Shown here piece after piece: positions 1 through 64,000 of a stretch of 64,000 nt of DNA (its first letter is position 1; every line of letters begins with the position of its first letter). The stretch is from Solwaraspora sp. WMMA2056. GTDB taxonomy: Bacteria; Actinomycetota; Actinomycetes; Mycobacteriales; Micromonosporaceae. The notes beneath the pieces are model-generated. The model was not told the DNA's origin and did no database searches. It saw only the letters and a program-made list of their open reading frames with translations. Made by a program: the position numbers and the translations under genes. The stretch is from contig NZ_CP128360.1 of assembly GCF_030345095.1 (NCBI RefSeq), positions 6,262,001-6,326,000 on the forward strand. Direction: 5' to 3'.

Positions 1-770
1 GAGCCGCTGCCGTACAGCCGTACGCCGGTCGTCTGGGTCTGCTCCGGGGCGAGCTTGACGCCGGAGACGCTGGCCTGGTTGCCGTACACGTCGGTGATCC
101 GCAGCGTGTACGGGCCGGGGCCGAGCCCGCTGTCGGCGAGCCAGTAGTTGTAGTCGTGCCGGACCAGTTTGCGGTAGCCGGAGCCGACCTTCGCCTCGAC
201 CGCCGCCAACGGGTTGCCGTGGTTGGTGACCCGTACGGCGAACCACCATTGTGAGGAGCCTTCCTTGACCCGCAACGCCAGTGGCCCGGTCGGCGGGTCG
301 ACCACCGCCCGATAGGTGACGGCGACGATGCCCTGCACCGGGTCGGCGATGCGGGCGAACGCCTCCCGGGACAGGTCGATGTGGCCGGTGGCGCATTCCG
401 GGCACTGGTCCATGACGACGACCCGGACGCTGCCCCGTGGGCCGGTGACGTCGAGGTGTCCGCCGCAGGCGGCGGCGTCGGCGTACTCGCTCGGGCCGAG
501 CGCGACGTACATCCGGTCGGCCGGGGCGCTGTCGAACGAGCAGTTGCCGCCCTGGCCCTGCGAGTCGTAGAAGGTCGCCTTGCCCTGGTAGGTGTTGCCG
601 CCGGCCGGCGGTGCGGCGCAGGCCGGGCTGGCGCCGACCTGGGCGGCGAGCAGCAGGCCGAGCAGGGCGGTGCCGGTGGCGACGCCGCCGCCGGCGAGCC
701 AGCGGCTCCGGGCGGTCCACCTGGACCAGGTGGTCCTGCGGGCATGGGAACCACGGCCGTCGTCGGTCAC
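1..770 (-). CDS. Secreted expansin-like protein (3' end outside window)
   Basis: Read on the minus strand from a GTG at 770, the frame stays open to the window edge, so the C-terminus is missing. About 256 codons are visible. The N-terminus is basic and is followed by a hydrophobic stretch ending in an Ala-rich cleavage region, which fits a signal peptide of roughly 45-55 residues. The mature start (YQGKATFYDSQGQGGNCSF) is the expansin/RlpA-like double-psi beta-barrel, and the VVMDQCPECATGHIDLS segment holds the Asp and Cys residues typical of bacterial expansins. A second beta-sandwich (CBM63-like) module begins around residue 160. Such proteins loosen cellulose or cell-wall polysaccharide without hydrolysis. 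The GH12-CBM2 enzyme at 47484 suggests an interest in plant polysaccharides. The start rests on the signal peptide; no strong ribosome site was seen. Confidence 0.85.
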   Translation of the reverse strand, partial: MTDDGRGSHARRTTWSRWTARSRWLAGGGVATGTALLGLLLAAQVGASPACAAPPAGGNTYQGKATFYDSQGQGGNCSFDSAPADRMYVALGPSEYADAAACGGHLDVTGPRGSVRVVVMDQCPECATGHIDLSREAFARIADPVQGIVAVTYRAVVDPPTGPLALRVKEGSSQWWFAVRVTNHGNPLAAVEAKVGSGYRKLVRHDYNYWLADSGLGPGPYTLRITDVYGNQASVSGVKLAPEQTQTTGVRLYGSG

Positions 771-824
771 ATCCGGTGATGCTGCCCTACTGCGACGTAC
801 CGGGGCAACGGTCCTAAGTGAGAC

Positions 825-1700
825 CTAAGAGTCCGGGCCGGTCGCGCTGCTCACCGGGTCGGCGGGACCGGCCACCGGGTCGCCGACAGCGATCCGGCCG
901 GTACCGTCCGGGATCAGGTTCATCCCGAACAGGACACCTTTCGGGCCGCGCCGGTGCTGGCCGAGGATCCGCAGCGGCTGCGGGCCCCGTTCGCCGGTGT
1001 CCTGGTCGGTGGTGGTGACGACGCACCGCGCGCAGGTCTTGGCCACCCGGAAGGTGACCGCACCGATCCGGATCCGCTGCCCCAGCCAGCCGTCCTCGGC
1101 CCAGGCCGGCGCTCCGGTGAGGACCACGTTGGGGCGGAACCGGTGCATCGGCAGGGGTGCCGCAGGGTCACCGGACCCGACGAGCCAGTCGTTCACCGCG
1201 TCGAGTGAGGCGGTGCTGGTCAGCAGCACCGGGTACCCGTCGGCGAAGCTGACCGTGTCGCCGGGTCGGCTGAAGTCGGGGTCGACCGCCCGTACCGTCG
1301 GGTCGGCGAGCCAGACCAGCCGGGCCGGGCGCTCGAGCAGGTCGCTGAGCCAGTCGTGCGCGGTGGGTGCGGCGAGCCGGGCCGGCACCGCGACCTTGGA
1401 CCGGAAGACCCGGACCGGCACCGGTTCGCCGTCGACCGGCGCGGGCACGTCGAGCGTGGGCCGGCCGGCGCCGCGCAGGGTGAGGCCGACAGCGCTGGCC
1501 AGGTCGGAACCGTCGGCGGCGGGTCCGGGGTGGACGGTGACCAGGGCGGGGACCTCCCGCTGGGTGAGTCCGACGCCGTCGGGGTCGACGATCATCCAGC
1601 GTCGGTCGCCGGCCAGGCCCCAGGGTTCGACGCGGGCGGCGTCGTGGTCGAGGCGGCGACAACCCTTCACCGGGTACGTGTGCAGTGCAGCGACCCGCAT
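825..1700 (-). CDS. MOSC domain protein (mARC/YcbX-like)
   Basis: This 291-residue protein starts at ATG 1700. It has an N-terminal MOSC_N beta-barrel (MRVAALHTYPVKGCRRL) and a C-terminal MOSC domain. The RFRPNVVL motif and the Cys in KTCARCVVTT match the molybdenum-cofactor-ligating Cys region of the family. Family members bind a sulfurated molybdenum cofactor and reduce N-hydroxylated compounds or carry sulfur for MoCo enzymes; the substrate cannot be told from sequence. It is transcribed divergently from the hut regulator across a 58-bp gap, and nothing links it to histidine degradation. Length is normal for the family. Confidence 0.85.
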   Translation of the reverse strand: MRVAALHTYPVKGCRRLDHDAARVEPWGLAGDRRWMIVDPDGVGLTQREVPALVTVHPGPAADGSDLASAVGLTLRGAGRPTLDVPAPVDGEPVPVRVFRSKVAVPARLAAPTAHDWLSDLLERPARLVWLADPTVRAVDPDFSRPGDTVSFADGYPVLLTSTASLDAVNDWLVGSGDPAAPLPMHRFRPNVVLTGAPAWAEDGWLGQRIRIGAVTFRVAKTCARCVVTTTDQDTGERGPQPLRILGQHRRGPKGVLFGMNLIPDGTGRIAVGDPVAGPADPVSSATGPDS

Positions 1701-1740
1701 GCCGGTAACGATAGCGGCCGCGTTGCCGACTGAATGATTT

Positions 1741-1748
1741 TATGCATA
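1741..1748. promoter_or_regulatory. Palindromic AT-rich site in the MOSC / RpiR divergent promoter
   Basis: The 58-bp divergent gap is GC-rich except for an AT-rich island containing the perfect 8-bp palindrome TATGCATA, which ends 10 bp before the regulator's GTG start. Its position suggests an autoregulatory operator or a -10 region. RpiR regulators bind AT-rich inverted repeats, but no exact consensus match is claimed. Confidence 0.35.
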
Positions 1749-1758
1749 CAGTACGCCC

Positions 1759-2688
1759 GTGAATAACAGCGACGTCGCGGCGGCCGGCTCGGCCGAACGG
1801 GTGCTCGACCTGTTCACCGGCGTCCGTCTCACCCCCACCCAACGACGGATCGCACACAGCCTGGTGCAGCACGCCGGATCCGCCGCGTTCCTGTCCGCCG
1901 CCGAGGTCGCCGAACTGGCCCGGGTCAGCCAACCGTCGGTCACCCGGTTCGCCATGGCGCTCGGCTACGACGGCTACCCGGCGCTGCGACGCCGGTTGCG
2001 TGAGTTCGCCACCGGCACCAGCGCCACCGGCTCCGACGGCGCCGGTGCCGGTGCCGGGCTGCCGACGCCGCGCGGCGGTGGCCGCCGGGGCACCCGACGG
2101 CCCTACGCCGCCGACAACGAGATGCAGCGAGCGGTCCGCGCCGAGGCCGACCACCTGAGTCAGCTGGCCGACCAGCTCGCCGACCGGGACCGGCTCACCG
2201 CCGCCGGCACGGTCCTGGCCGACAGCGTCCCGCTGCCCGTGCTGGGGCTGCGGGCCGCCGCCCCACTGGCGCACTACTTCGGCTTCTTCGCCGCCAAGGT
2301 CCGCCCCGACGTACGGGTTCTCGACAGCGGCGGCAGCCTACTGCCCGAACGCCTCGAACAGGCCCGGGAGGCCGGCGCCAGCGCGTTGCTGGCGATCGTG
2401 CTGCCCCGCTGCCCCCGGGAGGCGGTGGACGCGCTGGTCGAAGCGCGGGCCATCGGCCTGACCATCGTGCTGATCACCGACTCGGCGCTGAGCCCGGCCG
2501 CCGAACACGCCGATCTGGTACTGCCCGCCCCGGTCGGCGACCAGCTCGTCTTCGACCTGCACGCCGCGCCGATGGCGTTGGCGATGGTGCTGCTGCAGGC
2601 GATCTGCGACGCCGCGCCCGGCGAGGCGCAGCGCCGGCTGGAGCAGTTCGAACGCTCCGCCGCCGCGCGCAACGTCTTCATCGGCTGA
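1759..2688 (+). CDS. RpiR/MurR-family regulator of the hut operon
   Basis: The 309-residue protein begins at GTG 1759. An N-terminal helix-turn-helix (about residues 20-78; [19 protein letters not shown]) is followed by a Gly/Ala-rich linker and a C-terminal SIS domain (about 130-275) that normally senses a phosphosugar or related effector. It is the first gene of the run and lies 22 bp upstream of hutU, so it is probably the pathway-specific regulator, possibly autoregulated from the divergent promoter. Use of an RpiR protein rather than HutC (GntR) for histidine catabolism is inferred from position only. The linker has lower complexity than the rest of the protein. Confidence 0.85.
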
Positions 2689-2710
2689 CCACCCGGAAGG
2701 GAACCGCGAC

Positions 2711-4423
2711 ATGGCTGAACTGATCCGCGCGGCGCGCGGCACCACCCGTACCGCCAAGGGGTGGCCGCAGGAGGCCGCGCTGCGGATGCTGATGAACAAC
2801 CTCGACCCGGACGTCGCCGAACGCCCCGACGACCTGGTGGTGTACGGCGGCACCGGCCGGGCGGCCCGGGACTGGCCGTCCTACCACGCCCTGGTCCGCA
2901 CGTTGACCGAGCTGGCCGACGACGAGACGCTGCTGGTCCAGTCGGGCCGGCCGGTCGGGGTGCTGCGCACCCACGAGTGGGCGCCCCGGGTGCTGCTGGC
3001 CAACTCCAACCTGGTCGGTGACTGGGCCACCTGGCCGGAGTTCCGCCGGCTGGAGCAGCTCGGGCTGACCATGTACGGGCAGATGACCGCCGGCTCCTGG
3101 ATCTACATCGGCACCCAGGGCATCCTGCAGGGCACCTACGAGACGTTCGCGGCGGTCGCCGCGAAACTGGCGGCGGGCGCTGGCGGCGCGCCGACCGACC
3201 CGACCGCCCCGCCGCCCTGGATCGACCGGGTCGGTACGGCGTCGCTGGCCGGCACGCTGACCCTGACCGCCGGCTGCGGCGGGATGGGCGGGGCGCAGCC
3301 GCTCGCCGTCACCATGAACGGCGGGGTGTGCCTGATCGTCGACGTCGACCCGCAGCGGCTCGCCCGTCGGGTCGCCACCCGCTACCTGGACACCGTCGCC
3401 GGTTCGCTGGACGAGGCGGTCGCCCTGGCCCGGGCGGCCCGCCGGGACCGGCGGGCGCTGTCGGTCGGCGTGGTCGGCAACGCGGCGACGGTCTTCCCGC
3501 AGCTGCTCGCCGCCGGCGTCGAGATCGACATCGTCACCGACCAGACCAGCGCCCACGACCCGCTCAGCTACCTGCCGGAAGGTGCCGAGCTGGCCGACGC
3601 GGCCGGTTACGCCCGCCGGGCACCGCAGGAGTACACCGAACGGGCCCGGGAGTCGATGGCCCGGCACGTGGCGGCGATGGTCGGCTTCGCCGACGCCGGT
3701 GCGGAGGTCTTCGACTACGGCAACTCGATCCGCGACGAGGCCCGCCTCGGCGGCTTCGACCGGGCGTTCGACTTCCCCGGTTTCGTCCCGGCGTACATCC
3801 GGCCGTTGTTCTGCGCCGGCAAGGGGCCGTTCCGGTGGGCTGCGCTGTCCGGTGACCCGGCGGACATCGCCGCCACCGACCGGGCGATCCTCGACCTGTT
3901 CGGCGACAACGAGGCGCTGGCCCGCTGGATCCGGCTGGCCGGTGAGCGGGTGGCGTTCCAGGGGCTGCCGGCCCGGATCTGCTGGCTCGGGTACGGCGAA
4001 CGGGAACTCGCCGGGGTGCGGTTCAACGAGATGGTCGCCCGCGGTGATCTGGCCGCCCCGGTGGTGATCGGCCGGGACCATCTGGACTGCGGGTCGGTGG
4101 CGTCGCCGTACCGGGAGACCGAGGCGATGGCCGACGGCTCGGACGCGATCGCCGACTGGCCGCTGCTCAACGCCCTGGTCAACACGGCCAGCGGCGCGTC
4201 CTGGGTGAGCATCCACCACGGCGGCGGGGTCGGCATCGGCCGGTCGCTGCACGCCGGTCAGGTCTGCGTCGCCGACGGGTCGACGCTGGCCGGGCAGAAG
4301 ATCGAACGGGTGCTGCGCAACGACCCGGCGACCGGGGTGCTGCGCCACGTCGACGCCGGCTACCAGTTGGCCGGCGACGTCGCCACCGCGCACGACCTGC
4401 CGGTGCCGATGAGGCAGCGATGA
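2711..4423 (+). CDS. hutU: Urocanate hydratase
   Basis: The product converts urocanate to imidazolonepropionate, step two of histidine degradation, in the cytosol using tightly bound NAD+. At 570 residues it has the usual length. The dinucleotide-binding glycine-rich segment ([19 protein letters not shown]) is near residues 185-203, and the active-site Cys lies in [10 protein letters not shown] near residue 422. The ATG at 2711 is preceded by a GGAAGGG ribosome site. The stop overlaps the ATG of the next gene by 4 bp (ATGA), indicating translational coupling. Gene order hutU - amidohydrolase - hutF - hutI - hutH makes a full route from histidine to glutamate. Confidence 0.97.
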
Positions 4424-5673
4424 GCGCCGACGGCGATCCGCTGGTCGCACGGTTCCGGGCGATGTGGGCGGAGCTGGCCGGCATCGGCCGTGATCCGGCC
4501 ACCGGCGGCTACCTGCGGTACGCGTGGTCACCGGCCGAGCTGGCCTGCCGGGAGTGGTTCGTCGCCGAGGCGACCGGTCGGGGGCTGGTGGTGCAGGCCG
4601 ACGGCAACGGCAACCTGTGGGCCGACTGGGTGCCGCCGGGGGTCGACCCGGCCGCCCCGGCGGTCGTCACCGGCAGCCACTTCGACTCGGTGCCGTACGG
4701 CGGCGGCTACGACGGCCCGCTCGGCATCGTGTCGGCGCTGCTCGCCGTCGACGTCCTGCGGGAGCAGGGGGTCGTGCCGGCCCGGCCGGTCACCGTCGCC
4801 GCGTTCGTCGAGGAGGAGGGGGCCCGGTTCGGCCTGGCCTGCCTCGGGTCGCGGCTGCTGACCGGCGCGGTACCACCGGATCGGGCGCTGGCCCTGGCCG
4901 ACGCGGCCGGGGTGACGCTGGCCGAGGCGATGCGGGCGGCCGGTGCCGACCCGGCGGCGGTCGGGCCGGATCCGACGCGGCTGGCCCGCATCGGGGTCTT
5001 CGTCGAGTTGCACGTCGAGCAGGGTCGGGCGCTGGTGGACCTCGGTGTCCCGGTCGGGGTGGCGAGCATGATCTGGCCGCACGGGCGGTGGCGGCTGGAG
5101 TTCACCGGTGCCGGCGACCACGCCGGCACCACCCGGATGGTCGACCGCCGGGATCCGATGCTGACCTGCGCGCACACGGTGCTCGCCGCCGACGCGCAGG
5201 CCCGGCGGCGCGGCGGGCACGCCACCATCGGCCGGGTCGAGGTCCGGCCGAACGCCACCAACGCGGTCCCGGCCCAGGTGCACGCCTGGTTGGACGCGCG
5301 GGCCGCCGACCCGGCGACCCTGGCCGAGCTGGTCGAGGCGATCACCGCCGACGCGGCGACGCGGGCCGCGGCGGACGGCACGACGGTCACCGTGACGGCC
5401 GAGTCGGACAGTCCACTGGTGGCGTTCGACCCGGCGTTGGCCGAGCGGGCGCGTACGGCGGTCGGGTCGGGGCTGCGCGTCGACGCGCCGGTGCTGCCGA
5501 CCGCCGCCGGGCACGACGCCGGTGTTCTCGCCGGGCACGTACCGACCGCGATGATCTTCGTACGGAATCCGACCGGGGTGTCGCACGCCCCCGGCGAGTA
5601 CGCCACCGACGACGACTGTGCCGCCGGGGTCCGGGCCCTGGCGGCCGCGCTCGCCGAACTGGCCGCCGGATGA
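4420..5673 (+). CDS. M20-family amidohydrolase (allantoate amidohydrolase/carbamoylase type) in hut operon
   Basis: The 417-residue protein is of the Zn-dependent amidase/hydantoinase/carbamoylase subfamily. Metal ligands are visible: His in GSHFDSV (about residue 87), Asp in GGYDGPLG, Glu pair in EEEGARF (about 130), His in ELHVEQGR and His in TAAGHDAG near the C-terminus. The family hydrolyses N-carbamoyl or N-formimino-type groups on amino acids. Its place between hutU and hutF, with no N-formylglutamate deformylase (hutG) nearby, suggests that it removes the formyl group left after HutF. That role is inference; allantoate amidohydrolase would be the default database label. Confidence 0.85.
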
Positions 5674-5704
5674 GCGGGCCACACCGGGTGCACGGGGGCG
5701 CGGC

Positions 5705-7027
5705 ATGAGGTGGTACGCCGAGTACGCGTGGCTGGGCGGGCCGGGCCCGGCCGCCGGGGTGCTGATCGAGGCCGAGGGGGGCCGGTTCACTGCGGTCACC
5801 GCCGACGTCACGCCGCCGCCGGGCGTGCCGAGGCTGGCCGGGGTGACCCTGCCCGGCCTGGCCAACGCCCACTCGCACGCCTTCCACCGGGCGCTGCGCG
5901 GGCGGACCCACGACGACCGGGGCAGTTTCTGGACCTGGCGGGACCGGATGTACGCGGTCGCCGGCCGGCTCGACCCGGACAGCTACCTGGCGCTGGCCCG
6001 CGCGGTCTACGCCGAGCTGGCGCTCGCCGGGGTGACCTGCGTCGGCGAGTTCCACTACCTGCACCACGACCCGCAGGGCCGACGGTACGCCGACCCGAAC
6101 GTGATGGCGGACGCGCTGGCGCAGGCGGCCGCCGACGCCGGGGTGCGGATCACGCTGTTGGACACCTGCTACCTGACCGCCGGGGTGGACGGCGCCCCGC
6201 TGGCCGGGACGCAGCGCCGATTCGGCGACGCCGACGTGGCGGCCTGGGCCGACCGGTCCGGCAGCTGGCGGCCGGCCGGTGCGCACGTCCGAGCGGCGGC
6301 GGCGGTCCATTCGGTACGGGCGGTGCCGGCCGCCGAACTGCCGGTCGTCGCGGACTGGGCGGCGCGTCGGCGGACTCCGCTGCACGTACACCTGTCTGAG
6401 CAGCCGGCCGAGAACGCGGCCTGTCTGGCCCGGTACGGCCGGACCCCGACGGCGGTGCTGGCCGACGCCGGGGCGCTCGGCCCGGCGACGACGGCGGTGC
6501 ACGCCACCCACCTGACCGACGCCGACGTGGCGCTGCTCGGCGACGCCGCGACCGGGGTCTGTCTCTGCCCGACGACCGAGCGGGACCTGGCCGACGGGAT
6601 CGGCCCGGCCGGGCCGCTGTCCGCCGCCGGGGTCACGCTGAGCGTCGGCAGCGACAGCCACGCGGTGATCGACCTGTTCGAGGAGGCGCGGGCGGTGGAG
6701 ACGCACGAGCGGCTGCGCACCGGCCGGCGCAGGCACTTCTCCCCCGCGCAGCTGCTGGCCATGGCGTCGCAGGCGGGGCACGCCGCGCTGGGCTGGGCCG
6801 ATGCCGGTCGGATCGCCGTCGGGGCGCGCGCCGACCTGGTCACCGTCCGGTGCAACAGCGTCCGTACCGCCGGGGTCGACCCGGCCGGGCTGGTCTTCGC
6901 GGCGACCGCCGCCGACGTCACCGACGTGGTCGTCGACGGCCGGCCGGTGGTCGCCGACGGCCGGCACCTGCACGTCGACGTACCGGCCGAGCTGGCCGCC
7001 GCGATCCGGGCGGTGACGGCCGGATGA
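5705..7027 (+). CDS. hutF: Formimidoylglutamate deiminase
   Basis: The product (440 residues) is an amidohydrolase-superfamily TIM barrel that deaminates N-formimino-L-glutamate to N-formylglutamate. Visible metal ligands are HSHAFHR (about residues 56-62), His in HVHLSEQ, His in VHATHL and Asp in [15 protein letters not shown]. The frame is open further upstream, but ATG 5705 gives the family-typical N-terminus and sits 31 bp after the preceding gene. HutF implies the five-step pathway releasing ammonia rather than formamide, so a deformylase is needed; the neighbouring M20 enzyme is the candidate. Confidence 0.93.
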
Positions 7028-7052
7028 CGGGCGCGATCCGGGCGGTGACCGG

Positions 7053-8240
7053 GTGACGACGGCGGCAGGCACCCTGCTGGTGACCGGCATCGGCGAGCTG
7101 GTCACCAACGATCCGACGCACGACGGCGGCCCGCTGGGGCTGCTGACCGACGCGGCGGTGCTGGTCGACGGCGACCGGATCGCCTGGGTGGGGCACGCGG
7201 CGCAGGCCCCGGCCGCCGACCGACGGCTCGACGCCGACGGCCGGGCCGGGCTGCCGGGTTTCGTGGACAGCCACGCGCATCTGGTCTTCGCCGGGGACCG
7301 GGCGGGCGAGTTCGCCGCCCGGATGGCCGGAGTCCGCTACGACGGCGGCGGCATCCGGACCACGGTGGCGGCGACCCGCGCCGCCGACGACGCGACGCTG
7401 CGCGCCACCGCCGGGCGGCTGCGCCGCGAGGCGCTGCGCCAGGGCAGCACCACGATCGAGATCAAGAGCGGGTACGGGCTCAGCGTCACCGACGAGGCCC
7501 GATCGTTGCGGGTGGCGGCCGAGTTCAGCACCGAGACGACGTTCCTCGGCGCCCACGTGGTGCCGGCCGAGTACACCGATCGCCCGGACGACTACGTCGA
7601 CCTGGTCACCGGGCCGATGCTGGCGGCTGCGGCCCCGTACGCCCGGTGGGTGGACGTGTTCTGCGAGCGTGGCGCGTTCGACGGCGACCAGGCCCGCGCG
7701 GTGCTCGCCGCCGGTGCGGCGGCCGGTCTGGGGTTGCGGGTGCACGCCAACCAGCTGGGGCCCGGACCGGGGGTGGCGGTTGCGGTGGAGCTGGGGGCGG
7801 CCAGTGCCGACCACTGCACCCACCTGTCCGACGCGGACGTGACGGCGCTGGCCGGGTCGTCGACGGTGGCGACGCTGCTGCCGGGGGCGGAGTTCGCCAC
7901 GAGGTCGCCGTACCCGGATGCCCGCCGGCTGCTCGACGCCGGGGTGACGGTCGCGTTGGCCAGCGACTGCAACCCGGGGTCGTCGTACACCACGTCGATG
8001 CCGTTCTGTGTGGCGCTGGCGGTGCGCGAGATGGGGATGACCCCGGCGGAGGCGGTCTGGGCGGCGACCGCCGGCGGCGCGCGGGCGTTGCGCCGCACCG
8101 ACGTCGGCGTGCTGCGCCCCGGTGCCCGCGCCGATCTGCTGCTGCTCGACGCGCCCTCCTATCTGCACCTGGCCTACCGGCCGGGCGTGCCACTGATCAG
8201 CCAGGTCCTGCACGACGGGGAGCCACAATGTCCACTGTGA
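7053..8240 (+). CDS. hutI: Imidazolonepropionase
   Basis: The product hydrolyses 4-imidazolone-5-propionate to N-formimino-L-glutamate, step three of histidine degradation. The 395-residue sequence carries [15 protein letters not shown] (about residues 69-83), the KSGYGL motif, HANQLG and the ASDCNPGSS metal/active-site loop of this amidohydrolase family. GTG 7053 is used; a short in-frame-incompatible ATG lies just upstream at 7024. The gene starts 25 bp after hutF, and its end overlaps the start of hutH by 13 bp, consistent with one transcript. Confidence 0.95.
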
Positions 8241-9769
8241 TCATCGAACCGACCGGGATGACCCCCGAGCAGGTACGGGCGGTGGCCCGCGACGGCGCGC
8301 GGGCGCAGCTGCACCCGGCGGCGCTCGCGGCGATGACCCGCAGCCGCGACATCGTGGAGTCGATCGAACGCGACGGCCGACCCGTGTACGGCGTCTCCAC
8401 CGGGTTCGGCGCCCTGGCCAGCAGTTTCGTCGCGCCGGACCGGCGTTCGGAGCTGCAGCACGCGTTGATCCGCTCGCACGCGGCCGGGATCGGCGACCCG
8501 ATGCCCGACGAGGTGGTCCGGGCCATGCTGGTGCTGCGGGTCCGGTCGCTGGCGATGGGCCGCTCCGGGGTACGCCCGCTGCTGGCGCAGGCGCTGCTGG
8601 ACCTGCTCAACCACCAGGTGACGCCGTGGGTGCCCCGGCACGGTTCGCTCGGCGCCTCCGGTGACCTGGCGCCGCTGGCACACTGCGCGATGGTGCTCCT
8701 CGGCGAGGGCTGGGTGCGGGATCCCGACACCGGGGAACGGATCGACGGTGGGGCGGCGCTGCGTCGGGCCGGGCTGACCCCGGTCGAGCTGGCCGCCAAG
8801 GAGGGGCTGGCGCTGATCAACGGCACCGACGGCATGCTCGGCATGCTGCTGCTGGCCATCGACGACGCCCGGCACCTGTTCACCATGGCGGACGTGACGG
8901 CGGCGCTGGCGATCGAGGCGATGCTCGGCTCGGACCGGCCGTTCCAGGCCGAGCTGCACACCATCCGGCCGCATCCCGGTCAGGCGGTGTCGGCCGGCAA
9001 CATCCACCGGCTGCTGCAGCGCTCGGCGGTGATGGACTCGCACCGCGACGACCTGATGCACGCGGTGCAGGACGCCTACTCGATGCGGTGCGCGCCGCAG
9101 GTCGCCGGGGCGGCCCGGGACACGCTGACGTTCGCCGCGACGGTGGCCGGCCGGGAACTGGGGTCGGTGGTGGACAACCCGGTGGTGCTGACCGACGGGC
9201 GGGTCGAGTCGACCGGCAACTTCCACGGCGCACCGTTGGGCTTCGCCGCCGACTTCCTCGCCATCGCCGCCGCCGAGGTCGGCGCGATCAGCGAACGCCG
9301 GGTGGACCGGCTGCTGGACGTCAACCGGTCCCGGGATCTGCCGGCGTTCCTGTCCCCGGACGCCGGGGTCAACTCGGGGCTGATGATCGCCCAGTACACC
9401 GCCGCCGGGATCGTCGCGGAGAACCGGCGGCTGGCCTCGCCGGCCTCGGTGGACTCGGTGCCCACCTCCGGCATGCAGGAGGACCACGTGTCGATGGGCT
9501 GGGCGGCCGCCGTCAAGCTGCGTACGGTGCTGGACAACCTGACCAGCCTGCTCGCCGTGGAGCTGCTTTCCGCCGTACGCGGCCTGCAGTTGCGCGCCCC
9601 GCTGCGGCCGTCACCGGCCGGGCAGGCGGCGGTCGAGATCGTCGACAAGCTCGCCGGCGAGCCCGGGCCGGACGTCTTCCTGGCCCCGGTGCTGGAAGCC
9701 GTCCGGGGGGTGGTGGCCGGCCGGGAACTGCGTGCGGCGATCGAGGCCGAGATCGGCCCGCTGCGCTGA
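8228..9769 (+). CDS. hutH: Histidine ammonia-lyase
   Basis: The product deaminates L-histidine to urocanate, the first step of the pathway. The 513-residue sequence has the Ala-Ser-Gly triad that forms the MIO electrophile in [14 protein letters not shown] (about residues 142-144), plus the family segment [11 protein letters not shown] near the N-terminus. The ATG at 8228 lies inside the end of hutI. The frame is open much further upstream, but that extension is out-of-frame hutI sequence and has no family homology. It is the last gene of the operon; no histidine transporter is present. Confidence 0.97.
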
Positions 9770-9805
9770 CCGAGGTCGATGACCGATTCGTACGCCGAGT
9801 ACGCA

Positions 9806-9841
9806 GTCTGCCAATCGCGGACGTTCTGGTCTGCCAATCGC
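9806..9841. repeat. Two 13-bp direct repeats 3' of hutH
   Basis: GTCTGCCAATCGC occurs at 9806-9818 and again at 9829-9841, a 23-bp period (two turns of helix). They lie in the 140-bp gap between the convergent ends of hutH and the GT2 gene. No convincing T-tailed terminator was seen in this gap; a weak 5-bp stem lies at 9856-9872. Confidence 0.5.
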
Positions 9842-9909
9842 AGGCTGCGTTTCCCCCGCTTTGCTGGAGCGGTGGTTACCTGCTGGCGTACACCTGCCAA
9901 GCTGCCTCG

Positions 9910-10878
9910 TCAGATTCCCCGGCCGCGCCGGTGCAGGCTGCGCAGTACGGTGTCCGGGCGCACGGCCCGGCTGGCGACGGCGAGCGCCAGGTAGGCGCGG
10001 GGCTCCTTCGGATTGCGGGCCAGGGTGTGCCGGGCCCAGCGCAGCGCGTCCCGCCGGTGCCCGGCGGCGGCCTGGGCGAAGGCGATCTGCCCGGCCACCC
10101 GGGCCTCACCGGCCGGCTGGGTGGCGAACTCGGGGTAGCGCTCCAGCAGCCACTGCAGGGCGGTGGAGATGGTGTCCCAGCGTTGCGCGAAGTAGGAGCG
10201 CTTGTGCCAGCGGACCAGCACGTACGGGGTGCGAAGGTTGCGCAGCGGGGCGCTGCGGGCGGCCCGCAGCAGGAACTCGTAGTCCTCGGCGTAGCTGCCG
10301 GGGATCTCCTCGTCGACCAGACCGAAGCCGTCGACCAGAGCCGACCGGCGGATCAGGAACGTGGACGGGTGCAGCTCGGTCATCCGGTCGCGCAGCAGCG
10401 CGTCGAGCGGCACCGTGTCGCGGTCGAGCACCCGGTCGGTGGTGGCACCGTCGTAGCTGACCGTGATGCCACAGCTGACGAACTCGGCCTCCGGATGCCG
10501 GCCGAGCTCGGCCACCTGGGCGGTGAGCTTGCCCGGCAGCCAGCGGTCGTCGTCGTCGCAGAAGGCGACCAGCTCGCCGGTGGCGACGAGGATGCCACAG
10601 TTGCGGGCACCGGCCAGGCCGGCGGACCGGTCGTTGACGACCACCCGGACCGGCCGACGGGGGTCGTCGTCGGCCAACTGCGGGTCCGGAGTGGACTGGT
10701 CGTAGACCACGACGATCTCGATGGTCCCTGGGTAGTCCTGCCCACGGATCGCCTCGACGGTGTCACGCAGCAGTTCCGGACGGTCCCGGGTCGGCACCAC
10801 CACGCTGACCGTCGGCACCGACCCGGCACCTGCCGGGTCGACGGCGGACCCGGCGGCTACCGGGTCGACGGCGGTCAT
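9910..10878 (-). CDS. GT2-family glycosyltransferase
   Basis: The protein of 322 residues starts at ATG 10878, overlapping the preceding gene by 4 bp (ATGA). A GT-A fold is clear: VSVVVPTRDRPELL at about residue 24, and the metal/sugar-nucleotide binding run CDDDD at 107-111. A SYAEDYEFLLRAA motif further on is typical of the acceptor/catalytic Asp region, and a helical, TPR-like C-terminal tail follows. It would transfer a sugar from a nucleotide donor to a growing polysaccharide repeat. It is the last gene of the exopolysaccharide operon. Donor and acceptor cannot be told from sequence. Confidence 0.88.
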   Translation of the reverse strand: MTAVDPVAAGSAVDPAGAGSVPTVSVVVPTRDRPELLRDTVEAIRGQDYPGTIEIVVVYDQSTPDPQLADDDPRRPVRVVVNDRSAGLAGARNCGILVATGELVAFCDDDDRWLPGKLTAQVAELGRHPEAEFVSCGITVSYDGATTDRVLDRDTVPLDALLRDRMTELHPSTFLIRRSALVDGFGLVDEEIPGSYAEDYEFLLRAARSAPLRNLRTPYVLVRWHKRSYFAQRWDTISTALQWLLERYPEFATQPAGEARVAGQIAFAQAAAGHRRDALRWARHTLARNPKEPRAYLALAVASRAVRPDTVLRSLHRRGRGI

Positions 10879-11501
10879 CGGGCCCGCCGGGCAAGGGTGC
10901 GTCGCGGGTGCGCCGACGAGATCAGCCCTTCGATGATCTCGCCGACCCGGGCGACGGCCGCCAGCCGGGCGGTGTCGGAGCCGGGCTCCGCGCCGATGCG
11001 GAACCTGGCCGGCTCGCGCAGTCCGGCGTCCAGGGCGGCGGCCAGCTCCGCCGGCGACTCGCAGAGCCGGACCAGCCCGGCGGCGGCCAGCCGTCGGGCG
11101 AACAGCATCTGGTGGTCGTCGACGTGCTCGCCCAGCGTGGGATCGCGCGGCACCACGATCGGCAGGTGCCGGTGCCGCCGTGCTTCGAGGATGGTCGCCG
11201 GCCCGCCGTGGCAGACCACCAGGCTGGCCCGGGCCATGGCCTGCTGCAGCGCGTCGTGGTCGAGGAAGGCGGTGGCGCCGGCCAGCGCCGGGGTGCGGCT
11301 GTGCCCGTACTGCACGATCAGCTCGGCCCGGTCGGCGACCGCCGGGTACCACTCCTCCAGCCAGCCGATCAGCCGGTCGAACCGGTGCCGGTCGGTCCCG
11401 ACCGCGACCAGGACGGTGCCGGTACGCGGCGCGCTGCGCTGCCGGGGAATCCGGACGGTCGCGTGCACAGATCCGGATCTTGACAGGGCGGATTCCACCA
11501 C
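10875..11501 (-). CDS. Alg13/PssE-like glycosyltransferase catalytic subunit (GT28 C-domain)
   Basis: This 208-residue protein is only the C-terminal (UDP-sugar binding) half of a GT28-type enzyme: VLVAVGTDRHRFDRLI near the start and VVCHGGPATILEA, which matches the GGxxxxxE donor site. Family members (Alg13, PssE) work only with a membrane partner of the Alg14/PssD kind, encoded just upstream. GTG 11501 is preceded by AGGGAG at good spacing; TTG 11507 and GTG 11498 are alternatives. It is part of the exopolysaccharide operon and likely adds the second sugar of the repeat unit at the membrane. Confidence 0.82.
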   Translation of the reverse strand: MVESALSRSGSVHATVRIPRQRSAPRTGTVLVAVGTDRHRFDRLIGWLEEWYPAVADRAELIVQYGHSRTPALAGATAFLDHDALQQAMARASLVVCHGGPATILEARRHRHLPIVVPRDPTLGEHVDDHQMLFARRLAAAGLVRLCESPAELAAALDAGLREPARFRIGAEPGSDTARLAAVARVGEIIEGLISSAHPRRTLARRAR

Positions 11502-11538
11502 GACCAACTCCCTGAATCAACTGCCACTTGTTTGTTTC

Positions 11539-11555
11539 GCCAATATGTCATTGGC
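11539..11555. promoter_or_regulatory. Inverted repeat GCCAAT-N5-ATTGGC between the Alg14- and Alg13-like genes
   Basis: A perfect 6-bp-arm inverted repeat (GCCAATATGTCATTGGC) lies in the unusually AT-rich gap between the two subunit genes. The octamer GCCAATAT recurs at 12101-12108, upstream of the Alg14-like gene, and ATTGGC again at 12132-12137. It could be an operator or an RNA processing hairpin that sets the ratio of the subunits. Confidence 0.45.
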
Positions 11556-11573
11556 ATGTACGAATACGTTTGT

Positions 11574-12056
11574 TTACAGCAGGTTACCAACGACGGTGGC
11601 CTCCGGGTACTGTCGCCGCTGCTCCTCCCACTGCACGAGCATCGCGGAGAGAAATGGCCGACACAGGCGCGCGGTGAGGGTCGGGGTGTCGATCCGGTCG
11701 TACACCTCGATGTAGACCGCCGGCACCCGACGCAGCCAGGCCAGGACCACGAAGGGAACGGCGACACCGGCCCCGGTGGTCACCACCGCCGCGACGCTGC
11801 GCCGTCGGAAGATCCGCACCGCCAGCCAGGTGTTGCGCACCAGGTTGCGAAGGTTGCGCGTGGTGGGATGGTGTGCCCACAACACATCCTCGCCGCGCAG
11901 CAGCGATGTGGCGTCCGGGGTGTCGAAGGTCACCCAGCACCGTCGACGGTCGCCGTACCAGGGTTCGAGCGCGAGCAACTGCGCGAGGTGGCCGCCGCTG
12001 GAGCCGACGAGCAGGACAGTGCGCTCCGTGTCGCCGCCGTCCATATTGTTGGCCAC
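11574..12056 (-). CDS. Alg14/PssD-like membrane anchor subunit of a glycosyltransferase
   Basis: The 160-residue protein has the N-terminal Rossmann half of a GT28-type enzyme: TVLLVGSSGGHLAQLLALE is the diagnostic Alg14/PssD/Cps14F motif. A hydrophobic stretch (AVPFVVLAWLRRVPAVYIEVYDRI) supports membrane association. It recruits the Alg13-like partner encoded 70 bp downstream to the membrane. GTG 12056 is the upstream start; ATG 12044 is an alternative four codons in. It is the first gene of the three-gene GT segment, behind an AT-rich promoter region. Confidence 0.85.
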   Translation of the reverse strand: MANNMDGGDTERTVLLVGSSGGHLAQLLALEPWYGDRRRCWVTFDTPDATSLLRGEDVLWAHHPTTRNLRNLVRNTWLAVRIFRRRSVAAVVTTGAGVAVPFVVLAWLRRVPAVYIEVYDRIDTPTLTARLCRPFLSAMLVQWEEQRRQYPEATVVGNLL

Positions 12057-12421
12057 ATGCGCCCCCAGAGTTCACTAGCCGGCCAACCACTGTTTGGATA
12101 GCCAATATATAAGACCTCGCCAGGAAAGAAAATTGGCGACCGTCGCTTACCGCGACCACGGTGGAGCGCCTGACCTGCGACCACCCTCGGGCATCGACCC
12201 GTCACTACACCACCGCACCGCCGCGACTTCGATGATCCAGCGGCACCGATATCACTTTCCGCACACTCCGGACGTGAAACATTTTCTATCGCCCCAGTAG
12301 GATTAGTGGGACTCAAGCAACGGTATCGGTCCACGCTGGGCAGGCAGTCTGGTCCGCGACCCTCCGCCGGTCAGCCTTCAGACACACTTCTCCCATTCTG
12401 CGGGATGCCTACGCACCTCCG
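12057..12421. promoter_or_regulatory. 365-bp AT-richer intergenic region within the exopolysaccharide cluster
   Basis: No credible coding frame is present here. The stretch is clearly richer in A+T than the flanking genes (for example 12101-12135 and 12270-12305). It separates the upstream polysaccharide operon, ending at 12422, from the three downstream glycosyltransferase genes, so it probably holds their minus-strand promoter. The repeated GCCAATAT / ATTGGC words at 12101-12137 may be regulatory. No rho-independent terminator is obvious. Confidence 0.5.
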
Positions 12422-13783
12422 TCAGTCAACGCTGCGTCGCTCGATCTCGTCGAGCAGATGCGGATGCAGGGCGGGGTTCCAGCCGGCCCCGCCCACCGCC
12501 AGCCGCCAGGTCCGCAACCACATCTCAATCAGATAACTCTGGACGATCATCCGACGCTGGGTAGGCTCCACAGCCAACTCCGCCGCCACCAGGTCCAACC
12601 GATGATCCACTGCGGCCGCCGCAGCGGCCGCTGACGCGCCGCCCAGCACCAACGATCGCTGGAACGCGTCGTGTGCCAGGTCGAAACCGAGCGGTACGTC
12701 GGGGCCACTGTGCTCCCAGTCCCAGGCCACCAGCTGTCCGGCGTGCTCACCGAGGTTCCACGGTACCCAGTCGCCGTGCCAGTGCCCGAACTCGACGGAC
12801 ACGTCGCCGAAGCGATCCGCCAGCCGCTGCACCGTTGCCACCGCCCGCCGACCGGCCGGCAGGTCCATCGCCGACGCGGCGAACTCCGGCGGCCCGGCCG
12901 TCCCGAGCGGCCCGGCGTCCGCAACGGCCGCCGGCCCGGCGTCCGCAACAGCCCCCGTCCCGGCGGCAGCGGCGGCCAGCCGGCGCAGCCGGTCGAGAAA
13001 CGCCGAACCGGCCAACGGGCGCGGTGCCGTCGGCGGACCACCCCGCCGGGCGATCGCCGACGTCGCCGCCACCCGGGGCGGGTCACCGGCGCCGACGCCA
13101 CGCACCCGGGCCGGCAACGGCTCGACCACGGTGACCGCCTGCCCGGACCAGTCACCCGCCATCAGCACCCCCGGCACCAACGGGTGGTCGCCCACCGCGC
13201 TCGCCGACGCGGCCCGCGCCAACGCCGCCGCCTCGGCCCGGACCAGGTCCCGGGTCGCGCCGTTCCACCCGATCTTGGCGTAGCCACGCGGACGACCCGC
13301 GGCGTCGAACAACTGCACCGTCGGCTTGTGGTTCGGATCCGGCGGCCGGACCCCGATCGCCGCATACCAGCGGCCGCCGCCGAGACGCGCCGACACGTGG
13401 TCGACCAGCGTCAGAGCCTCCTGCGGTACGCCGTCCACCGGTGCCGACACGGTCAGCGTCCCGGGTCGCGTCGCCCCCAACGCCCCCACCCGGGCGGCCA
13501 GACCGAGCAGCGCCCGGGGCAGCCGTACCGACACCGGGCGCAGCGCGTTGTACGCCCAGACCGACGCGGCGGTGACCCGGCGCGGGCCCAGCGGCAACAG
13601 GAACCGGGCGGCCGCCGCCGACGGCACCACCGCGTACCGGGCCAGCAGCCGCTCCCCCCGCGCCGGCTCCGTCCGCTGCGGGCCGTCGGTCAGCGTCAAC
13701 CGCAGCCGTTCGTCCGGAAAGACCGCCCGCGACACCCAGCCGAGTCCGTCGTCACGCCCCCGAGGGTCGAGACCCACGCTCAC
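12422..13783 (-). CDS. APH/choline-kinase-like phosphotransferase in polysaccharide cluster
   Basis: The protein of 453 residues starts at GTG 13783, overlapping the sulfotransferase stop by 4 bp (GTGA). The C-terminal half has the phosphotransferase (APH) fold: GHWHGDWVPWNL with the catalytic HGD at about 336-338 and N at 343, then VAWDWEHSG, the metal-binding DxE-like site. The N-terminal 200 residues are less typical and include PTVQLFDAAGRPRGYAKIGW, a kinase-like lysine strand. A stretch around residues 285-315 repeats Val-Ala-Asp-Ala-Gly-Pro. It could phosphorylate a sugar, a lipid carrier or a polysaccharide substituent; resistance is unlikely given its neighbours. Function is inferred from fold only. 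Confidence 0.7.
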   Translation of the reverse strand: MSVGLDPRGRDDGLGWVSRAVFPDERLRLTLTDGPQRTEPARGERLLARYAVVPSAAAARFLLPLGPRRVTAASVWAYNALRPVSVRLPRALLGLAARVGALGATRPGTLTVSAPVDGVPQEALTLVDHVSARLGGGRWYAAIGVRPPDPNHKPTVQLFDAAGRPRGYAKIGWNGATRDLVRAEAAALARAASASAVGDHPLVPGVLMAGDWSGQAVTVVEPLPARVRGVGAGDPPRVAATSAIARRGGPPTAPRPLAGSAFLDRLRRLAAAAAGTGAVADAGPAAVADAGPLGTAGPPEFAASAMDLPAGRRAVATVQRLADRFGDVSVEFGHWHGDWVPWNLGEHAGQLVAWDWEHSGPDVPLGFDLAHDAFQRSLVLGGASAAAAAAAVDHRLDLVAAELAVEPTQRRMIVQSYLIEMWLRTWRLAVGGAGWNPALHPHLLDEIERRSVD

Positions 13784-14682
13784 CGCTGCGACCCGGCCCA
13801 GTCCAGCCGCAGCCCCAGCCGCTGCGCGAGCGCCTCGTTGTGCGGCCGGTAGTAGTCGGTCAGCTCGGCCCGCAACTGCTCGTCCATCGGCGCCGACCGG
13901 CGGTCGTTGTAGACCTTGAAAGTCGGCAGCTCGTGCTGCGGCAGGCCGAGGAACTCCAGCGTCCGCAGGTAGGCAGCGCGGGTGTCGCCGTAGAACTCCT
14001 CGCTGGTCAGAAAGAGGAACTGGGACCGGTCGAACCGCTCCAGCCACGGGTCGAGATGCTCCAGGTAGCGGCCCCGCGCCCGGTAGGTGTACCAGTCGTA
14101 CGGCTCGGAGAAGTAGTTCGGGTCGGCGATCAGCCGCTCCCGCTCCCCCGCCGTGCGCTCCGCCTCACTCGCCAGGGCCTGCGCGAAGTCCAACGGCTCC
14201 GTACCCTCGGTGCGGCGTTCCTTCCAGTGCGAGTACGCCCGTTCGACCGGATCCCGCAGCAGCACGATCAGCCGTACCTGCGGCAGCAACGCCTGCACCC
14301 GGTGCGCCGCAGTCGGGTGGAACATGTACAGCGGCGCCGCCTCGCCGGCCCGTACCGGCCCGCCGTGGCGGGCGGCCAGCGCGTCGCGCTGCCGCTGGGT
14401 GGGGAAGTGCGACCGGTACCACGCCTCCCCCCGGGACCAGTGCTCCTCGAAGTAGTGCGTGGCCTTGGTGTTCCAGGCCGGGAAGAGCCGGGGCACCAGC
14501 GGATGCTGGATCAGGTAGTTCCACAACGACGTGGTGCCGCCCCGTTTGGTGCCGATGATCAGAAAGTCCGGCAGCGGGCGACGGCCGCTGGTACGCACCC
14601 CGTAGTGCACCATCGACTCGCGTACCCGGTCGGTCACCTGGACCGGTACGGCCTTCTTGATCCGGTCCCTGATGGACGCCAT
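13780..14682 (-). CDS. PAPS-dependent sulfotransferase
   Basis: The 300-residue protein has both PAPS-binding signatures: the 5'-phosphosulfate loop FLIIGTKRGGTTSLWNYL at about 41-57, and the 3'-phosphate motif RLIVLLRDPVERAYSHW near residue 125. The family transfers sulfate to hydroxyl or amino groups. It lies in a polysaccharide operon, so a sulfated exopolysaccharide or glycolipid is the likely product, though that is inference. ATG 14682 is chosen because it starts 7 bp after the flippase stop with a purine-rich leader; a TTG at 14712 would overlap the flippase gene. Confidence 0.85.
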   Translation of the reverse strand: MASIRDRIKKAVPVQVTDRVRESMVHYGVRTSGRRPLPDFLIIGTKRGGTTSLWNYLIQHPLVPRLFPAWNTKATHYFEEHWSRGEAWYRSHFPTQRQRDALAARHGGPVRAGEAAPLYMFHPTAAHRVQALLPQVRLIVLLRDPVERAYSHWKERRTEGTEPLDFAQALASEAERTAGERERLIADPNYFSEPYDWYTYRARGRYLEHLDPWLERFDRSQFLFLTSEEFYGDTRAAYLRTLEFLGLPQHELPTFKVYNDRRSAPMDEQLRAELTDYYRPHNEALAQRLGLRLDWAGSQR

Positions 14683-14689
14683 GGTCGAC

Positions 14690-16228
14690 TCACCCACCTC
14701 TCTGTCTGACAATTCGCCACAACCGGCGCCGCACCCCGGGCAGCGCCAGCCCCACGAGCACCGCCAGGGCGGTCAGCCCCAGCGCGACGCCGAGGCCCGG
14801 TACACCCCGGCCGGCGGCCAGCACCCCGACCCCGCTGGCCGCGCCGACCCCGGCCAGCACCGCCCCGGCGGCCAGCAGCACCGACCGGTCCACCAGCGGA
14901 TGGCCGACCACGACCCGGGCGGCGGTGACCGCGATCAGGTTCTCCACCACGATCCCGGCCGCCCAGGCGACCGCCACCCCGAGCACGCCGTGCCGGGGCG
15001 CCAGCCACAACGCCAGCGACACCGTCGTCGCCAGGTTCGCCGACGCGGCCAGCAGGTGCAGTCCGCTGCGGCCGCTCATCAGCAGCAGGGTCTGTACGTT
15101 GCCGACCGCGATGTTCACCAGCATCGCCACCGCCAGTACGGTCATCGCGGTGGCGCCAGCGGCGAACTCGGGGCCGAAGATCGCCAGGAAACCCGGCGCG
15201 AAGACCGCCAGCAGCAGGTACACCGGCCAGGACAGGGCGATCGCCCAGGTGGTGGTCTGCCGGTGCACCGCCGCCGCCTCCGCCGGACGGTCCTGCCCCA
15301 GCAGCCGGGACAGCTGCGGCGCGACCGCCACCCGCAGGCCCTGCAGCGCGAGCTGCCCAGCCAGGATGTACCGGCCCACCGCGCCGAAGATGCCGGCCTC
15401 GACCGGCCCGGCCAGCGCCACCGCGAGCAGCACCCCGGTCCACATGCTGCCGGCGTCGATCGCCGCCGACCCGGCCCGGGGCAACGCGAACCGCCAGAAG
15501 GAGGTCCAGTCGGCCCGCTGCGGCCGCCACCGCGCGCCACGGCCGGCACCGAGCGGCCCGGCGACCAGGACACCGCAGACCGCCACCGCCACCAGGGCCG
15601 GCACCAGCCAACCGGCGAGGCCGAACAGCACCGAGGCGCCGACGAACGCAGCCGCGCCGACCAGCGCCGGCCGACCGATCGGCAGCAGGAAGAACTGCAC
15701 CGCGACGTACGGACCGATCGACCGCACCCCTCGGACGGCGGCCAGCCCCAACCCGGCGGCGACCAGAACGGGCAGCCCGACCGCGCACAGCCGCACCAGC
15801 CGTACGCCGTCCGTGGTGGTCCCGTCGAACAGCACCTCGGCCAGCCACGGCGCGGCCACCAGCCCGACGGCGGCCAGTCCGAGCGCGCACAGCAGCGGCG
15901 GCAGTACCGCCACCGGTAGCACCCGGGCGGCGTCGCCGGCCGGGCCGGTCCGCCGCCGGGGCAGCGACCAGAGCAGGCCCGTCTCGGCGCCCAGGGTGCA
16001 GATCGCGGTGACGACGGTCAACAGGCCGACGGCGGCGAAGAACACGCCCGCGCCGGCCGGGCCGTACCCCCGGGTGACGACGACGGCCAGAACGAACCCG
16101 AAGAGGCCGCTGACGGCGGCCCCGGCCAGGCCGATGACGCCGCTGCGGGCGCTGCGCCGGGTCTCCGACCGATCAGCCGGGCCGATGCCGGACGGCGGCC
16201 GCGCGGTCGCGTCCGTCGGGCCGGTCAC
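14690..16228 (-). CDS. MOP-superfamily polysaccharide flippase (Wzx-like)
   Basis: The protein of 512 residues is almost entirely hydrophobic, with about 12-14 membrane spans in two halves, typical of Wzx/MATE-like lipid-linked oligosaccharide exporters. Segments such as GAAVSGLFGFVLAVVVTRGY at the N-terminus and the conserved central loop fit the family. It would move undecaprenyl-linked repeat units across the membrane for polymerisation. GTG 16228 overlaps the previous stop by 4 bp (GTGA). A longer open frame upstream is ligase-gene shadow and is not used. Confidence 0.85.
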   Translation of the reverse strand: MTGPTDATARPPSGIGPADRSETRRSARSGVIGLAGAAVSGLFGFVLAVVVTRGYGPAGAGVFFAAVGLLTVVTAICTLGAETGLLWSLPRRRTGPAGDAARVLPVAVLPPLLCALGLAAVGLVAAPWLAEVLFDGTTTDGVRLVRLCAVGLPVLVAAGLGLAAVRGVRSIGPYVAVQFFLLPIGRPALVGAAAFVGASVLFGLAGWLVPALVAVAVCGVLVAGPLGAGRGARWRPQRADWTSFWRFALPRAGSAAIDAGSMWTGVLLAVALAGPVEAGIFGAVGRYILAGQLALQGLRVAVAPQLSRLLGQDRPAEAAAVHRQTTTWAIALSWPVYLLLAVFAPGFLAIFGPEFAAGATAMTVLAVAMLVNIAVGNVQTLLLMSGRSGLHLLAASANLATTVSLALWLAPRHGVLGVAVAWAAGIVVENLIAVTAARVVVGHPLVDRSVLLAAGAVLAGVGAASGVGVLAAGRGVPGLGVALGLTALAVLVGLALPGVRRRLWRIVRQRGG

Positions 16229-17532
16229 CGGACACCGCCGAGCACCGGTCGGGGCGCGGCCGGCACCGGCGGCGCGGTCAGCGCGACGCCCCGCCGTTCC
16301 CGCTCCACGGCGACCAGGGCCACCGCCGACACGAAGAAGACCGCGGTCAGATTCTGGTTGACCAGTCCGTAGAAGGGCAGCTGGACCAGCGCGATCAGCG
16401 GCACCACCGACAACCACTGCGCCGCCGCCGAGCTCGCCCGCCAGCAGACGGCGGCGACCAGCACGAACCAGCCGACGAAGCAGATCAGCGCCGGGACGCC
16501 GTGGCTGAACAGCACCGTCCACACCTGCCCCTGGGTGCCCAGCGGCGCGTCGGCGGAGACGGTGTCCACCTGCACCGGCGTGCCGAATCCCAGCAGCGGG
16601 GAGCGCTGCACCCAGCGCAGCACCTCCAGGTAGAGCGACATCCGGTCGACGTTGGTGTTGCTGGAGCTGACCCGCTGGTCGATCAGGTCACCGATGGGGA
16701 TGAACAGGGTCGCCAGCCCGCCGATCACCAGGACCCCCAGCATCGAGGCCAGCACCCGCAGGTTGCCCCGGATCGCGGCCCGCACCCCGAGAACCGCCAG
16801 CCCGACGCCGAGGCTGAGGAACATCCCCCGGTTGAGGGTCAGGAACGCCGGCGGCAACGACATCGGCAGCGCGACCAGCAGTACGGTACGGGCCGGGCCG
16901 CGTACGCCGAGCAGCAGGCAGGCCACCACCGCCGGCAGGGTGATCGCGTAGGTGCTGCCGAAGGTGTTGGTGTACGCGAACGGCGCGGACGGTCGATAGA
17001 TCGGGTTGAGCGACCGGGCGCTGTACTCGGTCGCCTCGGCGTGCACCATGTCCCGGATGAACGGGTTGCCGGCCAGCCCGCCGGGCAGCAGCACCTCGAA
17101 GGGTGTGGTCATCGAGAACCGGGGCATCAGCACCCCGAGCCAGCCGAGGACGACCAGCGCGACGAAGAAGGCGCACAGCGGGCCCAGCACCACGGTGAGC
17201 GAGGCCCGCTCCCGGGCGACGCTGTACACGTAGCAGCAGACGATCAGCGCGGTGAGGTAGAAGGCCAGCCGCAGGCCGAAGGTCAGCAGGCTGGACGGTC
17301 CGGGCAGCTGGGTGGCGCTGGCCACCACCAGGGCGAGGAAGGCCAGCCAGATCCCGCTGCCGGCGGGCAGCGGAATCCGCCCTCTGATCATCATGATCAG
17401 CAACAGCAGGGTGCCGAACAGCGGCCAGCCGAAGTAGAACAGTCCACTGATCCACCAGAGCGGAACCAGGCCGAACATCAACCACAGCGGCCAGACCGGC
17501 AGCGCCGTGGTGGGCCGGGTGGACTCAGCCAC
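16225..17532 (-). CDS. O-antigen ligase/polymerase-like membrane protein (Wzy/WaaL type)
   Basis: The 435-residue protein is predicted to have about 11-12 membrane spans with a large extracytoplasmic loop around residues 160-220, and the later TLNRGMFLSLGVGLAVLG segment is characteristic of the Wzy_C/O-antigen ligase family. The YLEVLRWVQRSPLLGFG motif (loop plus P-x-x-G-x-G) is also family-typical. It probably polymerises repeat units or attaches polymer to an acceptor. GTG 17532 overlaps the Wzz-like gene by 8 bp; no better start is seen. Confidence 0.82.
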   Translation of the reverse strand: MAESTRPTTALPVWPLWLMFGLVPLWWISGLFYFGWPLFGTLLLLIMMIRGRIPLPAGSGIWLAFLALVVASATQLPGPSSLLTFGLRLAFYLTALIVCCYVYSVARERASLTVVLGPLCAFFVALVVLGWLGVLMPRFSMTTPFEVLLPGGLAGNPFIRDMVHAEATEYSARSLNPIYRPSAPFAYTNTFGSTYAITLPAVVACLLLGVRGPARTVLLVALPMSLPPAFLTLNRGMFLSLGVGLAVLGVRAAIRGNLRVLASMLGVLVIGGLATLFIPIGDLIDQRVSSSNTNVDRMSLYLEVLRWVQRSPLLGFGTPVQVDTVSADAPLGTQGQVWTVLFSHGVPALICFVGWFVLVAAVCWRASSAAAQWLSVVPLIALVQLPFYGLVNQNLTAVFFVSAVALVAVERERRGVALTAPPVPAAPRPVLGGVR

Positions 17533-19306
17533 GGCCGCTGCCGAGCAGCACGAAGCCGAGCGGCTCGGCGCCGGAGGCACGCAGCCGGTCGGTCAGTCGA
17601 CGCAGGTCGGCCAGTCGGGTCCGGTCCCGTTCGACCACGACGATGGCGGTGCCGGCGCGGGCCTCCCGCACGCCGCGTTCGTCGGATTCGGCCGGTGGGG
17701 CGTTGAACAGCACGATGCTGCCGTCGCGCGGCGCCTGGGCGTACAGCCCGATCCGGACCATGCCGGCGCCAACGGTCAGCGCGTCGGCCGGCAGCGTCCG
17801 TACCGGGATGGTGCCCACGACCGAACCGCCGGCCGCCCGTTCGCCCGCCGGGTGGGCACCGCCGGACCGGTCGCCGTCGGTGTCGGAACGGGCCGGTGGG
17901 CCGCTGGTCGGCGAGGGCCGGGGCGACGGTCGACGCGGTGCGGCCGGGCTGTCCGCCGATTCGGTGACCCGGGGCAGGATGACGGTGTGGTCCTGGTCCG
18001 CCCGGGGCAGCGAGAAGATCAACGTACTCTCCGGGTCGCCGTCGACGCCCGGGTTCCCGCCGGTGCCGGACGGGTTCGGGGCTCCCGACGGACGGGTGCC
18101 GCCCGACGTCGGTGCCGGCGGACCACCGGGTGGCGGGGTCGGGCCGCCGCTGGCCGTCGCGGCCGACTGCTCGGGCACGAACGGACCGGACGGCACCCGC
18201 CGCCGGTCGGCGAGCAGCGCCTCGCGCAGCGCCGCGACCCGGTGGCTGTCGTCGCCGACGTAGACGTCCTGGCCGTCGGCGGCGAGCGCCACGGCGAGAC
18301 TGGCGGTCATCGGGGTGGTGTCCTCCCGGTTCCGGGAGGAGATCACCACCACCGGGGTGCGTACCGCCTGACGCAGTTGCTCCGCGATGGCCATACCGAC
18401 GTAGCGCACGTCGGCGTCGACGGTCCGGGCGTCGACCCGCAGCCCACGGCGCCGTACGGTGCCGAGCAGCGGCAGCCCGGAGGCGTCGAGCGCGTCCGAC
18501 TCGCTGCGCACCCGGCGGTCGGCCGACTCCCGCAGATAGGTCAGCAGAATCCCCAGCAGGGCGCCGGCCAGCAGCCCGGCCAGCAGGTAGACCACCCGTG
18601 GCTGGCCGGCGGTGGACAACTGCTGCTGGGCGCGCTGGGTGATCCAGCCCGGGGTGACGTCGATCGCCGCGATCTCGGTACGGGCACCGTTGAGCTGGGT
18701 GAGCTGATTGCTCAGCGAAGCGAACTCGGCAAGCGCCGCGTCGGCCGCCGGCCCGCTGGTGTCCGAGTCGGCGGCCCGCCGCCCGGCCGCCGCCTGCTGC
18801 TCGGCGACCGTGGCGATGCGCTCGTCGTACGAGGCCAGCATGTCGGCGCGCTGCCGCTCGTACATCTCCTGACGCACCTGCAGGTAGGTTGCGGCGGCGA
18901 GGTTGACCGACTCGACGGCGGAGTCGATCGAGTCGGCGGAGTAGGTGAACCGCAGAACCTGACCGCCGGTGGGTACCTCGATCTCCAGGGCCCGCCGGAT
19001 CGCCACCACGTCGACCGCCCGGGACTCGGCGATCCGCGACAGCACGTCGGTGCTGGTGGCGATGCCGCTCTCGACGTTCATGTTGATCGACCGGTCGGCG
19101 CCGGCACCGGGGGTGGTGAACGCGTCGGTGACCACCGGCCGGATCGCGACGACCGCGGCCGCGGTGGCGGCGGGCGGGGCCACCACCAGGTAGCCGATCG
19201 CGAGCAGGCAACCGGCCACCGCGCCGCCGGCGACCAGTTTCCAGCGCAGCAGCGGGATCCGCAGCAGCTCGGTGAGGGTCACGGTCCGCTGTGGTTGCTC
19301 ACTCAT
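17525..19306 (-). CDS. Wzz-like chain-length regulator with degenerate ATPase domain
   Basis: This 593-residue protein has the Wzz layout: first membrane helix at about 24-44, a periplasmic coiled-coil region with long Ala/Glu/Gln helices (about 150-230), and a second helix at about 240-262. The following cytoplasmic part resembles a BY-kinase/ParA fold. At about 315-350, however, the expected Walker A lysine loop reads SSRNREDTTPMTASLA, so nucleotide hydrolysis or Tyr kinase activity is doubtful. A Pro/Gly/Ser/Thr-rich insert of about 150 residues interrupts this domain, and no Tyr-rich tail is seen. It likely sets polymer length with the Wzy and Wzx proteins encoded downstream. ATG 19306 overlaps the acetyltransferase stop by 8 bp. 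Confidence 0.85.
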   Translation of the reverse strand: MSEQPQRTVTLTELLRIPLLRWKLVAGGAVAGCLLAIGYLVVAPPAATAAAVVAIRPVVTDAFTTPGAGADRSINMNVESGIATSTDVLSRIAESRAVDVVAIRRALEIEVPTGGQVLRFTYSADSIDSAVESVNLAAATYLQVRQEMYERQRADMLASYDERIATVAEQQAAAGRRAADSDTSGPAADAALAEFASLSNQLTQLNGARTEIAAIDVTPGWITQRAQQQLSTAGQPRVVYLLAGLLAGALLGILLTYLRESADRRVRSESDALDASGLPLLGTVRRRGLRVDARTVDADVRYVGMAIAEQLRQAVRTPVVVISSRNREDTTPMTASLAVALAADGQDVYVGDDSHRVAALREALLADRRRVPSGPFVPEQSAATASGGPTPPPGGPPAPTSGGTRPSGAPNPSGTGGNPGVDGDPESTLIFSLPRADQDHTVILPRVTESADSPAAPRRPSPRPSPTSGPPARSDTDGDRSGGAHPAGERAAGGSVVGTIPVRTLPADALTVGAGMVRIGLYAQAPRDGSIVLFNAPPAESDERGVREARAGTAIVVVERDRTRLADLRRLTDRLRASGAEPLGFVLLGSGRG

Positions 19307-19844
19307 CGAATCGCTTCACAATCTGTTGCGGGTTGCCGATCACCACGACACCGTCGGGTACGTCGGTGCGGACGATGGTCCCGGCACCGACGACACTGTC
19401 GCTGCCGATCCGGACCCCTTTCATCACCAGGACGTGCGCACCGATCCAGACGTTGTCGCCGACGACGATCGGAGCCCTGGTCGCCGGGCTGGCCGGGGCG
19501 TGCCGCAGCGCCGGCGCGAGGTTGTGGAAGTCGTTGTCCATCAGCTCACAGTCGGACAGCAGACAGCGGTCGCCGACCTGCACGGTCGTCCAGCAACCGA
19601 TCCAGGTGGCGTTGAGCAGGCAGTCGGCACCGACCTGAACCTCGCCCGGACCGGCGAACCGGACCAGTTTGTTGAGCCGGGTACGGTCGCCGATCGTCAC
19701 CCGTACCCCGCGGCGCAGCCGCACCCGGCCGCGGATCTCGACGTCGCGGCCGAGCCGCAGGCCGGGATAGCGCAGCTGGTAGTAGCGGCGCTTGACCGCG
19801 AAGACGGTCCGCAGCAGCAAGCCGTGCCGGCGCGTGGTCGACAA
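19299..19844 (-). CDS. Hexapeptide-repeat acyltransferase (WcaF/maltose-acetyltransferase type)
   Basis: The 181-residue protein shows left-handed beta-helix hexads (VEIRGRVRLRRGVRVTIGD; later IVVGDNVWIGAHVLVMKGV) and the catalytic-type His in NDFHNLAP. C-terminal VVIGNPQQIVKRF is the usual family ending. It would O-acetylate a sugar of the exopolysaccharide using acetyl-CoA. TTG 19844 is used: a GGAAAGG site lies a few bases upstream and the protein start then matches family length. It is the first gene of the minus-strand polysaccharide operon. Confidence 0.85.
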   Translation of the reverse strand: MSTTRRHGLLLRTVFAVKRRYYQLRYPGLRLGRDVEIRGRVRLRRGVRVTIGDRTRLNKLVRFAGPGEVQVGADCLLNATWIGCWTTVQVGDRCLLSDCELMDNDFHNLAPALRHAPASPATRAPIVVGDNVWIGAHVLVMKGVRIGSDSVVGAGTIVRTDVPDGVVVIGNPQQIVKRFDE

Positions 19845-19951
19845 CCCGCCCGCCTTTCCATCGATTGGCGTTCAACCATACAAAATGGCCGGTGGGCCGG
19901 CAGCAGCGCAGCCGGCCCACCGGGGATACCAGGTTGGTGGTTTCCGCTTCG

Positions 19952-21949
19952 TTACTCGGCTGCGAAGAACATCGAACGGTTGGTCCAGTCGAGTGCCGGA
20001 TCCGGTTCGGCCAGGACGACCGCGGCTGTCCCGTCCACCGCGAAGTCCGCCGTGGGATCGAACGGAATGCTGCGCAGCCGACCGTCGGTCGAGCCGTAGA
20101 CGATGTTTCCGCCCACCCAGGCCATGCCCCGTACGCCGGTCCAGGTGACGCCGCTGGTCGGCAGGGCGAACTCGGTGGCACCGAGATAGTTGCCGTCGAG
20201 CTCGAAGTACCGGTAGAACAGCTGGTTGCTGCCGGAACCGGTGCGGGTGTAGTAGAGCCGGCCGTCGAGGTAGAACGCCCCGGTCAGCGACAACGCGTTG
20301 AACCACTCGTTGTAGCCCGAGCTCTCCCAGGGCGCACCGACCGTGTTGCCGTTGAACAGCGAGATGTCCAGCCGGCTGCCGGTCGTGGTGCCGGTGACCG
20401 GTCGGGCCCAGAAGATCCGGTCGTGCACCCGCCAGACGGCGCCGGCGTCGACCAGGTTGGGCTGGTTGGTCACCGCCGCCGCCCCGAGCGTCGACCCGTC
20501 GAACGGAATCTTCGTCAGGTCGCCGGTCGCCGACGGCAGGTAGAGGTAGCCGGTGGTGTCCGTCGGCGGGTTGCGCGGGATGATCGTGCGCCCGCCGGCG
20601 TGCGGGAACATGCCGAGCCGGCCGTGGTACTCGTTGCCCATGCCGTCGGAGTTGTGCCCGAAGTAGAGCCCGTCGGAGCCGATCCACAGCACCGGCACGG
20701 CCGAGCCCCAGCTGAGCGCTCCGGCCGGCAGGGCCGAGCCACCGCTGCGGCGCGGGTTCCAGTTGACCGGCATGCCGGTCGCCACCGAGACCGCGCCGAT
20801 GCCGAGCCGGTCGATCGCGCCGTTGCCGGCGTTGTCGCTGCGGTTCGGGTTGTTCAGCCAGCGGAAGTGCCCGCCGGTGTAGGCGATGCCGTCGTGGACC
20901 ACGACCGAGGTGATCGTGTCGTTGCCGGTGAAGTTGAGCCAGGTGCCGTCCAGGTTGGTGCCCCGGCTCGCGGTCTCGTAGCGGACCAGCGCGTCGCAGT
21001 ACGCCACCGGCCAGCCGGTGCCGCCGTTGGTGCCGACGACGAAGAAGCTGCTGTCCTCGGCGAAGCTGAGGTCCTGCACGTAGTGGGTGAACGATCGGGA
21101 GGAGCAGCCCGGCGCGAACCGGTGGTTGCTGTCCCAGTCGACCAGCGTCGGCGTACCGGTCAGGTCGACCATCGCGAGCTGCTCGCGGGGCAGCCCCTCG
21201 ACCTCCCGGAAGTTGCCACCGAAGACCAGCGTCGTGCCGTCCGGCGAGACGTCCAGGGTCCACACGTACGGGGAGACCTCGTGCCGGCCGACGGCGATGT
21301 CGATGTCGAAGGTCGGGTCGATCGCCCCGGTGGCCACGTCGAGCCGGGCAACGCCGGCGTGCGCCGTACCGTTGACCCAGTTGAACGCGCCACCGATGTA
21401 GAGCCAGTCGCCGCTGACGTCCATGTCGCGGACCACGCCGCCGTCGGAGCGGCCCTCCCAGCCCGGCACGGTCGCGCCGGTGGCCGGGTCGAGCGCCACC
21501 AGGTTGCGGCGGGCCTCGCCGTTGACGTTGCGGAACACGCCGCCGACGATCAGCTCGCCGGCCGGGGTGACCGCGAGCGTGTTCACCGCGCCGTCGAGAA
21601 CCGGCTGGAAGCCGGCGACCATGGCCCCGGTGGACCGCTGGTACGCGAACAGGTACGGGCGGGCCTCCCAGGTGGCCGAGCTGACCGGTCGTACCTCGGT
21701 GAAGGTGCCACCGACGAAGATGACGCCGCCGATCTCGGCGAAGGCGCGCGCCTCACCGTTGCGGGCATGTGGGGTGTGGTCGGCCGGGTTGGTCGAGACC
21801 AGCGTGGCCGTACCGGGTACGGGCATGACGGCGGCCGTTGCCGCGGTGGCACTCAGTGCCAGGGCCGTCGCCGCCACGCCGGCCGTCAGAGCTGTCGTCC
21901 ATACACGACGCCGGCTGGGCAGGGACCAGCCAGGCTGAGATTGGTTCAC
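19952..21949 (-). CDS. Secreted beta-propeller protein
   Basis: This 665-residue protein has a clear signal peptide (basic start, then TALTAGVAATALALSATAATA; cleavage near residue 40). The rest consists of repeated blade-like units such as RAFAEIGGVIFVGGTFTEV, VTPAGELIVGGVFRNVNG and WLYIGGAFNWVNG, resembling delta-60/PQQ-type propeller repeats. No catalytic motif is recognised, so it may bind or scaffold extracellular polymer. GTG 21949 follows a strong GGAGGG site. The start codon lies inside a large inverted repeat. It follows the polysaccharide operon on the same strand after a 107-bp gap, suggesting a surface-polymer role, which is inference. Confidence 0.8.
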   Translation of the reverse strand: MNQSQPGWSLPSRRRVWTTALTAGVAATALALSATAATAAVMPVPGTATLVSTNPADHTPHARNGEARAFAEIGGVIFVGGTFTEVRPVSSATWEARPYLFAYQRSTGAMVAGFQPVLDGAVNTLAVTPAGELIVGGVFRNVNGEARRNLVALDPATGATVPGWEGRSDGGVVRDMDVSGDWLYIGGAFNWVNGTAHAGVARLDVATGAIDPTFDIDIAVGRHEVSPYVWTLDVSPDGTTLVFGGNFREVEGLPREQLAMVDLTGTPTLVDWDSNHRFAPGCSSRSFTHYVQDLSFAEDSSFFVVGTNGGTGWPVAYCDALVRYETASRGTNLDGTWLNFTGNDTITSVVVHDGIAYTGGHFRWLNNPNRSDNAGNGAIDRLGIGAVSVATGMPVNWNPRRSGGSALPAGALSWGSAVPVLWIGSDGLYFGHNSDGMGNEYHGRLGMFPHAGGRTIIPRNPPTDTTGYLYLPSATGDLTKIPFDGSTLGAAAVTNQPNLVDAGAVWRVHDRIFWARPVTGTTTGSRLDISLFNGNTVGAPWESSGYNEWFNALSLTGAFYLDGRLYYTRTGSGSNQLFYRYFELDGNYLGATEFALPTSGVTWTGVRGMAWVGGNIVYGSTDGRLRSIPFDPTADFAVDGTAAVVLAEPDPALDWTNRSMFFAAE

Positions 21950-22000
21950 GCTTCCCTCCAGATGGGAAATTATCTCAGACAGCGTGAACCAACCTCAGCC
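21933..22000 (-). promoter_or_regulatory. Large inverted repeat covering the propeller gene's start codon
   Basis: Arms 21933-21952 and 21981-22000 are 20 bp each with one mismatch, separated by a 28-bp loop. In the minus-strand transcript the GGAGGG ribosome site lies at the end of the loop and the GTG start codon lies within the 3' arm, paired to the 5' arm. Such a hairpin would block initiation unless melted, suggesting thermosensor-like, ligand- or protein-controlled translation. Alternatively it is an operator for a dimeric DNA-binding protein. Confidence 0.75.
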
Positions 22001-22076
22001 GGGTCGGGCATCCACCGATCGGTCGGCGGATTATCTGGTTCCTATCAGTTACCGGTCGGATCTCCTCAGTGTCCGG

Positions 22077-23828
22077 TCAGCGGTTGACCGGGAGCGGTTG
22101 GTTGAAATAGGGGTCCTTGCCGGCCCGGGTGAACCCGGTCAGGGCGGACGGGGTGTGGTTCATGGTCATGTTGCAGGTCGCCGAGGTGGTGGTCGACCCG
22201 GCGGAATTGAAGTAGATCACCGCTTTGATCTTCGGGTGGGCCTTGATCGCCGCCGGGAACTGCTCGAACCACCGTTGCTTGGCTCCCGCGTCGGCCGGGT
22301 CGAAGTTCGTGCCGTACTCCGCCAACATCCGTGGCTTTCCGACGCCGATACGGTTGTCGTCGAGCCAGCGGTAGAAGCCGTTGACCGTGGTGTGCGGGTC
22401 CTTCCAGGTCTTTCCGCCGTTGCAGGCGTAGAAGTTGTACGGGTCGTAGCTCACCCAGTCCACGTAGGCGTCGCCCGGGTAGAGGCCGGCGTACCGGTCG
22501 TAATGCCCGGACCAGCCCATCATCACCCAGACCCAGACGGCGTTGTCCGCGCCGGCCTTGGCGAACCGTTCGTAGACGTAGCGCCAGGCCCGGACGAAGT
22601 CGGCGTCGCTGCCCTTCGCCGGCTCGTCCTCCGGCTCGTGGTCGAAGCCCATGAACACCGGCACACCGGTCGCCTTGATCCGGCCGGCCACATCGTCGAT
22701 GACCGAGTCGTACCGGCCGCTGTAGACGTCACGCCAGGTCAACGTCGTGCCGGTGGAGAAGATCCGGGACTCCCAGGCGAAGAACATCAGCCGGCCTTCG
22801 CGCATCTGCTGCTGCTCGAACTCGTCGGGGAACGCCCCGTTGCTGCCGGTGTTGGAGAAGTCGTGGTAGCGGTGCACCAGGTCGAACTTGCGCCCCACCT
22901 GTGCCTCCACCTCGGCCACCGCGCCGCCGTGGTTCCAGCCCTTGGCGGCGCTGGTCGGCGAGTACATCCCCCACCAGGCACCGCAGGACGGCACCAGCAG
23001 GTCGGACACCGCGCCGCAGCCGACTCCGGACGCCGGCGGCGTGGCCGACGGACTCGGTGGTGCCGTCGGTCCGGCCGTCGGCGACGCCGTGGCGGCCGGC
23101 GTGGTCGGCACCGGAGCGCTCGGTGGCGGTGTCGGCGCGGCGGTCGGCGACGCCGGCGGGCTGGTCGGGGCGGCAGCGGCCGCCTCGTAGCTGATCACCA
23201 GCCGGGGTCGGATCGACGGGTCCCGGTACTCCGTCGACGGCCAGTACACCCGCTGCGACAGCTCCTGCTGACGCAGCGCCAGGGTGTACGTGCCGTTGCC
23301 GGTGACCAGTGCGGACAGGTCCCATTCGTTGTAGCCCTTGCGGACCGTCGGCACGGTCGCCAGTGGCTCGTCGGCGGCCCCACCAGTGCCCGAGGTGGCC
23401 AGTGGCGGCCGGGCGGCCCGGGCGTCCAACGAGGTGGAATGCACCGCTACCCGGGCACCGAGGTCCTGCCAGGAGTACATCTGCAGGCGGACCCGCACGT
23501 CACGGGCACCGGCCGGGATCCGGTCCACGACGAACTCCACGACCGCGTCCCGGGCCCCCCTCGGGTTGCGCTCACACAGCGCGGGACAGGTGGCCAGGGT
23601 CGCCTTGACCGCGTTGTCACCGTCCTGTGGAACGTCGGTCGCGGTGGTGTCGGCGACCGCGACGACGGCGATCTCGTCGTCGGCGAACAGCGGCAGTGCG
23701 GTCACCACCATGCCGGCCAGCAGCGCGGCGCTGACCCCGCCGACGATCAACCGTCGCCGGCCGGAACCGGTCCGCGCGACGACCTTGCTCAATCTGTGTC
23801 TACTCAAGATCCAGCCCCCCTGTGGCAC
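22077..23828 (-). CDS. Secreted GH26-like glycoside hydrolase with N-terminal beta-sandwich domain
   Basis: The protein is 583 residues from GTG 23828; TTG 23807, 9 bases after AGGGGGG, is an alternative start. A signal/anchor helix (about 27-50) is followed by a DNRLRE-type beta-sandwich domain, a Pro/Thr/Ala/Ser-rich linker of about 55 residues, and a catalytic TIM barrel (about 285-583). Likely acid/base Glu is in VFMGFDHEPEDE (about residue 396) and nucleophile Glu in MLAEYGTNF (about 503), as in GH26-type mannanases and related enzymes. It may trim or release the exopolysaccharide made nearby. Substrate is not predictable from sequence. Confidence 0.75.
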   Translation of the reverse strand: MPQGGWILSRHRLSKVVARTGSGRRRLIVGGVSAALLAGMVVTALPLFADDEIAVVAVADTTATDVPQDGDNAVKATLATCPALCERNPRGARDAVVEFVVDRIPAGARDVRVRLQMYSWQDLGARVAVHSTSLDARAARPPLATSGTGGAADEPLATVPTVRKGYNEWDLSALVTGNGTYTLALRQQELSQRVYWPSTEYRDPSIRPRLVISYEAAAAAPTSPPASPTAAPTPPPSAPVPTTPAATASPTAGPTAPPSPSATPPASGVGCGAVSDLLVPSCGAWWGMYSPTSAAKGWNHGGAVAEVEAQVGRKFDLVHRYHDFSNTGSNGAFPDEFEQQQMREGRLMFFAWESRIFSTGTTLTWRDVYSGRYDSVIDDVAGRIKATGVPVFMGFDHEPEDEPAKGSDADFVRAWRYVYERFAKAGADNAVWVWVMMGWSGHYDRYAGLYPGDAYVDWVSYDPYNFYACNGGKTWKDPHTTVNGFYRWLDDNRIGVGKPRMLAEYGTNFDPADAGAKQRWFEQFPAAIKAHPKIKAVIYFNSAGSTTTSATCNMTMNHTPSALTGFTRAGKDPYFNQPLPVNR

Positions 23829-23913
23829 GAGCTTGCGGCGCGAGCGTATCGGGGGTCAACTCAGATGTACGCCGAGTAACCGGAGATCTAAGCACTAATT
23901 AAATCTACCGGCG

Positions 23914-24543
23914 TCATCCCAGCGTCTTGGCGATCACCTTCGCCATCAACCGGAAAGCCTTTCCACGATGGCTGATCGCGTCCTTCTCCTGCGGACTGAG
24001 CTCGGCGTTCGTCCGCTCCTGCCCGTCACCGAGGAAGATCGGATCGTAGCCGAACCCGCCGTCGCCCCGGGCGGCCCGCAACAGCCGGCCGGACTGGCGT
24101 CCCTCCACCAGGTGCTCCTTGCCGCCGGGCAGCACCAGTGCGGCCGCGCAGACGAACGACGCCGCCCGGTGCTCGTCGGCGACATCGGTCAGCTGGGCCA
24201 GGACGAGGTCCAGGTTGGCCTGGTCGGCGCCGTGCCGACCGGACCATCGGGCGCTGAACACCCCGGGCATCCCGCCGAGCGCGTCCACTGCGAGACCGGA
24301 GTCGTCGGCGACCGTGGGCAGACCGGTCCACCGGCACCCTTCCCTCGCCTTGAGCAGCGCGTTCTCACCGAACGTGAGGCCGGTCTCGGGTACCTCGTGG
24401 TACGGCTCCAGGTCGGCCAGCCCGACCAGCTCGATGCGCTGGGTGCCGAGCGCGGCGTCGAGGATCCGCTGCAGTTCGGCGAGCTTCTTGCCGTTGCGGG
24501 TGGCCAGCAGCAGCCGGGTCCGCCCGACGTGACCCGCGCTCAC
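23914..24543 (-). CDS. rdgB: XTP/dITP diphosphatase (RdgB/HAM1)
   Basis: The product hydrolyses non-canonical purine NTPs (XTP, dITP) to monophosphates, keeping them out of DNA. The 209-residue sequence has the N-terminal [18 protein letters not shown] substrate loop, the metal/catalytic [19 protein letters not shown] segment and the [10 protein letters not shown] motif near the C-terminus. GTG 24543 overlaps the rph stop by 4 bp. The order rph-rdgB is conserved in actinobacteria (Rv1340-Rv1341 in M. tuberculosis). Confidence 0.95.
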
Positions 24544-25268
24544 CGGTCGAGCGCCTTACGTTGCGCGGCGGCCAGCTCGGCGCAGCCGGCGACCGCCAGG
24601 TCCAGCAGGGCGTCCAACTGGTCGCGGGCGAACACCGCCGCCTCACCGGTGCCCTGCACCTCCACGAAGTCACCGTCGCCGGTGCAGACCACGTTCATGT
24701 CGACGTCGGCCGCGACGTCTTCGAGGTAACACAGGTCGAGCCGGGGTTCGCCACCGATGACCCCGACGCTGACCGCCGAGATCGACCGGCGCATCACCTG
24801 GTCCGGTTTGCCGGCCAGGGCATTGCGGCCGGCAAGCCAACTGACCGCGTCGTGCAACGCCACGAATCCGCCGGTGATCGCCGCGGTGCGGGTACCGCCG
24901 TCGGCCTGCAGCACGTCGCAGTCGAGCACGATCGAGTTCTCGCCGAGTGCCTTCAGGTCGACGGCTGCCCGCAGGCTCCGTCCGATCAGCCGGGAGATCT
25001 CGTGGGTGCGGCCGCCGAGCCGGCCCTTGACGCTCTCCCGGTCCGACCGGGTGGTGGTCGCCCGGGGCAGCATCGCGTACTCGGCGGTGACCCAGCCCAG
25101 ACCGGACCCCTTGCGCCAGCGGGGCACCCCCTCGGTGACGCTCGCGGTGCAGAGCACCTTCGTCTCGCCGAACTCGACCAGCACCGATCCTTCGGGATGC
25201 ATGCTCCAGTTACGGGTCAACGTCACCGGTCGTAGCTGCGCGTGGGTACGTCCATCGGGTCGTGCCAT
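24540..25268 (-). CDS. rph: Ribonuclease PH
   Basis: This phosphorolytic 3'-5' exoribonuclease trims the 3' ends of tRNA precursors. At 242 residues it has family length. Signatures include [35 protein letters not shown] (phosphate site) and [17 protein letters not shown] (catalytic Asp region). ATG 25268 starts the reading frame; the upstream region has three GC-rich tandem repeats. It is coupled to rdgB. Confidence 0.96.
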
Positions 25269-25300
25269 GCGCAGAGCCTATGTGCCACGCCGGGCCACGA

Positions 25301-25366
25301 CGCTGCCGGGGCGGTGCCGCAACGCTGCCGGGGCGGTGTCGCGGCACCGCCGGGGCGGTGTCGGGC
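25301..25366. repeat. Three 22-bp GC-rich tandem repeats upstream of rph
   Basis: Copies at 25301-25322, 25323-25344 and 25345-25366 share the core GCCGGGGCGGTG and differ at a few positions. The second and third together can form the stem GGCGGTG / CACCGCC. The array lies between the GT4 stop and rph start, so it could act as a terminator-like hairpin or be simple replication slippage. Confidence 0.75.
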
Positions 25367-25376
25367 TGGATTGGCC

Positions 25377-26522
25377 TCAGGCCGCGACCGGCAGCCGGGC
25401 GACGACGCCGGGGCAGTCCTGTACGGCACGGTAGTGCTCGATCAGTTCGTCGCCGATCGCCGCCCAGGTCCGCCCGGCCAGTGCCGCCCGCGCGGCCCGG
25501 CCCAGCCGCGAGCGCCGCGCCGGGTCGGCCACCAGGTCGGCGACCGCCGCCGCGAGCGCCGCGCCGTCGCCGGGCGGCACCAGCAGTCCGGTGACGTCCG
25601 GCGCCACCAGGTCGATCGGGCCGCCGGCCGCCGGGACGATCACCGGTACGCCGCTGGCCTGCGCCTCCTGCACGGTCTGCCCGAACGTCTCGTGCGGGCC
25701 GGTGTGGGCGAAGACGTCGAGGCTGGCGTACAGCCGGGCCAGATCGGCTCCGTGCCGGGCACCGAGGAACCGTACGGCGGGCAGGGCCCGCTCCAGCTCC
25801 CGGCGGGCCGGCCCGTCACCGACCACCACCACCCGTACGCCGGGCAGTCGGCTGGTCTCGGCGAGCAGGTCGACGCGCTTCTCGGCGGCGAGGCGGCCGA
25901 CGTACCCGACCAGCACCTCGCCGTCGGGTGCCAGCGACCGGCGGGTCGACTCGCAACGGTGGGCCGGGTCGAAGCGGACCGGGTCGATCCCCCGACCCCA
26001 GATGCGTACCCGTTCGATGCCGTTGGCGGTGAGATCGGCCGCCGCGGCGGTGGAGGGCGCCAGTGTCCGGTCGGCGGCGTTGTGGATCTCGCGCAGCCAG
26101 CGCCAGACGGTAGCCACGCTCCACCCCAGGTGGTAGGCGCGGGCGTAGGCGGCCACGTCGGTCTGGTAGACCGCGAGGGTGGGCATCCGCAGCCGGCGGG
26201 CCACCGTCAGACCGCGCGCGCCGAGCACGAACGGGCTGGCCAGGTGGACGACGTCCGGGGCGTGGTCGGTCAGTACCTCGGTCAGCCGCCGGCTCGGCAG
26301 GCCGAGCCGGAAGCTGCGGTACACCGGCACCGGCAGGCTCGGCACCCGCACCACCGGGTACGGGTGCCGCTCCACGGCGGTCCGGCTGGCGGCGGCCGGG
26401 GCGGGTGCGATCACGAGTGGCTCGTGCCCCCGGGCGACCAGGTGTTCGGCGACCCGGACGACGGAGTGCGCCACCCCGTTGAGATCGGGTGGGAAGGACT
26501 CGGTGACGACGGCGACGCGCAT
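25377..26522 (-). CDS. GT4 glycosyltransferase (MgtA/PimB-like mannosyltransferase type)
   Basis: The 381-residue protein has a GT-B fold: MRVAVVTESFPPDLNGVAHSV at the N-terminus (acceptor domain) and GYVGRLAAEKRVDLL plus ETFGQTVQEAQASGVPVI (donor-site EX7E) in the C-terminal domain. Homologues are GDP-mannose-dependent alpha-mannosyltransferases acting on glycolipids of the actinobacterial envelope; that acceptor is inferred. ATG 26522 gives the family N-terminus; ATG 26543 is an alternative with a 7-residue extension. It interrupts the otherwise conserved MBL-rph gene order. Confidence 0.85.
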   Translation of the reverse strand: MRVAVVTESFPPDLNGVAHSVVRVAEHLVARGHEPLVIAPAPAAASRTAVERHPYPVVRVPSLPVPVYRSFRLGLPSRRLTEVLTDHAPDVVHLASPFVLGARGLTVARRLRMPTLAVYQTDVAAYARAYHLGWSVATVWRWLREIHNAADRTLAPSTAAAADLTANGIERVRIWGRGIDPVRFDPAHRCESTRRSLAPDGEVLVGYVGRLAAEKRVDLLAETSRLPGVRVVVVGDGPARRELERALPAVRFLGARHGADLARLYASLDVFAHTGPHETFGQTVQEAQASGVPVIVPAAGGPIDLVAPDVTGLLVPPGDGAALAAAVADLVADPARRSRLGRAARAALAGRTWAAIGDELIEHYRAVQDCPGVVARLPVAA

Positions 26523-26619
26523 GGGTGTCACGGTCGCGCCCATCCGGGTGGGTGAGGCTACACCGCGTTGACCAGCGGGCGAACTCTACGGCAAGAGCGG
26601 ACACCGCCGGTGCGGGTGC

Positions 26620-27366
26620 TCAGATCTCGTAGCGGGCCCCGGCCCGGACGATCTCCACCGGGCCGTCGAAGCTCGCCGCCGCCGATTCGAACGTCGACGC
26701 TTCGCTGCCCCAGGCGGTCACGAGGTGGGTCAGCAGCAGCCGACCGACGTTGGCCTTCGTCGCCGCCTCACCCGCTTCCCGCCCGGTCAGGTGCAGGTCC
26801 GGAGGGTTGTCGACCCCGTCCAGGTAACTCGCCTCGCAGAGGAACACGTGCGCGTCCTGGGCCAGCCGCAGCAACGCCTCGCACGGCGCGGTGTCCGAGG
26901 AGTAGGTGAGCACCCGGTCGCCGTGCTCGACCCGAACGCCGTAGGTCTCCACCGGATGGTTGACCCGGTCGACGGTGACCTGCAGCGGGCCGATCGGGAA
27001 GCTGCCGGGTTGCAGACCGTAGAAGGTGTATACGTCGTCGACGGGTGCCCCGTCGGCGCTGTACGCGGTGGCGATCCGGTCCGGCGCGCCGGCCGGCGCG
27101 TAGACCGGCAGCGGTGGGTACGGCCCGTCCGGGGCGTAGCGGCGGACGACCACGTACGTGCAGGCGTCGAGCATGTGGTCGCAGTGCAGGTGGGTCAGCA
27201 GGATCGCGTCGACCGCGTGCAGTCCGGCGTACCGCTGCAGGGCCGACAGCGAGCCGGAGCCGAAGTCGACCAGCAGGCGGAAGCCGTCCGCTTCGATCAG
27301 GTAGGCCGAGCAGGGGGATTCCGGGCCGGGAAAACTACCGGCGCAGCCCAGGACGGTCAGACGCAT
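26620..27366 (-). CDS. MBL-fold hydrolase, probable Rv1339-type cyclic-nucleotide phosphodiesterase
   Basis: The 248-residue protein is a beta-lactamase-fold metallohydrolase: THLHCDHM (His59, His61, Asp63, His64), His in RVNHPVETYG, Asp in YSSDTAPCE and a C-terminal THL. It is built like RNase Z-type phosphodiesterases but is short. Its place just before rph and after cysM matches M. tuberculosis Rv1339, which has been reported to hydrolyse cAMP; the same activity here is inference. ATG 27366 overlaps the end of a small upstream frame (TGATG). Confidence 0.8.
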   Translation of the reverse strand: MRLTVLGCAGSFPGPESPCSAYLIEADGFRLLVDFGSGSLSALQRYAGLHAVDAILLTHLHCDHMLDACTYVVVRRYAPDGPYPPLPVYAPAGAPDRIATAYSADGAPVDDVYTFYGLQPGSFPIGPLQVTVDRVNHPVETYGVRVEHGDRVLTYSSDTAPCEALLRLAQDAHVFLCEASYLDGVDNPPDLHLTGREAGEAATKANVGRLLLTHLVTAWGSEASTFESAAASFDGPVEIVRAGARYEI

Positions 27367-27578
27367 CAACTGTTCCAATGGTCACGGTGGGACACCGGCG
27401 TCACGCCGACCATGCCATCGAAGATCTCCATCAGCGGCTCTGCCACGCTGGGCAGCCTACGCCGCAGCCAGCGACGGAACGCAAGATCCGCTGCAACTTG
27501 TCGCGAACGTGACACAGAAGCGCGAACAACTGGAGCGACTTCGACAACCCGGTTGAGGTGCGCCCATAGCGCAACCAA
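27366..27578 (-). CDS. Possible 70-residue small protein upstream of the MBL gene
   Basis: A 70-codon frame ends with a TGA that overlaps the ATG of the MBL gene (TGATG), which would couple the two. Its second half (MEIFDGMVGVTPVSHRDHW) shows the strong third-position G/C expected of real genes here; the first half does not, so a start nearer the middle is possible. No family is recognised. In M. tuberculosis this position holds a rhomboid protein and murI, so it could be a remnant. The remaining gap to cysM looks non-coding. Confidence 0.3.
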   Translation of the reverse strand: MVALWAHLNRVVEVAPVVRASVSRSRQVAADLAFRRWLRRRLPSVAEPLMEIFDGMVGVTPVSHRDHWNS

Positions 27579-27625
27579 TCATTTGCACCGGAACAGCTGG
27601 ACCGCCGGTGGTGGCCAGCGGTCGG

Positions 27626-28951
<1,326 letters not shown>

Positions 28952-29010
28952 CTATGACGGCGGTGGGATCGGATCAGACTGCGGGTACGAGGTGCCGGCG
29001 CTGGTGGAGA

Positions 29011-29502
29011 TCAGCGGTCGGACGAACACTCGTAGTCGACCGTCGTCGGGGTCTGCCCGAACAGGTACGACTGCACCGCGTGCGGATCGACACCGGCGTC
29101 ACGCATGTCCACCGGCTCCTCGGTCACCACGCCGTCGACGATGCGGAACGAACGGATCTCGGTGACCTGCGGATCCCGGGTGGAGACCAGCAGATAGTGG
29201 GCCTCCGGCCAGCCGGCGATCGCGGCGTCGGTCCGGGACGGGTACGCCTCGGTCGCGGTGTGCGAGTGGTAGATGACCACAGGCTCCTCGTCCCGGTCGT
29301 CCATCTCCCGCCACAACCGCAACTGCTCCATCGAGTCGAACTCGTAGAACGTCATCGAGCGGGCCGCGTTCTGCATGGGGATGTGCCGGGTCGGCGTGTC
29401 CGAACCAGCCGGCCCGGCGACCACGCCGCACGCCTCGTCGGGGTGGTCCCGGCGGGCGTGGGCGACGATCGCGTCGATGATCGACCGGTCGATGCTCAGC
29501 AC
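29011..29502 (-). CDS. mec: JAMM/MPN+ metalloprotease (Mec)
   Basis: The 163-residue protein has the complete JAMM zinc site: catalytic Glu23 in DEACGVV and HSHTATEAYPSRTD giving His79, His81, Ser89 and Asp92. In M. tuberculosis this enzyme hydrolyses the CysO-cysteine adduct to free cysteine and CysO. Here it may also remove the extra C-terminal tail of CysO, by analogy with JAMM proteases such as QbsD that process sulfur carriers. It lies 69 bp upstream of cysO, on the same strand. Confidence 0.92.
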   Translation of the reverse strand: MLSIDRSIIDAIVAHARRDHPDEACGVVAGPAGSDTPTRHIPMQNAARSMTFYEFDSMEQLRLWREMDDRDEEPVVIYHSHTATEAYPSRTDAAIAGWPEAHYLLVSTRDPQVTEIRSFRIVDGVVTEEPVDMRDAGVDPHAVQSYLFGQTPTTVDYECSSDR

Positions 29503-29550
29503 GACGCCAAGCCTACCGCCTTCTCCGGGCCGGGCAGGCCGTGGCGGTCG

Positions 29551-30078
29551 TCACGCCAGCGACCGCGGCTGGTCGATCATGGCGAACAGCAGGGACTCCT
29601 GCAGATAGCCGAGGTACGCGTAGACCGACAGCTGGAACAGCCGGCCCGACGCCGGGTCGTCCTGCTCGGCGGCGGCCAGCTCGGCACCGAGGTCGGTGTC
29701 GGCCTTGACGTCCAGCCGTACCCCCATCGCCAGCCGGGCGTCGTTGAGCGCCCGCAGCCACGCCTCGGCCGCCTCGTCGTCCAGCCGGACCTCGCATCCG
29801 CCGTCGTCGGCGTCGTCGGGCAGCGCGGCGAGCACCGCGCCGGCCTGGTCGATCTTGGCGGTCTTCAGGTCGCTCTCGGTGTACCGACGAAACTCCGTCG
29901 AACTCGCCGGGTCGTCCGGGTAGGTGTCCGGGAAGAGCCGACCGACCACCGGATCGCCGTGGTCGAAGCCCTCGGTGAGCAGGCCCACCACCTCACCCGC
30001 GACCTTGCGCAGCACCTTGACCTCGTCCGGGGAGAAGGACGCGACGAACCGTCCGCCCCGGCGCCGGAACATGCTCAT
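29551..30078 (-). CDS. DUF2017 domain protein
   Basis: The 175-residue protein starts at ATG 30078, overlapping the clpS stop by 4 bp (ATGA). It opens with [20 protein letters not shown], which is typical of the DUF2017 family found next to clpS throughout actinobacteria (Rv1332 position). It is mostly helical, acidic and cytosolic, with no membrane span. The role is unknown; coupling to clpS hints at protein turnover. Confidence 0.85.
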
Positions 30079-30365
30079 GCCCGGTCCACCGTCGCCCAGA
30101 GCCCGTAGGCGTGCAGCCGGGAGGCGTCCAGCTCCATCCGTTCCCGGGCGCCGCTGGACACCACGGCCCGACCCTTGTGGTGCACGTCGAGCATCAGTTC
30201 CTCGGCCTTCGCGTGGCTGTAGCCGAACAGTTTCTGGAAGACCCAGGTCACGTAGGTCATCAGGTTGACCGGATCGTCCCAGACGATCGTCACCCACGGC
30301 CGTTCGTGCCCTGGCATCTCGTCGACGTCCGGCGTCTCGACCGGAGCAACCTGTGGAGCCGCCAT
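30075..30365 (-). CDS. clpS: Clp protease adaptor ClpS
   Basis: At 96 residues the protein matches Clp[23 protein letters not shown] carries the Asp-Asp and Met/Thr residues of the N-degron pocket, and [17 protein letters not shown] follows. It delivers N-end-rule substrates to ClpC/ClpP. ATG 30365 is used; ATG 30374, three codons upstream, is possible. It is the first gene of the clpS-DUF2017-mec-cysO-cysM run. Confidence 0.93.
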
Positions 30366-30438
30366 GCCCACCATCGTGCCACCGGTCCCGGCCCGACGAG
30401 CAACAGCGGCCCCGCCGTGGCGAACGGCACCGGCCCCG

Positions 30439-32112
30439 TCACCGTGCCGGATCACCGGTGTCGACGACGTCGCAGAGCAGGCTGGACAGGCCACGGCGTA
30501 CCGCGGCGAACCGGACCGTGAGCTCCCGCGACAGCTCGATCTCGACGGCCCGCAGGATCTGCTGGGTCCACGTCCTCGCCTGGTGCGGCGCCATCCCGGC
30601 CGGACCGTCGTCGCGGTGCCAGCAGTCGGCGGCCAGCGCGAGGCCCAGCGGCGGCAGCGCCGACCGCGACCAGGATGCCGGGTACGCCGCGAAGACGTCC
30701 ACCTCGGCGGCGCCGAGCACGTCGTCCGGCGCGTCGGTGGCCGTGACCCGCTGCACCTGTCCCGCCGCCATGGCCAGCAGGCCCACCGCGACCGGCGTCG
30801 GTGGCGGGTCGACGGCGATCCGCCGCCGCAGCAGTTCCCGCAGGACGTGCCGCAGCGCCGTGGGCTCGGCGGCGAACAGATACCCGGTCATGTCGTCGAC
30901 GATGTCGTCCACCGCCGCGGCGCAGCCGTGACCGGCCCGCAGCGACAAGGCCAGCAACTCGCGGTCGAGCAGGTCCGGGGTGCCGGCCGGGCCGCAGCCG
31001 AAGAGGATCTCCTGCACCGCGGCCAGATGCAGGTTGGCCAACTCGATGGCCAGGGTGTGGCGGACCCGTTGCCCCGCCCGCCGTACCGTGCGGTCCAGGT
31101 GCCGGGACCAGTCACCCTCCGGGCCCGGCGCGGGCGGCCCGCCGCCGTCCGCCGGTCGTGACCGGTCGGTACGCAGCCTGGGCGGCTGGTCGAGGCCGGC
31201 CAACGCGGCCAGTCCGGCTCCGGCGCGGTGCAGTGCCGCCCGGTCCGCCCAGTCGATCAGCTGGCGACGCAGGCCGGTGAACGACGCGGCGTCCGGCTCG
31301 CCGACGAGCCACGGGGCACCGGCGAGATCCGGTACGGCGGCCAGCAGCGCCGCCCGGTGCGGTGCCTCGCCTTCGCTCTGTACGCCGCCGGGGGTGACCA
31401 CGACGAACACCGCCGCGCCCGCCGCCACCGCCTGCCGCAGCAGGTCGTGCTCGACCGGGCCCGGTGGTGGACCGGCACCGATCACGAACACCAGCGCGCC
31501 GGCCCGGGCCACCGCGTCGGCCAGGACACGCATCCCGGCCGGGCCCAGCGAACCGAGGTCGGGGGTGTCCACCAGGCTCAGGTGCCGCAGCATCTGGTCG
31601 GGACGACGCACCTCGACCCGGCGGGGCGGCCGGGGCAGGTCCAGTCCGGCCCCGGTGCGGGCCGCGCGGGTCGGGACCGGCCAGGGGTGCGGCCAGCCGG
31701 GCAGGAACGCCGCGATCCGGGCCGCCGGACCGTGCCGGACGAGCAGGAAGCTCTCCGGCGGCCGGCGCACCGGCAGCGGTGCGCCCAGCAGCGCGGCGAC
31801 GACCGCGCCACGACTGTCCCGGCCGGCCCCGACGACGACCGCCCCGACCGGTTCGTCGGCCGGCGGGGTGACGCCGCGTACCGGCCCGGCCAGCGGTGGC
31901 CGCCGCGCCGACCGTGCCGCCGCCGGGGCCGGCGCGGTGCGCGATGGCGGCGGCGCGCCCGGTGCCGGTGCCACCGGTCCCGGTCCGGCGTCGGAGGGCT
32001 CCGGCTCGTCGCCGGACGGCGCTGCCCAACGCCGCGCCGGCCCCCGTTGCCGGGGGACGATCGCGGCGGGTCCGGTGTCCAGCGGGTACAGGGGTGCTGC
32101 CACAGGCTCCAT
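30439..32112 (-). CDS. Dynamin-like/GTPase-fold protein with degenerate P-loop
   Basis: The 557-residue protein starts at ATG 32112 behind a perfect AAGGAG site; the frame is open further upstream but lacks such a site. After a Pro/Ala-rich N-terminus (about 80 residues) a GTPase-like core appears: [19 protein letters not shown] in the place of the P-loop, without its Lys-Ser/Thr, and [13 protein letters not shown] as a DxPG-like G3 motif near residue 180. The next strand ALVFVIGAG fits this fold. The C-terminal half is a long helical domain. It has no membrane helix. The closest analogy is actinobacterial dynamin-like proteins, but nucleotide binding is doubtful. It runs toward clpS and is divergent from the LuxR gene. 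Confidence 0.6.
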
Positions 32113-32284
32113 GCCGAGCTCCTTCGGATGCTGGTCTGGACGGGCACCAGCGGCACCGACGCTACGTGCACGATCACTTACGCAACGAGAAGCGTCCCTA
32201 CTCAACTGATCACGCACTTCATACTCAAATGCGGTCCGTCACCGGGCGTTCCCCCTGGGCGATCGTTCTATATGCTGCCCTGCC

Positions 32285-34966
32285 ATGGGCCTGTGGAGCT
32301 TCGTGGGACGGGCCGAGGAGCTCGACCGACTGTCCACCGCCGCCACCAGCGGAGGACGCGGGCTGATCCTCAGCGGTACCGCTGGGATCGGCAAGAGCCG
32401 GCTGCTTCGCGAAGTCGTCGACCACCTGCCGACCGAGACGTACGCGGTCTGGTTCGCCTCGGGCAGTCTCAGCGCGGCCGGCCTGCCTTTCGCCGGCCTC
32501 GCCCAGGTGCTGCCGGCGGAACAGCCACCGGGGCTGTCGCCCTCGGCCCTGCTGCGCTGGGCGGTCGAGTCACTGCGCCAACGGGCCGCCGGCCGCCCCA
32601 TCGTGCTCGCCATCGACGACGCCCACCTGCTCGACCCGACCTCGGCCGCGGTGACCAACCTGATCGCCCGGTCCGAGCGGGCCACCGTGCTCGGCACCCT
32701 GCTCAGTGGCGAACCCGTACCGTTGCCGATCCGGGCCCTGTGGGCCGACGACCTGGTCGGGCACGAGGAGCTCGCGCCGCTGGGCTTCGCCGACACCACC
32801 GGGCTGCTGGCCGAACTGCTCGGCGGCGAGCTGGACCCGGCCTCGGCCGAGCGGCTCTGGCGACTGTCCGAAGGCAACCCGCTGCTGCTCCGCGAGCTGA
32901 TCATCGCGGCGCAGTCCGGACAGGAGCTGACCCAGACGTACGGGGTCTGGCGGTGGACCGGTCGGCTGGAGCTGGCCCCGAGCCTGACCGACCTGATCGA
33001 CACCCGGATCGGCCAGCTGAGCCCGCAGGTACGCGGCGTCGTCGAACTGGTGGCCTTCGGCCAACCGATCGGGCTGCGGCTGCTGCTGCAGGCCTGCCGG
33101 CACGCCGACGTGGAGATCGCCGAGGAACGCGGTCTGATCCGGGTCGACGTCGACGACCGGCGGCACGACGTCCACATGGCCCACCCGTTGTACGGCGAAG
33201 TGGTCCGCCGCCGCTGCCCGGTGACCCGGTCACAGCGGCTGCAGGCGCAGCTGGCCACCCTGGTCGAGCAGACCGGTGCCCGCCGCCGCGACGACCTGCT
33301 GCGGGTCGCCGTCTGGCGGCTGGAGTCGGACACCGCCGACGACCCGGCCGTCCTGCTCGCCGCCGCCAGCCAGGCTTTCGTGGGCTACGACATTCCGTTG
33401 GCCGACCGGCTCGCCGGCCGGGCGCTGGCCGTCGGCGGCGGCTTCGACGCGGCCGAACTGATGGCGACCATCCTGATGTTCCGCGACGAACCGGACCGGG
33501 CGCTGGCCACCCTGACGGCGGCCCGCGCCGAGGTGACCACCGACGAACGGCGCAGTCGTTGGCTGATGGTGCTCGGCCTGGTCGCCTACTGGGGACTGGG
33601 CCGCGAATCCACCATCGACGACCTGGCGGTCGGCGCCGGCGACCTGGCGGACCCGGCCGACCGGGCCCGGGTGAACTCGTTCGAGGCGATCATGCGGCTG
33701 CACCGCCTGGAGTGCGACGCGGCGCTGCGGCTGGCCCGGGCCGTACTGGACCGGCCGGCGGCCAGCCACGCGGCGCGCGGCCTGGCCCAGTGCACGATCG
33801 CCCACCTCCAGGCGGCCCAGGGCGATCTGACCGGCAGCGGACGGGCCATCGCCCGGGTGGAGACCGACGCGCCCCGGTGGCGAACCGAACTGCCGTACCT
33901 GCAGCTCGCGCTGGAGCTGGCCCGGGGCACCCGACTGGTGCTCGCCGGGGACCTGACCGGCATCGACGCGATCGTCGCCGAGGAGTTCGCCGACCTGGCC
34001 GACGCCGGCGACTTCCGGCTCGGCTCCGGCTACCTGTCGGTCGTCCGCGCGCAGGCGGCCAGGATGCGTGGCCGGCTCGACGAGGCGCTACGGCACAGCC
34101 TGCAGGCCTGCGCGATGCTCGCCACCGGTCGGGTCTTCGCCGGGCTCGCCCACGCCGAACGGGCGCACGCCGCCGCGCTGCGCGACGAACCGGCCACCGC
34201 CGTGGCGGCGATGACCGACTCGGACCGGGCGCAGGCACCCGGCATGGCCATCCTCTACCCGTGGCGGGAGCAGGCACGCTCCTGGGTGACGGTCGCCGAG
34301 GGCGACGTCGCCGGGGCGGTCGGCATGCTCCGCCAGCTGGCGGCCCGGCTGCGCACCGACGGGTTCGCCGGTCACGAACTGACCGCCCTGCACGACCTGG
34401 TCCGCCTCGGTCGGGCCGATCTGGCGGTGGACCGGCTCGCCGAACTGGCGTCGGTCGTCGAGGGCCCGCTGCCCGGCCTGATCCTGCGCCAGGCCCGGGG
34501 GGCGACCAACGGCCCGTACGGGGAGCTGCTGCGCGCCGCGAACGGCTTCGCCGAGAACGGCCTGTACCTGTTCGCCGCCGAGGCCGCCGCGATGGCGGTC
34601 CGCCGACTGCGGCTGGCCCGCTCCCCGCTGGCCGGGCAGACCAACGTGCTGCTCGGCGAGTTCATGGCGCACTGCTCCGACGTGCACACCCCGGCGTTGC
34701 GGGCCGGGCAGCCGAACCTGACCGACCGGGAACACCAGGTGGCGAAGCTGGCGGCGGCCGGGGTGGCCAGCCGCGACATCGCCGAACAGTTGTACCTGTC
34801 GATCCGTACCGTCGAGAACCACCTGCAGCGGGCGTACGGCAAGCTCGGGGTGACCGGGCGGGGCGAGCTGGCCGGTGCGCTGCGGGCACTGCCGGACGGG
34901 GCCGCCGCCGGCGTACCGGGCCAGGCCGGCCCCGGCCGGGCCGGCGGCCGTACAGTAGCCGGGTGA
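32285..34966 (+). CDS. LAL-type LuxR transcriptional regulator
   Basis: The protein of 893 residues has an N-terminal AAA/NACHT-like ATPase (Walker A GTAGIGKS at 31-38; Walker B VLAIDDAHLLD near 108-117), a long helical, TPR-like middle and a C-terminal LuxR helix-turn-helix (LTDREHQVAKLAAAGVASRD to TVENHLQRAYGKLG, about 815-870). Such regulators activate transcription in response to a ligand sensed by the ATPase/TPR region. Its stop overlaps the pncB start (GTGA), so it is translated with the NAD salvage genes, an uncommon arrangement. ATG 32285 is used; the 172-bp divergent gap upstream is AT-richer. Confidence 0.9.
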   Translation: MGLWSFVGRAEELDRLSTAATSGGRGLILSGTAGIGKSRLLREVVDHLPTETYAVWFASGSLSAAGLPFAGLAQVLPAEQPPGLSPSALLRWAVESLRQRAAGRPIVLAIDDAHLLDPTSAAVTNLIARSERATVLGTLLSGEPVPLPIRALWADDLVGHEELAPLGFADTTGLLAELLGGELDPASAERLWRLSEGNPLLLRELIIAAQSGQELTQTYGVWRWTGRLELAPSLTDLIDTRIGQLSPQVRGVVELVAFGQPIGLRLLLQACRHADVEIAEERGLIRVDVDDRRHDVHMAHPLYGEVVRRRCPVTRSQRLQAQLATLVEQTGARRRDDLLRVAVWRLESDTADDPAVLLAAASQAFVGYDIPLADRLAGRALAVGGGFDAAELMATILMFRDEPDRALATLTAARAEVTTDERRSRWLMVLGLVAYWGLGRESTIDDLAVGAGDLADPADRARVNSFEAIMRLHRLECDAALRLARAVLDRPAASHAARGLAQCTIAHLQAAQGDLTGSGRAIARVETDAPRWRTELPYLQLALELARGTRLVLAGDLTGIDAIVAEEFADLADAGDFRLGSGYLSVVRAQAARMRGRLDEALRHSLQACAMLATGRVFAGLAHAERAHAAALRDEPATAVAAMTDSDRAQAPGMAILYPWREQARSWVTVAEGDVAGAVGMLRQLAARLRTDGFAGHELTALHDLVRLGRADLAVDRLAELASVVEGPLPGLILRQARGATNGPYGELLRAANGFAENGLYLFAAEAAAMAVRRLRLARSPLAGQTNVLLGEFMAHCSDVHTPALRAGQPNLTDREHQVAKLAAAGVASRDIAEQLYLSIRTVENHLQRAYGKLGVTGRGELAGALRALPDGAAAGVPGQAGPGRAGGRTVAG

Positions 34967-36249
34967 CCAGCTCCAGTCCCGCGCTGCTGACCGACCACTA
35001 CGAGCTGACCATGCTGGCCGCCGCGCTGGCCGACGGCAGCGCGCACCGGCAGTGCGTCTTCGAGGTCTTCGCCCGCCGGCTGCCGACCGGGCGACGCTAC
35101 GGCGTGGTCGCCGGCACCGGCCGGCTGATCGACCTGATCACCGAGTTCCGCTTCGACGAAGGCACCCTCGGGCACCTGCGCGAGCGGGGTGTGGTCGACG
35201 CGCAGACCGCCCGGTGGCTGGCGGACTACCGGTTCACCGGCGACATCGACGGGTACGCCGAGGGCGAAATGTTCTTCCCGAACTCGCCGATCCTCACCGT
35301 CTCCGGCACCTTCGCCGAATGCGTGCTGCTGGAGACGCTGGTGCTGTCGGTACTCAACCACGACTGCGCGATCGCGGCGGCGGCGGCCCGGTCGGTGACC
35401 GCCGCCCGCGGCCGCGCGGTGATCGAGATGGGTTCGCGACGTACCCACGAGCAGGCGGCGGTGGCGGCGGCGCGGGCGGCGTACCTGGCCGGCTTCACCG
35501 CGACGTCGAACCTGGCCGCCGGCGAACGGTTCGGTATCCCGACGGCGGGCACCTCGGCGCACGCGTTCACCCTGCTGCACGACGACGAGCGGGCCGCGTT
35601 CGCCTCCCAGGTGGCCGCCCACGGGCGGGACACGACCCTGCTGGTCGACACGTACAGCATCAGCGACGGCATCCGCAACGCGATCGCGGTGGCCGGGCCG
35701 GAGCTGCGGGCGATCCGGATCGACTCCGGTGACCTGTCGGTGCTGGCCCAGCAGTCCCGGGAGCTGCTCGACTCGCTGGGTGCCACCGAGACGAAGATCA
35801 TCGTCTCCGGCGACCTGGACGAGTACGCGATCGCGGCGCTCGCCGCCGAGCCGGTCGACTCCTACGGTGCCGGCACCGCCGTGGTGACCGGCTCCGGCGC
35901 CCCGACCGCCGGGCTGGTCTACAAGCTGGTCGAGGTCGACGGCCGGCCGGTGGTGAAGCGGTCGGAGAACAAGGCCACCGTCGGCGGCCGGAAGGTGGCG
36001 GTACGTCGGCACAAGCCGACCGGCACCGCCGTCGAGGAGATCGTGGTCTCGCAGGGCGTACCGGACCGGGTCAACGGCGACCGGGTGCTGCAGCGCTCCT
36101 TCGTCGCCGCCGGCGAACCGTTGGACCGGCCCACCCTGGCCGACTCCCGGGAGCACCTGCGGCGCTGCCTGATCTCGATCCCGTGGGAAGGGTTGAAGTT
36201 GTCCGCCGGGGATCCGGCGGTGCCGGTCACCATCGTGCCGGCCGACTGA
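34963..36249 (+). CDS. pncB: Nicotinate phosphoribosyltransferase
   Basis: The product makes nicotinate mononucleotide from nicotinate and PRPP in NAD salvage. The 428-residue sequence opens LLTDHYELTMLAAALADG, as in the family, and has ATSNLAAGERFGIPTAGTSAH with the catalytic/autophosphorylation His region, then RIDSGDL for phosphate binding. The start is GTG 34963, overlapping the LuxR stop by 4 bp. The frame is open far upstream, but that is shadow of the LuxR gene. In M. tuberculosis a pncB gene (Rv1330c) also neighbours clpS. Confidence 0.95.
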   Translation: MTSSSPALLTDHYELTMLAAALADGSAHRQCVFEVFARRLPTGRRYGVVAGTGRLIDLITEFRFDEGTLGHLRERGVVDAQTARWLADYRFTGDIDGYAEGEMFFPNSPILTVSGTFAECVLLETLVLSVLNHDCAIAAAAARSVTAARGRAVIEMGSRRTHEQAAVAAARAAYLAGFTATSNLAAGERFGIPTAGTSAHAFTLLHDDERAAFASQVAAHGRDTTLLVDTYSISDGIRNAIAVAGPELRAIRIDSGDLSVLAQQSRELLDSLGATETKIIVSGDLDEYAIAALAAEPVDSYGAGTAVVTGSGAPTAGLVYKLVEVDGRPVVKRSENKATVGGRKVAVRRHKPTGTAVEEIVVSQGVPDRVNGDRVLQRSFVAAGEPLDRPTLADSREHLRRCLISIPWEGLKLSAGDPAVPVTIVPAD

Positions 36250-36290
36250 CGCCGGACCCACTGACAGCGGGCGGAACAGGAAGGACAGGT

Positions 36291-36875
36291 ATGCACCGGG
36301 CACTGATCATCGTCGACGTGCAGAACGACTTCTGTGAGGGCGGCTCACTCGCCGTCGGTGGCGGCGCGGACGTGGCGGCGGGCATCTCCCGCACCGTCGC
36401 CCAGGCGCCGGCTCAGCGCTGGCGGCACGTGGTCGCGACCAAGGACTACCACGTCGACCCGGGCGCGCACTTCGGTGATCCGCCGGACTACGTCGATTCC
36501 TGGCCGGCGCACTGTGTGGTGGGCACCGGCGGGGTCGACTTCCATCCGGGGTTGACCACCGAGCGGATCGAGGCGGTGTTCCACAAGGGCGAGTTCGCCG
36601 CCGCGTACTCCGGTTTCGAGGGCCGCAGCGACGACGGCGTCGGCCTGGCCGACTGGCTGCGCGAGCGCGGCGTCACCGGGGTCGACGTCGTCGGCATCGC
36701 GACCGACCACTGCGTACGGGCGACCGCGCTGGACGCCGCCCGTGCCGGGTTCGACACCACGGTGCTGCTCGACCTGACCGCCGGCGTGGCCCGGGAGACC
36801 ACCGAGGTGGCGTTGGACACCATGCGCGCCGCCGGCGTGACCCTGACCGGTGCCCCGGTGCTGCGGCCGGCCTGA
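36291..36875 (+). CDS. pncA: Nicotinamidase
   Basis: The product converts nicotinamide to nicotinate, feeding PncB. The 194-residue sequence has the catalytic triad: Asp9 in IIVDVQNDF, Lys in HKGEF (about 98) and Cys in GIATDHCVRATAL (about 138), and the metal site in KDYHVDPGAHF. The ATG at 36291 follows AGGAAGGACAGG. It lies 41 bp after pncB, so the two form a salvage unit. Confidence 0.95.
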   Translation: MHRALIIVDVQNDFCEGGSLAVGGGADVAAGISRTVAQAPAQRWRHVVATKDYHVDPGAHFGDPPDYVDSWPAHCVVGTGGVDFHPGLTTERIEAVFHKGEFAAAYSGFEGRSDDGVGLADWLRERGVTGVDVVGIATDHCVRATALDAARAGFDTTVLLDLTAGVARETTEVALDTMRAAGVTLTGAPVLRPA

Positions 36876-36959
36876 CCCGTCGGCGGGTCGTCGCGCGGAA
36901 ACTGACTGGCCGGATGTCGTACCCGGCGGGCATGATGCCGGCCGGAGGTAACACCGCCG

Positions 36960-38414
36960 ATGACCCTGACCCCTTACCGGGAGGCGCTGGCGCTGCCCGG
37001 CGTGGCCCGGCTGCTGGCGCTGTCGGTGCTGGCCCGGATGCCCAACACCGCCGCCGGTGTGGCGCTGACCCTGTACGTCGTGCTGGAGCTGCGCCGGGGC
37101 TATGCGGCGGCCGGTCTGGCCGGCACCGCGTTGACCGTCGGCGCCGCGATCGGTGCGCCGATGCTGGGCCGGCTGGTCGACCGGCACGGGCTACGCCCGG
37201 TGCTGGCCGGCTCGGTGCTCGCCCAGGGCACGTTCTGGGCGGTGGCGCAGGCGCTGCCGTACCCCGCTCTGCTGGTCGCCGCGGTCGTCGCCGGCCTGCT
37301 CAGCCTGCCGGTGTTCTCGGTGATCCGGCAGTCGCTGGCCGCGCTGGTCCCGGCCGCGCGGCGGCGGCCCGCGTACGCCCTGGACTCGATGTCGGTCGAG
37401 CTCTCCTTCATGATCGGCCCAGCGCTGGCCGTACTACTCGCCACCGCGGTCTCCCCCCGGGTGGCGATGCTCGCGGTCGGTGCCGGCCTGGTCGCCGCCG
37501 GGTCGGCGCTGTTCGTCGTCGACCCGCCGATCCGGGCCCGGCACGAGGAGCCGGTGCGGGCCGGTGTGCGCGTCGCCCGCCGGGACTGGCTCACCCCGCA
37601 CCTGCTCGGCGTGCTGGCGGTCGGCGCGGCGTCGACCCTGGTGCTGGGCGGCACCGACGTGGCGTTGATCGCCGCCCTGCGCGCCAGTGACGAGCTGGTC
37701 TTCAGCAGCGTCGTGCTCGCCGCCTGGGGCGCCTACTCCCTGGTCGGCGGGTTCGCCTACGGCGCGGCCCGGCGCGGGGTGCCGCCGGTCGGGCTGATGG
37801 TGGCACTGGCCGTCGCCACGATCCCGGTCGGGCTCGGCGCGGGATCCTGGTGGACGCTGGGCCTGGCGCTGGCCCCGGCCGGCCTGCTCTGCGCGCCGAC
37901 GATCGCCGCGACGTCCGACGCGGTCAGCCGGCTGGCGCCGGCGGCGGTACGCGGCGAGGCGATGGGCCTGCACGGGTCGGCGATGACCGTCGGGATGGCC
38001 GTCGGCGCGCCGCTGACCGGCGCGGTGATCGACGCCAGCAGCCCGACCTGGGGGTTCGCCGCCGTCGGCAGCGCCGGCCTGCTGTTGGCGTTGCCGCTGC
38101 TGGCTCTGCGCCGTCGACACTGGCGCAGCCGCCGGCCCAACCGCAGCCGTCGGCCCAACCGCAGCCGTCGACCCGACCGCGCCCGCCGGTCAGGGCCGCC
38201 GCAACCGCACCCGGTCGGGGTGCGTCCGCTCCAGGTCGGCGGCGACTCCGAGGACCGTGTGGTCGGCACCGGGATGCCCGGCGAGCTGGAGGCCGACCGG
38301 CATCGCGTCGTCGTCGAGGCCCCAGGGCAGGCTCACCGCCGGCCCGCCGGTCACGTTGAACATGCCGACGAACGGCGAGATCGTGAAGATCTGCTGGAAC
38401 AGTTCGGCCGCTGA
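36960..38414 (+). CDS. MFS transporter with extended basic tail
   Basis: The 484-residue protein has about 12 membrane spans up to residue 385 (start [20 protein letters not shown]; loop [15 protein letters not shown] is the MFS motif between helices 2 and 3). It is likely an efflux carrier of unknown substrate. After the last helix the frame reads through three 18-bp repeats coding Arg-Ser-Arg-Arg-Pro-Asn and then continues for 225 bp antisense to the amidase gene before a stop at 38414. No earlier stop exists in this frame. The tail is probably not conserved. Confidence 0.82.
38124..38177 (+). repeat. Three 18-bp tandem repeats in the MFS gene tail
   Basis: Units 38124-38141, 38142-38159 and 38160-38177 are near-identical (core CGCAGCCG[CT]CG[GA]CCC). 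They keep frame and code for Arg/Ser/Pro/Asn hexapeptides after the last membrane helix. The array lies just before the convergent amidase stop. Confidence 0.8.
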
Positions 38415-39584
38415 CCGGTCGGTGTGCAGCTCACCCAGCCGGGGAGCGGGGCGGGCGGTCGTGGGAGTCAGCACGAGGTCCACGGCCGCCAGGGCGGCGG
38501 CCAGTTCGCCGGCGAGTCGGCGCAGCTCCAGCGTCGCCCGTACCTGGGTCACCGCGTCGGCCCGCCGCCCCCGCTCGATCAGGTCGAGCACCGCCGGTTC
38601 CACCGTGTCCGGCCCGGCCTGCCGACCGGTGGCCCGCGCCAGATCGTCGACCATCGCCGCGACGTGGCCGGCGATCACCGTACCGAGCACCGGCCCGAGC
38701 CGGCCGGCGGCCGACACGGCTGGCAGCGGCACGAGCCGGTGGCCCAGCGCGGCCAGCGCGGCGGCGCACTCGTCGACCGCCCGCCGGTACGCCGGTGCGA
38801 CCGGGTCTCCGGACGGGGTGTCGACCAGCACCCCCACCGTCAACGGATGCGGGTGGGCCCGGTCCGCCGGTACGCCGTACGGTTCGCCGAGCGCCGGTCC
38901 GGCGGTGACCGCCAGCAGCAACGCCGAGTCGGCAACCGTCCGGGTGATCGCGTGCTCGTGGCTGAGCCCGCCCCAGTCGTCGACCCGGTACGGCCCGGCC
39001 GGGTTGCGGCCACGGGTCGGTTTGAAGCCGATCAGCCCGCACCACGCCGCTGGAATCCGGATCGACCCGCCGCTGTCGCTGGCATGCGCGGCGGGCACCA
39101 TCCCGGCGGCGACCGCCGCTGCCGCGCCGCCGCTGGAGCCGCCGGCCGAGCGCCGCGGATCCCACGGGTTGCGGGTGGCACCGTACAGCACCGGTTCGGT
39201 GCTGATGTTCAGGCCGAACTCCGGTGAGCTGGTCCGCCCGATCACCAGCGCGCCGGCCGCTTCGAGCCGGGCGACCAACGTCGAGGTGCCGGCCGGGGGC
39301 AGGCCGGCGAACAGTCGGCTGCCCCGGGTCAGCGGCAACCCGTCGACCTCCGCGTGCAGGTCCTTGACCAGGTACGGCAGGCCGGCCAGCGGTCCCGCTG
39401 GTCGCCGGCCACGACGCAGCCGACGCAGCGCCCGGTCCGGGTCCAGCAGCACGACCGCTCCGACGCCCGGATCACGCGCCTCGATCCGGGCGGCGGCGGC
39501 CTGCACCAGCTCGGCCGGATCCACCTCACCGGCGAGCACGGCGGCGACCAGGTCACCCACCGACCCGTCGAGCAGCCCGGTCAC
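38190..39584 (-). CDS. Amidase (amidase-signature family)
   Basis: The 464-residue protein has the Ser-cisSer-Lys triad: Lys74 in [11 protein letters not shown], the cis-Ser in [16 protein letters not shown] (about 150-151) and Ser174 in [15 protein letters not shown]. These enzymes hydrolyse amides; the substrate is not predictable and it is not in a gatCAB context. GTG 39584 lies 3 bp after the alpha/beta hydrolase stop. Its 3' end lies under the MFS gene tail. Confidence 0.9.
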
Positions 39585-39587
39585 CGC

Positions 39588-40307
39588 TCAGCCCACCCGC
39601 CCGGCCGCGTCGAGCGCCTGCGCCAACGCCGCCGGATCACTGAACATCACCTCGTGCGAGCCTGGCAGCTCCACCAGGCGGAACTCGCCGAGGCGACCGG
39701 ACTGGCCGGGATGCCAGGTGAACTCCTGCGCCGGGAAGGCGATGTCGTTGGTGGCGTACACGTAGCTGCGCGGCACCGCCAGCCCGGTGAACCCGGGCAA
39801 CGGCAGCGGCTCGGCCGAACGCGCCAGCGGCTCCGGGGTCAGCTGGGCGTACGCGGCCCTGGCGGTGGCCTCGTCCGCATCCTGCAGAAAGGACGCACGG
39901 AACACCTCGTACGGCAGCATCAGCGTGCCCTGCTCGGAGGCCAGGGTCTGGAAGGCGCTCGCCGCCGACGGCGGCACGTGCTGGAACACGCTGTCCCCGT
40001 CGCCCAGGACGTACGCGTTGTGGAACACCAGGCGGGCGAGCCGCTGCGGCACCGCGACGGCGACCGCCTGAACGACCGCCCCGCCGAAGCTGTGCCCGAC
40101 CAGCACCACGTCCCGCAGGTCCGCATCGACCAGCAGGTCGGTCACGGCGCCGACGGTCTGCGCCATCGTCACCGTCGGATCGCCGCCGACGCCGTTGCCG
40201 GGCAGCGTCGGCGCGTGCACCTCGTGCCCTGCCGCGACAAGATGCCGGCGCACCCCGTCCCAGCAGCCGCCGTCGTGCCATGAGCCGTGTACCAGGACGA
40301 ACCGCAT
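39588..40307 (-). CDS. Alpha/beta-fold hydrolase (esterase/hydroxynitrile lyase-like)
   Basis: The 239-residue protein has the nucleophile elbow GHSFGGAV (Ser73), an N-terminal [13 protein letters not shown] oxyanion region and catalytic His in [12 protein letters not shown] near residue 218. This matches the EstC/hydroxynitrile-lyase-like group that acts on small esters. It is 57 bp downstream of the AraC-type gene and coupled to the amidase, so the three form a probable catabolic unit. Confidence 0.88.
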
Positions 40308-40363
40308 GGTGACCTCCTCCGTCGGGAGGCTTCACGCTAGGTCGGTCGATCCGGGCGGTGATA

Positions 40364-41305
40364 TCAGCGCGGCGCCGGATCCCTGTCAGCTGCGCGCCAC
40401 TGCCCCGGGCTCGTCCCGTACCGCTGGCGGAACAGCACGCCGAGGTGCGAGGCGGACGAGAAGCCGTACCGGTGTGCCAGCTCGGTGACCGTCGCCGACG
40501 AGTCGCGCAGCGCCCGGGCGCAGGCCGCCAGGCGACGCTGCCGTACGTAGTCGGCGACCGTGCCGCCGGAGGACTCGAACGCCCGGTGCAGCTGCCGTAC
40601 GGAGACCGCCAGCCGGGCGGCCAGATCCGACACGCCCAGCTGCGGTGGCGCGCCGTCCGGCCGGGCCAGCTCCTGCTCCACGAGCCGTTCGACGGCCACC
40701 CGCAGGGCCAGCATCGGGTGCCCGGTGGTGTCCCCGATGGTGCGCCGCAGCGTCAGGTGCAGCAGCGCGTCGAGGATCCCGGAGAGTTCGTCCGGTTGGC
40801 CGGCCGTACCGGCGTGCTCGGCGGCCGACATCAGGTGCGGCAGTTGCCGGATCAGCGCCGCGGCCACCGGTTCCACCGCTGCCGACCGGATCGGGCCGTC
40901 CAGCAGCGGATACCGGGCGGTGACCACCGGCTCCGGCAGCACGACGAAGATCACCCGCGCCGCCGAGGCGTGTTCGACGGTGAACTCCTCGGCACCGGGT
41001 ACGACGACCAGCCGGCCCGGCACGATCGCCTCGTGTCCGTGGCGGTGCCGGATCTCCCCCTGTGCCCGCAGGCTCAGCAGCAGGAACACCCCGGCCGCTG
41101 CGGTCGTCGCCGCGGCCGTACGCTGCGCCCGGATCGGGTCGAGCGCGGCGGAGACCAGCCGCAGCCGGCCGATCTCCACGTCCGTCATCCGGGCCTGGAA
41201 GGCCGCCGGGTCGCCGACGGTGATCGTCTGGGGAACGAGCGACTCGCGGACCACCTGGCTGAACCCGGCGAGACCGGCCGCGCCGGTGAACCGCTGGTCA
41301 CCCAT
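40364..41305 (-). CDS. AraC-family transcriptional regulator
   Basis: The protein of 313 residues has an N-terminal AraC_binding_2 (cupin-like) sensor domain and a C-terminal double helix-turn-helix (LAARLAVSVRQLHRAFESSG and FSSASHLGVLFRQRYGTSP, about 215-310). It lies upstream of the hydrolase and amidase genes on the same strand and probably regulates them. ATG 41305 is used. The effector is unknown. Confidence 0.9.
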   Translation of the reverse strand: MGDQRFTGAAGLAGFSQVVRESLVPQTITVGDPAAFQARMTDVEIGRLRLVSAALDPIRAQRTAAATTAAAGVFLLLSLRAQGEIRHRHGHEAIVPGRLVVVPGAEEFTVEHASAARVIFVVLPEPVVTARYPLLDGPIRSAAVEPVAAALIRQLPHLMSAAEHAGTAGQPDELSGILDALLHLTLRRTIGDTTGHPMLALRVAVERLVEQELARPDGAPPQLGVSDLAARLAVSVRQLHRAFESSGGTVADYVRQRRLAACARALRDSSATVTELAHRYGFSSASHLGVLFRQRYGTSPGQWRAADRDPAPR

Positions 41306-41340
41306 TTCCCCAGGTTAACCGGCAGCCCGGCCGGGGTCGG

Positions 41341-43101
41341 TCAGTGCTTGTCGACGTTGGTCGCGGTGTCTTCCTGGTAGGTGGCACCGCCGTCGGATTC
41401 GCTGGTCAGCGGCTTGGCGCCGCCCTCCGGCGGGCCCGCCACCGACTGGTGGCCGGCGGCCAGCTCCGGGAACTTCAGGTCGAACGCCGGCCGCTCGGAC
41501 CGGATCCGGGGCATCCGGTCGAAGTTGCGCAGCGGCGGCGGGGAGCTGGTGGCCCACTCCAGGGAGTTGCCGTGGCCCCACGGGTCGTCGACGTTGACCA
41601 GCGGACCGGCCTTGTACGACTTCCACACGTTGTAGATGAACGGCAGCGTCGAGATGCCGGTGACGAACGAGCCGACCGTGGAGATCATGTTCAGCGTGGT
41701 CCAGCCGTCGATCGCCTGGTAGTCGGCGTACCGGCGGGGGAAGCCCTCGGCGCCGAGCCAGTGCTGCACCAGGAAGGTGGTGTGGAAACCGACGAAGGTC
41801 AGCCAGAAGTGGACCCGGCCGAGCCGCTCGTCGAGCATCCGCCCGGTGAACTTCGGGAACCAGAAGTAGATGCCGGCGAACACCGCGAACACGATCGTGC
41901 CGAACAGCACGTAGTGGAAGTGCGCGACGACGAAGTACGAGTCGGAGACGTGGAAGTCGATCGGCGGGCTGGCCAGCAGCACGCCCGACAGGCCACCGAA
42001 GAGGAAGGTCACCAGGAAGCCGATCGCCCAGAGCATGGGCGTCTCGAAGCTGATCTGGCCCCGCCACATCGTGCCGATCCAGTTGAAGAACTTCATGCCG
42101 GTCGGTACGGCGATCAGGAAGCTCAGGAAGCTGAAGAACGGCAGCAGCACCGCCCCGGTGGCGAACATGTGGTGCGCCCAGACGCTCATGGACAGCGCGG
42201 CGATCGCGATGGTCGCACCGACCAGACCCTTGTAGCCGAAGATCGGCTTGCGGGAGAAGACCGGGATGACCTCGCTGATGATGCCGAAGAACGGCAGCGC
42301 GACGATGTAGACCTCGGGGTGGCCGAAGAACCAGAACAGGTGCTGCCACAGCAGCGGGCCGCCGGTCTCCGGGGCGTAGACGTGGGCGCCGAGCATCCGG
42401 TCGGCGGCGAGGGCGAACAGCGCGGCGGCCAGCAGCGGGAAGACCATGATCACCAGGAGGCTGGTGACCAGGATGTTCCAGGTGAAGATCGGCATCCGGA
42501 ACATCGTCATGCCGGGGGCGCGCAGGGTCAGGATCGTGGTGATCATGTTGACCGCGCCGAGGATGGTGCCGAGGCCGGAGATCGCCAGACCGACGATCCA
42601 CATGTTCGCGCCGACACCGGGCGAGTGCTCGACGCTGCTCAACGGGGTGTAGGCGAACCAGCCGAAGTCGGCGGCACCACCGGGGGTCAGGAAGCCACCC
42701 ATGGCCAGCGTGCCGCCGAAGAGGTACAACCAGTAGGCGAAGCTGTTCAGCCGGGGGAACGACACGTCCGGAGCGCCGATCTGGATCGGCGTGATGTAGT
42801 TCGCGAAGGCGAACACGATCGGCGTCGCGAAGAACAACAGCATGATCGTGCCGTGCATGGTGAACAGCTGGTTGTACTGCTCCGGCGAGAGGAACTGCAT
42901 CCCGGGCTGGGCCAGCTCCGCCCGCATGATCAGCGCCATCAGGCCGCCGATCATGAAGAACACGAAGGCGGTGATCATGTACATGATCCCGATCTGCTTC
43001 GCGTCGGTCGTACGCAGCAGCCGCGCCATGGCCGAGCCCCGGACCGGCTGGTGGACCGGGAAGGGCCGGGTCGCGATCGGCTTCGGTGCGACGGTGGTCA
43101 C
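41341..43101 (-). CDS. ctaD: Cytochrome c oxidase subunit I
   Basis: The 586-residue protein is the catalytic aa3-type oxidase subunit with 12 membrane helices. It shows the low-spin haem His in [12 protein letters not shown], the CuB/Tyr motif [11 protein letters not shown] and the CuB His pair in WAHHMFATG. It reduces O2 to water and pumps protons. GTG 43101 follows a GGAGG site; in-frame codons further upstream lack such a site. The C-terminus is hydrophilic. No other cta gene is in the window, as is common in actinobacteria, where ctaD is often separate. Confidence 0.97.
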
Positions 43102-43256
43102 GAATGGCCTCCGGTTCTCGTCAATCCCACGGCACCCGCGCTGGTGCTCCGCTGGCCGTGCCTCGCAGGCAGGATAGTCCCCGTTCACGGTGGGTCCGCA
43201 CGCCGGGTGCCCGCACCCGTGGCCGGGTCACCATCGGCCGGGTGGCACCCTGGCCA

Positions 43257-43287
43257 CCGGGCGGAGCGACCGGGCAGAGCCGCCCGG
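43257..43287 (-). terminator. Probable terminator hairpin after the FAD monooxygenase gene
   Basis: Arms CCGGGCGG (43257-43264) and CCGCCCGG (43280-43287) form a perfect 8-bp GC stem with a 15-base loop, starting 5 bp after the monooxygenase stop. No U-run follows, as is usual in high-GC actinomycetes. Confidence 0.55.
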
Positions 43288-43291
43288 CCTG

Positions 43292-44407
43292 TCACACCGG
43301 ATCGACGAGCAGCCGGTAGTGGTCGGCGAGGATCCGGGTGCCCTCGGCACGCAGCAGCCGGTCACGAAGGTGCGGTGCGACGTCGCGGGTCCGGTCCCGG
43401 TCGCGGGTCCGCTCCAGCACCCATCGGGTACGCGGCCGGCGGCGGCTCTCGTAACCGGCCAGCGCCTCGACCACGGTGGGTCGGTCGCGGACCAGCTCGG
43501 CCAGCACCAGCGCGTCCTCGAACGCCATCGCCGCCCCCTGTGACAGGGTCGGCGCGGTGGCGTGGGCGGCGTCACCGACCAGCACCACGTTCCCCCGTGA
43601 CCAGCTGCCGAGCTCGACCTCGTCGGTGACGGCGACCTGCACCTTCTCCACCGCGTCCAGCACGGCCGGGACCGGGCCACGGAAGTCGGCGAGCAGCTCC
43701 CGCAGCCGCAGCAGCGGGTCGGCCGGTGGCGCCGACCCGGCCGGCAGCCGTTCGTCGGCGTACAGATAGGTCCGGCCGTAGCCCATCGGTGTCAGCACGA
43801 CGCCGCAGCGCCGGCCGAGCAGGGCGGTCCACTCGGTGATCTCCGGGCCGCCGGTGACGACGCTGCGGTAGGCGATCTGGCCGACCGGATGCGGTGCGCC
43901 ACCGAGCTCGGCCAGTTGCCGGACCGTCGACCGGCGACCGTCGGCACCGACGATCAGGTCGTACTCGGCGAACGAGCCGTCGCCGAACGCGACCTTGGTG
44001 GTCTCGTCACCGAGTTCCAGCTCCCGGACCTCGGTCCGGTGCCGGACCGCACCGCCGGCCCCGGTGAGCAGCACCCGGTGCAGGTCGGCCCTTGGCAGTG
44101 CCCGGCACTCGCCGACCCCCTGCCAGAGCCGGTCGAGGTCGACGGCGCACAACTCGGTACCGGCGACGTCGAGGAACCGTTGTCGACGCACGACGGCTCC
44201 GAGCGGGCGCAGCGGACTGTCCAGGCCGAGGTCACGCAGGGCGCGGATCGCGTTGCCGGGCAGGAAGATGCCGGCCGTGGGCACCACGGTCGGGTCGAGC
44301 TTCTCCACCACCTGGGGCCGCAGGCCGGCCAGCCGCAGCGCTCGGGCCGCAGCCAGGCCGGCGACACTGGCACCGACGACGAGCACGCGCATGGGTGCTT
44401 GAGCCAT
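43292..44407 (-). CDS. FAD-dependent monooxygenase (PHBH-type)
   Basis: The 371-residue protein has the GxGxxG FAD site VLVVGASVAGLAAARALR at the N-terminus, the DG motif in YDLIVGADGRRSTVR, and the second FAD motif GNVVLVGDAAHATAPTLSQGA near the C-terminus. Family members hydroxylate aromatic substrates using NAD(P)H. ATG 44407 is preceded by GGAGG; GTG 44437 and ATG 44392 are alternatives. No substrate can be assigned. The 150-bp upstream gap is AT-rich and may hold the promoter. Confidence 0.85.
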   Translation of the reverse strand: MAQAPMRVLVVGASVAGLAAARALRLAGLRPQVVEKLDPTVVPTAGIFLPGNAIRALRDLGLDSPLRPLGAVVRRQRFLDVAGTELCAVDLDRLWQGVGECRALPRADLHRVLLTGAGGAVRHRTEVRELELGDETTKVAFGDGSFAEYDLIVGADGRRSTVRQLAELGGAPHPVGQIAYRSVVTGGPEITEWTALLGRRCGVVLTPMGYGRTYLYADERLPAGSAPPADPLLRLRELLADFRGPVPAVLDAVEKVQVAVTDEVELGSWSRGNVVLVGDAAHATAPTLSQGAAMAFEDALVLAELVRDRPTVVEALAGYESRRRPRTRWVLERTRDRDRTRDVAPHLRDRLLRAEGTRILADHYRLLVDPV

Positions 44408-44587
44408 GGTCCGCGCCGCCTCCGGGGGAATAGACACTCATCGGAGCCAAGAGACTACTGCCGGCAACACCGCCTGCGGTAGGCCTATTCCGCCCTGTTT
44501 GTACGCGCCGGTCCGTGAATCAGATCGATGGGAAATATCCACCGATGGAAATCTTAACCGGTGCGGCGGGCCAGCGGGAGTCCACGC

Positions 44588-45715
44588 TCAACGTTGCACC
44601 CGCGCACCGCCACCGCCGACCAGCGCCTCCACCTCCTTGAGACTGGCCGTCGAGGTGTCACCGGCCGTGGTCATCGCCAGTGCGCCGTGCGCGGCACCGT
44701 ACTCGACCGCCGTCGCGAGGTCGCCCTTTTCGAGCAGGCCGTAGACCAGCCCGGAGGCAAAGCTGTCGCCCCCGCCGACCCGGTCCAGGATCTCCAGTCC
44801 CGGCCGGTGGGTGGCCTGGACGAAGCCGGTCGCGGCGGACCAGGCGATCGCTCCCCAGTCGTTCACCGTCGCCGTGCGGACCGTCCGCAACGTGGTGGCG
44901 ACCACCGCGAAGTTCGGGTACGCCCGGGTGACCTCGGTGATCATCCGCTGGAAGTTCGCCACCTCGAGCTCGGACAGGCTGTCGTCGGTGTCCGGTACGG
45001 CGAACCCGAGGCTAGCGGTGAAGTCCTCCTCGTTGCCGATCATGACGTCGACGTAGCCGGCCAACCGCCGGTTGACCTCCTGCGCCCGGGACTGGCCGCC
45101 GACAGCCTTCCAGAGGCTGGGCCGGTAGTTCAGGTCGTACGAGATGATCGTGCCGTGCCGACGGGCGGCGACCATGGCCGCCTCGATGGTCTCCGGGGTG
45201 GTCTCGGACAACGCGGCGTAGATGCCGCCGGTGTGCAGCCAACGAACGCCGAGCGTGCCGAACAGGTGGTCCCAGTCGACGTCGTCGGGGCGCAACTGGC
45301 TGGCGGCGCTGTGCCCCCGGTCGGAGGTGCCGACCGCGCCCCGGACCCCGAAGCCCCGCTCGGTGAAGTTCAGTCCGTTGCGCACGGCGCGGCCGGTCCC
45401 GTCGTAGGGCAGCCAGCGCACGTACGAGGTGTCGACGCCGCCGGTCAGCACGAGGTCCTCCAGCAGCCGCCCGACCTCGTTGTCGGCGAACGCGGTGACC
45501 ACCGCGGTCCGCAGACCGAAGCAGCGACGCAGGCCCCGGGCCACGTTGTACTCGCCACCGCCCTCCCAGACCCGGAACGAGCGTGCGGTGCGGACCCGTC
45601 CCTCGCCCGGGTCGAGCCGCAGCATGATCTCGCCGAGCGAGACCAGGTCGTAGCGACACTCGGCGGCCGGTCGGGGGCGCAGCGACGCCGCCCCGGCGGT
45701 GGGCTGTCCGGACAT
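44588..45715 (-). CDS. kdgK: PfkB-family sugar kinase, probable 2-keto-3-deoxygluconate kinase
   Basis: The 375-residue protein is a ribokinase-fold enzyme: GEIMLRLDPGEGRVR at the start, GGGEYNVARGLRRCFG (substrate loop) and RVGGGDSFASGLVYGLL with the catalytic Asp near residue 320. It lies 14 bp downstream of a KDPG-aldolase gene, so phosphorylation of 2-keto-3-deoxygluconate is the likely reaction, feeding uronate catabolism. ATG 45715 follows AAGGAG. Confidence 0.85.
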   Translation of the reverse strand: MSGQPTAGAASLRPRPAAECRYDLVSLGEIMLRLDPGEGRVRTARSFRVWEGGGEYNVARGLRRCFGLRTAVVTAFADNEVGRLLEDLVLTGGVDTSYVRWLPYDGTGRAVRNGLNFTERGFGVRGAVGTSDRGHSAASQLRPDDVDWDHLFGTLGVRWLHTGGIYAALSETTPETIEAAMVAARRHGTIISYDLNYRPSLWKAVGGQSRAQEVNRRLAGYVDVMIGNEEDFTASLGFAVPDTDDSLSELEVANFQRMITEVTRAYPNFAVVATTLRTVRTATVNDWGAIAWSAATGFVQATHRPGLEILDRVGGGDSFASGLVYGLLEKGDLATAVEYGAAHGALAMTTAGDTSTASLKEVEALVGGGGARVQR

Positions 45716-45729
45716 CTGTTGGCTCCTTG

Positions 45730-46413
45730 TCAGGATCGGGTGGCGGCCCGGGCCGCGGCGACGGCGGCGGCGGTCAGCCGGGTCACTTCGGCCCAGTCGC
45801 CGGCGGCGAGCAGGCGCGGGGCGACCATCCAGGTGCCGCCGACGGCGAGGACCGCCGGGTGGGCCAGATAACCGGCGAGGTTGCCGGTGGTGACGCCGCC
45901 GGTCGGAATGAACCGGACCGAACGGAACGGGGCGGCGAGGGCGGCGACCATCCCGATGCCGCCGAGCTGCTCGGCCGGGAAGAACTTCACCGTGTCGAGG
46001 CCGGCGTCGAGCGCCATCTGGATCTCGGTGGCGCTGGCGACGCCGGGGAAGACCGGCACGCCGCGCTGCTGGCAGCGGCGGACCACGGCGGGCCCGAAGC
46101 CGGGGCTGACCACGAACCGGGCACCGGCGTCGACGGCCCGGTCGACCTGCTCGGCGGTGAGCACCGTGCCGGCGCCGACCACCAGGTCCGTCCGGGTGGC
46201 CATCGCCGCGATCGCGTCGGCGGCCGCCGGGGTCCGGAAGGTCACTTCGGCGGTACGCAGCCCGCCGGCGGCCAACGCCTCGGCCAGCGGCGCGGCACCG
46301 GTCGGGTCGGCCAGCACCACCACCGGGACGATCCGACCGGCACCGATCACCGACGTGACGTCACCAGCGGCGACCGGCTCGGGTGTCTGTTCGTCATCTT
46401 GAACGTTGGTCAC
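45730..46413 (-). CDS. eda: KDPG aldolase
   Basis: This class I aldolase of about 227 residues splits 2-keto-3-deoxy-6-phosphogluconate to pyruvate and glyceraldehyde-3-phosphate. Glu in TAEVTFRT, the FVVSPGFGP segment and the Schiff-base Lys in LDTVKFFPAEQLGG are visible. GTG 46413 is used; the frame is open upstream into antisense of the IclR gene, which is not credible. It heads the eda-kdgK operon, divergent from the IclR-type gene. Confidence 0.9.
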   Translation of the reverse strand: MTNVQDDEQTPEPVAAGDVTSVIGAGRIVPVVVLADPTGAAPLAEALAAGGLRTAEVTFRTPAAADAIAAMATRTDLVVGAGTVLTAEQVDRAVDAGARFVVSPGFGPAVVRRCQQRGVPVFPGVASATEIQMALDAGLDTVKFFPAEQLGGIGMVAALAAPFRSVRFIPTGGVTTGNLAGYLAHPAVLAVGGTWMVAPRLLAAGDWAEVTRLTAAAVAAARAATRS

Positions 46414-46422
46414 ATACGTGAC
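46409..46422. promoter_or_regulatory. Candidate operator at the eda start
   Basis: GTCAC-ATAC-GTGAC is a perfect 5-bp-arm palindrome overlapping the GTG start of eda, in the 54-bp divergent gap to the IclR gene. It could be the site bound by that regulator. IclR operators vary, so this is by position only. Confidence 0.45.
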
Positions 46423-46467
46423 GATACTCAAGGCATCGATGCTGTCAACCCGGCTACAGTGACGGCC

Positions 46468-47241
46468 ATGACGGTGCGCGATGGATTCCAACCGGTGAAG
46501 TCCGCCGGCCGCACGCTGGAGGTGCTGGAGGCACTGGCCGCCGCGCCCGGTCAGCAGTCCCTGGGCGACCTGGCCCGACTGCTGGAGATCCCGAAGAGCA
46601 GCCTGCACGGGATCCTGCGCACGATGCTGCAGCGCGGCTGGGTGGAGACCGATCCGACCGGCACCCGGTTCGGCCTCGGGGTACGCGCGCTCCAGGTCGG
46701 TGCCGCCTACCTCGCCGCCGACGACGCGGTCAGCCTGCTCGACACCGTCCTGGACGAGCTGGCCGGGCAGTTCGGCGAGACCGTCCACCTCGGTCGACTG
46801 GACGGGCCACACGTCGTCTACCTGGCAAAACGCGAGTCGATCCACCCGTTGCGGCTGTACAGCGCGATCGGGCGGCACCTGCCGGCCCACGCCACCGCGC
46901 TGGGCAAGGCGCTGCTCGCCGAGCACCCCGACGACACCGTCGACCGGTTGCTGACCTGGCCACTGCGCCGGATGACCCCACAGACGATCGAGGATCCGGC
47001 CACCCTGCACGCCGCACTGGCCGAGATCCGCGACCGCGGTTACGCGGTTGATCGTGCGGAGAACGCCGAGGGCATCGTCTGCGTCGCGATGGCGATGCCG
47101 CTGCGCCAGCCGGCGACCGACGCGATCAGCCTTTCCATCCCGTCGGCCAGGTGGGACGACGCGGTCGAGGCCCGGATCGTCGAGGCGTTGCGGGCGGCCG
47201 CCGGGCAGGTCCGCGCCGCCCGCACCCTGGTCACCCACTGA
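46468..47241 (+). CDS. IclR-family regulator
   Basis: The 257-residue protein has an N-terminal winged helix-turn-helix (SLGDLARLLEIPKSSLHGILR, about residues 30-55) and a C-terminal IclR effector domain ending in EGIVCVAMAMPLRQP and the SIPSARW region. IclR proteins such as KdgR control uronate catabolism. Divergence from eda-kdgK supports that role here. ATG 46468 gives the family N-terminus. Confidence 0.92.
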   Translation: MTVRDGFQPVKSAGRTLEVLEALAAAPGQQSLGDLARLLEIPKSSLHGILRTMLQRGWVETDPTGTRFGLGVRALQVGAAYLAADDAVSLLDTVLDELAGQFGETVHLGRLDGPHVVYLAKRESIHPLRLYSAIGRHLPAHATALGKALLAEHPDDTVDRLLTWPLRRMTPQTIEDPATLHAALAEIRDRGYAVDRAENAEGIVCVAMAMPLRQPATDAISLSIPSARWDDAVEARIVEALRAAAGQVRAARTLVTH

Positions 47242-47419
47242 TCCCCGGCCGTCGACCCGCTGACGGGCGTCCGGGCGTCCGCCAGCGACGTTCGACATGA
47301 TGAACGGCATTCCGCCATCACCTGCGGGTAGCCGGCTGGCGGTCCGGATCGCCAGCCGGCCCCGGCCACCGGCCGGCATTGCCGACTCTTTTCATACATG
47401 TAAATGTGTCATAGCTTTG

Positions 47420-47433
47420 TGGGAGCGCTCCCG
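47420..47433 (+). promoter_or_regulatory. CebR-type operator upstream of the GH12 gene
   Basis: TGGGAGCGCTCCCG matches the actinomycete CebR box TGGGAGCGCTCCCA at 13 of 14 positions and is a 12-bp perfect palindrome at its core. It lies 50 bp upstream of the glucanase ATG. CebR is the LacI-type repressor of cellulose genes, released by cellobiose in Streptomyces. No cebR gene is in the window. Confidence 0.85.
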
Positions 47434-47483
47434 TCACGTTGAACCCTCCTATCCGCACCCAGCACGGACACCGAAGGAGTGCA

Positions 47484-48617
47484 ATGAGACGTCCCATCCG
47501 CGCCGCAGCGGCCGCAGCGGCGCTCCTCGTCGGCGGAGTTCTCGCCGTCGTCACCGCCGCCCCCGCGCAGGCGGACACGGTGATCTGCGAGCAGTACGGC
47601 AGCACCACCATCCAGGGCCGCTACGTGGTGCAGAACAATCGCTGGGGCACGACCGCTCAGCAGTGCATCAACGTCACCAGCACCGGGTTCTCGGTGACGT
47701 CGCAGCAGGGCAGCTCACCCACCAACGGGGCGCCCGTGTCGTACCCGTCGGTCTTCCTGGGCTGCCACTACACCAACTGCTCCCCCGGCACCAACCTGCC
47801 GATGCAGGTCAGCCGGATCAGCAGCGCGCCGACCAGCATCAACTACACGTACGTGGGCGGAGGCACCTACAACGCGTCGTACGACATCTGGCTGGACCCG
47901 ACGCCCCGCACCGACGGGGTCAGCCAGATGGAGATCATGATCTGGTTCCACCGGCAGGGCTCCATCCAACCGATCGGTTCACCGGTCGGCACCACCACCA
48001 TCGCCGGCCGCAGCTTCCAGGTCTGGACCGGCAGCAACGGCAGCAACAACGTGGTGTCGTACCTCGCCCAGTCGTCGTTCAGCAGTTGGAGTTTCGACGC
48101 GATGGCCTTCATCGCCGACGTGCGCAACCGGGGCCAGATCACCAACTCGTGGTACCTGACCAGCATCCAGGCCGGCTTCGAGCCGTGGAACGGCGGCGTC
48201 GGGATCGGGGTGAACTCGTTCTCGGCGGCGGTCAACACCGGCGGGGCACCGCCACCCACGACCGCGCCGCCGCCGCCCACCACGCCGCCGCCGGGCAGCG
48301 GCGCCTGCCGGGTCAGCTACACCCCGAACACCTGGAACAGCGGCTTCACCGCCGAGGTGCGGATCACCAACACGGGTAGCGGCACCGTCAACGGGTGGAC
48401 GTTGGCGTACCAGCTGCCGGCCGGGCAGTCGATCACCAGCTCGTGGAACGCGACCGTGTCGCAGAGCGGTTCCTCGGTGACGGCCCGCAACATCGCCTGG
48501 AACGGCACCCTGGCGCCGGGCGCGACCGCCTCGTTCGGCTACCAGGGGACCTACAGCGGGTCCTACTCCTCGCCGACCAACTTCACGCTCAACGGCACCT
48601 CCTGCACCACCGGCTGA
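47484..48617 (+). CDS. Secreted GH12 endoglucanase/xyloglucanase with CBM2
   Basis: The 377-residue protein has a Sec signal peptide (about 1-30, ending AAPAQA-D), a GH12 catalytic domain (about 31-253), a Pro/Thr linker (about 254-272) and a CBM2 (about 274-377) with conserved Trp and paired Cys. The catalytic nucleophile is Glu150 in SQMEIMIWF and the acid/base Glu233 in QAGFEPWNGG. It hydrolyses beta-1,4-glucan or xyloglucan outside the cell. ATG 47484 follows GAAGGAG. The CebR-type box 50 bp upstream predicts cellobiose control. Confidence 0.95.
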   Translation: MRRPIRAAAAAAALLVGGVLAVVTAAPAQADTVICEQYGSTTIQGRYVVQNNRWGTTAQQCINVTSTGFSVTSQQGSSPTNGAPVSYPSVFLGCHYTNCSPGTNLPMQVSRISSAPTSINYTYVGGGTYNASYDIWLDPTPRTDGVSQMEIMIWFHRQGSIQPIGSPVGTTTIAGRSFQVWTGSNGSNNVVSYLAQSSFSSWSFDAMAFIADVRNRGQITNSWYLTSIQAGFEPWNGGVGIGVNSFSAAVNTGGAPPPTTAPPPPTTPPPGSGACRVSYTPNTWNSGFTAEVRITNTGSGTVNGWTLAYQLPAGQSITSSWNATVSQSGSSVTARNIAWNGTLAPGATASFGYQGTYSGSYSSPTNFTLNGTSCTTG

Positions 48618-48631
48618 CCGCGGCACGGACC

Positions 48632-48670
48632 GAGCCACCGTCCGGCGCGGAGCGCACCGGACGGTGGCTC
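48632..48670. terminator. Bidirectional terminator hairpin
   Basis: Perfect 14-bp arms GAGCCACCGTCCGG (48632-48645) and its complement (48657-48670) with an 11-base loop lie between the convergent GH12 and aldo/keto reductase genes, 15 bp after the GH12 stop. The stem overlaps the aldo/keto reductase stop codon. Confidence 0.85.
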
Positions 48671-49454
48671 AGTCCCGCAGCTGGTCGATGGCGGCCATCT
48701 CGTCCGGGGTGAGGCGGAACCCGAAGACGTCGGCGTTGGCGACGATCCGCTGCGGCGTCACCGACTTCGGGATCACCACGATGCCGTGCTGCAGGTGCCA
48801 CCGCAGCACCACCTGGGCCGGGGTGACGCGGTGCCGCCCGGCCACCTCGACCAGCAGTGGATCGTCCAGGTCGGTGTTGCGGAACGGGCTGTACCCCTCC
48901 ACCACCACGTCCCGTTCCTGGTGCTCGGCCAACGTACGGCTGTCGTGCATCGCCGGCGCCCACGGCACCTGGTTGACCGCCGGGCGTACCCCGGTCTGCT
49001 CGATGAGTTCGTCGATCTGGGCCAGGCTGTAGTTGCTGACCCCGATCGCCCGCACCACCCCGGCGTCGCGTTGGGCGATGAACTCCCGCCAGGTGGGTAC
49101 GGCGGCACCACCGCGCGGCGGCCAGTGGATCAGCCACAGGTCGACGTACTCCGTCGCCAGCGCGGCCAGGCTGGCGGCGAGGGTCTCCGCTTCCTGGCCG
49201 AGGCGCTCGGGCGGGAGCTTGGTGGTGATGAAGACCTCCTGCCGGTCCAGCCCGCTGTCCCGGACCGCCCGGCCGACCTCGGCCTCGTTGCCGTACATCG
49301 TGGCGGTGTCCAGGTGCCGGTAACCGGCGTCCAGCGCGGCCCGTACCGCCCGGTAGCCGGACTCCCCCGTCGCCTGCCAGGTCCCGAAGCCCAGCATCGG
49401 CATGTCCACGCCGGGTCCCAGAGACACCCCGAGCTGCTCACCGTGGGTCGCCAT
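48669..49454 (-). CDS. Aldo/keto reductase
   Basis: This 261-residue TIM-barrel NADPH oxidoreductase has the catalytic tetrad Asp49, Tyr54, Lys79 and His110 (AGYRHLDTATMYGNE; FITTKL; DLWLIHWPP) and the cofactor motif GIVVIPKSVTPQRI near the C-terminus. It resembles 2,5-diketogluconate reductase-type enzymes, but the substrate is unknown. ATG 49454 is used. It shares a terminator with the GH12 gene. Confidence 0.93.
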   Translation of the reverse strand: MATHGEQLGVSLGPGVDMPMLGFGTWQATGESGYRAVRAALDAGYRHLDTATMYGNEAEVGRAVRDSGLDRQEVFITTKLPPERLGQEAETLAASLAALATEYVDLWLIHWPPRGGAAVPTWREFIAQRDAGVVRAIGVSNYSLAQIDELIEQTGVRPAVNQVPWAPAMHDSRTLAEHQERDVVVEGYSPFRNTDLDDPLLVEVAGRHRVTPAQVVLRWHLQHGIVVIPKSVTPQRIVANADVFGFRLTPDEMAAIDQLRD

Positions 49455-49665
49455 GCTCGCCGACTACCCACGCCGACCTGTGCCTATACCTCGGCCGGAC
49501 GACGCATCGGCCAGTGGCCGACCGACCCTACCGTCGGGCCGGGCCGACACCACATGCTGTTCACCGCGCGTACATTCGTCGTCACCCACCCGGTCGCCGG
49601 GTGGGCGGTCCGGGCACGCGCGCCCGCCGACCGGAAGCACGGACCAGAAACGGGAACGGAACCAC

Positions 49666-51036
49666 ATGAGCATCATCGACACCACGACGTCGGCCGTACC
49701 GCCGGTCGCGCCACCCGCCGAGGCCGAGCCGGGCGGCGGTGGCCGGCACGAGCTGTGGCCGGCGGCCCGGGCCGTGCTCGAGGCCAACTGGTCCGGTCGC
49801 CACACGGTGCCGTCACGCACCCTCTACCCGCACCAGTGGAGCTGGGACGCCGCGTTCATCGCGATCGGGCTGGCCCGCCTCGCCCCGGACCGGGCGTGGC
49901 AGGATCTGCGCAGCCTGTTCCTGGCGCAGTGGCCGGACGGCCGGGTCCCGCACATCGTCTTCGATCCCGGCATCGCCGAACGGGACTACTTCCCGGGGCC
50001 CGGGTTCTGGCAGGTGCCGCTGCGCCGACCGGGCCACCCCGACGGTACGGGCATCGTCCAACCACCGGCGCACGCGCTGGCGGTCTGGGAGCTCTACCAG
50101 CGGGCCCCCGACGCCGTCGGCCTGGCCCAGCTCCGGTGGTTCTACCCCCGGCTGGTGGCGGCGCAGGACTACCTGCTGGGTCGCCGCGACGCCGGTGGCG
50201 GCGGGCTGGCCGCCATCGTGCACCCGTGGGAGTCGGGGCTGGACAACAGCCCGGCCTGGGACACGGCCCTGGCCGCCGTACCGGCCGACCTGACGGTCCT
50301 CACCGGGCGGCAGCGACACGACAACCGGGTCGCCGCGGTGGCGCACCGGCCGACCGACGAGGACTACGCCCGGTTCGTGGCACTCGCCCTGGCGTACCGC
50401 GACCACGACTACGCCGACGACGCGCTCGCCGACCGGCACGGCTTCGTCGTCGAATGCCCGACCTTCAACGCGCTGCTGGGTGCCGCCGAGCGGGCGCTGG
50501 CCGCGATCGCCGGCGTGGTCGGCGCCGATCCCGCCCGGCACCTGGCCCGGGCCGGGCACATCACCCGCGCGATCGACGATCGGCTGTGGAATCCGCGCAC
50601 CGGCATGTACCACGCGCGTGACGTGCGGACCGGCCGGCTCAGCCCGGCCCGGTGCGTGAACGGACTGGTGCCGCTGATCCTGCCGGACCTGCCGGCCGAC
50701 CGGGTGGCGGCGCTGGTGGCGGTGCTCGGGTCCGACCGGTTCGGGATGTCGGCGGCCATGCCGGTGCCCAGCTACGACCGGACCGCCACCGACTTCGACC
50801 CGGTGCGGTACTGGCGGGGTCCGGTCTGGATCAACATCAACTGGCTGCTCTGGCGTGGACTGCGCGCCCACGGCTGCGCCACCGAGGCCGACAGGCTGCG
50901 GGCGGCCATGATCGACCTGGTCGGCAGGTCCGGCTACTACGAGTACTTCCACCCGGTGACCGGGGCCGGGGTGGGCGCGGCGGCGTTCAGTTGGACCGCC
51001 GCCCTCCTGCTCGACCTGTTGGCCGATGGCGACTGA
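49666..51036 (+). CDS. GH63-type glucosylglycerate/mannosylglycerate hydrolase-like enzyme
   Basis: The 456-residue protein has an (alpha/alpha)6 barrel with family motifs: HQWSWDAAFIAIGLARL near residue 55, IVHPWESGLDNSPAWD with the catalytic Asp, RYWRGPVWININWLL, and YEYFHPVTGAGVGAAAFSWT at the C-terminus. The group includes glucosylglycerate hydrolase, which mobilises a nitrogen-stress compatible solute. No signal peptide, so it is cytosolic. ATG 49666 is used; the frame is open upstream, but that part is shadow. Confidence 0.82.
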   Translation: MSIIDTTTSAVPPVAPPAEAEPGGGGRHELWPAARAVLEANWSGRHTVPSRTLYPHQWSWDAAFIAIGLARLAPDRAWQDLRSLFLAQWPDGRVPHIVFDPGIAERDYFPGPGFWQVPLRRPGHPDGTGIVQPPAHALAVWELYQRAPDAVGLAQLRWFYPRLVAAQDYLLGRRDAGGGGLAAIVHPWESGLDNSPAWDTALAAVPADLTVLTGRQRHDNRVAAVAHRPTDEDYARFVALALAYRDHDYADDALADRHGFVVECPTFNALLGAAERALAAIAGVVGADPARHLARAGHITRAIDDRLWNPRTGMYHARDVRTGRLSPARCVNGLVPLILPDLPADRVAALVAVLGSDRFGMSAAMPVPSYDRTATDFDPVRYWRGPVWININWLLWRGLRAHGCATEADRLRAAMIDLVGRSGYYEYFHPVTGAGVGAAAFSWTAALLLDLLADGD

Positions 51037-51425
51037 GCACACGATGGACACCCCTGATCACACGACGGGGCCCCACCCGCCGTTCTCCGGTCACTCAGAA
51101 CGTGTCGACCAACGCCGATCCGACACTCCGCCTGATACCAATACCCATTCGGCGGGCCACCCGCACATGCCGTTGATTCTCTCATAAAGGACATATTTCC
51201 CGGAAATCGTTTGCAGGACAGAGAAATGTTGCAGCAGGTGAACATCTGAACACGGAGAGATGACATCCACCGTACGGTGCGCGACTGAAGGCCTCACGGA
51301 TGGTTCCGGCCTGCCAGGCTCGCCATCTATCTTTCCGTGCCGGCGGGGCACCGACGACACGGTCGACATCAGACCGTCCAGAAGGCAGCCCGGCAATTCG
51401 CGGCGAACCGCCAGGGGGGTGGGCG
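51037..51425. promoter_or_regulatory. 389-bp non-coding region upstream of the conservon
   Basis: No credible gene is seen. The part 51160-51260 is notably AT-rich for this genome (for example TTGATTC at 51173 and CATATTTC at 51192), so it likely holds the conservon promoter, though no well-spaced -35/-10 pair was found. Frames that run across it are shadows. Confidence 0.45.
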
Positions 51426-52691
51426 ATGCAACCTGCACACGAGACCGTACGCCGGAGGCGACGGCTCGATGGACCACTGCTGCGATCGGCGGTCACCGTA
51501 CTGGTGCTGGTGCCGGTCTGCGTGCTCTTCGTCCAACTGTGGCGCGGCACGTCGGCCGACGTCGCCTTCGCGCAACGGGAACGAGAGGGCGTGGCCTACC
51601 TGGCCGCGCTCAACGAGCTGACCATGGCGCTGGTCGACGCCCAGTCGGCCGCCGTGGCCCGGCAGCCGGTCAACGCCGAGGCGCTCACCCGGGCGTTGGA
51701 CGCGGTGGCCGAGGTCGACCAGCGCGTCGGCGCCTCGCTGCGGGTCCAGCAGCGCTGGACGTCACTACGGGCGGCCGTCGAGGCGTTGCCGGACCGACGT
51801 TTCGACGAGCCGACGGCGGCGTTCGACGCCTACCGGCAGACCACCGACCTGCTGCTGGCGCACTACGACCGGATCCGGGAAAGCTCCAACCTGGTCCGTG
51901 ACCCGGAAGGCGACGCCTACCACCTCTCCGACGGCGCGGCTGAGGAACTGCCCGAGGCGCTCATCGCCACCGGGCGGTTCGCCGACCTCGCCGTCCTGCT
52001 GCCGACCCGGCCGGCGCAGGAACGGCCGTTGGCGCTGGTCGAACTGATCGGTGCCACCAGCGACATCCTCTCTCCCGCCGACGACCTGGCCAGCAACGTC
52101 CAGGCTGCGGTGGAGAGCACCGACAGCCGGACGATGAGCAGCAACCTGCTGACCCAGGTGGACCGGTTCCAGCGCAGCATGGACGCCATCGCCGCGGCGG
52201 CCGCCATCCTGAACACCGCAGCCGCCGAACTGGCCCGGGCCGCGCAGTCCGAGGACGACTCCGGCGACGGCACGGGCAGCGACGGCGGCAGCGGCAGCGA
52301 CGGCGGTTCCGGCGACGACGACCGGGCCACCCGCGCCGCCGCTGTACCGGACCTGGGACAGCTGGTCGCGCTGCGGGGGGAGGCGCAGTCGGCGGGGGCT
52401 GAACTTGCCGGCACGATGCTGGCCGAGCTGGACGGTCTGCTGGCCGACCGGATCAGCGGGTCACAGCGCGACCAGTGGCTGTCGGTCGGCGTACTGATCC
52501 TGGCGGTCTGCCTGGTCAGCGTCCCGGTGCTGCTCGCGTACAGCGCGGCGGCGGGGCCGCGCACTCCACCTGTCGGCACCGGACCCACCGACGGCCCGCC
52601 GGCGACCGGCGGCCGGGCCGGGCCGGCCGACGACGCCGACGGGGTCACATCGGACAGCCGACACTGGGAGCCGACCGTTGCTGCTCGATAG
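51426..52691 (+). CDS. Two-TM membrane protein preceding the conservon kinase
   Basis: The protein of 421 residues has a basic start, one helix at about 20-42 (LRSAVTVLVLVPVCVLFVQL), an extracytoplasmic helical domain of about 300 residues resembling the nitrate-sensing/four-helix-bundle sensor of conservon kinases, and a second helix near 370-390. A Ser/Gly/Asp tract (about 278-300) interrupts the domain. It has no kinase domain. Its stop overlaps the kinase start, so it may be an accessory sensor. ATG 51426 follows AGGGGGG. Confidence 0.75.
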   Translation: MQPAHETVRRRRRLDGPLLRSAVTVLVLVPVCVLFVQLWRGTSADVAFAQREREGVAYLAALNELTMALVDAQSAAVARQPVNAEALTRALDAVAEVDQRVGASLRVQQRWTSLRAAVEALPDRRFDEPTAAFDAYRQTTDLLLAHYDRIRESSNLVRDPEGDAYHLSDGAAEELPEALIATGRFADLAVLLPTRPAQERPLALVELIGATSDILSPADDLASNVQAAVESTDSRTMSSNLLTQVDRFQRSMDAIAAAAAILNTAAAELARAAQSEDDSGDGTGSDGGSGSDGGSGDDDRATRAAAVPDLGQLVALRGEAQSAGAELAGTMLAELDGLLADRISGSQRDQWLSVGVLILAVCLVSVPVLLAYSAAAGPRTPPVGTGPTDGPPATGGRAGPADDADGVTSDSRHWEPTVAAR

Positions 52692-55302
52692 ACTCCGCAT
52701 CCGCGGGAAACTGGCGCTCCTGGTCATGATCCCGCTGATCGCTGTCGCCGCGCTGACCGTGCCGATCGTCGTCGACCGTGTCGCGCTGGCGGCCCGGGCG
52801 GCGGACACCGTACGGTCGGTGCAGGTCGGCGGGCGGATCGGCTCGCTCGTCCAGGACCTCCAGCTGGAACGGCTGCTCGCGGTCGGTCACCTGGTCGGCG
52901 CGGTCGACCGTTCCCGGCTCGTCCTGCACGAAGCCGCGATCACCGACCGGATCGCCGACATCCGGGCCGACCTCGGAGCCGGAATCGGCCCGGAGCTCGA
53001 CGCGGCGGTGGCCGCGGTCGACGACCTCGCCGAGACCAGGGCCGGCGTCCTGGCGCGCACCGCCGACAGCGACCAGGTGATGACCACGTACGGCAATCTG
53101 ATCGTGCGGCTCATCGACGCGTTGCACCTGGTCGACGCGGCCGACGTGGCCACCGCCGAGGGCCGGCAGATCGTGGCGTTCGACGCCGCGCTGCGCCTCG
53201 ACGACGCGATCAGCTCCGGCGCGAGCCACATGCTGCTGGTCGTCGCCGAGCGCAGCCCGCAAGCGGCGACCCGGTACGCGATGAGCCTGGTCTCCACCCA
53301 GGAGAACGCCGCCCGGTTCAGTCGCTTCGCCTCCGCCGACCAGGTGGCGCTCTACACGCTGGTCGAGCAGGCCGTCGACGAGCGGCTCGGCAGCGGCTTC
53401 ACCGACGACTCACGCAGCGGTGCCCGCGACGGGTTCACCGTCGACCCGACCGAGGCACTGGCCGGGCTGTCGGTCGACGCGCTCTTCCCCTCGTTGGAGT
53501 CGCTGATCGCACTCGGCCGGTTCGTCGAACGCAAGATCGTCATCGACGTCACCGTCGAGGTCACCGAACGACAGAACCAGATCCTGCTGACCGCGTACGG
53601 CGTGGCCGCCGCCGCCGGGCTGGTGCTGCTGTCGGTCGTCGCGCTCAGCCTGGTCGTCGCCCGCTCGGTCGCCCAGCCGTTGGCGCGGTTGACCAGTTCG
53701 GCGAACCGGGTCGCCCGACTCGCCGAGGCCGAACTGGTCCGGGTCGCCGACGACGAGACCGAACGGCCCGACCCGGTGCGACTGGATCCGGTCGAGGTGA
53801 CCGCCACCGACGAGATCGGCGACCTGGCCCGCGCTTTCGACCGGGTCCAGCGCACCGCCGCCCGACTGGTCGAGCGGCAGGTCTCCGGCCGGCGCAACGT
53901 GGCGCAGATGTTCGGTCACGTCGGCCGACGGACCCAGAACCTGGTCAACCGGCAACTCGCGGTCATCGACCGGCTGGAACGCGAGGAGACCGATCCGAAG
54001 CGGCTGCAACATCTCTACCGGCTGGACCACATCTCCAGCCGACTGCGGCGCAACGCCGGCAGCCTGGTGGTGCTCTCCGGATCGACCGGAGCCGAGGAGC
54101 ACATGGCGCCGCTGCCGGTCTCCGACGTCATCCGGCTCGCCCTCGGCGAGATCGAGGACTACACCCGGGTGGACGTACAGGCACCGGCCGGCTTCGCCAT
54201 CGTGCCCTCGGCCATCGCGGACCTGGTGCTGCTGCTGGCCGAGGTGATGGAGAACGGGACGGTCTTTTCACCGCCGCACACCAGGGTGACGGTCGGCGCG
54301 GCGGCACGCGGCGACGGCCTGCGGATCAGCGTGGTGGACAGCGGGCTCGGCCTGTCGGCACAGCGGCTGGCCGAGGAGAACGCCCGACTGACCCACCGGG
54401 AACGTCTCGATCTGGTCCCCACCGAACTGCTCGGACTGTTCGTCGTCGGTCGGCTCGCCCGCCGGCACGGCATCGCGGTCGCGCTCGACGCCACGGCGGG
54501 TGGCGGGGTCACCGTGACCGTCGACCTCGGGCCGGAACTGCTGGTGCCGACCGTCGCCTCGACGCCGGCCCCACCGAGGCGGATGCCGCCGCCGGGGCCG
54601 GTCCCGGCGCGGCCGTCTCCGGTGGGCACGGCCCCGGTACGGCCGGCCCCGGCCACCCCACAGCCCGACCGGCCGGCGACGCGGACGTCGGTCGGCACCG
54701 TCGGCGACGTCGGGGCGGATCCCCGCTTCGACCCGGCGGCACTGCACCGGGCCACGACATCGCTCGACACCGGTACGCCATGGAACGCCTTCGGCACCGC
54801 CGCACCCGGCAGCTCCGGGGCACCCGGCGGTGCGGACAGCGACCAGGCCACGGGCGCAGCCGGTCCCGCCGGGTCGGTGCCAGCCGCGACTGAGCCGGCC
54901 GAGTCGGCCCCGGCCGGGCGCGGCCCGCTGCGGCAACGGGTCCCCGGTGCCCAGCATCCGGTCGGCACCGGCCCGGCGGCGGTCAGCGACACCCCGACCG
55001 ACCCCGGGGCCGCGCGGGCCCTGCTCGAAGAGTTCGAAGCCGGCGTACGGCGGGCGCAGCAGCAGGTCGCGCGGGATCCGGCCGCGCAGGATCCGCAGGT
55101 GGCCGGGTCGGCGCGGCTGACCCAGCGCGTACCGGGCGCCAGCCTGCCCGACCGACCGACGGCCGCACCGACGGCCAGCGCCTCCTGGCCACCGGACCCG
55201 CAGGCCGCGAAGGACTCGTTGGACGCCTTCGAAAGCGGCGTCCAACGGGCACTCACCGAGATCACCGGACACCCTCAGCACGGCAAAGGACCAGACCGAT
55301 GA
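52678..55302 (+). CDS. Conservon sensor histidine kinase (CvnA-like)
   Basis: The 874-residue protein starts at TTG 52678, 8 bases after GGGAG, overlapping the previous gene by 14 bp. Order: first helix (about 12-32), nitrate/nitrite-sensing-like extracytoplasmic domain, second helix (about 305-330), HAMP, a dimerisation region with the likely phospho-His in RLDHISSRLRR, and a HATPase domain (N-box LAEVMENGTVFSPPHT; G-box VDSGLGLS). The last 250 residues are Pro/Ala-rich with two similar short motifs (LEEFEAGVRRAQQQ and LDAFESGVQRALTE) that may bind partners. In Streptomyces such kinases form membrane complexes with CvnB-D. No response regulator is nearby. Confidence 0.93.
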   Translation: MLLDRLRIRGKLALLVMIPLIAVAALTVPIVVDRVALAARAADTVRSVQVGGRIGSLVQDLQLERLLAVGHLVGAVDRSRLVLHEAAITDRIADIRADLGAGIGPELDAAVAAVDDLAETRAGVLARTADSDQVMTTYGNLIVRLIDALHLVDAADVATAEGRQIVAFDAALRLDDAISSGASHMLLVVAERSPQAATRYAMSLVSTQENAARFSRFASADQVALYTLVEQAVDERLGSGFTDDSRSGARDGFTVDPTEALAGLSVDALFPSLESLIALGRFVERKIVIDVTVEVTERQNQILLTAYGVAAAAGLVLLSVVALSLVVARSVAQPLARLTSSANRVARLAEAELVRVADDETERPDPVRLDPVEVTATDEIGDLARAFDRVQRTAARLVERQVSGRRNVAQMFGHVGRRTQNLVNRQLAVIDRLEREETDPKRLQHLYRLDHISSRLRRNAGSLVVLSGSTGAEEHMAPLPVSDVIRLALGEIEDYTRVDVQAPAGFAIVPSAIADLVLLLAEVMENGTVFSPPHTRVTVGAAARGDGLRISVVDSGLGLSAQRLAEENARLTHRERLDLVPTELLGLFVVGRLARRHGIAVALDATAGGGVTVTVDLGPELLVPTVASTPAPPRRMPPPGPVPARPSPVGTAPVRPAPATPQPDRPATRTSVGTVGDVGADPRFDPAALHRATTSLDTGTPWNAFGTAAPGSSGAPGGADSDQATGAAGPAGSVPAATEPAESAPAGRGPLRQRVPGAQHPVGTGPAAVSDTPTDPGAARALLEEFEAGVRRAQQQVARDPAAQDPQVAGSARLTQRVPGASLPDRPTAAPTASASWPPDPQAAKDSLDAFESGVQRALTEITGHPQHGKGPDR

Positions 55303-55784
55303 ACAGCCCGTACACACCGGACACCGCCGAGCGCCCGACCCCGACCCCGGCCGGGACCGCGAACGGCCCGCTCAGCGCCGAGGCGCAGACCTTCAACTGG
55401 TTGCTGGACTCGTTCACCTCCAGCACCGCCGGCGTCCGGGAAGCCATCGCGGTCTCCTCGGACGGCCTGCTGATGGCGATGTCCGCGATCCAGGACCGGG
55501 CCAACGCCGAACGGTTGGCGGCGATCGTCTCCGGGATGACCAGCCTGGCCGGGGGTGCCGCCAACTGGTACTCCCTCGGCACCTTGAACCGGGTGGTGGT
55601 GGACATGGCCGACGGCTACCTGCTGGTCAGTTCGATCAGCAGCGGATCGGTACTGGGCGTGGTCGCCGACCGTTCGGCCAGCCTCGGCACCGTCGCGTAC
55701 GAGATGACGTTGTTCGCCGGGCGCGCCGGTGGCGCGCTCACTCCCCGGTTGATCGCCGAGTTGAAGAACTCCGTCCAGTCGTGA
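55299..55784 (+). CDS. Roadblock/LC7 domain protein (CvnB-like)
   Basis: This 161-residue protein has the roadblock/LC7 fold: LNWLLDSF-type opening (FNWLLDSFTSSTAGVREAIA), VSSDGLLMAMS, and the helix MTSLAGGAANWYSLG. In conservons CvnB partners the CvnD GTPase, like MglB with MglA. ATG 55299 overlaps the kinase stop (ATGA) behind AAAGGA. The N-terminal 28 residues are Pro/Thr-rich. Confidence 0.95.
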   Translation: MNSPYTPDTAERPTPTPAGTANGPLSAEAQTFNWLLDSFTSSTAGVREAIAVSSDGLLMAMSAIQDRANAERLAAIVSGMTSLAGGAANWYSLGTLNRVVVDMADGYLLVSSISSGSVLGVVADRSASLGTVAYEMTLFAGRAGGALTPRLIAELKNSVQS

Positions 55785-56314
55785 CCCGGTCGCCGTTCGG
55801 GGCGGACGATCCGGCCGAGCCGCCTGTGCGGATCCGCCCCTACCTGCGTACCCCGCCGGTCGACGGAGCCGGACCGGACGACGGTCGTGGTGGTACCGGG
55901 CATCCGGTTCCACCGCCGGCCGCCCCGGCTGGCGCGGGAGCCGGCCCGACCGGCGCCCCGACTGCGGCGTCCGGGCTGCGGCCGTTCGTGCTCACCGCCG
56001 GCCGGGTCGCCGGCGCCGACCCGGACATCGGGTTGGAGACCCAGGTCACCGCGCGGGTGCCGGACATGTTCGCGCCCGCGGCACCGCTGCACAGCCTGGC
56101 ACCCGAACTTCAGGCGATCATCGCGCTCGCCGCTGACCCGATCTCCGTGGCGGAACTCTCCGCCCGGCTGGGGCTGCACCTCGGGGTGACCCGGGTGCTG
56201 GTCGGTGACCTGCGGGCAACCGATCATCTCGACGTGCACGTACCCGACGTCGAGGCCCCTGCCGATGCCGACACCATCCTGCGAGTGATCCGTGGACTTC
56301 GTGCCATCTCCTGA
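55781..56314 (+). CDS. DUF742 protein (CvnC-like)
   Basis: The 177-residue protein has a Pro/Gly/Ala-rich N-terminal third and a C-terminal DUF742 winged-helix domain (RPFVLTAGRVAGADPDIGLE then LAADPISVAELSARLGLHLG). GTG 55781 overlaps the cvnB-like stop (GTGA). DUF742 proteins are conserved members of conservons with an unclear, possibly DNA- or partner-binding, function. Confidence 0.95.
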   Translation: MTRSPFGADDPAEPPVRIRPYLRTPPVDGAGPDDGRGGTGHPVPPPAAPAGAGAGPTGAPTAASGLRPFVLTAGRVAGADPDIGLETQVTARVPDMFAPAAPLHSLAPELQAIIALAADPISVAELSARLGLHLGVTRVLVGDLRATDHLDVHVPDVEAPADADTILRVIRGLRAIS

Positions 56315-56939
56315 CCCGTTGGCCGCCGGCCTGCCGATGCGGACCCGGCGGCGGCCCGCGCCCCGGCCGGCGACCCGTACCGCGCCGATCCCGGTGAAGA
56401 TCGTGATCGCGGGTGGCTTCGGCGTGGGCAAGACCACCACTGTCGGGGCGATCTCCGAGATCGCCCCGCTCACCACCGAGGCGGAGATGACCGCCGTCTC
56501 GGTCGGCGTGGACGACCCCGGTACGGAGTCCGGCAAGACCACCACCACGGTGGCAATGGACTTCGGATGTGTCACGATCGACCGGAGCCTGAAGCTCTAC
56601 CTGTTCGGCACCCCGGGTCAGACCCGTTTCGGCTTCATGTGGGACGACCTGGCGCGGGGTGCACTCGGCGCACTGGTGGTGGTGGACAGCTCACGTCTGG
56701 ACGACTGCTATCCGGCGGTCGACTACTTCGAACGGGCCGGGCTGCCGTTCGTGGTAGGAGTCAACACCTTCAACGGACGGCTGAGTCACAGCATCGACGA
56801 GGTCAGGTGGGCGTTGGCGACGGACCAGAAGGTCCCGATCGTCGCCTTCGACGCACGGGACCGGCTGTCGGTACGTGACGCCCTGCTGGTGGTTCTTGAC
56901 CGGGCTCTGGACCGCGCGGTAAGGAGTCAGCCATCCTGA
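56292..56939 (+). CDS. Small Ras-like GTPase (CvnD-like)
   Basis: The 215-residue protein has Walker A GGFGVGKTT at 41-49, a switch region with TTTTVAMDFG and the G3-like LYLFGTPGQTRFGFMW, and NTFN in the place of NKxD. GTG 56292 lies inside the end of the DUF742 gene (23-bp overlap). CvnD proteins cycle GTP and associate with CvnA-C at the membrane. Confidence 0.95.
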   Translation: MDFVPSPDPLAAGLPMRTRRRPAPRPATRTAPIPVKIVIAGGFGVGKTTTVGAISEIAPLTTEAEMTAVSVGVDDPGTESGKTTTTVAMDFGCVTIDRSLKLYLFGTPGQTRFGFMWDDLARGALGALVVVDSSRLDDCYPAVDYFERAGLPFVVGVNTFNGRLSHSIDEVRWALATDQKVPIVAFDARDRLSVRDALLVVLDRALDRAVRSQPS

Positions 56940-56963
56940 GACGATGACAACGGGAGGTCGAAG

Positions 56964-57488
56964 ATGCGTGGTGACCTGGACGACGCGCTCGCCCGGCTTG
57001 CCCGACGGGACCAGCTGCACAAGCGGGTCAACCAGGGCACCGACCGGGCCACGTCGGCGGCGGAGGAACTCGCCGCGGCCGTACGGCAGGTGGTGGAGCG
57101 ACACCCGGGGCTGGCCGTGGTCGTCCGACTCACCGATGGTGACCAGTCGGTCGACCTGTCGGTGAGCCACCACGGCGGCCGGGTCGAGGTACACCTCGCC
57201 GGTCCCACGACGGCCGGCACCGCCACGGCCGGCCCGGCCACCCCGGCGAACCGTCGCACCAGTGACGGGCCCCGGCACGGGCACAACGAACGGCGGGACA
57301 CCGGCACCGGCGCTCCGACTGTGATCACCGGCACCTTCAGCGAGCCGCCGGCGGTCGGTGTACCGACCGCCGGCGGACCACCCGACTGGCCGCCGCGTGC
57401 CGAGCCGCCGGCCGGCAGCCCGGCCGCCCGGCTGGCGGAGCTGATCCGCCAGGACCCGTCGCTGCTGGGCGGCACCGCCGACGGCTGA
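56964..57488 (+). CDS. Small protein of unknown function after the conservon
   Basis: A 174-residue frame starts at ATG 56964 behind GGGAGG, 24 bp after the GTPase gene. Its first 85 residues form helices and a short beta domain (LAVVVRLTDGDQSVDLSVSH); the rest is Pro/Gly/Thr-rich and ends with a helix (SPAARLAELIRQDPSLLG). No family is recognised. Same-strand placement suggests cotranscription and a possible link to conservon output. Confidence 0.75.
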   Translation: MRGDLDDALARLARRDQLHKRVNQGTDRATSAAEELAAAVRQVVERHPGLAVVVRLTDGDQSVDLSVSHHGGRVEVHLAGPTTAGTATAGPATPANRRTSDGPRHGHNERRDTGTGAPTVITGTFSEPPAVGVPTAGGPPDWPPRAEPPAGSPAARLAELIRQDPSLLGGTADG

Positions 57489-57505
57489 CCGACGGCCCCC
57501 GGGGG

Positions 57506-57898
57506 TCAGGAGTTCGGCGGCTCGTCCTGGCCGGACTCCTCGGCCGCGTCGGCTTCCTCCTTGGTGTGGTGGACGGCGCCGTCGGCGTGCTCCGGCGGCC
57601 CGTACACCGTGTAGAGGACCAGCGGGTTGGGCCCGGTGTTGCGGAAGTTGTGCTTCGTACCGGCCGGGACCGCCACCAGGTCGCCCTGGGCGACCTCCCG
57701 GCGCTCACCGGCCACCAACGCCTCACCGACGCCGCTGACGAAGGTGAGGATCTGGTCGATCTCGTCGTGGACCTCCTCGCCGATCTCGCCGCCCGGCGGG
57801 ATGGTCATGATCACAAGCTGGGAATGCTCACCGGTCCAGAGCACCCGCCGGAAGTCCGGACTCTGCTCAGCGACGGTGGCGATCGTGAAGTGCTCCAT
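57506..57898 (-). CDS. Cupin domain protein
   Basis: The 130-residue protein has the two cupin motifs: PPGGEIGEEVHDEIDQILTFVSG (His/Glu metal ligands) and VAVPAGTKHNFRN (His). It is a single-domain cupin with an acidic C-terminal tail. Metal and reaction are unknown. ATG 57898 fits the family start; an earlier in-frame GTG would add six residues. It converges on the conservon genes over a 17-bp gap. Confidence 0.9.
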   Translation of the reverse strand: MEHFTIATVAEQSPDFRRVLWTGEHSQLVIMTIPPGGEIGEEVHDEIDQILTFVSGVGEALVAGERREVAQGDLVAVPAGTKHNFRNTGPNPLVLYTVYGPPEHADGAVHHTKEEADAAEESGQDEPPNS

Positions 57899-58009
57899 AC
57901 GGTTCACCGTACCCACGGCGACCGGCTGTCACGCCTGTTGTCACGCACACCACGCCCCGCGCAGGTCACCCGACGCGGAGGTGCCGGACAGCCCGGCCCG
58001 GGGCGCAGG

Positions 58010-58600
58010 TCAGCCGGTCAGTTCCCGGACCGCCTCGACCAGCAGCCAGCAGCCGAACAGCACGAACAGGGCGGCGGCGCCGTAGGCGACGACCCGCTCG
58101 GGCAGTCGCCTGCCCAGCATCCGGCCAACCACGATGGCCAACGCGTCGGCCGCCACCATGCCGAGGGTCGACCCGAGCCAGGTACCGAACCAGCCGTGCC
58201 GGGTGGCCAGGGTGATGGTGGCGAGCATCGTCTTGTCGCCCAGCTCGGCGAGGAAGAACGCCGTGAACACGGCGATGATCGCCGACCGGGTGGTGCGCTG
58301 CGCCCGCCGGGACTCCTCGTCGGTGAGCGAGTCGCCGCGCAGCGTCCAGAGCGCGAACCCGAAGAACGCCACCGCCGCGACCAGGGAGATCCAGCCGGTG
58401 GGCAGCGCCACGCCGAGGCCGTACCCGATGCCGACGGACACCAGGTGCACGACGGCGGTGGCCGCGGTGATCCCGATCAGGACCGGCCACATCTTGAACC
58501 GGGTGGCGAAGGTCATCGCCATCAACTGGGACTTGTCGCCCAGCTCAGCTATGAAGATCACGCCGAAGCTGATCGCGGTGGCGGTCAGGAACCCGTCCAT
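58010..58600 (-). CDS. TMEM165/GDT1 (UPF0016) family Mn2+/Ca2+ transporter
   Basis: The 196-residue protein has six membrane helices and the duplicated signature ELGDK: FIAELGDKSQLMAM at residue 18 and FLAELGDKTMLATI at residue 117. The family exports Mn2+ or Ca2+ in exchange for protons. ATG 58600 is chosen because AGAGG lies just before it; ATG 58612 is possible. A manganese riboswitch directly upstream supports Mn2+ as the substrate. Confidence 0.93.
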   Translation of the reverse strand: MDGFLTATAISFGVIFIAELGDKSQLMAMTFATRFKMWPVLIGITAATAVVHLVSVGIGYGLGVALPTGWISLVAAVAFFGFALWTLRGDSLTDEESRRAQRTTRSAIIAVFTAFFLAELGDKTMLATITLATRHGWFGTWLGSTLGMVAADALAIVVGRMLGRRLPERVVAYGAAALFVLFGCWLLVEAVRELTG

Positions 58601-58659
58601 GGTGCCTCTCATCCGGTTCGGGCCGGATCGTGGGCACGCGGACCTCGACCCGGCTTGGA

Positions 58660-58776
58660 CAGCCTGAGTCGAAGGTCTCGCCCACCTGACGACAGATCGT
58701 CAGGTCGCCGCGGCCGGGTGCGCAGCACCAGTGTGTCGACCGCGATGTTGGGAGCTACTCCCCCTCGCTGGGGCTG
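58660..58776 (-). ncRNA. yybP-ykoY manganese riboswitch
   Basis: On the minus strand the 5' leader of the UPF0016 gene reads CAGCCCCAGCGAGGGGGAGT then AGC, and later GGGCGAGACCTTCG then ACTCAGGCTG. Those are the two conserved loop regions of this riboswitch (GGGGAGTAGC and GGCGAGACCTT), closed by a P1 stem CAGCC / GGCTG. The element sits 60 bp upstream of the start codon. It senses Mn2+ and turns on efflux genes. The region from 58777 to 58977 beyond it holds nothing else recognised. Confidence 0.9.
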
Positions 58777-58977
58777 AGCGTAACGCGTACCGCAGCCGAA
58801 TCCACCGGGAGTGACACAACACACGGGGGCGGCTCCGGCCGCCTCGGCAGTTTCCGTTACGTTCACCATCATCCGTGGCGAACGGCGCCCATCGCCCAGG
58901 GTGGACGCGGCGGCGGCGCTCGCGGACACTATGCCGGAGCTTCCAGAGATATCAATCGCCGAAACCGTGGTGAGGGC

Positions 58978-59140
58978 TTGACAATCCTCCCCGCCCTAAT
59001 GGATGGGGATTCCCTGGGTCACCCCAGGGGGTTCCTGCTTCGCCGACGACCGCCCCGTCCGAGAGGAGGACTCCCGGTGAGGTCTTACACCGCCTCCACA
59101 GGCAATCACGGAGAGCCCCTCCGCGAGAATGTTGCGGGCC
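58978..59140 (-). ncRNA. Predicted omega (re)RNA of the TnpB element
   Basis: The 3' end of tnpB and the right end should form the guide-bearing RNA. Visible structure on the minus strand: CCCTGGG-GTGA-CCCAGGG (59012-59029) followed by the CCCCATCC/GGGCGGGG hairpin and GTCAA. The guide would be the flank read leftward from about 58977. The 5' limit is a guess based on the usual length. Confidence 0.6.
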
Positions 59141-60207
59141 GCGTTCACGTCCCGGTCATGGGCCTGCCCGCACCGGCAGGTCCACGACCGCACCTGCAAC
59201 GGCATCCGGTCAGCCAGTACGCCGCAGGCGGAGCACAGCCGGGTCGACGGGAACCAGCGGTCCACGACCACCAGGTCCCGGCCGCACCAGTCCGCCTTGT
59301 AGGCCAGCATGCTGCGGAACTGCCGCCAGCCCGCGTCCGAGACGGCGCGGGCCAGACTGTGGTTGGCCATCATGTTGCGGACGGTCAGGTCCTCGATCAC
59401 GATCGTTTGGGTGTCACGAACGAGCCGAGTAGTGAGTTTGTGCAGGTGGTCGTGTCGGCGGTCGGCGATCCGGGCATGGATGCGGGCGACCTTCAGCCGT
59501 GCTCTGGCCCGGTTCGCCGAGCCTTTGGCCTTGCGGGCGAGGTTGCGTTGGGCGCGGGCCAGCCGATCGCGGTCGCGGCGTTCGTGCCTCGGGTTGGGGA
59601 TCTTCTCCCCGTCCGAGAGGGTGAACAGGCTGTCGAGGCCGGCGTCGACCCCCACCACAGTAGAGGTGGCCGGGGCCGGTTCGATCCGGTCGTCGCAGAG
59701 CAGGGAGACGAACCAACGGCCCGCCGCGTCCTGCGACACCGTCACCGTCGACGGCACCGCACCCTGCGGGAGTGGCCGGGACCAGACGATGTCCAACGGA
59801 TCAGACATCTTCGCCAGGGTGAGCCGGCCGTCGCGCCAGCGGAACGCGCTGGTCGTGTACTCCGCCGACCGCCGCGACCTCTTCCTCGACTTGAACGTCG
59901 GATACCGGGCGCGTTTCGCCCAGAAGTTGGTGAACGCGGTCTGCAGATGCCGCAGCGCCTGCTGCAGAGGGACGCAGGAGACGTCGCCGAGGAACGCGAG
60001 TTCGTCGGTCTTCTTCCACCCGGTCAGCATCGCCGACGACTGGTTATAGGTGATCCGTTCCTGGCGTTGGGTCCACGCCTCGGTGCGGGCGGCCAGGGCC
60101 TTGTTGTAGACCAGCCGGACACAGCCGAACGTCCGGGCGAGCTCTGCGGCCTGCCCGGGGGTGGGGTAGAAGCGGTACCTGAACGCCCGCTTCACGGTCC
60201 TGGACAC
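58996..60207 (-). CDS. tnpB: TnpB RNA-guided nuclease (IS200/IS605 OrfB)
   Basis: The 403-residue protein starts at GTG 60207 (VSRTVKRAFRYRFYPTPGQ, the family start). RuvC residues are intact: Asp188 in VVGVDAGLDSLF, Glu272 in TIVIEDLTVRNM and Asp353 in HDRDVNAARNIL. The zinc-ribbon cysteines are CSAC (325, 328) and CRC (344, 346). TnpB makes RNA-guided DNA cuts near a transposon-adjacent motif, keeping the element in place. No frameshift or truncation is seen, so it should be active. Confidence 0.95.
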   Translation of the reverse strand: MSRTVKRAFRYRFYPTPGQAAELARTFGCVRLVYNKALAARTEAWTQRQERITYNQSSAMLTGWKKTDELAFLGDVSCVPLQQALRHLQTAFTNFWAKRARYPTFKSRKRSRRSAEYTTSAFRWRDGRLTLAKMSDPLDIVWSRPLPQGAVPSTVTVSQDAAGRWFVSLLCDDRIEPAPATSTVVGVDAGLDSLFTLSDGEKIPNPRHERRDRDRLARAQRNLARKAKGSANRARARLKVARIHARIADRRHDHLHKLTTRLVRDTQTIVIEDLTVRNMMANHSLARAVSDAGWRQFRSMLAYKADWCGRDLVVVDRWFPSTRLCSACGVLADRMPLQVRSWTCRCGQAHDRDVNAARNILAEGLSVIACGGGVRPHRESSSRTGRSSAKQEPPGVTQGIPIH

Positions 60208-60323
60208 AGTCCACAGTCTAGCGATCCGGTCGTGAGCCGTGGGGCAGCGTGTGTAATGGGCGCCGATCCGCCCCGGCGGCGGATCGACTTTCCCTGTCCC
60301 GCTCCGCGGGAGTTCCGTTTCCT

Positions 60324-60343
60324 CCCCGGCCTGAAGGCCGGGG
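60324..60343. repeat. Left-end hairpin of the TnpB element
   Basis: A perfect 8-bp-arm hairpin (CCCCGGCC-TGAA-GGCCGGGG on the plus strand) of the kind recognised by IS605-type transposases. It lies only 19 bp before the ATG of the next gene, so the 155 bp between tnpB and that gene must also contain the latter's promoter. Confidence 0.8.
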
Positions 60344-60362
60344 TATCCACGGAAGGAATCCG

Positions 60363-62448
60363 ATGACCTTGACCGAGCCGAACCTGGTGGTCGACGTGGG
60401 TGCATCGGGTACGCGGGTGGCGCTGGTCGTCGCAGACCAGACAACCCTGGTCAAGGAGCCGGCCAGTGGTGCCGCGAGCTGGCCGTCCTCGGTCTGCCTG
60501 GCCGACGAGGGCTTTCTGGTCGGCACGCCGGCCGAGGTGCGCAAACGCGCCATGCCACGGCGCTACATCGACGGGCCGCGCCGCGCCGTCGACGCCTCCG
60601 CCTCCATCTGGCTGGAGCACCGGGAGGTCACCGGCCCGGAAGCGCTCGCCGCCTACCTCACCGTCGTCGGCAACGAGACCCGGCAGCTGTTCGGCCTGGG
60701 GCCGATCGACCGGCTGACGCTGACCGTACCCGCCGACTACCTGCCCGGCGACCCCCGGCGGGACACGATGATCGCGATTGGCGAGGCGGCCGGCTTCCGC
60801 GACGTCGAACTGATCGGCGGCGCGGTCGCCGCCGCCCTGGATCCCCGTACCGACAACCTGCCGGCCGGTGCGCTGGTGCTGGTATGCGACCTCGGCGCGA
60901 CCTGGACCACCGCCATAGTGCAGGTGTACGGCAGCCACACCGTCCAGCTCGCCCAGGAGAGCAGCCCTGCCGGCCAGGAGTTGGACGCGCTGCTCATCAA
61001 CGACCTGCGGACCCAGGGGCGCACCTGGCTGGAGCCGTTGCTCGCCGCACCCGGTGACGCCGGGCTGCGGGCCTACTACGAGGCGATCGACTTCGTCCGT
61101 CGGTTGAAGCACCAGCTCGTCGACTCCGACGAGGTGGTCGACCACCTGACCCCGCTGTCGCCGCCGTACCGGCTCACCCGCGACTGGCTGGAGGCCTTCG
61201 CGGCGCCCGCCCTGCGGTGGCTGGTCGACAGCGTCCACGGCGTGCTGGGCACGGTCGGCGCCACCACGGCGGACCTCGCCGCGGTGGTGGTCTCCGGTGG
61301 CGGCGCCCACCTGTCCGCCGCGCACGCCGCGGTGCGCTCCGGCCTCGGCTACGAGCCGCCCGGCGGTGCCCACCGGGCAGCGGCCCCCGAGCCGCTGCGG
61401 GTCGCCGCGGAACCGGAGCTGGCGGTCCTGCGTGGCGCGGCCCGGTTCGCGGCGGGCGCCGCCGGACGGGTCGTCACCGCCGACCCGCCCCGGTGGCGGG
61501 TCGAACCGACGTCCTGGGAGATCCCCGGCGGCCGGGCCCGGCTGGCCCGCTGGTGCGTACCGCCGGGCGAGCCGTACCAGGCCGGGGCGGTGCTGGCCCA
61601 CATCCGTACGCCCGACGAACGTGTCTTCGAGCTCACCGCCGCGCAGCAGGGTCGCCAGCTGGGGCAGCAGGTGGCCGTCGGTGACCTGGTCGGCCCGGTG
61701 CTGGTGGTGGCCGCCGCCAAGGACGCGACCGCGCTGCAGGGTCAGCCCCCGCCCCGGCGCCGGCACCTGGAATCGACCGGCAGCTGGCTGCTCACCCCCG
61801 ACGGTGAGCACCTGGTGGAATGCGACCGGGCCGCGCGGCTGATCCGACTTCGGGCGATCGCCGACGACACCGTACGGGCGGAGTTCCGCCCCGACCACGG
61901 ACCCGGCGGCGACCCACAGGGCCGGGTGTACCTCGACCCGGAGGGCCGGCTGGCGGTGGTCACCTGGGACACCGACGGCTTCCTGTCGGTGTGGGACATC
62001 GAGACCGGCAAACTCACCGTACGGTTCCGCGACCCCGGCGAACCGCACCGGGTGCTGGTCGACGAGACCGGCTGGCGGGCGGCGGCGGAAGGCCGCACCA
62101 GGGCCGTCGGCCGGTACCGCCGGACCGTCGTGACGCTGTGGGATCTGCGGACCGGCGAGCGCATCGACCGGATCACCGACGACGCGTGGCAGCAGCACCG
62201 GCCCGAGTTCGCCGAGCAGAGCCAGCTGGGTGGCTTCCGCGCGAGCGTGGTCAGCGCCGACGGGCAGTTGCGGGCCAGCGTCGCCGACAGTCTCGACGGC
62301 ATCACCGCGATGCTGCTGCAGGACACCGTGACCGGGCAGGAGCTGTTCCGCGTCCTGGGCGGCACCGGGCAGCGGCTCCGGGTCGGATTCAGTGCCGACA
62401 GCCGGCACCTGCTGGCCAACTGGGAGTCCAACGAGCGGAGCCTGATCG

Positions 62449-62465
<17 letters not shown>
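60363..62465 (+). CDS. Hsp70-like actin-fold protein fused to a beta-propeller-like domain
   Basis: The 700-residue protein starts at ATG 60363 behind GGAAGGA. The N-terminal 380 residues are an Hsp70/actin-fold: NLVVDVGASGTRVALV (phosphate 1), VCDLGATWTTAIVQ (phosphate 2, lacking the usual DLGGGT), and VVVSGGGAHL (adenosine). The C-terminal 270 residues carry propeller-like repeats (LVECDRAARLIRLRAI; FLSVWDIETGKLTVRF; VVTLWDLRTGERIDRI). No Hsp70 substrate-binding domain is present. The weak phosphate-2 loop suggests poor ATP turnover. Its stop overlaps the next Hsp70-like gene by 17 bp. Confidence 0.85.
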
Positions 62466-63804
<1,339 letters not shown>

Positions 63805-63873
63805 CCCGGCGACGACCCGTGACCCGGTGCCGGGCGTCGGCGTTGTCAACGCGTGCGCGCCGAGGAACCAGCA

Positions 63874-64000
63874 GTGTCCAGCGGACCGGCCGAGCCGCCC
63901 TCGGACCCGTCGACCGAGCCGCCCGTGGCCCGGTCGGCCGGGGCGGTGCCGGACCGGCTGCCGGTCCCGTCGCGGGTGCGGCCCGGCACGCCGACGCAGC
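63874..64000 (+). CDS. Start of a Pro-rich protein (3' end outside window)
   Basis: GTG 63874, 8 bases after GAGGA, opens a frame (SSGPAEPPSDPSTEPPVARS) that stays open to the window end, 42 codons. It lies 69 bp after the second Hsp70-like gene on the same strand and probably belongs to that operon. Only a disordered Pro-rich N-terminus is visible, so no function can be given. Confidence 0.6.
   Translation, partial: MSSGPAEPPSDPSTEPPVARSAGAVPDRLPVPSRVRPGTPTQ

Follow-up and report, generated by a model that had tools for sequence, protein, structure and literature searches.

The start codon of a beta-propeller gene in the window (the whole 64,000-nucleotide stretch of DNA analyzed here) lies within a 20-bp inverted repeat, and the best explanation we can offer, whose chance we put just short of even, is that the resulting stem is a fold-back insulator of this gene against read-through. 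The 5' arm would hold the -10 box CACGCT of the gene's own promoter, and the conserved CCRATCGGYGGAT site immediately before it would drive that promoter. The gene's usual mRNA would then begin in the loop, without the 5' arm and with an accessible start codon, and only a longer read-through RNA would carry both arms. Since an RNA with both arms could arise only from upstream, the GH26-like gene on the same strand is its possible source. In such read-through RNA, the 20-bp stem would bury the GTG and block translation; the read-through transcription itself would not be stopped, and translation alone would be blocked. It is probable that the long stem is under selection in the window's genus, and that it acts on read-through RNA is, as we infer, an evenly balanced matter. 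The features concerned are as follows.

19952..21949, minus: beta-propeller gene, 665 aa
21933..21952, minus: 3' arm of the inverted repeat, AGCGTGAACCAATCTCAGCC, spanning the 3 bases that precede the start, the GTG and the initial codons
21947..21949, minus: GTG start codon, within the stem (3' arm)
21953..21980, minus: 28-nt loop, with the Shine-Dalgarno sequence and the putative transcription start
21954..21959, minus: Shine-Dalgarno sequence GGAGGG, within the loop
21973..21975, minus: putative transcription start, from promoter geometry, about 7 nt past the -10 box
21981..21986, minus: putative -10 box CACGCT, inner six bases of the 5' arm, from fixed spacing and substitution pattern
21981..22000, minus: 5' arm of the inverted repeat, GGCTGAGGTTGGTTCACGCT, read 22000-21981
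22002..22007, minus: weak -35-like CCGACC, 15 nt before the -10 box, by the NTGACC consensus of PMC4895711
22010..22022, minus: conserved CCGATCGGTGGAT (consensus CCRATCGGYGGAT), candidate activator site abutting the -35 region, from comparative evidence
22023..22076, minus: 54-nt gap that separates the conserved motif from the stop codon of the GH26-like gene, with no hairpin beyond shuffles (z +0.5)
22077..23828, minus: GH26-like gene (Pfam score 21.1 against a cut-off of 20.2), lying upstream on the same strand

The propeller named in the first-pass annotation matches Pfam DUF5122. Judged by eye, its N-terminus resembles a signal peptide, and the protein looks like a secreted one. The GH26-like gene ends 127 nt before the propeller start. 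Downstream of the propeller gene are a hexapeptide-repeat transferase, a protein with just weak NCBIfam matches to chain-length determinants and a protein that is weakly O-antigen ligase-like (below the Pfam cut-off), and these neighbors suggest an exopolysaccharide locus. Of 100 loci scanned, 92 have a GH26-like gene directly upstream in the same orientation; the eight loci with no such match were six from Salinispora together with L023 and L077, which we take for one genome because their contigs are equally long. In these Salinispora loci (L051-L054, L056 and L057), the leader is still present next to a flank that has no GH26-like gene, and another same-strand gene, which we assume to be shikimate dehydrogenase-like, ends about 110-125 nt before the motif.

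The two arms are complementary at 19 of 20 positions, as had been claimed, and the sole odd pair would be G·U in RNA; the 28-base loop with GGAGGG and the GTG in the stem were likewise confirmed by their coordinates. The minus-strand RNA 22060-21900 has a predicted fold of -78.5 kcal/mol (z -6.8), which none of 200 shuffles reached, in agreement with the folding check that had been proposed. The claim that such a stem is rare by chance also held: it is the single inverted repeat in the window with 20-nt arms matching at 19 or more positions (loop 3-60), and 20 first-order Markov sequences used as a chance control gave a mean of 0.1 repeats at 18/20 or better and zero at 19/20. At the 18/20 level, the window yielded shifted versions of the start-codon repeat and one short-loop hairpin at 48626-48676. 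The latter is a strong inverted repeat close to where two ORFs, apparently convergent, end, and is probably a bidirectional terminator. A genome-wide scan detected no second copy of the repeat or of either arm above chance level in the organism's own genome, and a repeat family or mobile element was ruled out because there is one copy only.

Orthologous leaders were collected from several overlapping samples. Orthologues came from 40 named contigs (Micromonospora, Salinispora, Verrucosispora and one Micromonosporaceae bacterium); a homologue at E up to 1e-30 was present in 241 of 300 family genomes, in part of which the leader was sought, and among 160 genomes from the genus of G226, 93 had a close orthologue. 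These leaders share, in order, CCRATCGGYGGAT, CACGCTAC, GGAGG and (A)GCGTG, parts of which were required by the filters. Of 86 loci, only L062 and L064 failed the first filter, which demanded CCNATCGG, GGAGG and GCGTG; after inspection by eye, they were included in later sets. The second required CCNAT[CT]GGNNGAT and GGAGG, and passed 149 of 157 loci (the genome sets overlap), which gave 108 unique leaders. Of its eight misses, five show the motif on inspection, the genome of L155 re-entered as L225, L230 begins past the motif, and the last is L208. It should be noted that the filters demanded the motif and the Shine-Dalgarno sequence, so that the near-invariance of both is partly imposed. For substitution and covariation, a tree was used of 86 unique composite rows, which were assembled from the 108 leaders, any rows of other length being excluded. 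CCRATCGG and CACGCT occurred together in none of 43 distant homologues (L103-L145; stretches of about 500-590 nt), and the leader thus belongs to the close orthologue group.

The CCRATCGGYGGAT motif, which has a palindromic core CCRATYGG, is nearly invariant upstream of the propeller gene across close orthologues (in part because of the filters). We considered a CCRATCGGYGGAT regulon and rejected it: the exact motif occurs 18 times in the seven genomes of the window's genus, seven of these occurrences being the propeller leader, and the rest of the leader was missing from the flanks examined at the other 11 sites. With one mismatch allowed, the window held no more matches than shuffles did. 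A hairpin suggested by CCGCCCAATCGGCGG was also dropped, as its 3' half is better conserved and some rows break its pairs. The open-access literature searched has no mention of the motif in any of three spellings.

The core of the 5' arm is very probably the promoter of the propeller gene, judging from its spacing and substitution pattern. The distance from the start of CCRATCGGYGGAT to the hexamer is 36 nt in 92, 35 nt in 15 and 37 nt in one of the 108 unique leaders, and that from the hexamer to the start codon ranges over 28-37 in the same set. The pattern CCRATCGGNNGAT followed by 18-36 bases and CACGCTA matched once each in 49 of 300 genomes, with total lengths of 43 nt in 43 genomes and 42 nt in six (38-56 were permitted); the same pattern read backward gave zero matches among the 300. 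On the 86-row tree, the six hexamer positions underwent 6, 0, 5, 1, 1 and 0 substitution events, against 5-18 (mean 11.8) at 22 spacer positions. The would-be partners of hexamer positions 1 and 3 in the start region underwent 0 and 1 events; these two positions vary while their partners barely do, and pairing is therefore not their constraint. The 86 rows contain CACGCT (68), GACGCT (7), GAGGCT (4) and CAGGCT (3), and one each of TAGGCT, GACTCT, AAGGAT and GAAGCT. All eight types fit NANNNT, including those of relatives in which the pairing is broken; the finder, which matched 108 of 108 leaders, imposed NA[CGA][GT][CA]T at four offsets, and the invariance of A2 and T6 is thus partly built in. 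L062 (from G014, another genus) keeps the motif and CACGCTACG, its start is ATG, and AGCGTG, and with it the 3' arm, is missing. This locus is useful as an outgroup for dating the repeat.

According to PMC4895711, 80.4% of S. coelicolor starts have the -10 consensus TANNNT, and leaders there have a median length of 44 and a mode of 30-39. The propeller leader would resemble such actinobacterial promoters with short leaders in its NANNNT hexamer, although its predicted length of about 25 nt is somewhat below that median and mode (PMC4895711). It differs from those TANNNT promoters in that the first base of the -10 box is usually C or G (CACGCT fits TANNNT poorly at this position), the -35 is weak, and an extra, strictly conserved 13-bp site lies upstream. 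This site, at about -48 to -36 relative to the putative start, fits an activator site. CTGACC replaces CCGACC in four of the seven genus genomes; a conserved -35 box 16-18 nt upstream was absent from the 86-row tree, where positions -22 to -17 before the hexamer underwent 9-18 events, as the spacer did, and a consensus scan of the window's leader for a sigma-70 promoter found none. The -10-like conservation at fixed spacing indicates that transcription probably starts inside the loop, and if CACGCT is the -10 box, with a start near 21974, then the normal mRNA would be without the 5' arm. A transcription start inside the loop was what the first-pass annotation had named as evidence against its strong translational switch, and comparative promoter evidence would place the start, at about 21974, there. 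The part of that proposal which is supported is the predicted burial of the start in all seven genus genomes; the part which is not is its action in the normal mRNA, which would lack the promoter-like core of the 5' arm.

Within the window's genus, both the propeller gene and the leader are present in 7 of 7 genomes. The leader was matched by blastn (E up to 1e-4) in 0 of 293 other family genomes, which does not amount to its absence because diverged leaders escape that search. Across the 20 pairs of the seven genomes, standard pairs make up 91.4% of cells, compared with 26-43% when one side is slid. Fifteen pairs are invariant, one is altered on both sides (G-C to A-U), and two are altered on one side via G·U. 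The remaining two (columns 62 and 63) are mismatched in six of the seven genomes and paired only in the window's, so that none of the other copies is as perfect as the window's, and in those six a 2x2 internal loop would separate a helix of 12 pairs from one of 6. Every difference among the outer 12 pairs preserves a standard pair, the sole departure from Watson-Crick pairing being G·U (7 of 84 cells). The covariation evidence in the seven genomes alone is weak, as 29 of 500 shuffles attained the covariation score and 248 of 500 the count of double-changed pairs; in alifold, the covariation term contributed -0.67 of -53.0 kcal/mol. In the comparison across relatives that had been suggested, the repeat recurs throughout the genus, but neither these seven genomes nor the 86 rows gave significant covariation.

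It is possible, though we consider it unlikely, that the stem is a functionless by-product, in which a short ancestral CACGCT/AGCGTG complementarity was lengthened in this genus, for example by template switching at a quasi-palindrome. Of 86 leaders, 65 retain all six core pairs (CACGCT/AGCGTG) and the rest do not, and the event counts fit a promoter rather than pairing; both observations favor such an origin. So does the loop, which within the genus is as conserved as the arms (identity 0.94), as is the Shine-Dalgarno sequence. Against it, the outer 12 pairs vary in ways that keep standard pairs, and conservation falls off at the edges of the arms. On the 5' side, mean identity is 0.90 for the outer 14 arm bases versus 0.78 for the adjacent 9 of the spacer, and in the most divergent member the arm is kept (0.88) and the adjacent spacer is not (0.52). 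On the 3' side, the start region outlasts the later codons, with a mean identity of 0.93 over the 20 bases that begin with the GTG, of which 17 belong to the arm, versus 0.76 and 0.62.

The predicted burial of the start region was assessed in a fold-back test, in which the downstream part was held fixed, the upstream part was shuffled and the energy required to open the region from the Shine-Dalgarno sequence to the start was calculated. For the window, opening this region is predicted to cost 18.9 kcal/mol in the long RNA, but an average of 8.3 when the upstream sequence is shuffled and 6.9 in the short RNA, which was modelled from the 7th base after the hexamer. The native upstream sequence buries the start region beyond shuffles in all seven genus leaders (z 3.3 to 6.4), with at most 1 of 100 shuffles as high for each. 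Among all 108 leaders, which are not independent of each other, the fold-back z exceeds zero in 98 and 2 in 46 (median 1.8); it is near or below zero in several lineages and is higher where the six core pairs are intact (median 2.2 versus 1.0). In L047, the promoter spacer and the Shine-Dalgarno region form a perfect inverted repeat of 15 bp, and the pairing of -10 box and start codon is broken there; this is apparently an independent way to bury the same site.

The insulator reading also bears on the sequence between the two genes. Gaps in other genera have a mean hairpin z of -2.4 and a median of -42 kcal/mol, with 32 of 56 unique gaps below -2, and they are also longer than those of the window's genus. 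In the latter, five of seven gaps have z above -1 (-6.6 to -13.7 kcal/mol), the exceptions with a gap hairpin being L011 (z -3.3) and L015 (z -2.0). The gap of L062 is not terminator-like (z +1.6), and its fold-back z is 0. Many Micromonospora gaps among L022-L061 contain a long, GC-rich, terminator-like hairpin with no T run; it spans 14 bp in L024 and L025, and the arm sequences differ among species. A bolder reading, which we hold to be less likely than not, is a genus-specific event in which a terminator between two chromosomal genes was replaced by a translational insulator, the -10 box and spacer having become complementary to the coding start; template switching may have extended an ancestral match of 6 bp. 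It should be noted, however, that fold-back is common outside the genus too, though many such genomes have terminator-like gaps, and that the contrast between terminator and stem is one evolutionary contrast, in which 24 of the 56 other gaps are not below z -2.

A less probable alternative than a by-product is that most transcription begins before the 5' arm and that the stem is a riboswitch, a thermometer or a protein-controlled leader. The very stable fold and the start region buried in every genus member would suit such a switch, and in other genera the start or the Shine-Dalgarno sequence can pair upstream, alone or in a pseudoknot-like A-B-A'-B' arrangement. However, the 5'-arm core is conserved in a promoter-like manner at fixed spacing, and L062 retains CACGCT without the 3' arm. 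In addition, no column pair covaried at E below 0.05 in the 86 rows under a tree-based null (best E about 7), and Rfam gave six matches at E up to 5 over 21500-22500, none near its gathering score. We had considered a riboswitch with a helix A formed by the Shine-Dalgarno region and the promoter spacer (pseudoknot-like in Micromonospora; 15 bp in L047), and this idea was dropped because neither helix A nor the start-codon helix gives a covarying pair. As a caution, a strong leader hairpin at a start codon is not evidence for a riboswitch until the transcription start has been placed relative to the 5' arm. The open-access literature searched held nothing on Micromonospora leader riboswitches with start-site data, which does not prove that no such report exists.

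The weakest alternative, and an improbable one, is the large operator also raised in the first-pass annotation, with the arms as two DNA half-sites and a repressor over the -10 box and the start codon: the left half does overlap the putative -10 box, the right half lies about 48 bp downstream, and CACGCT and AGCGTG recur in most relatives (GCGTG being filter-required), but only the window's genus has the outer 14 bp of each arm, the outer 12 pairs depart from Watson-Crick pairing only by RNA-tolerable G·U, left-half positions 1 and 3 vary freely outside the genus, the half-sites are not conserved jointly (L062 keeps the left core only), and no second genomic copy of an arm rises above chance level. 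The two inner pairs mismatched in six of seven genomes speak against the operator and the RNA readings alike.

The proposed insulator has a parallel in phage T4, in which long early transcripts of gene e (lysozyme) fold and are translated about 100-fold less, and soc, 49 and I-TevI have inhibitory leaders like that of gene e, according to PMC3014915. In both cases, the start region would be sequestered in a helix on long upstream transcripts, which for the propeller gene is a prediction; the starts, the structure and the effect are reported as measured for gene e, whereas all are inferred for the propeller leader. The latter also differs in that it belongs to a bacterial chromosomal gene with no early/late program such as that of T4. 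In the IS10 and IS50 transposase genes, an inverted repeat prevents the translation of RNA that reads in from outside, and RNA from the element's own promoter is translated. The propeller repeat differs from these in that it is not a mobile element, occurs in a single copy and has no transposase.

If the insulator reading is correct, promoter-born mRNA would be translated and read-through mRNA would not, a terminator-free uncoupling of neighboring genes in an actinomycete, and the promoter would double as an antisense to its own start codon that keeps adjacent genes independent. T4 gene e would then gain a chromosomal counterpart, and the birth and loss of the stem could be traced across a family. 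With regard to read-through sequestration in Actinobacteria, the open-access literature searched yielded nothing relevant, its one match being a broad synthetic-biology review.

Elsewhere in the window, the ORFs at 1759-9769 have the look of a histidine-utilization cluster, presumably comprising urocanase-, HutF-, HutI- and HutH-like genes beside an RpiR-like regulator.
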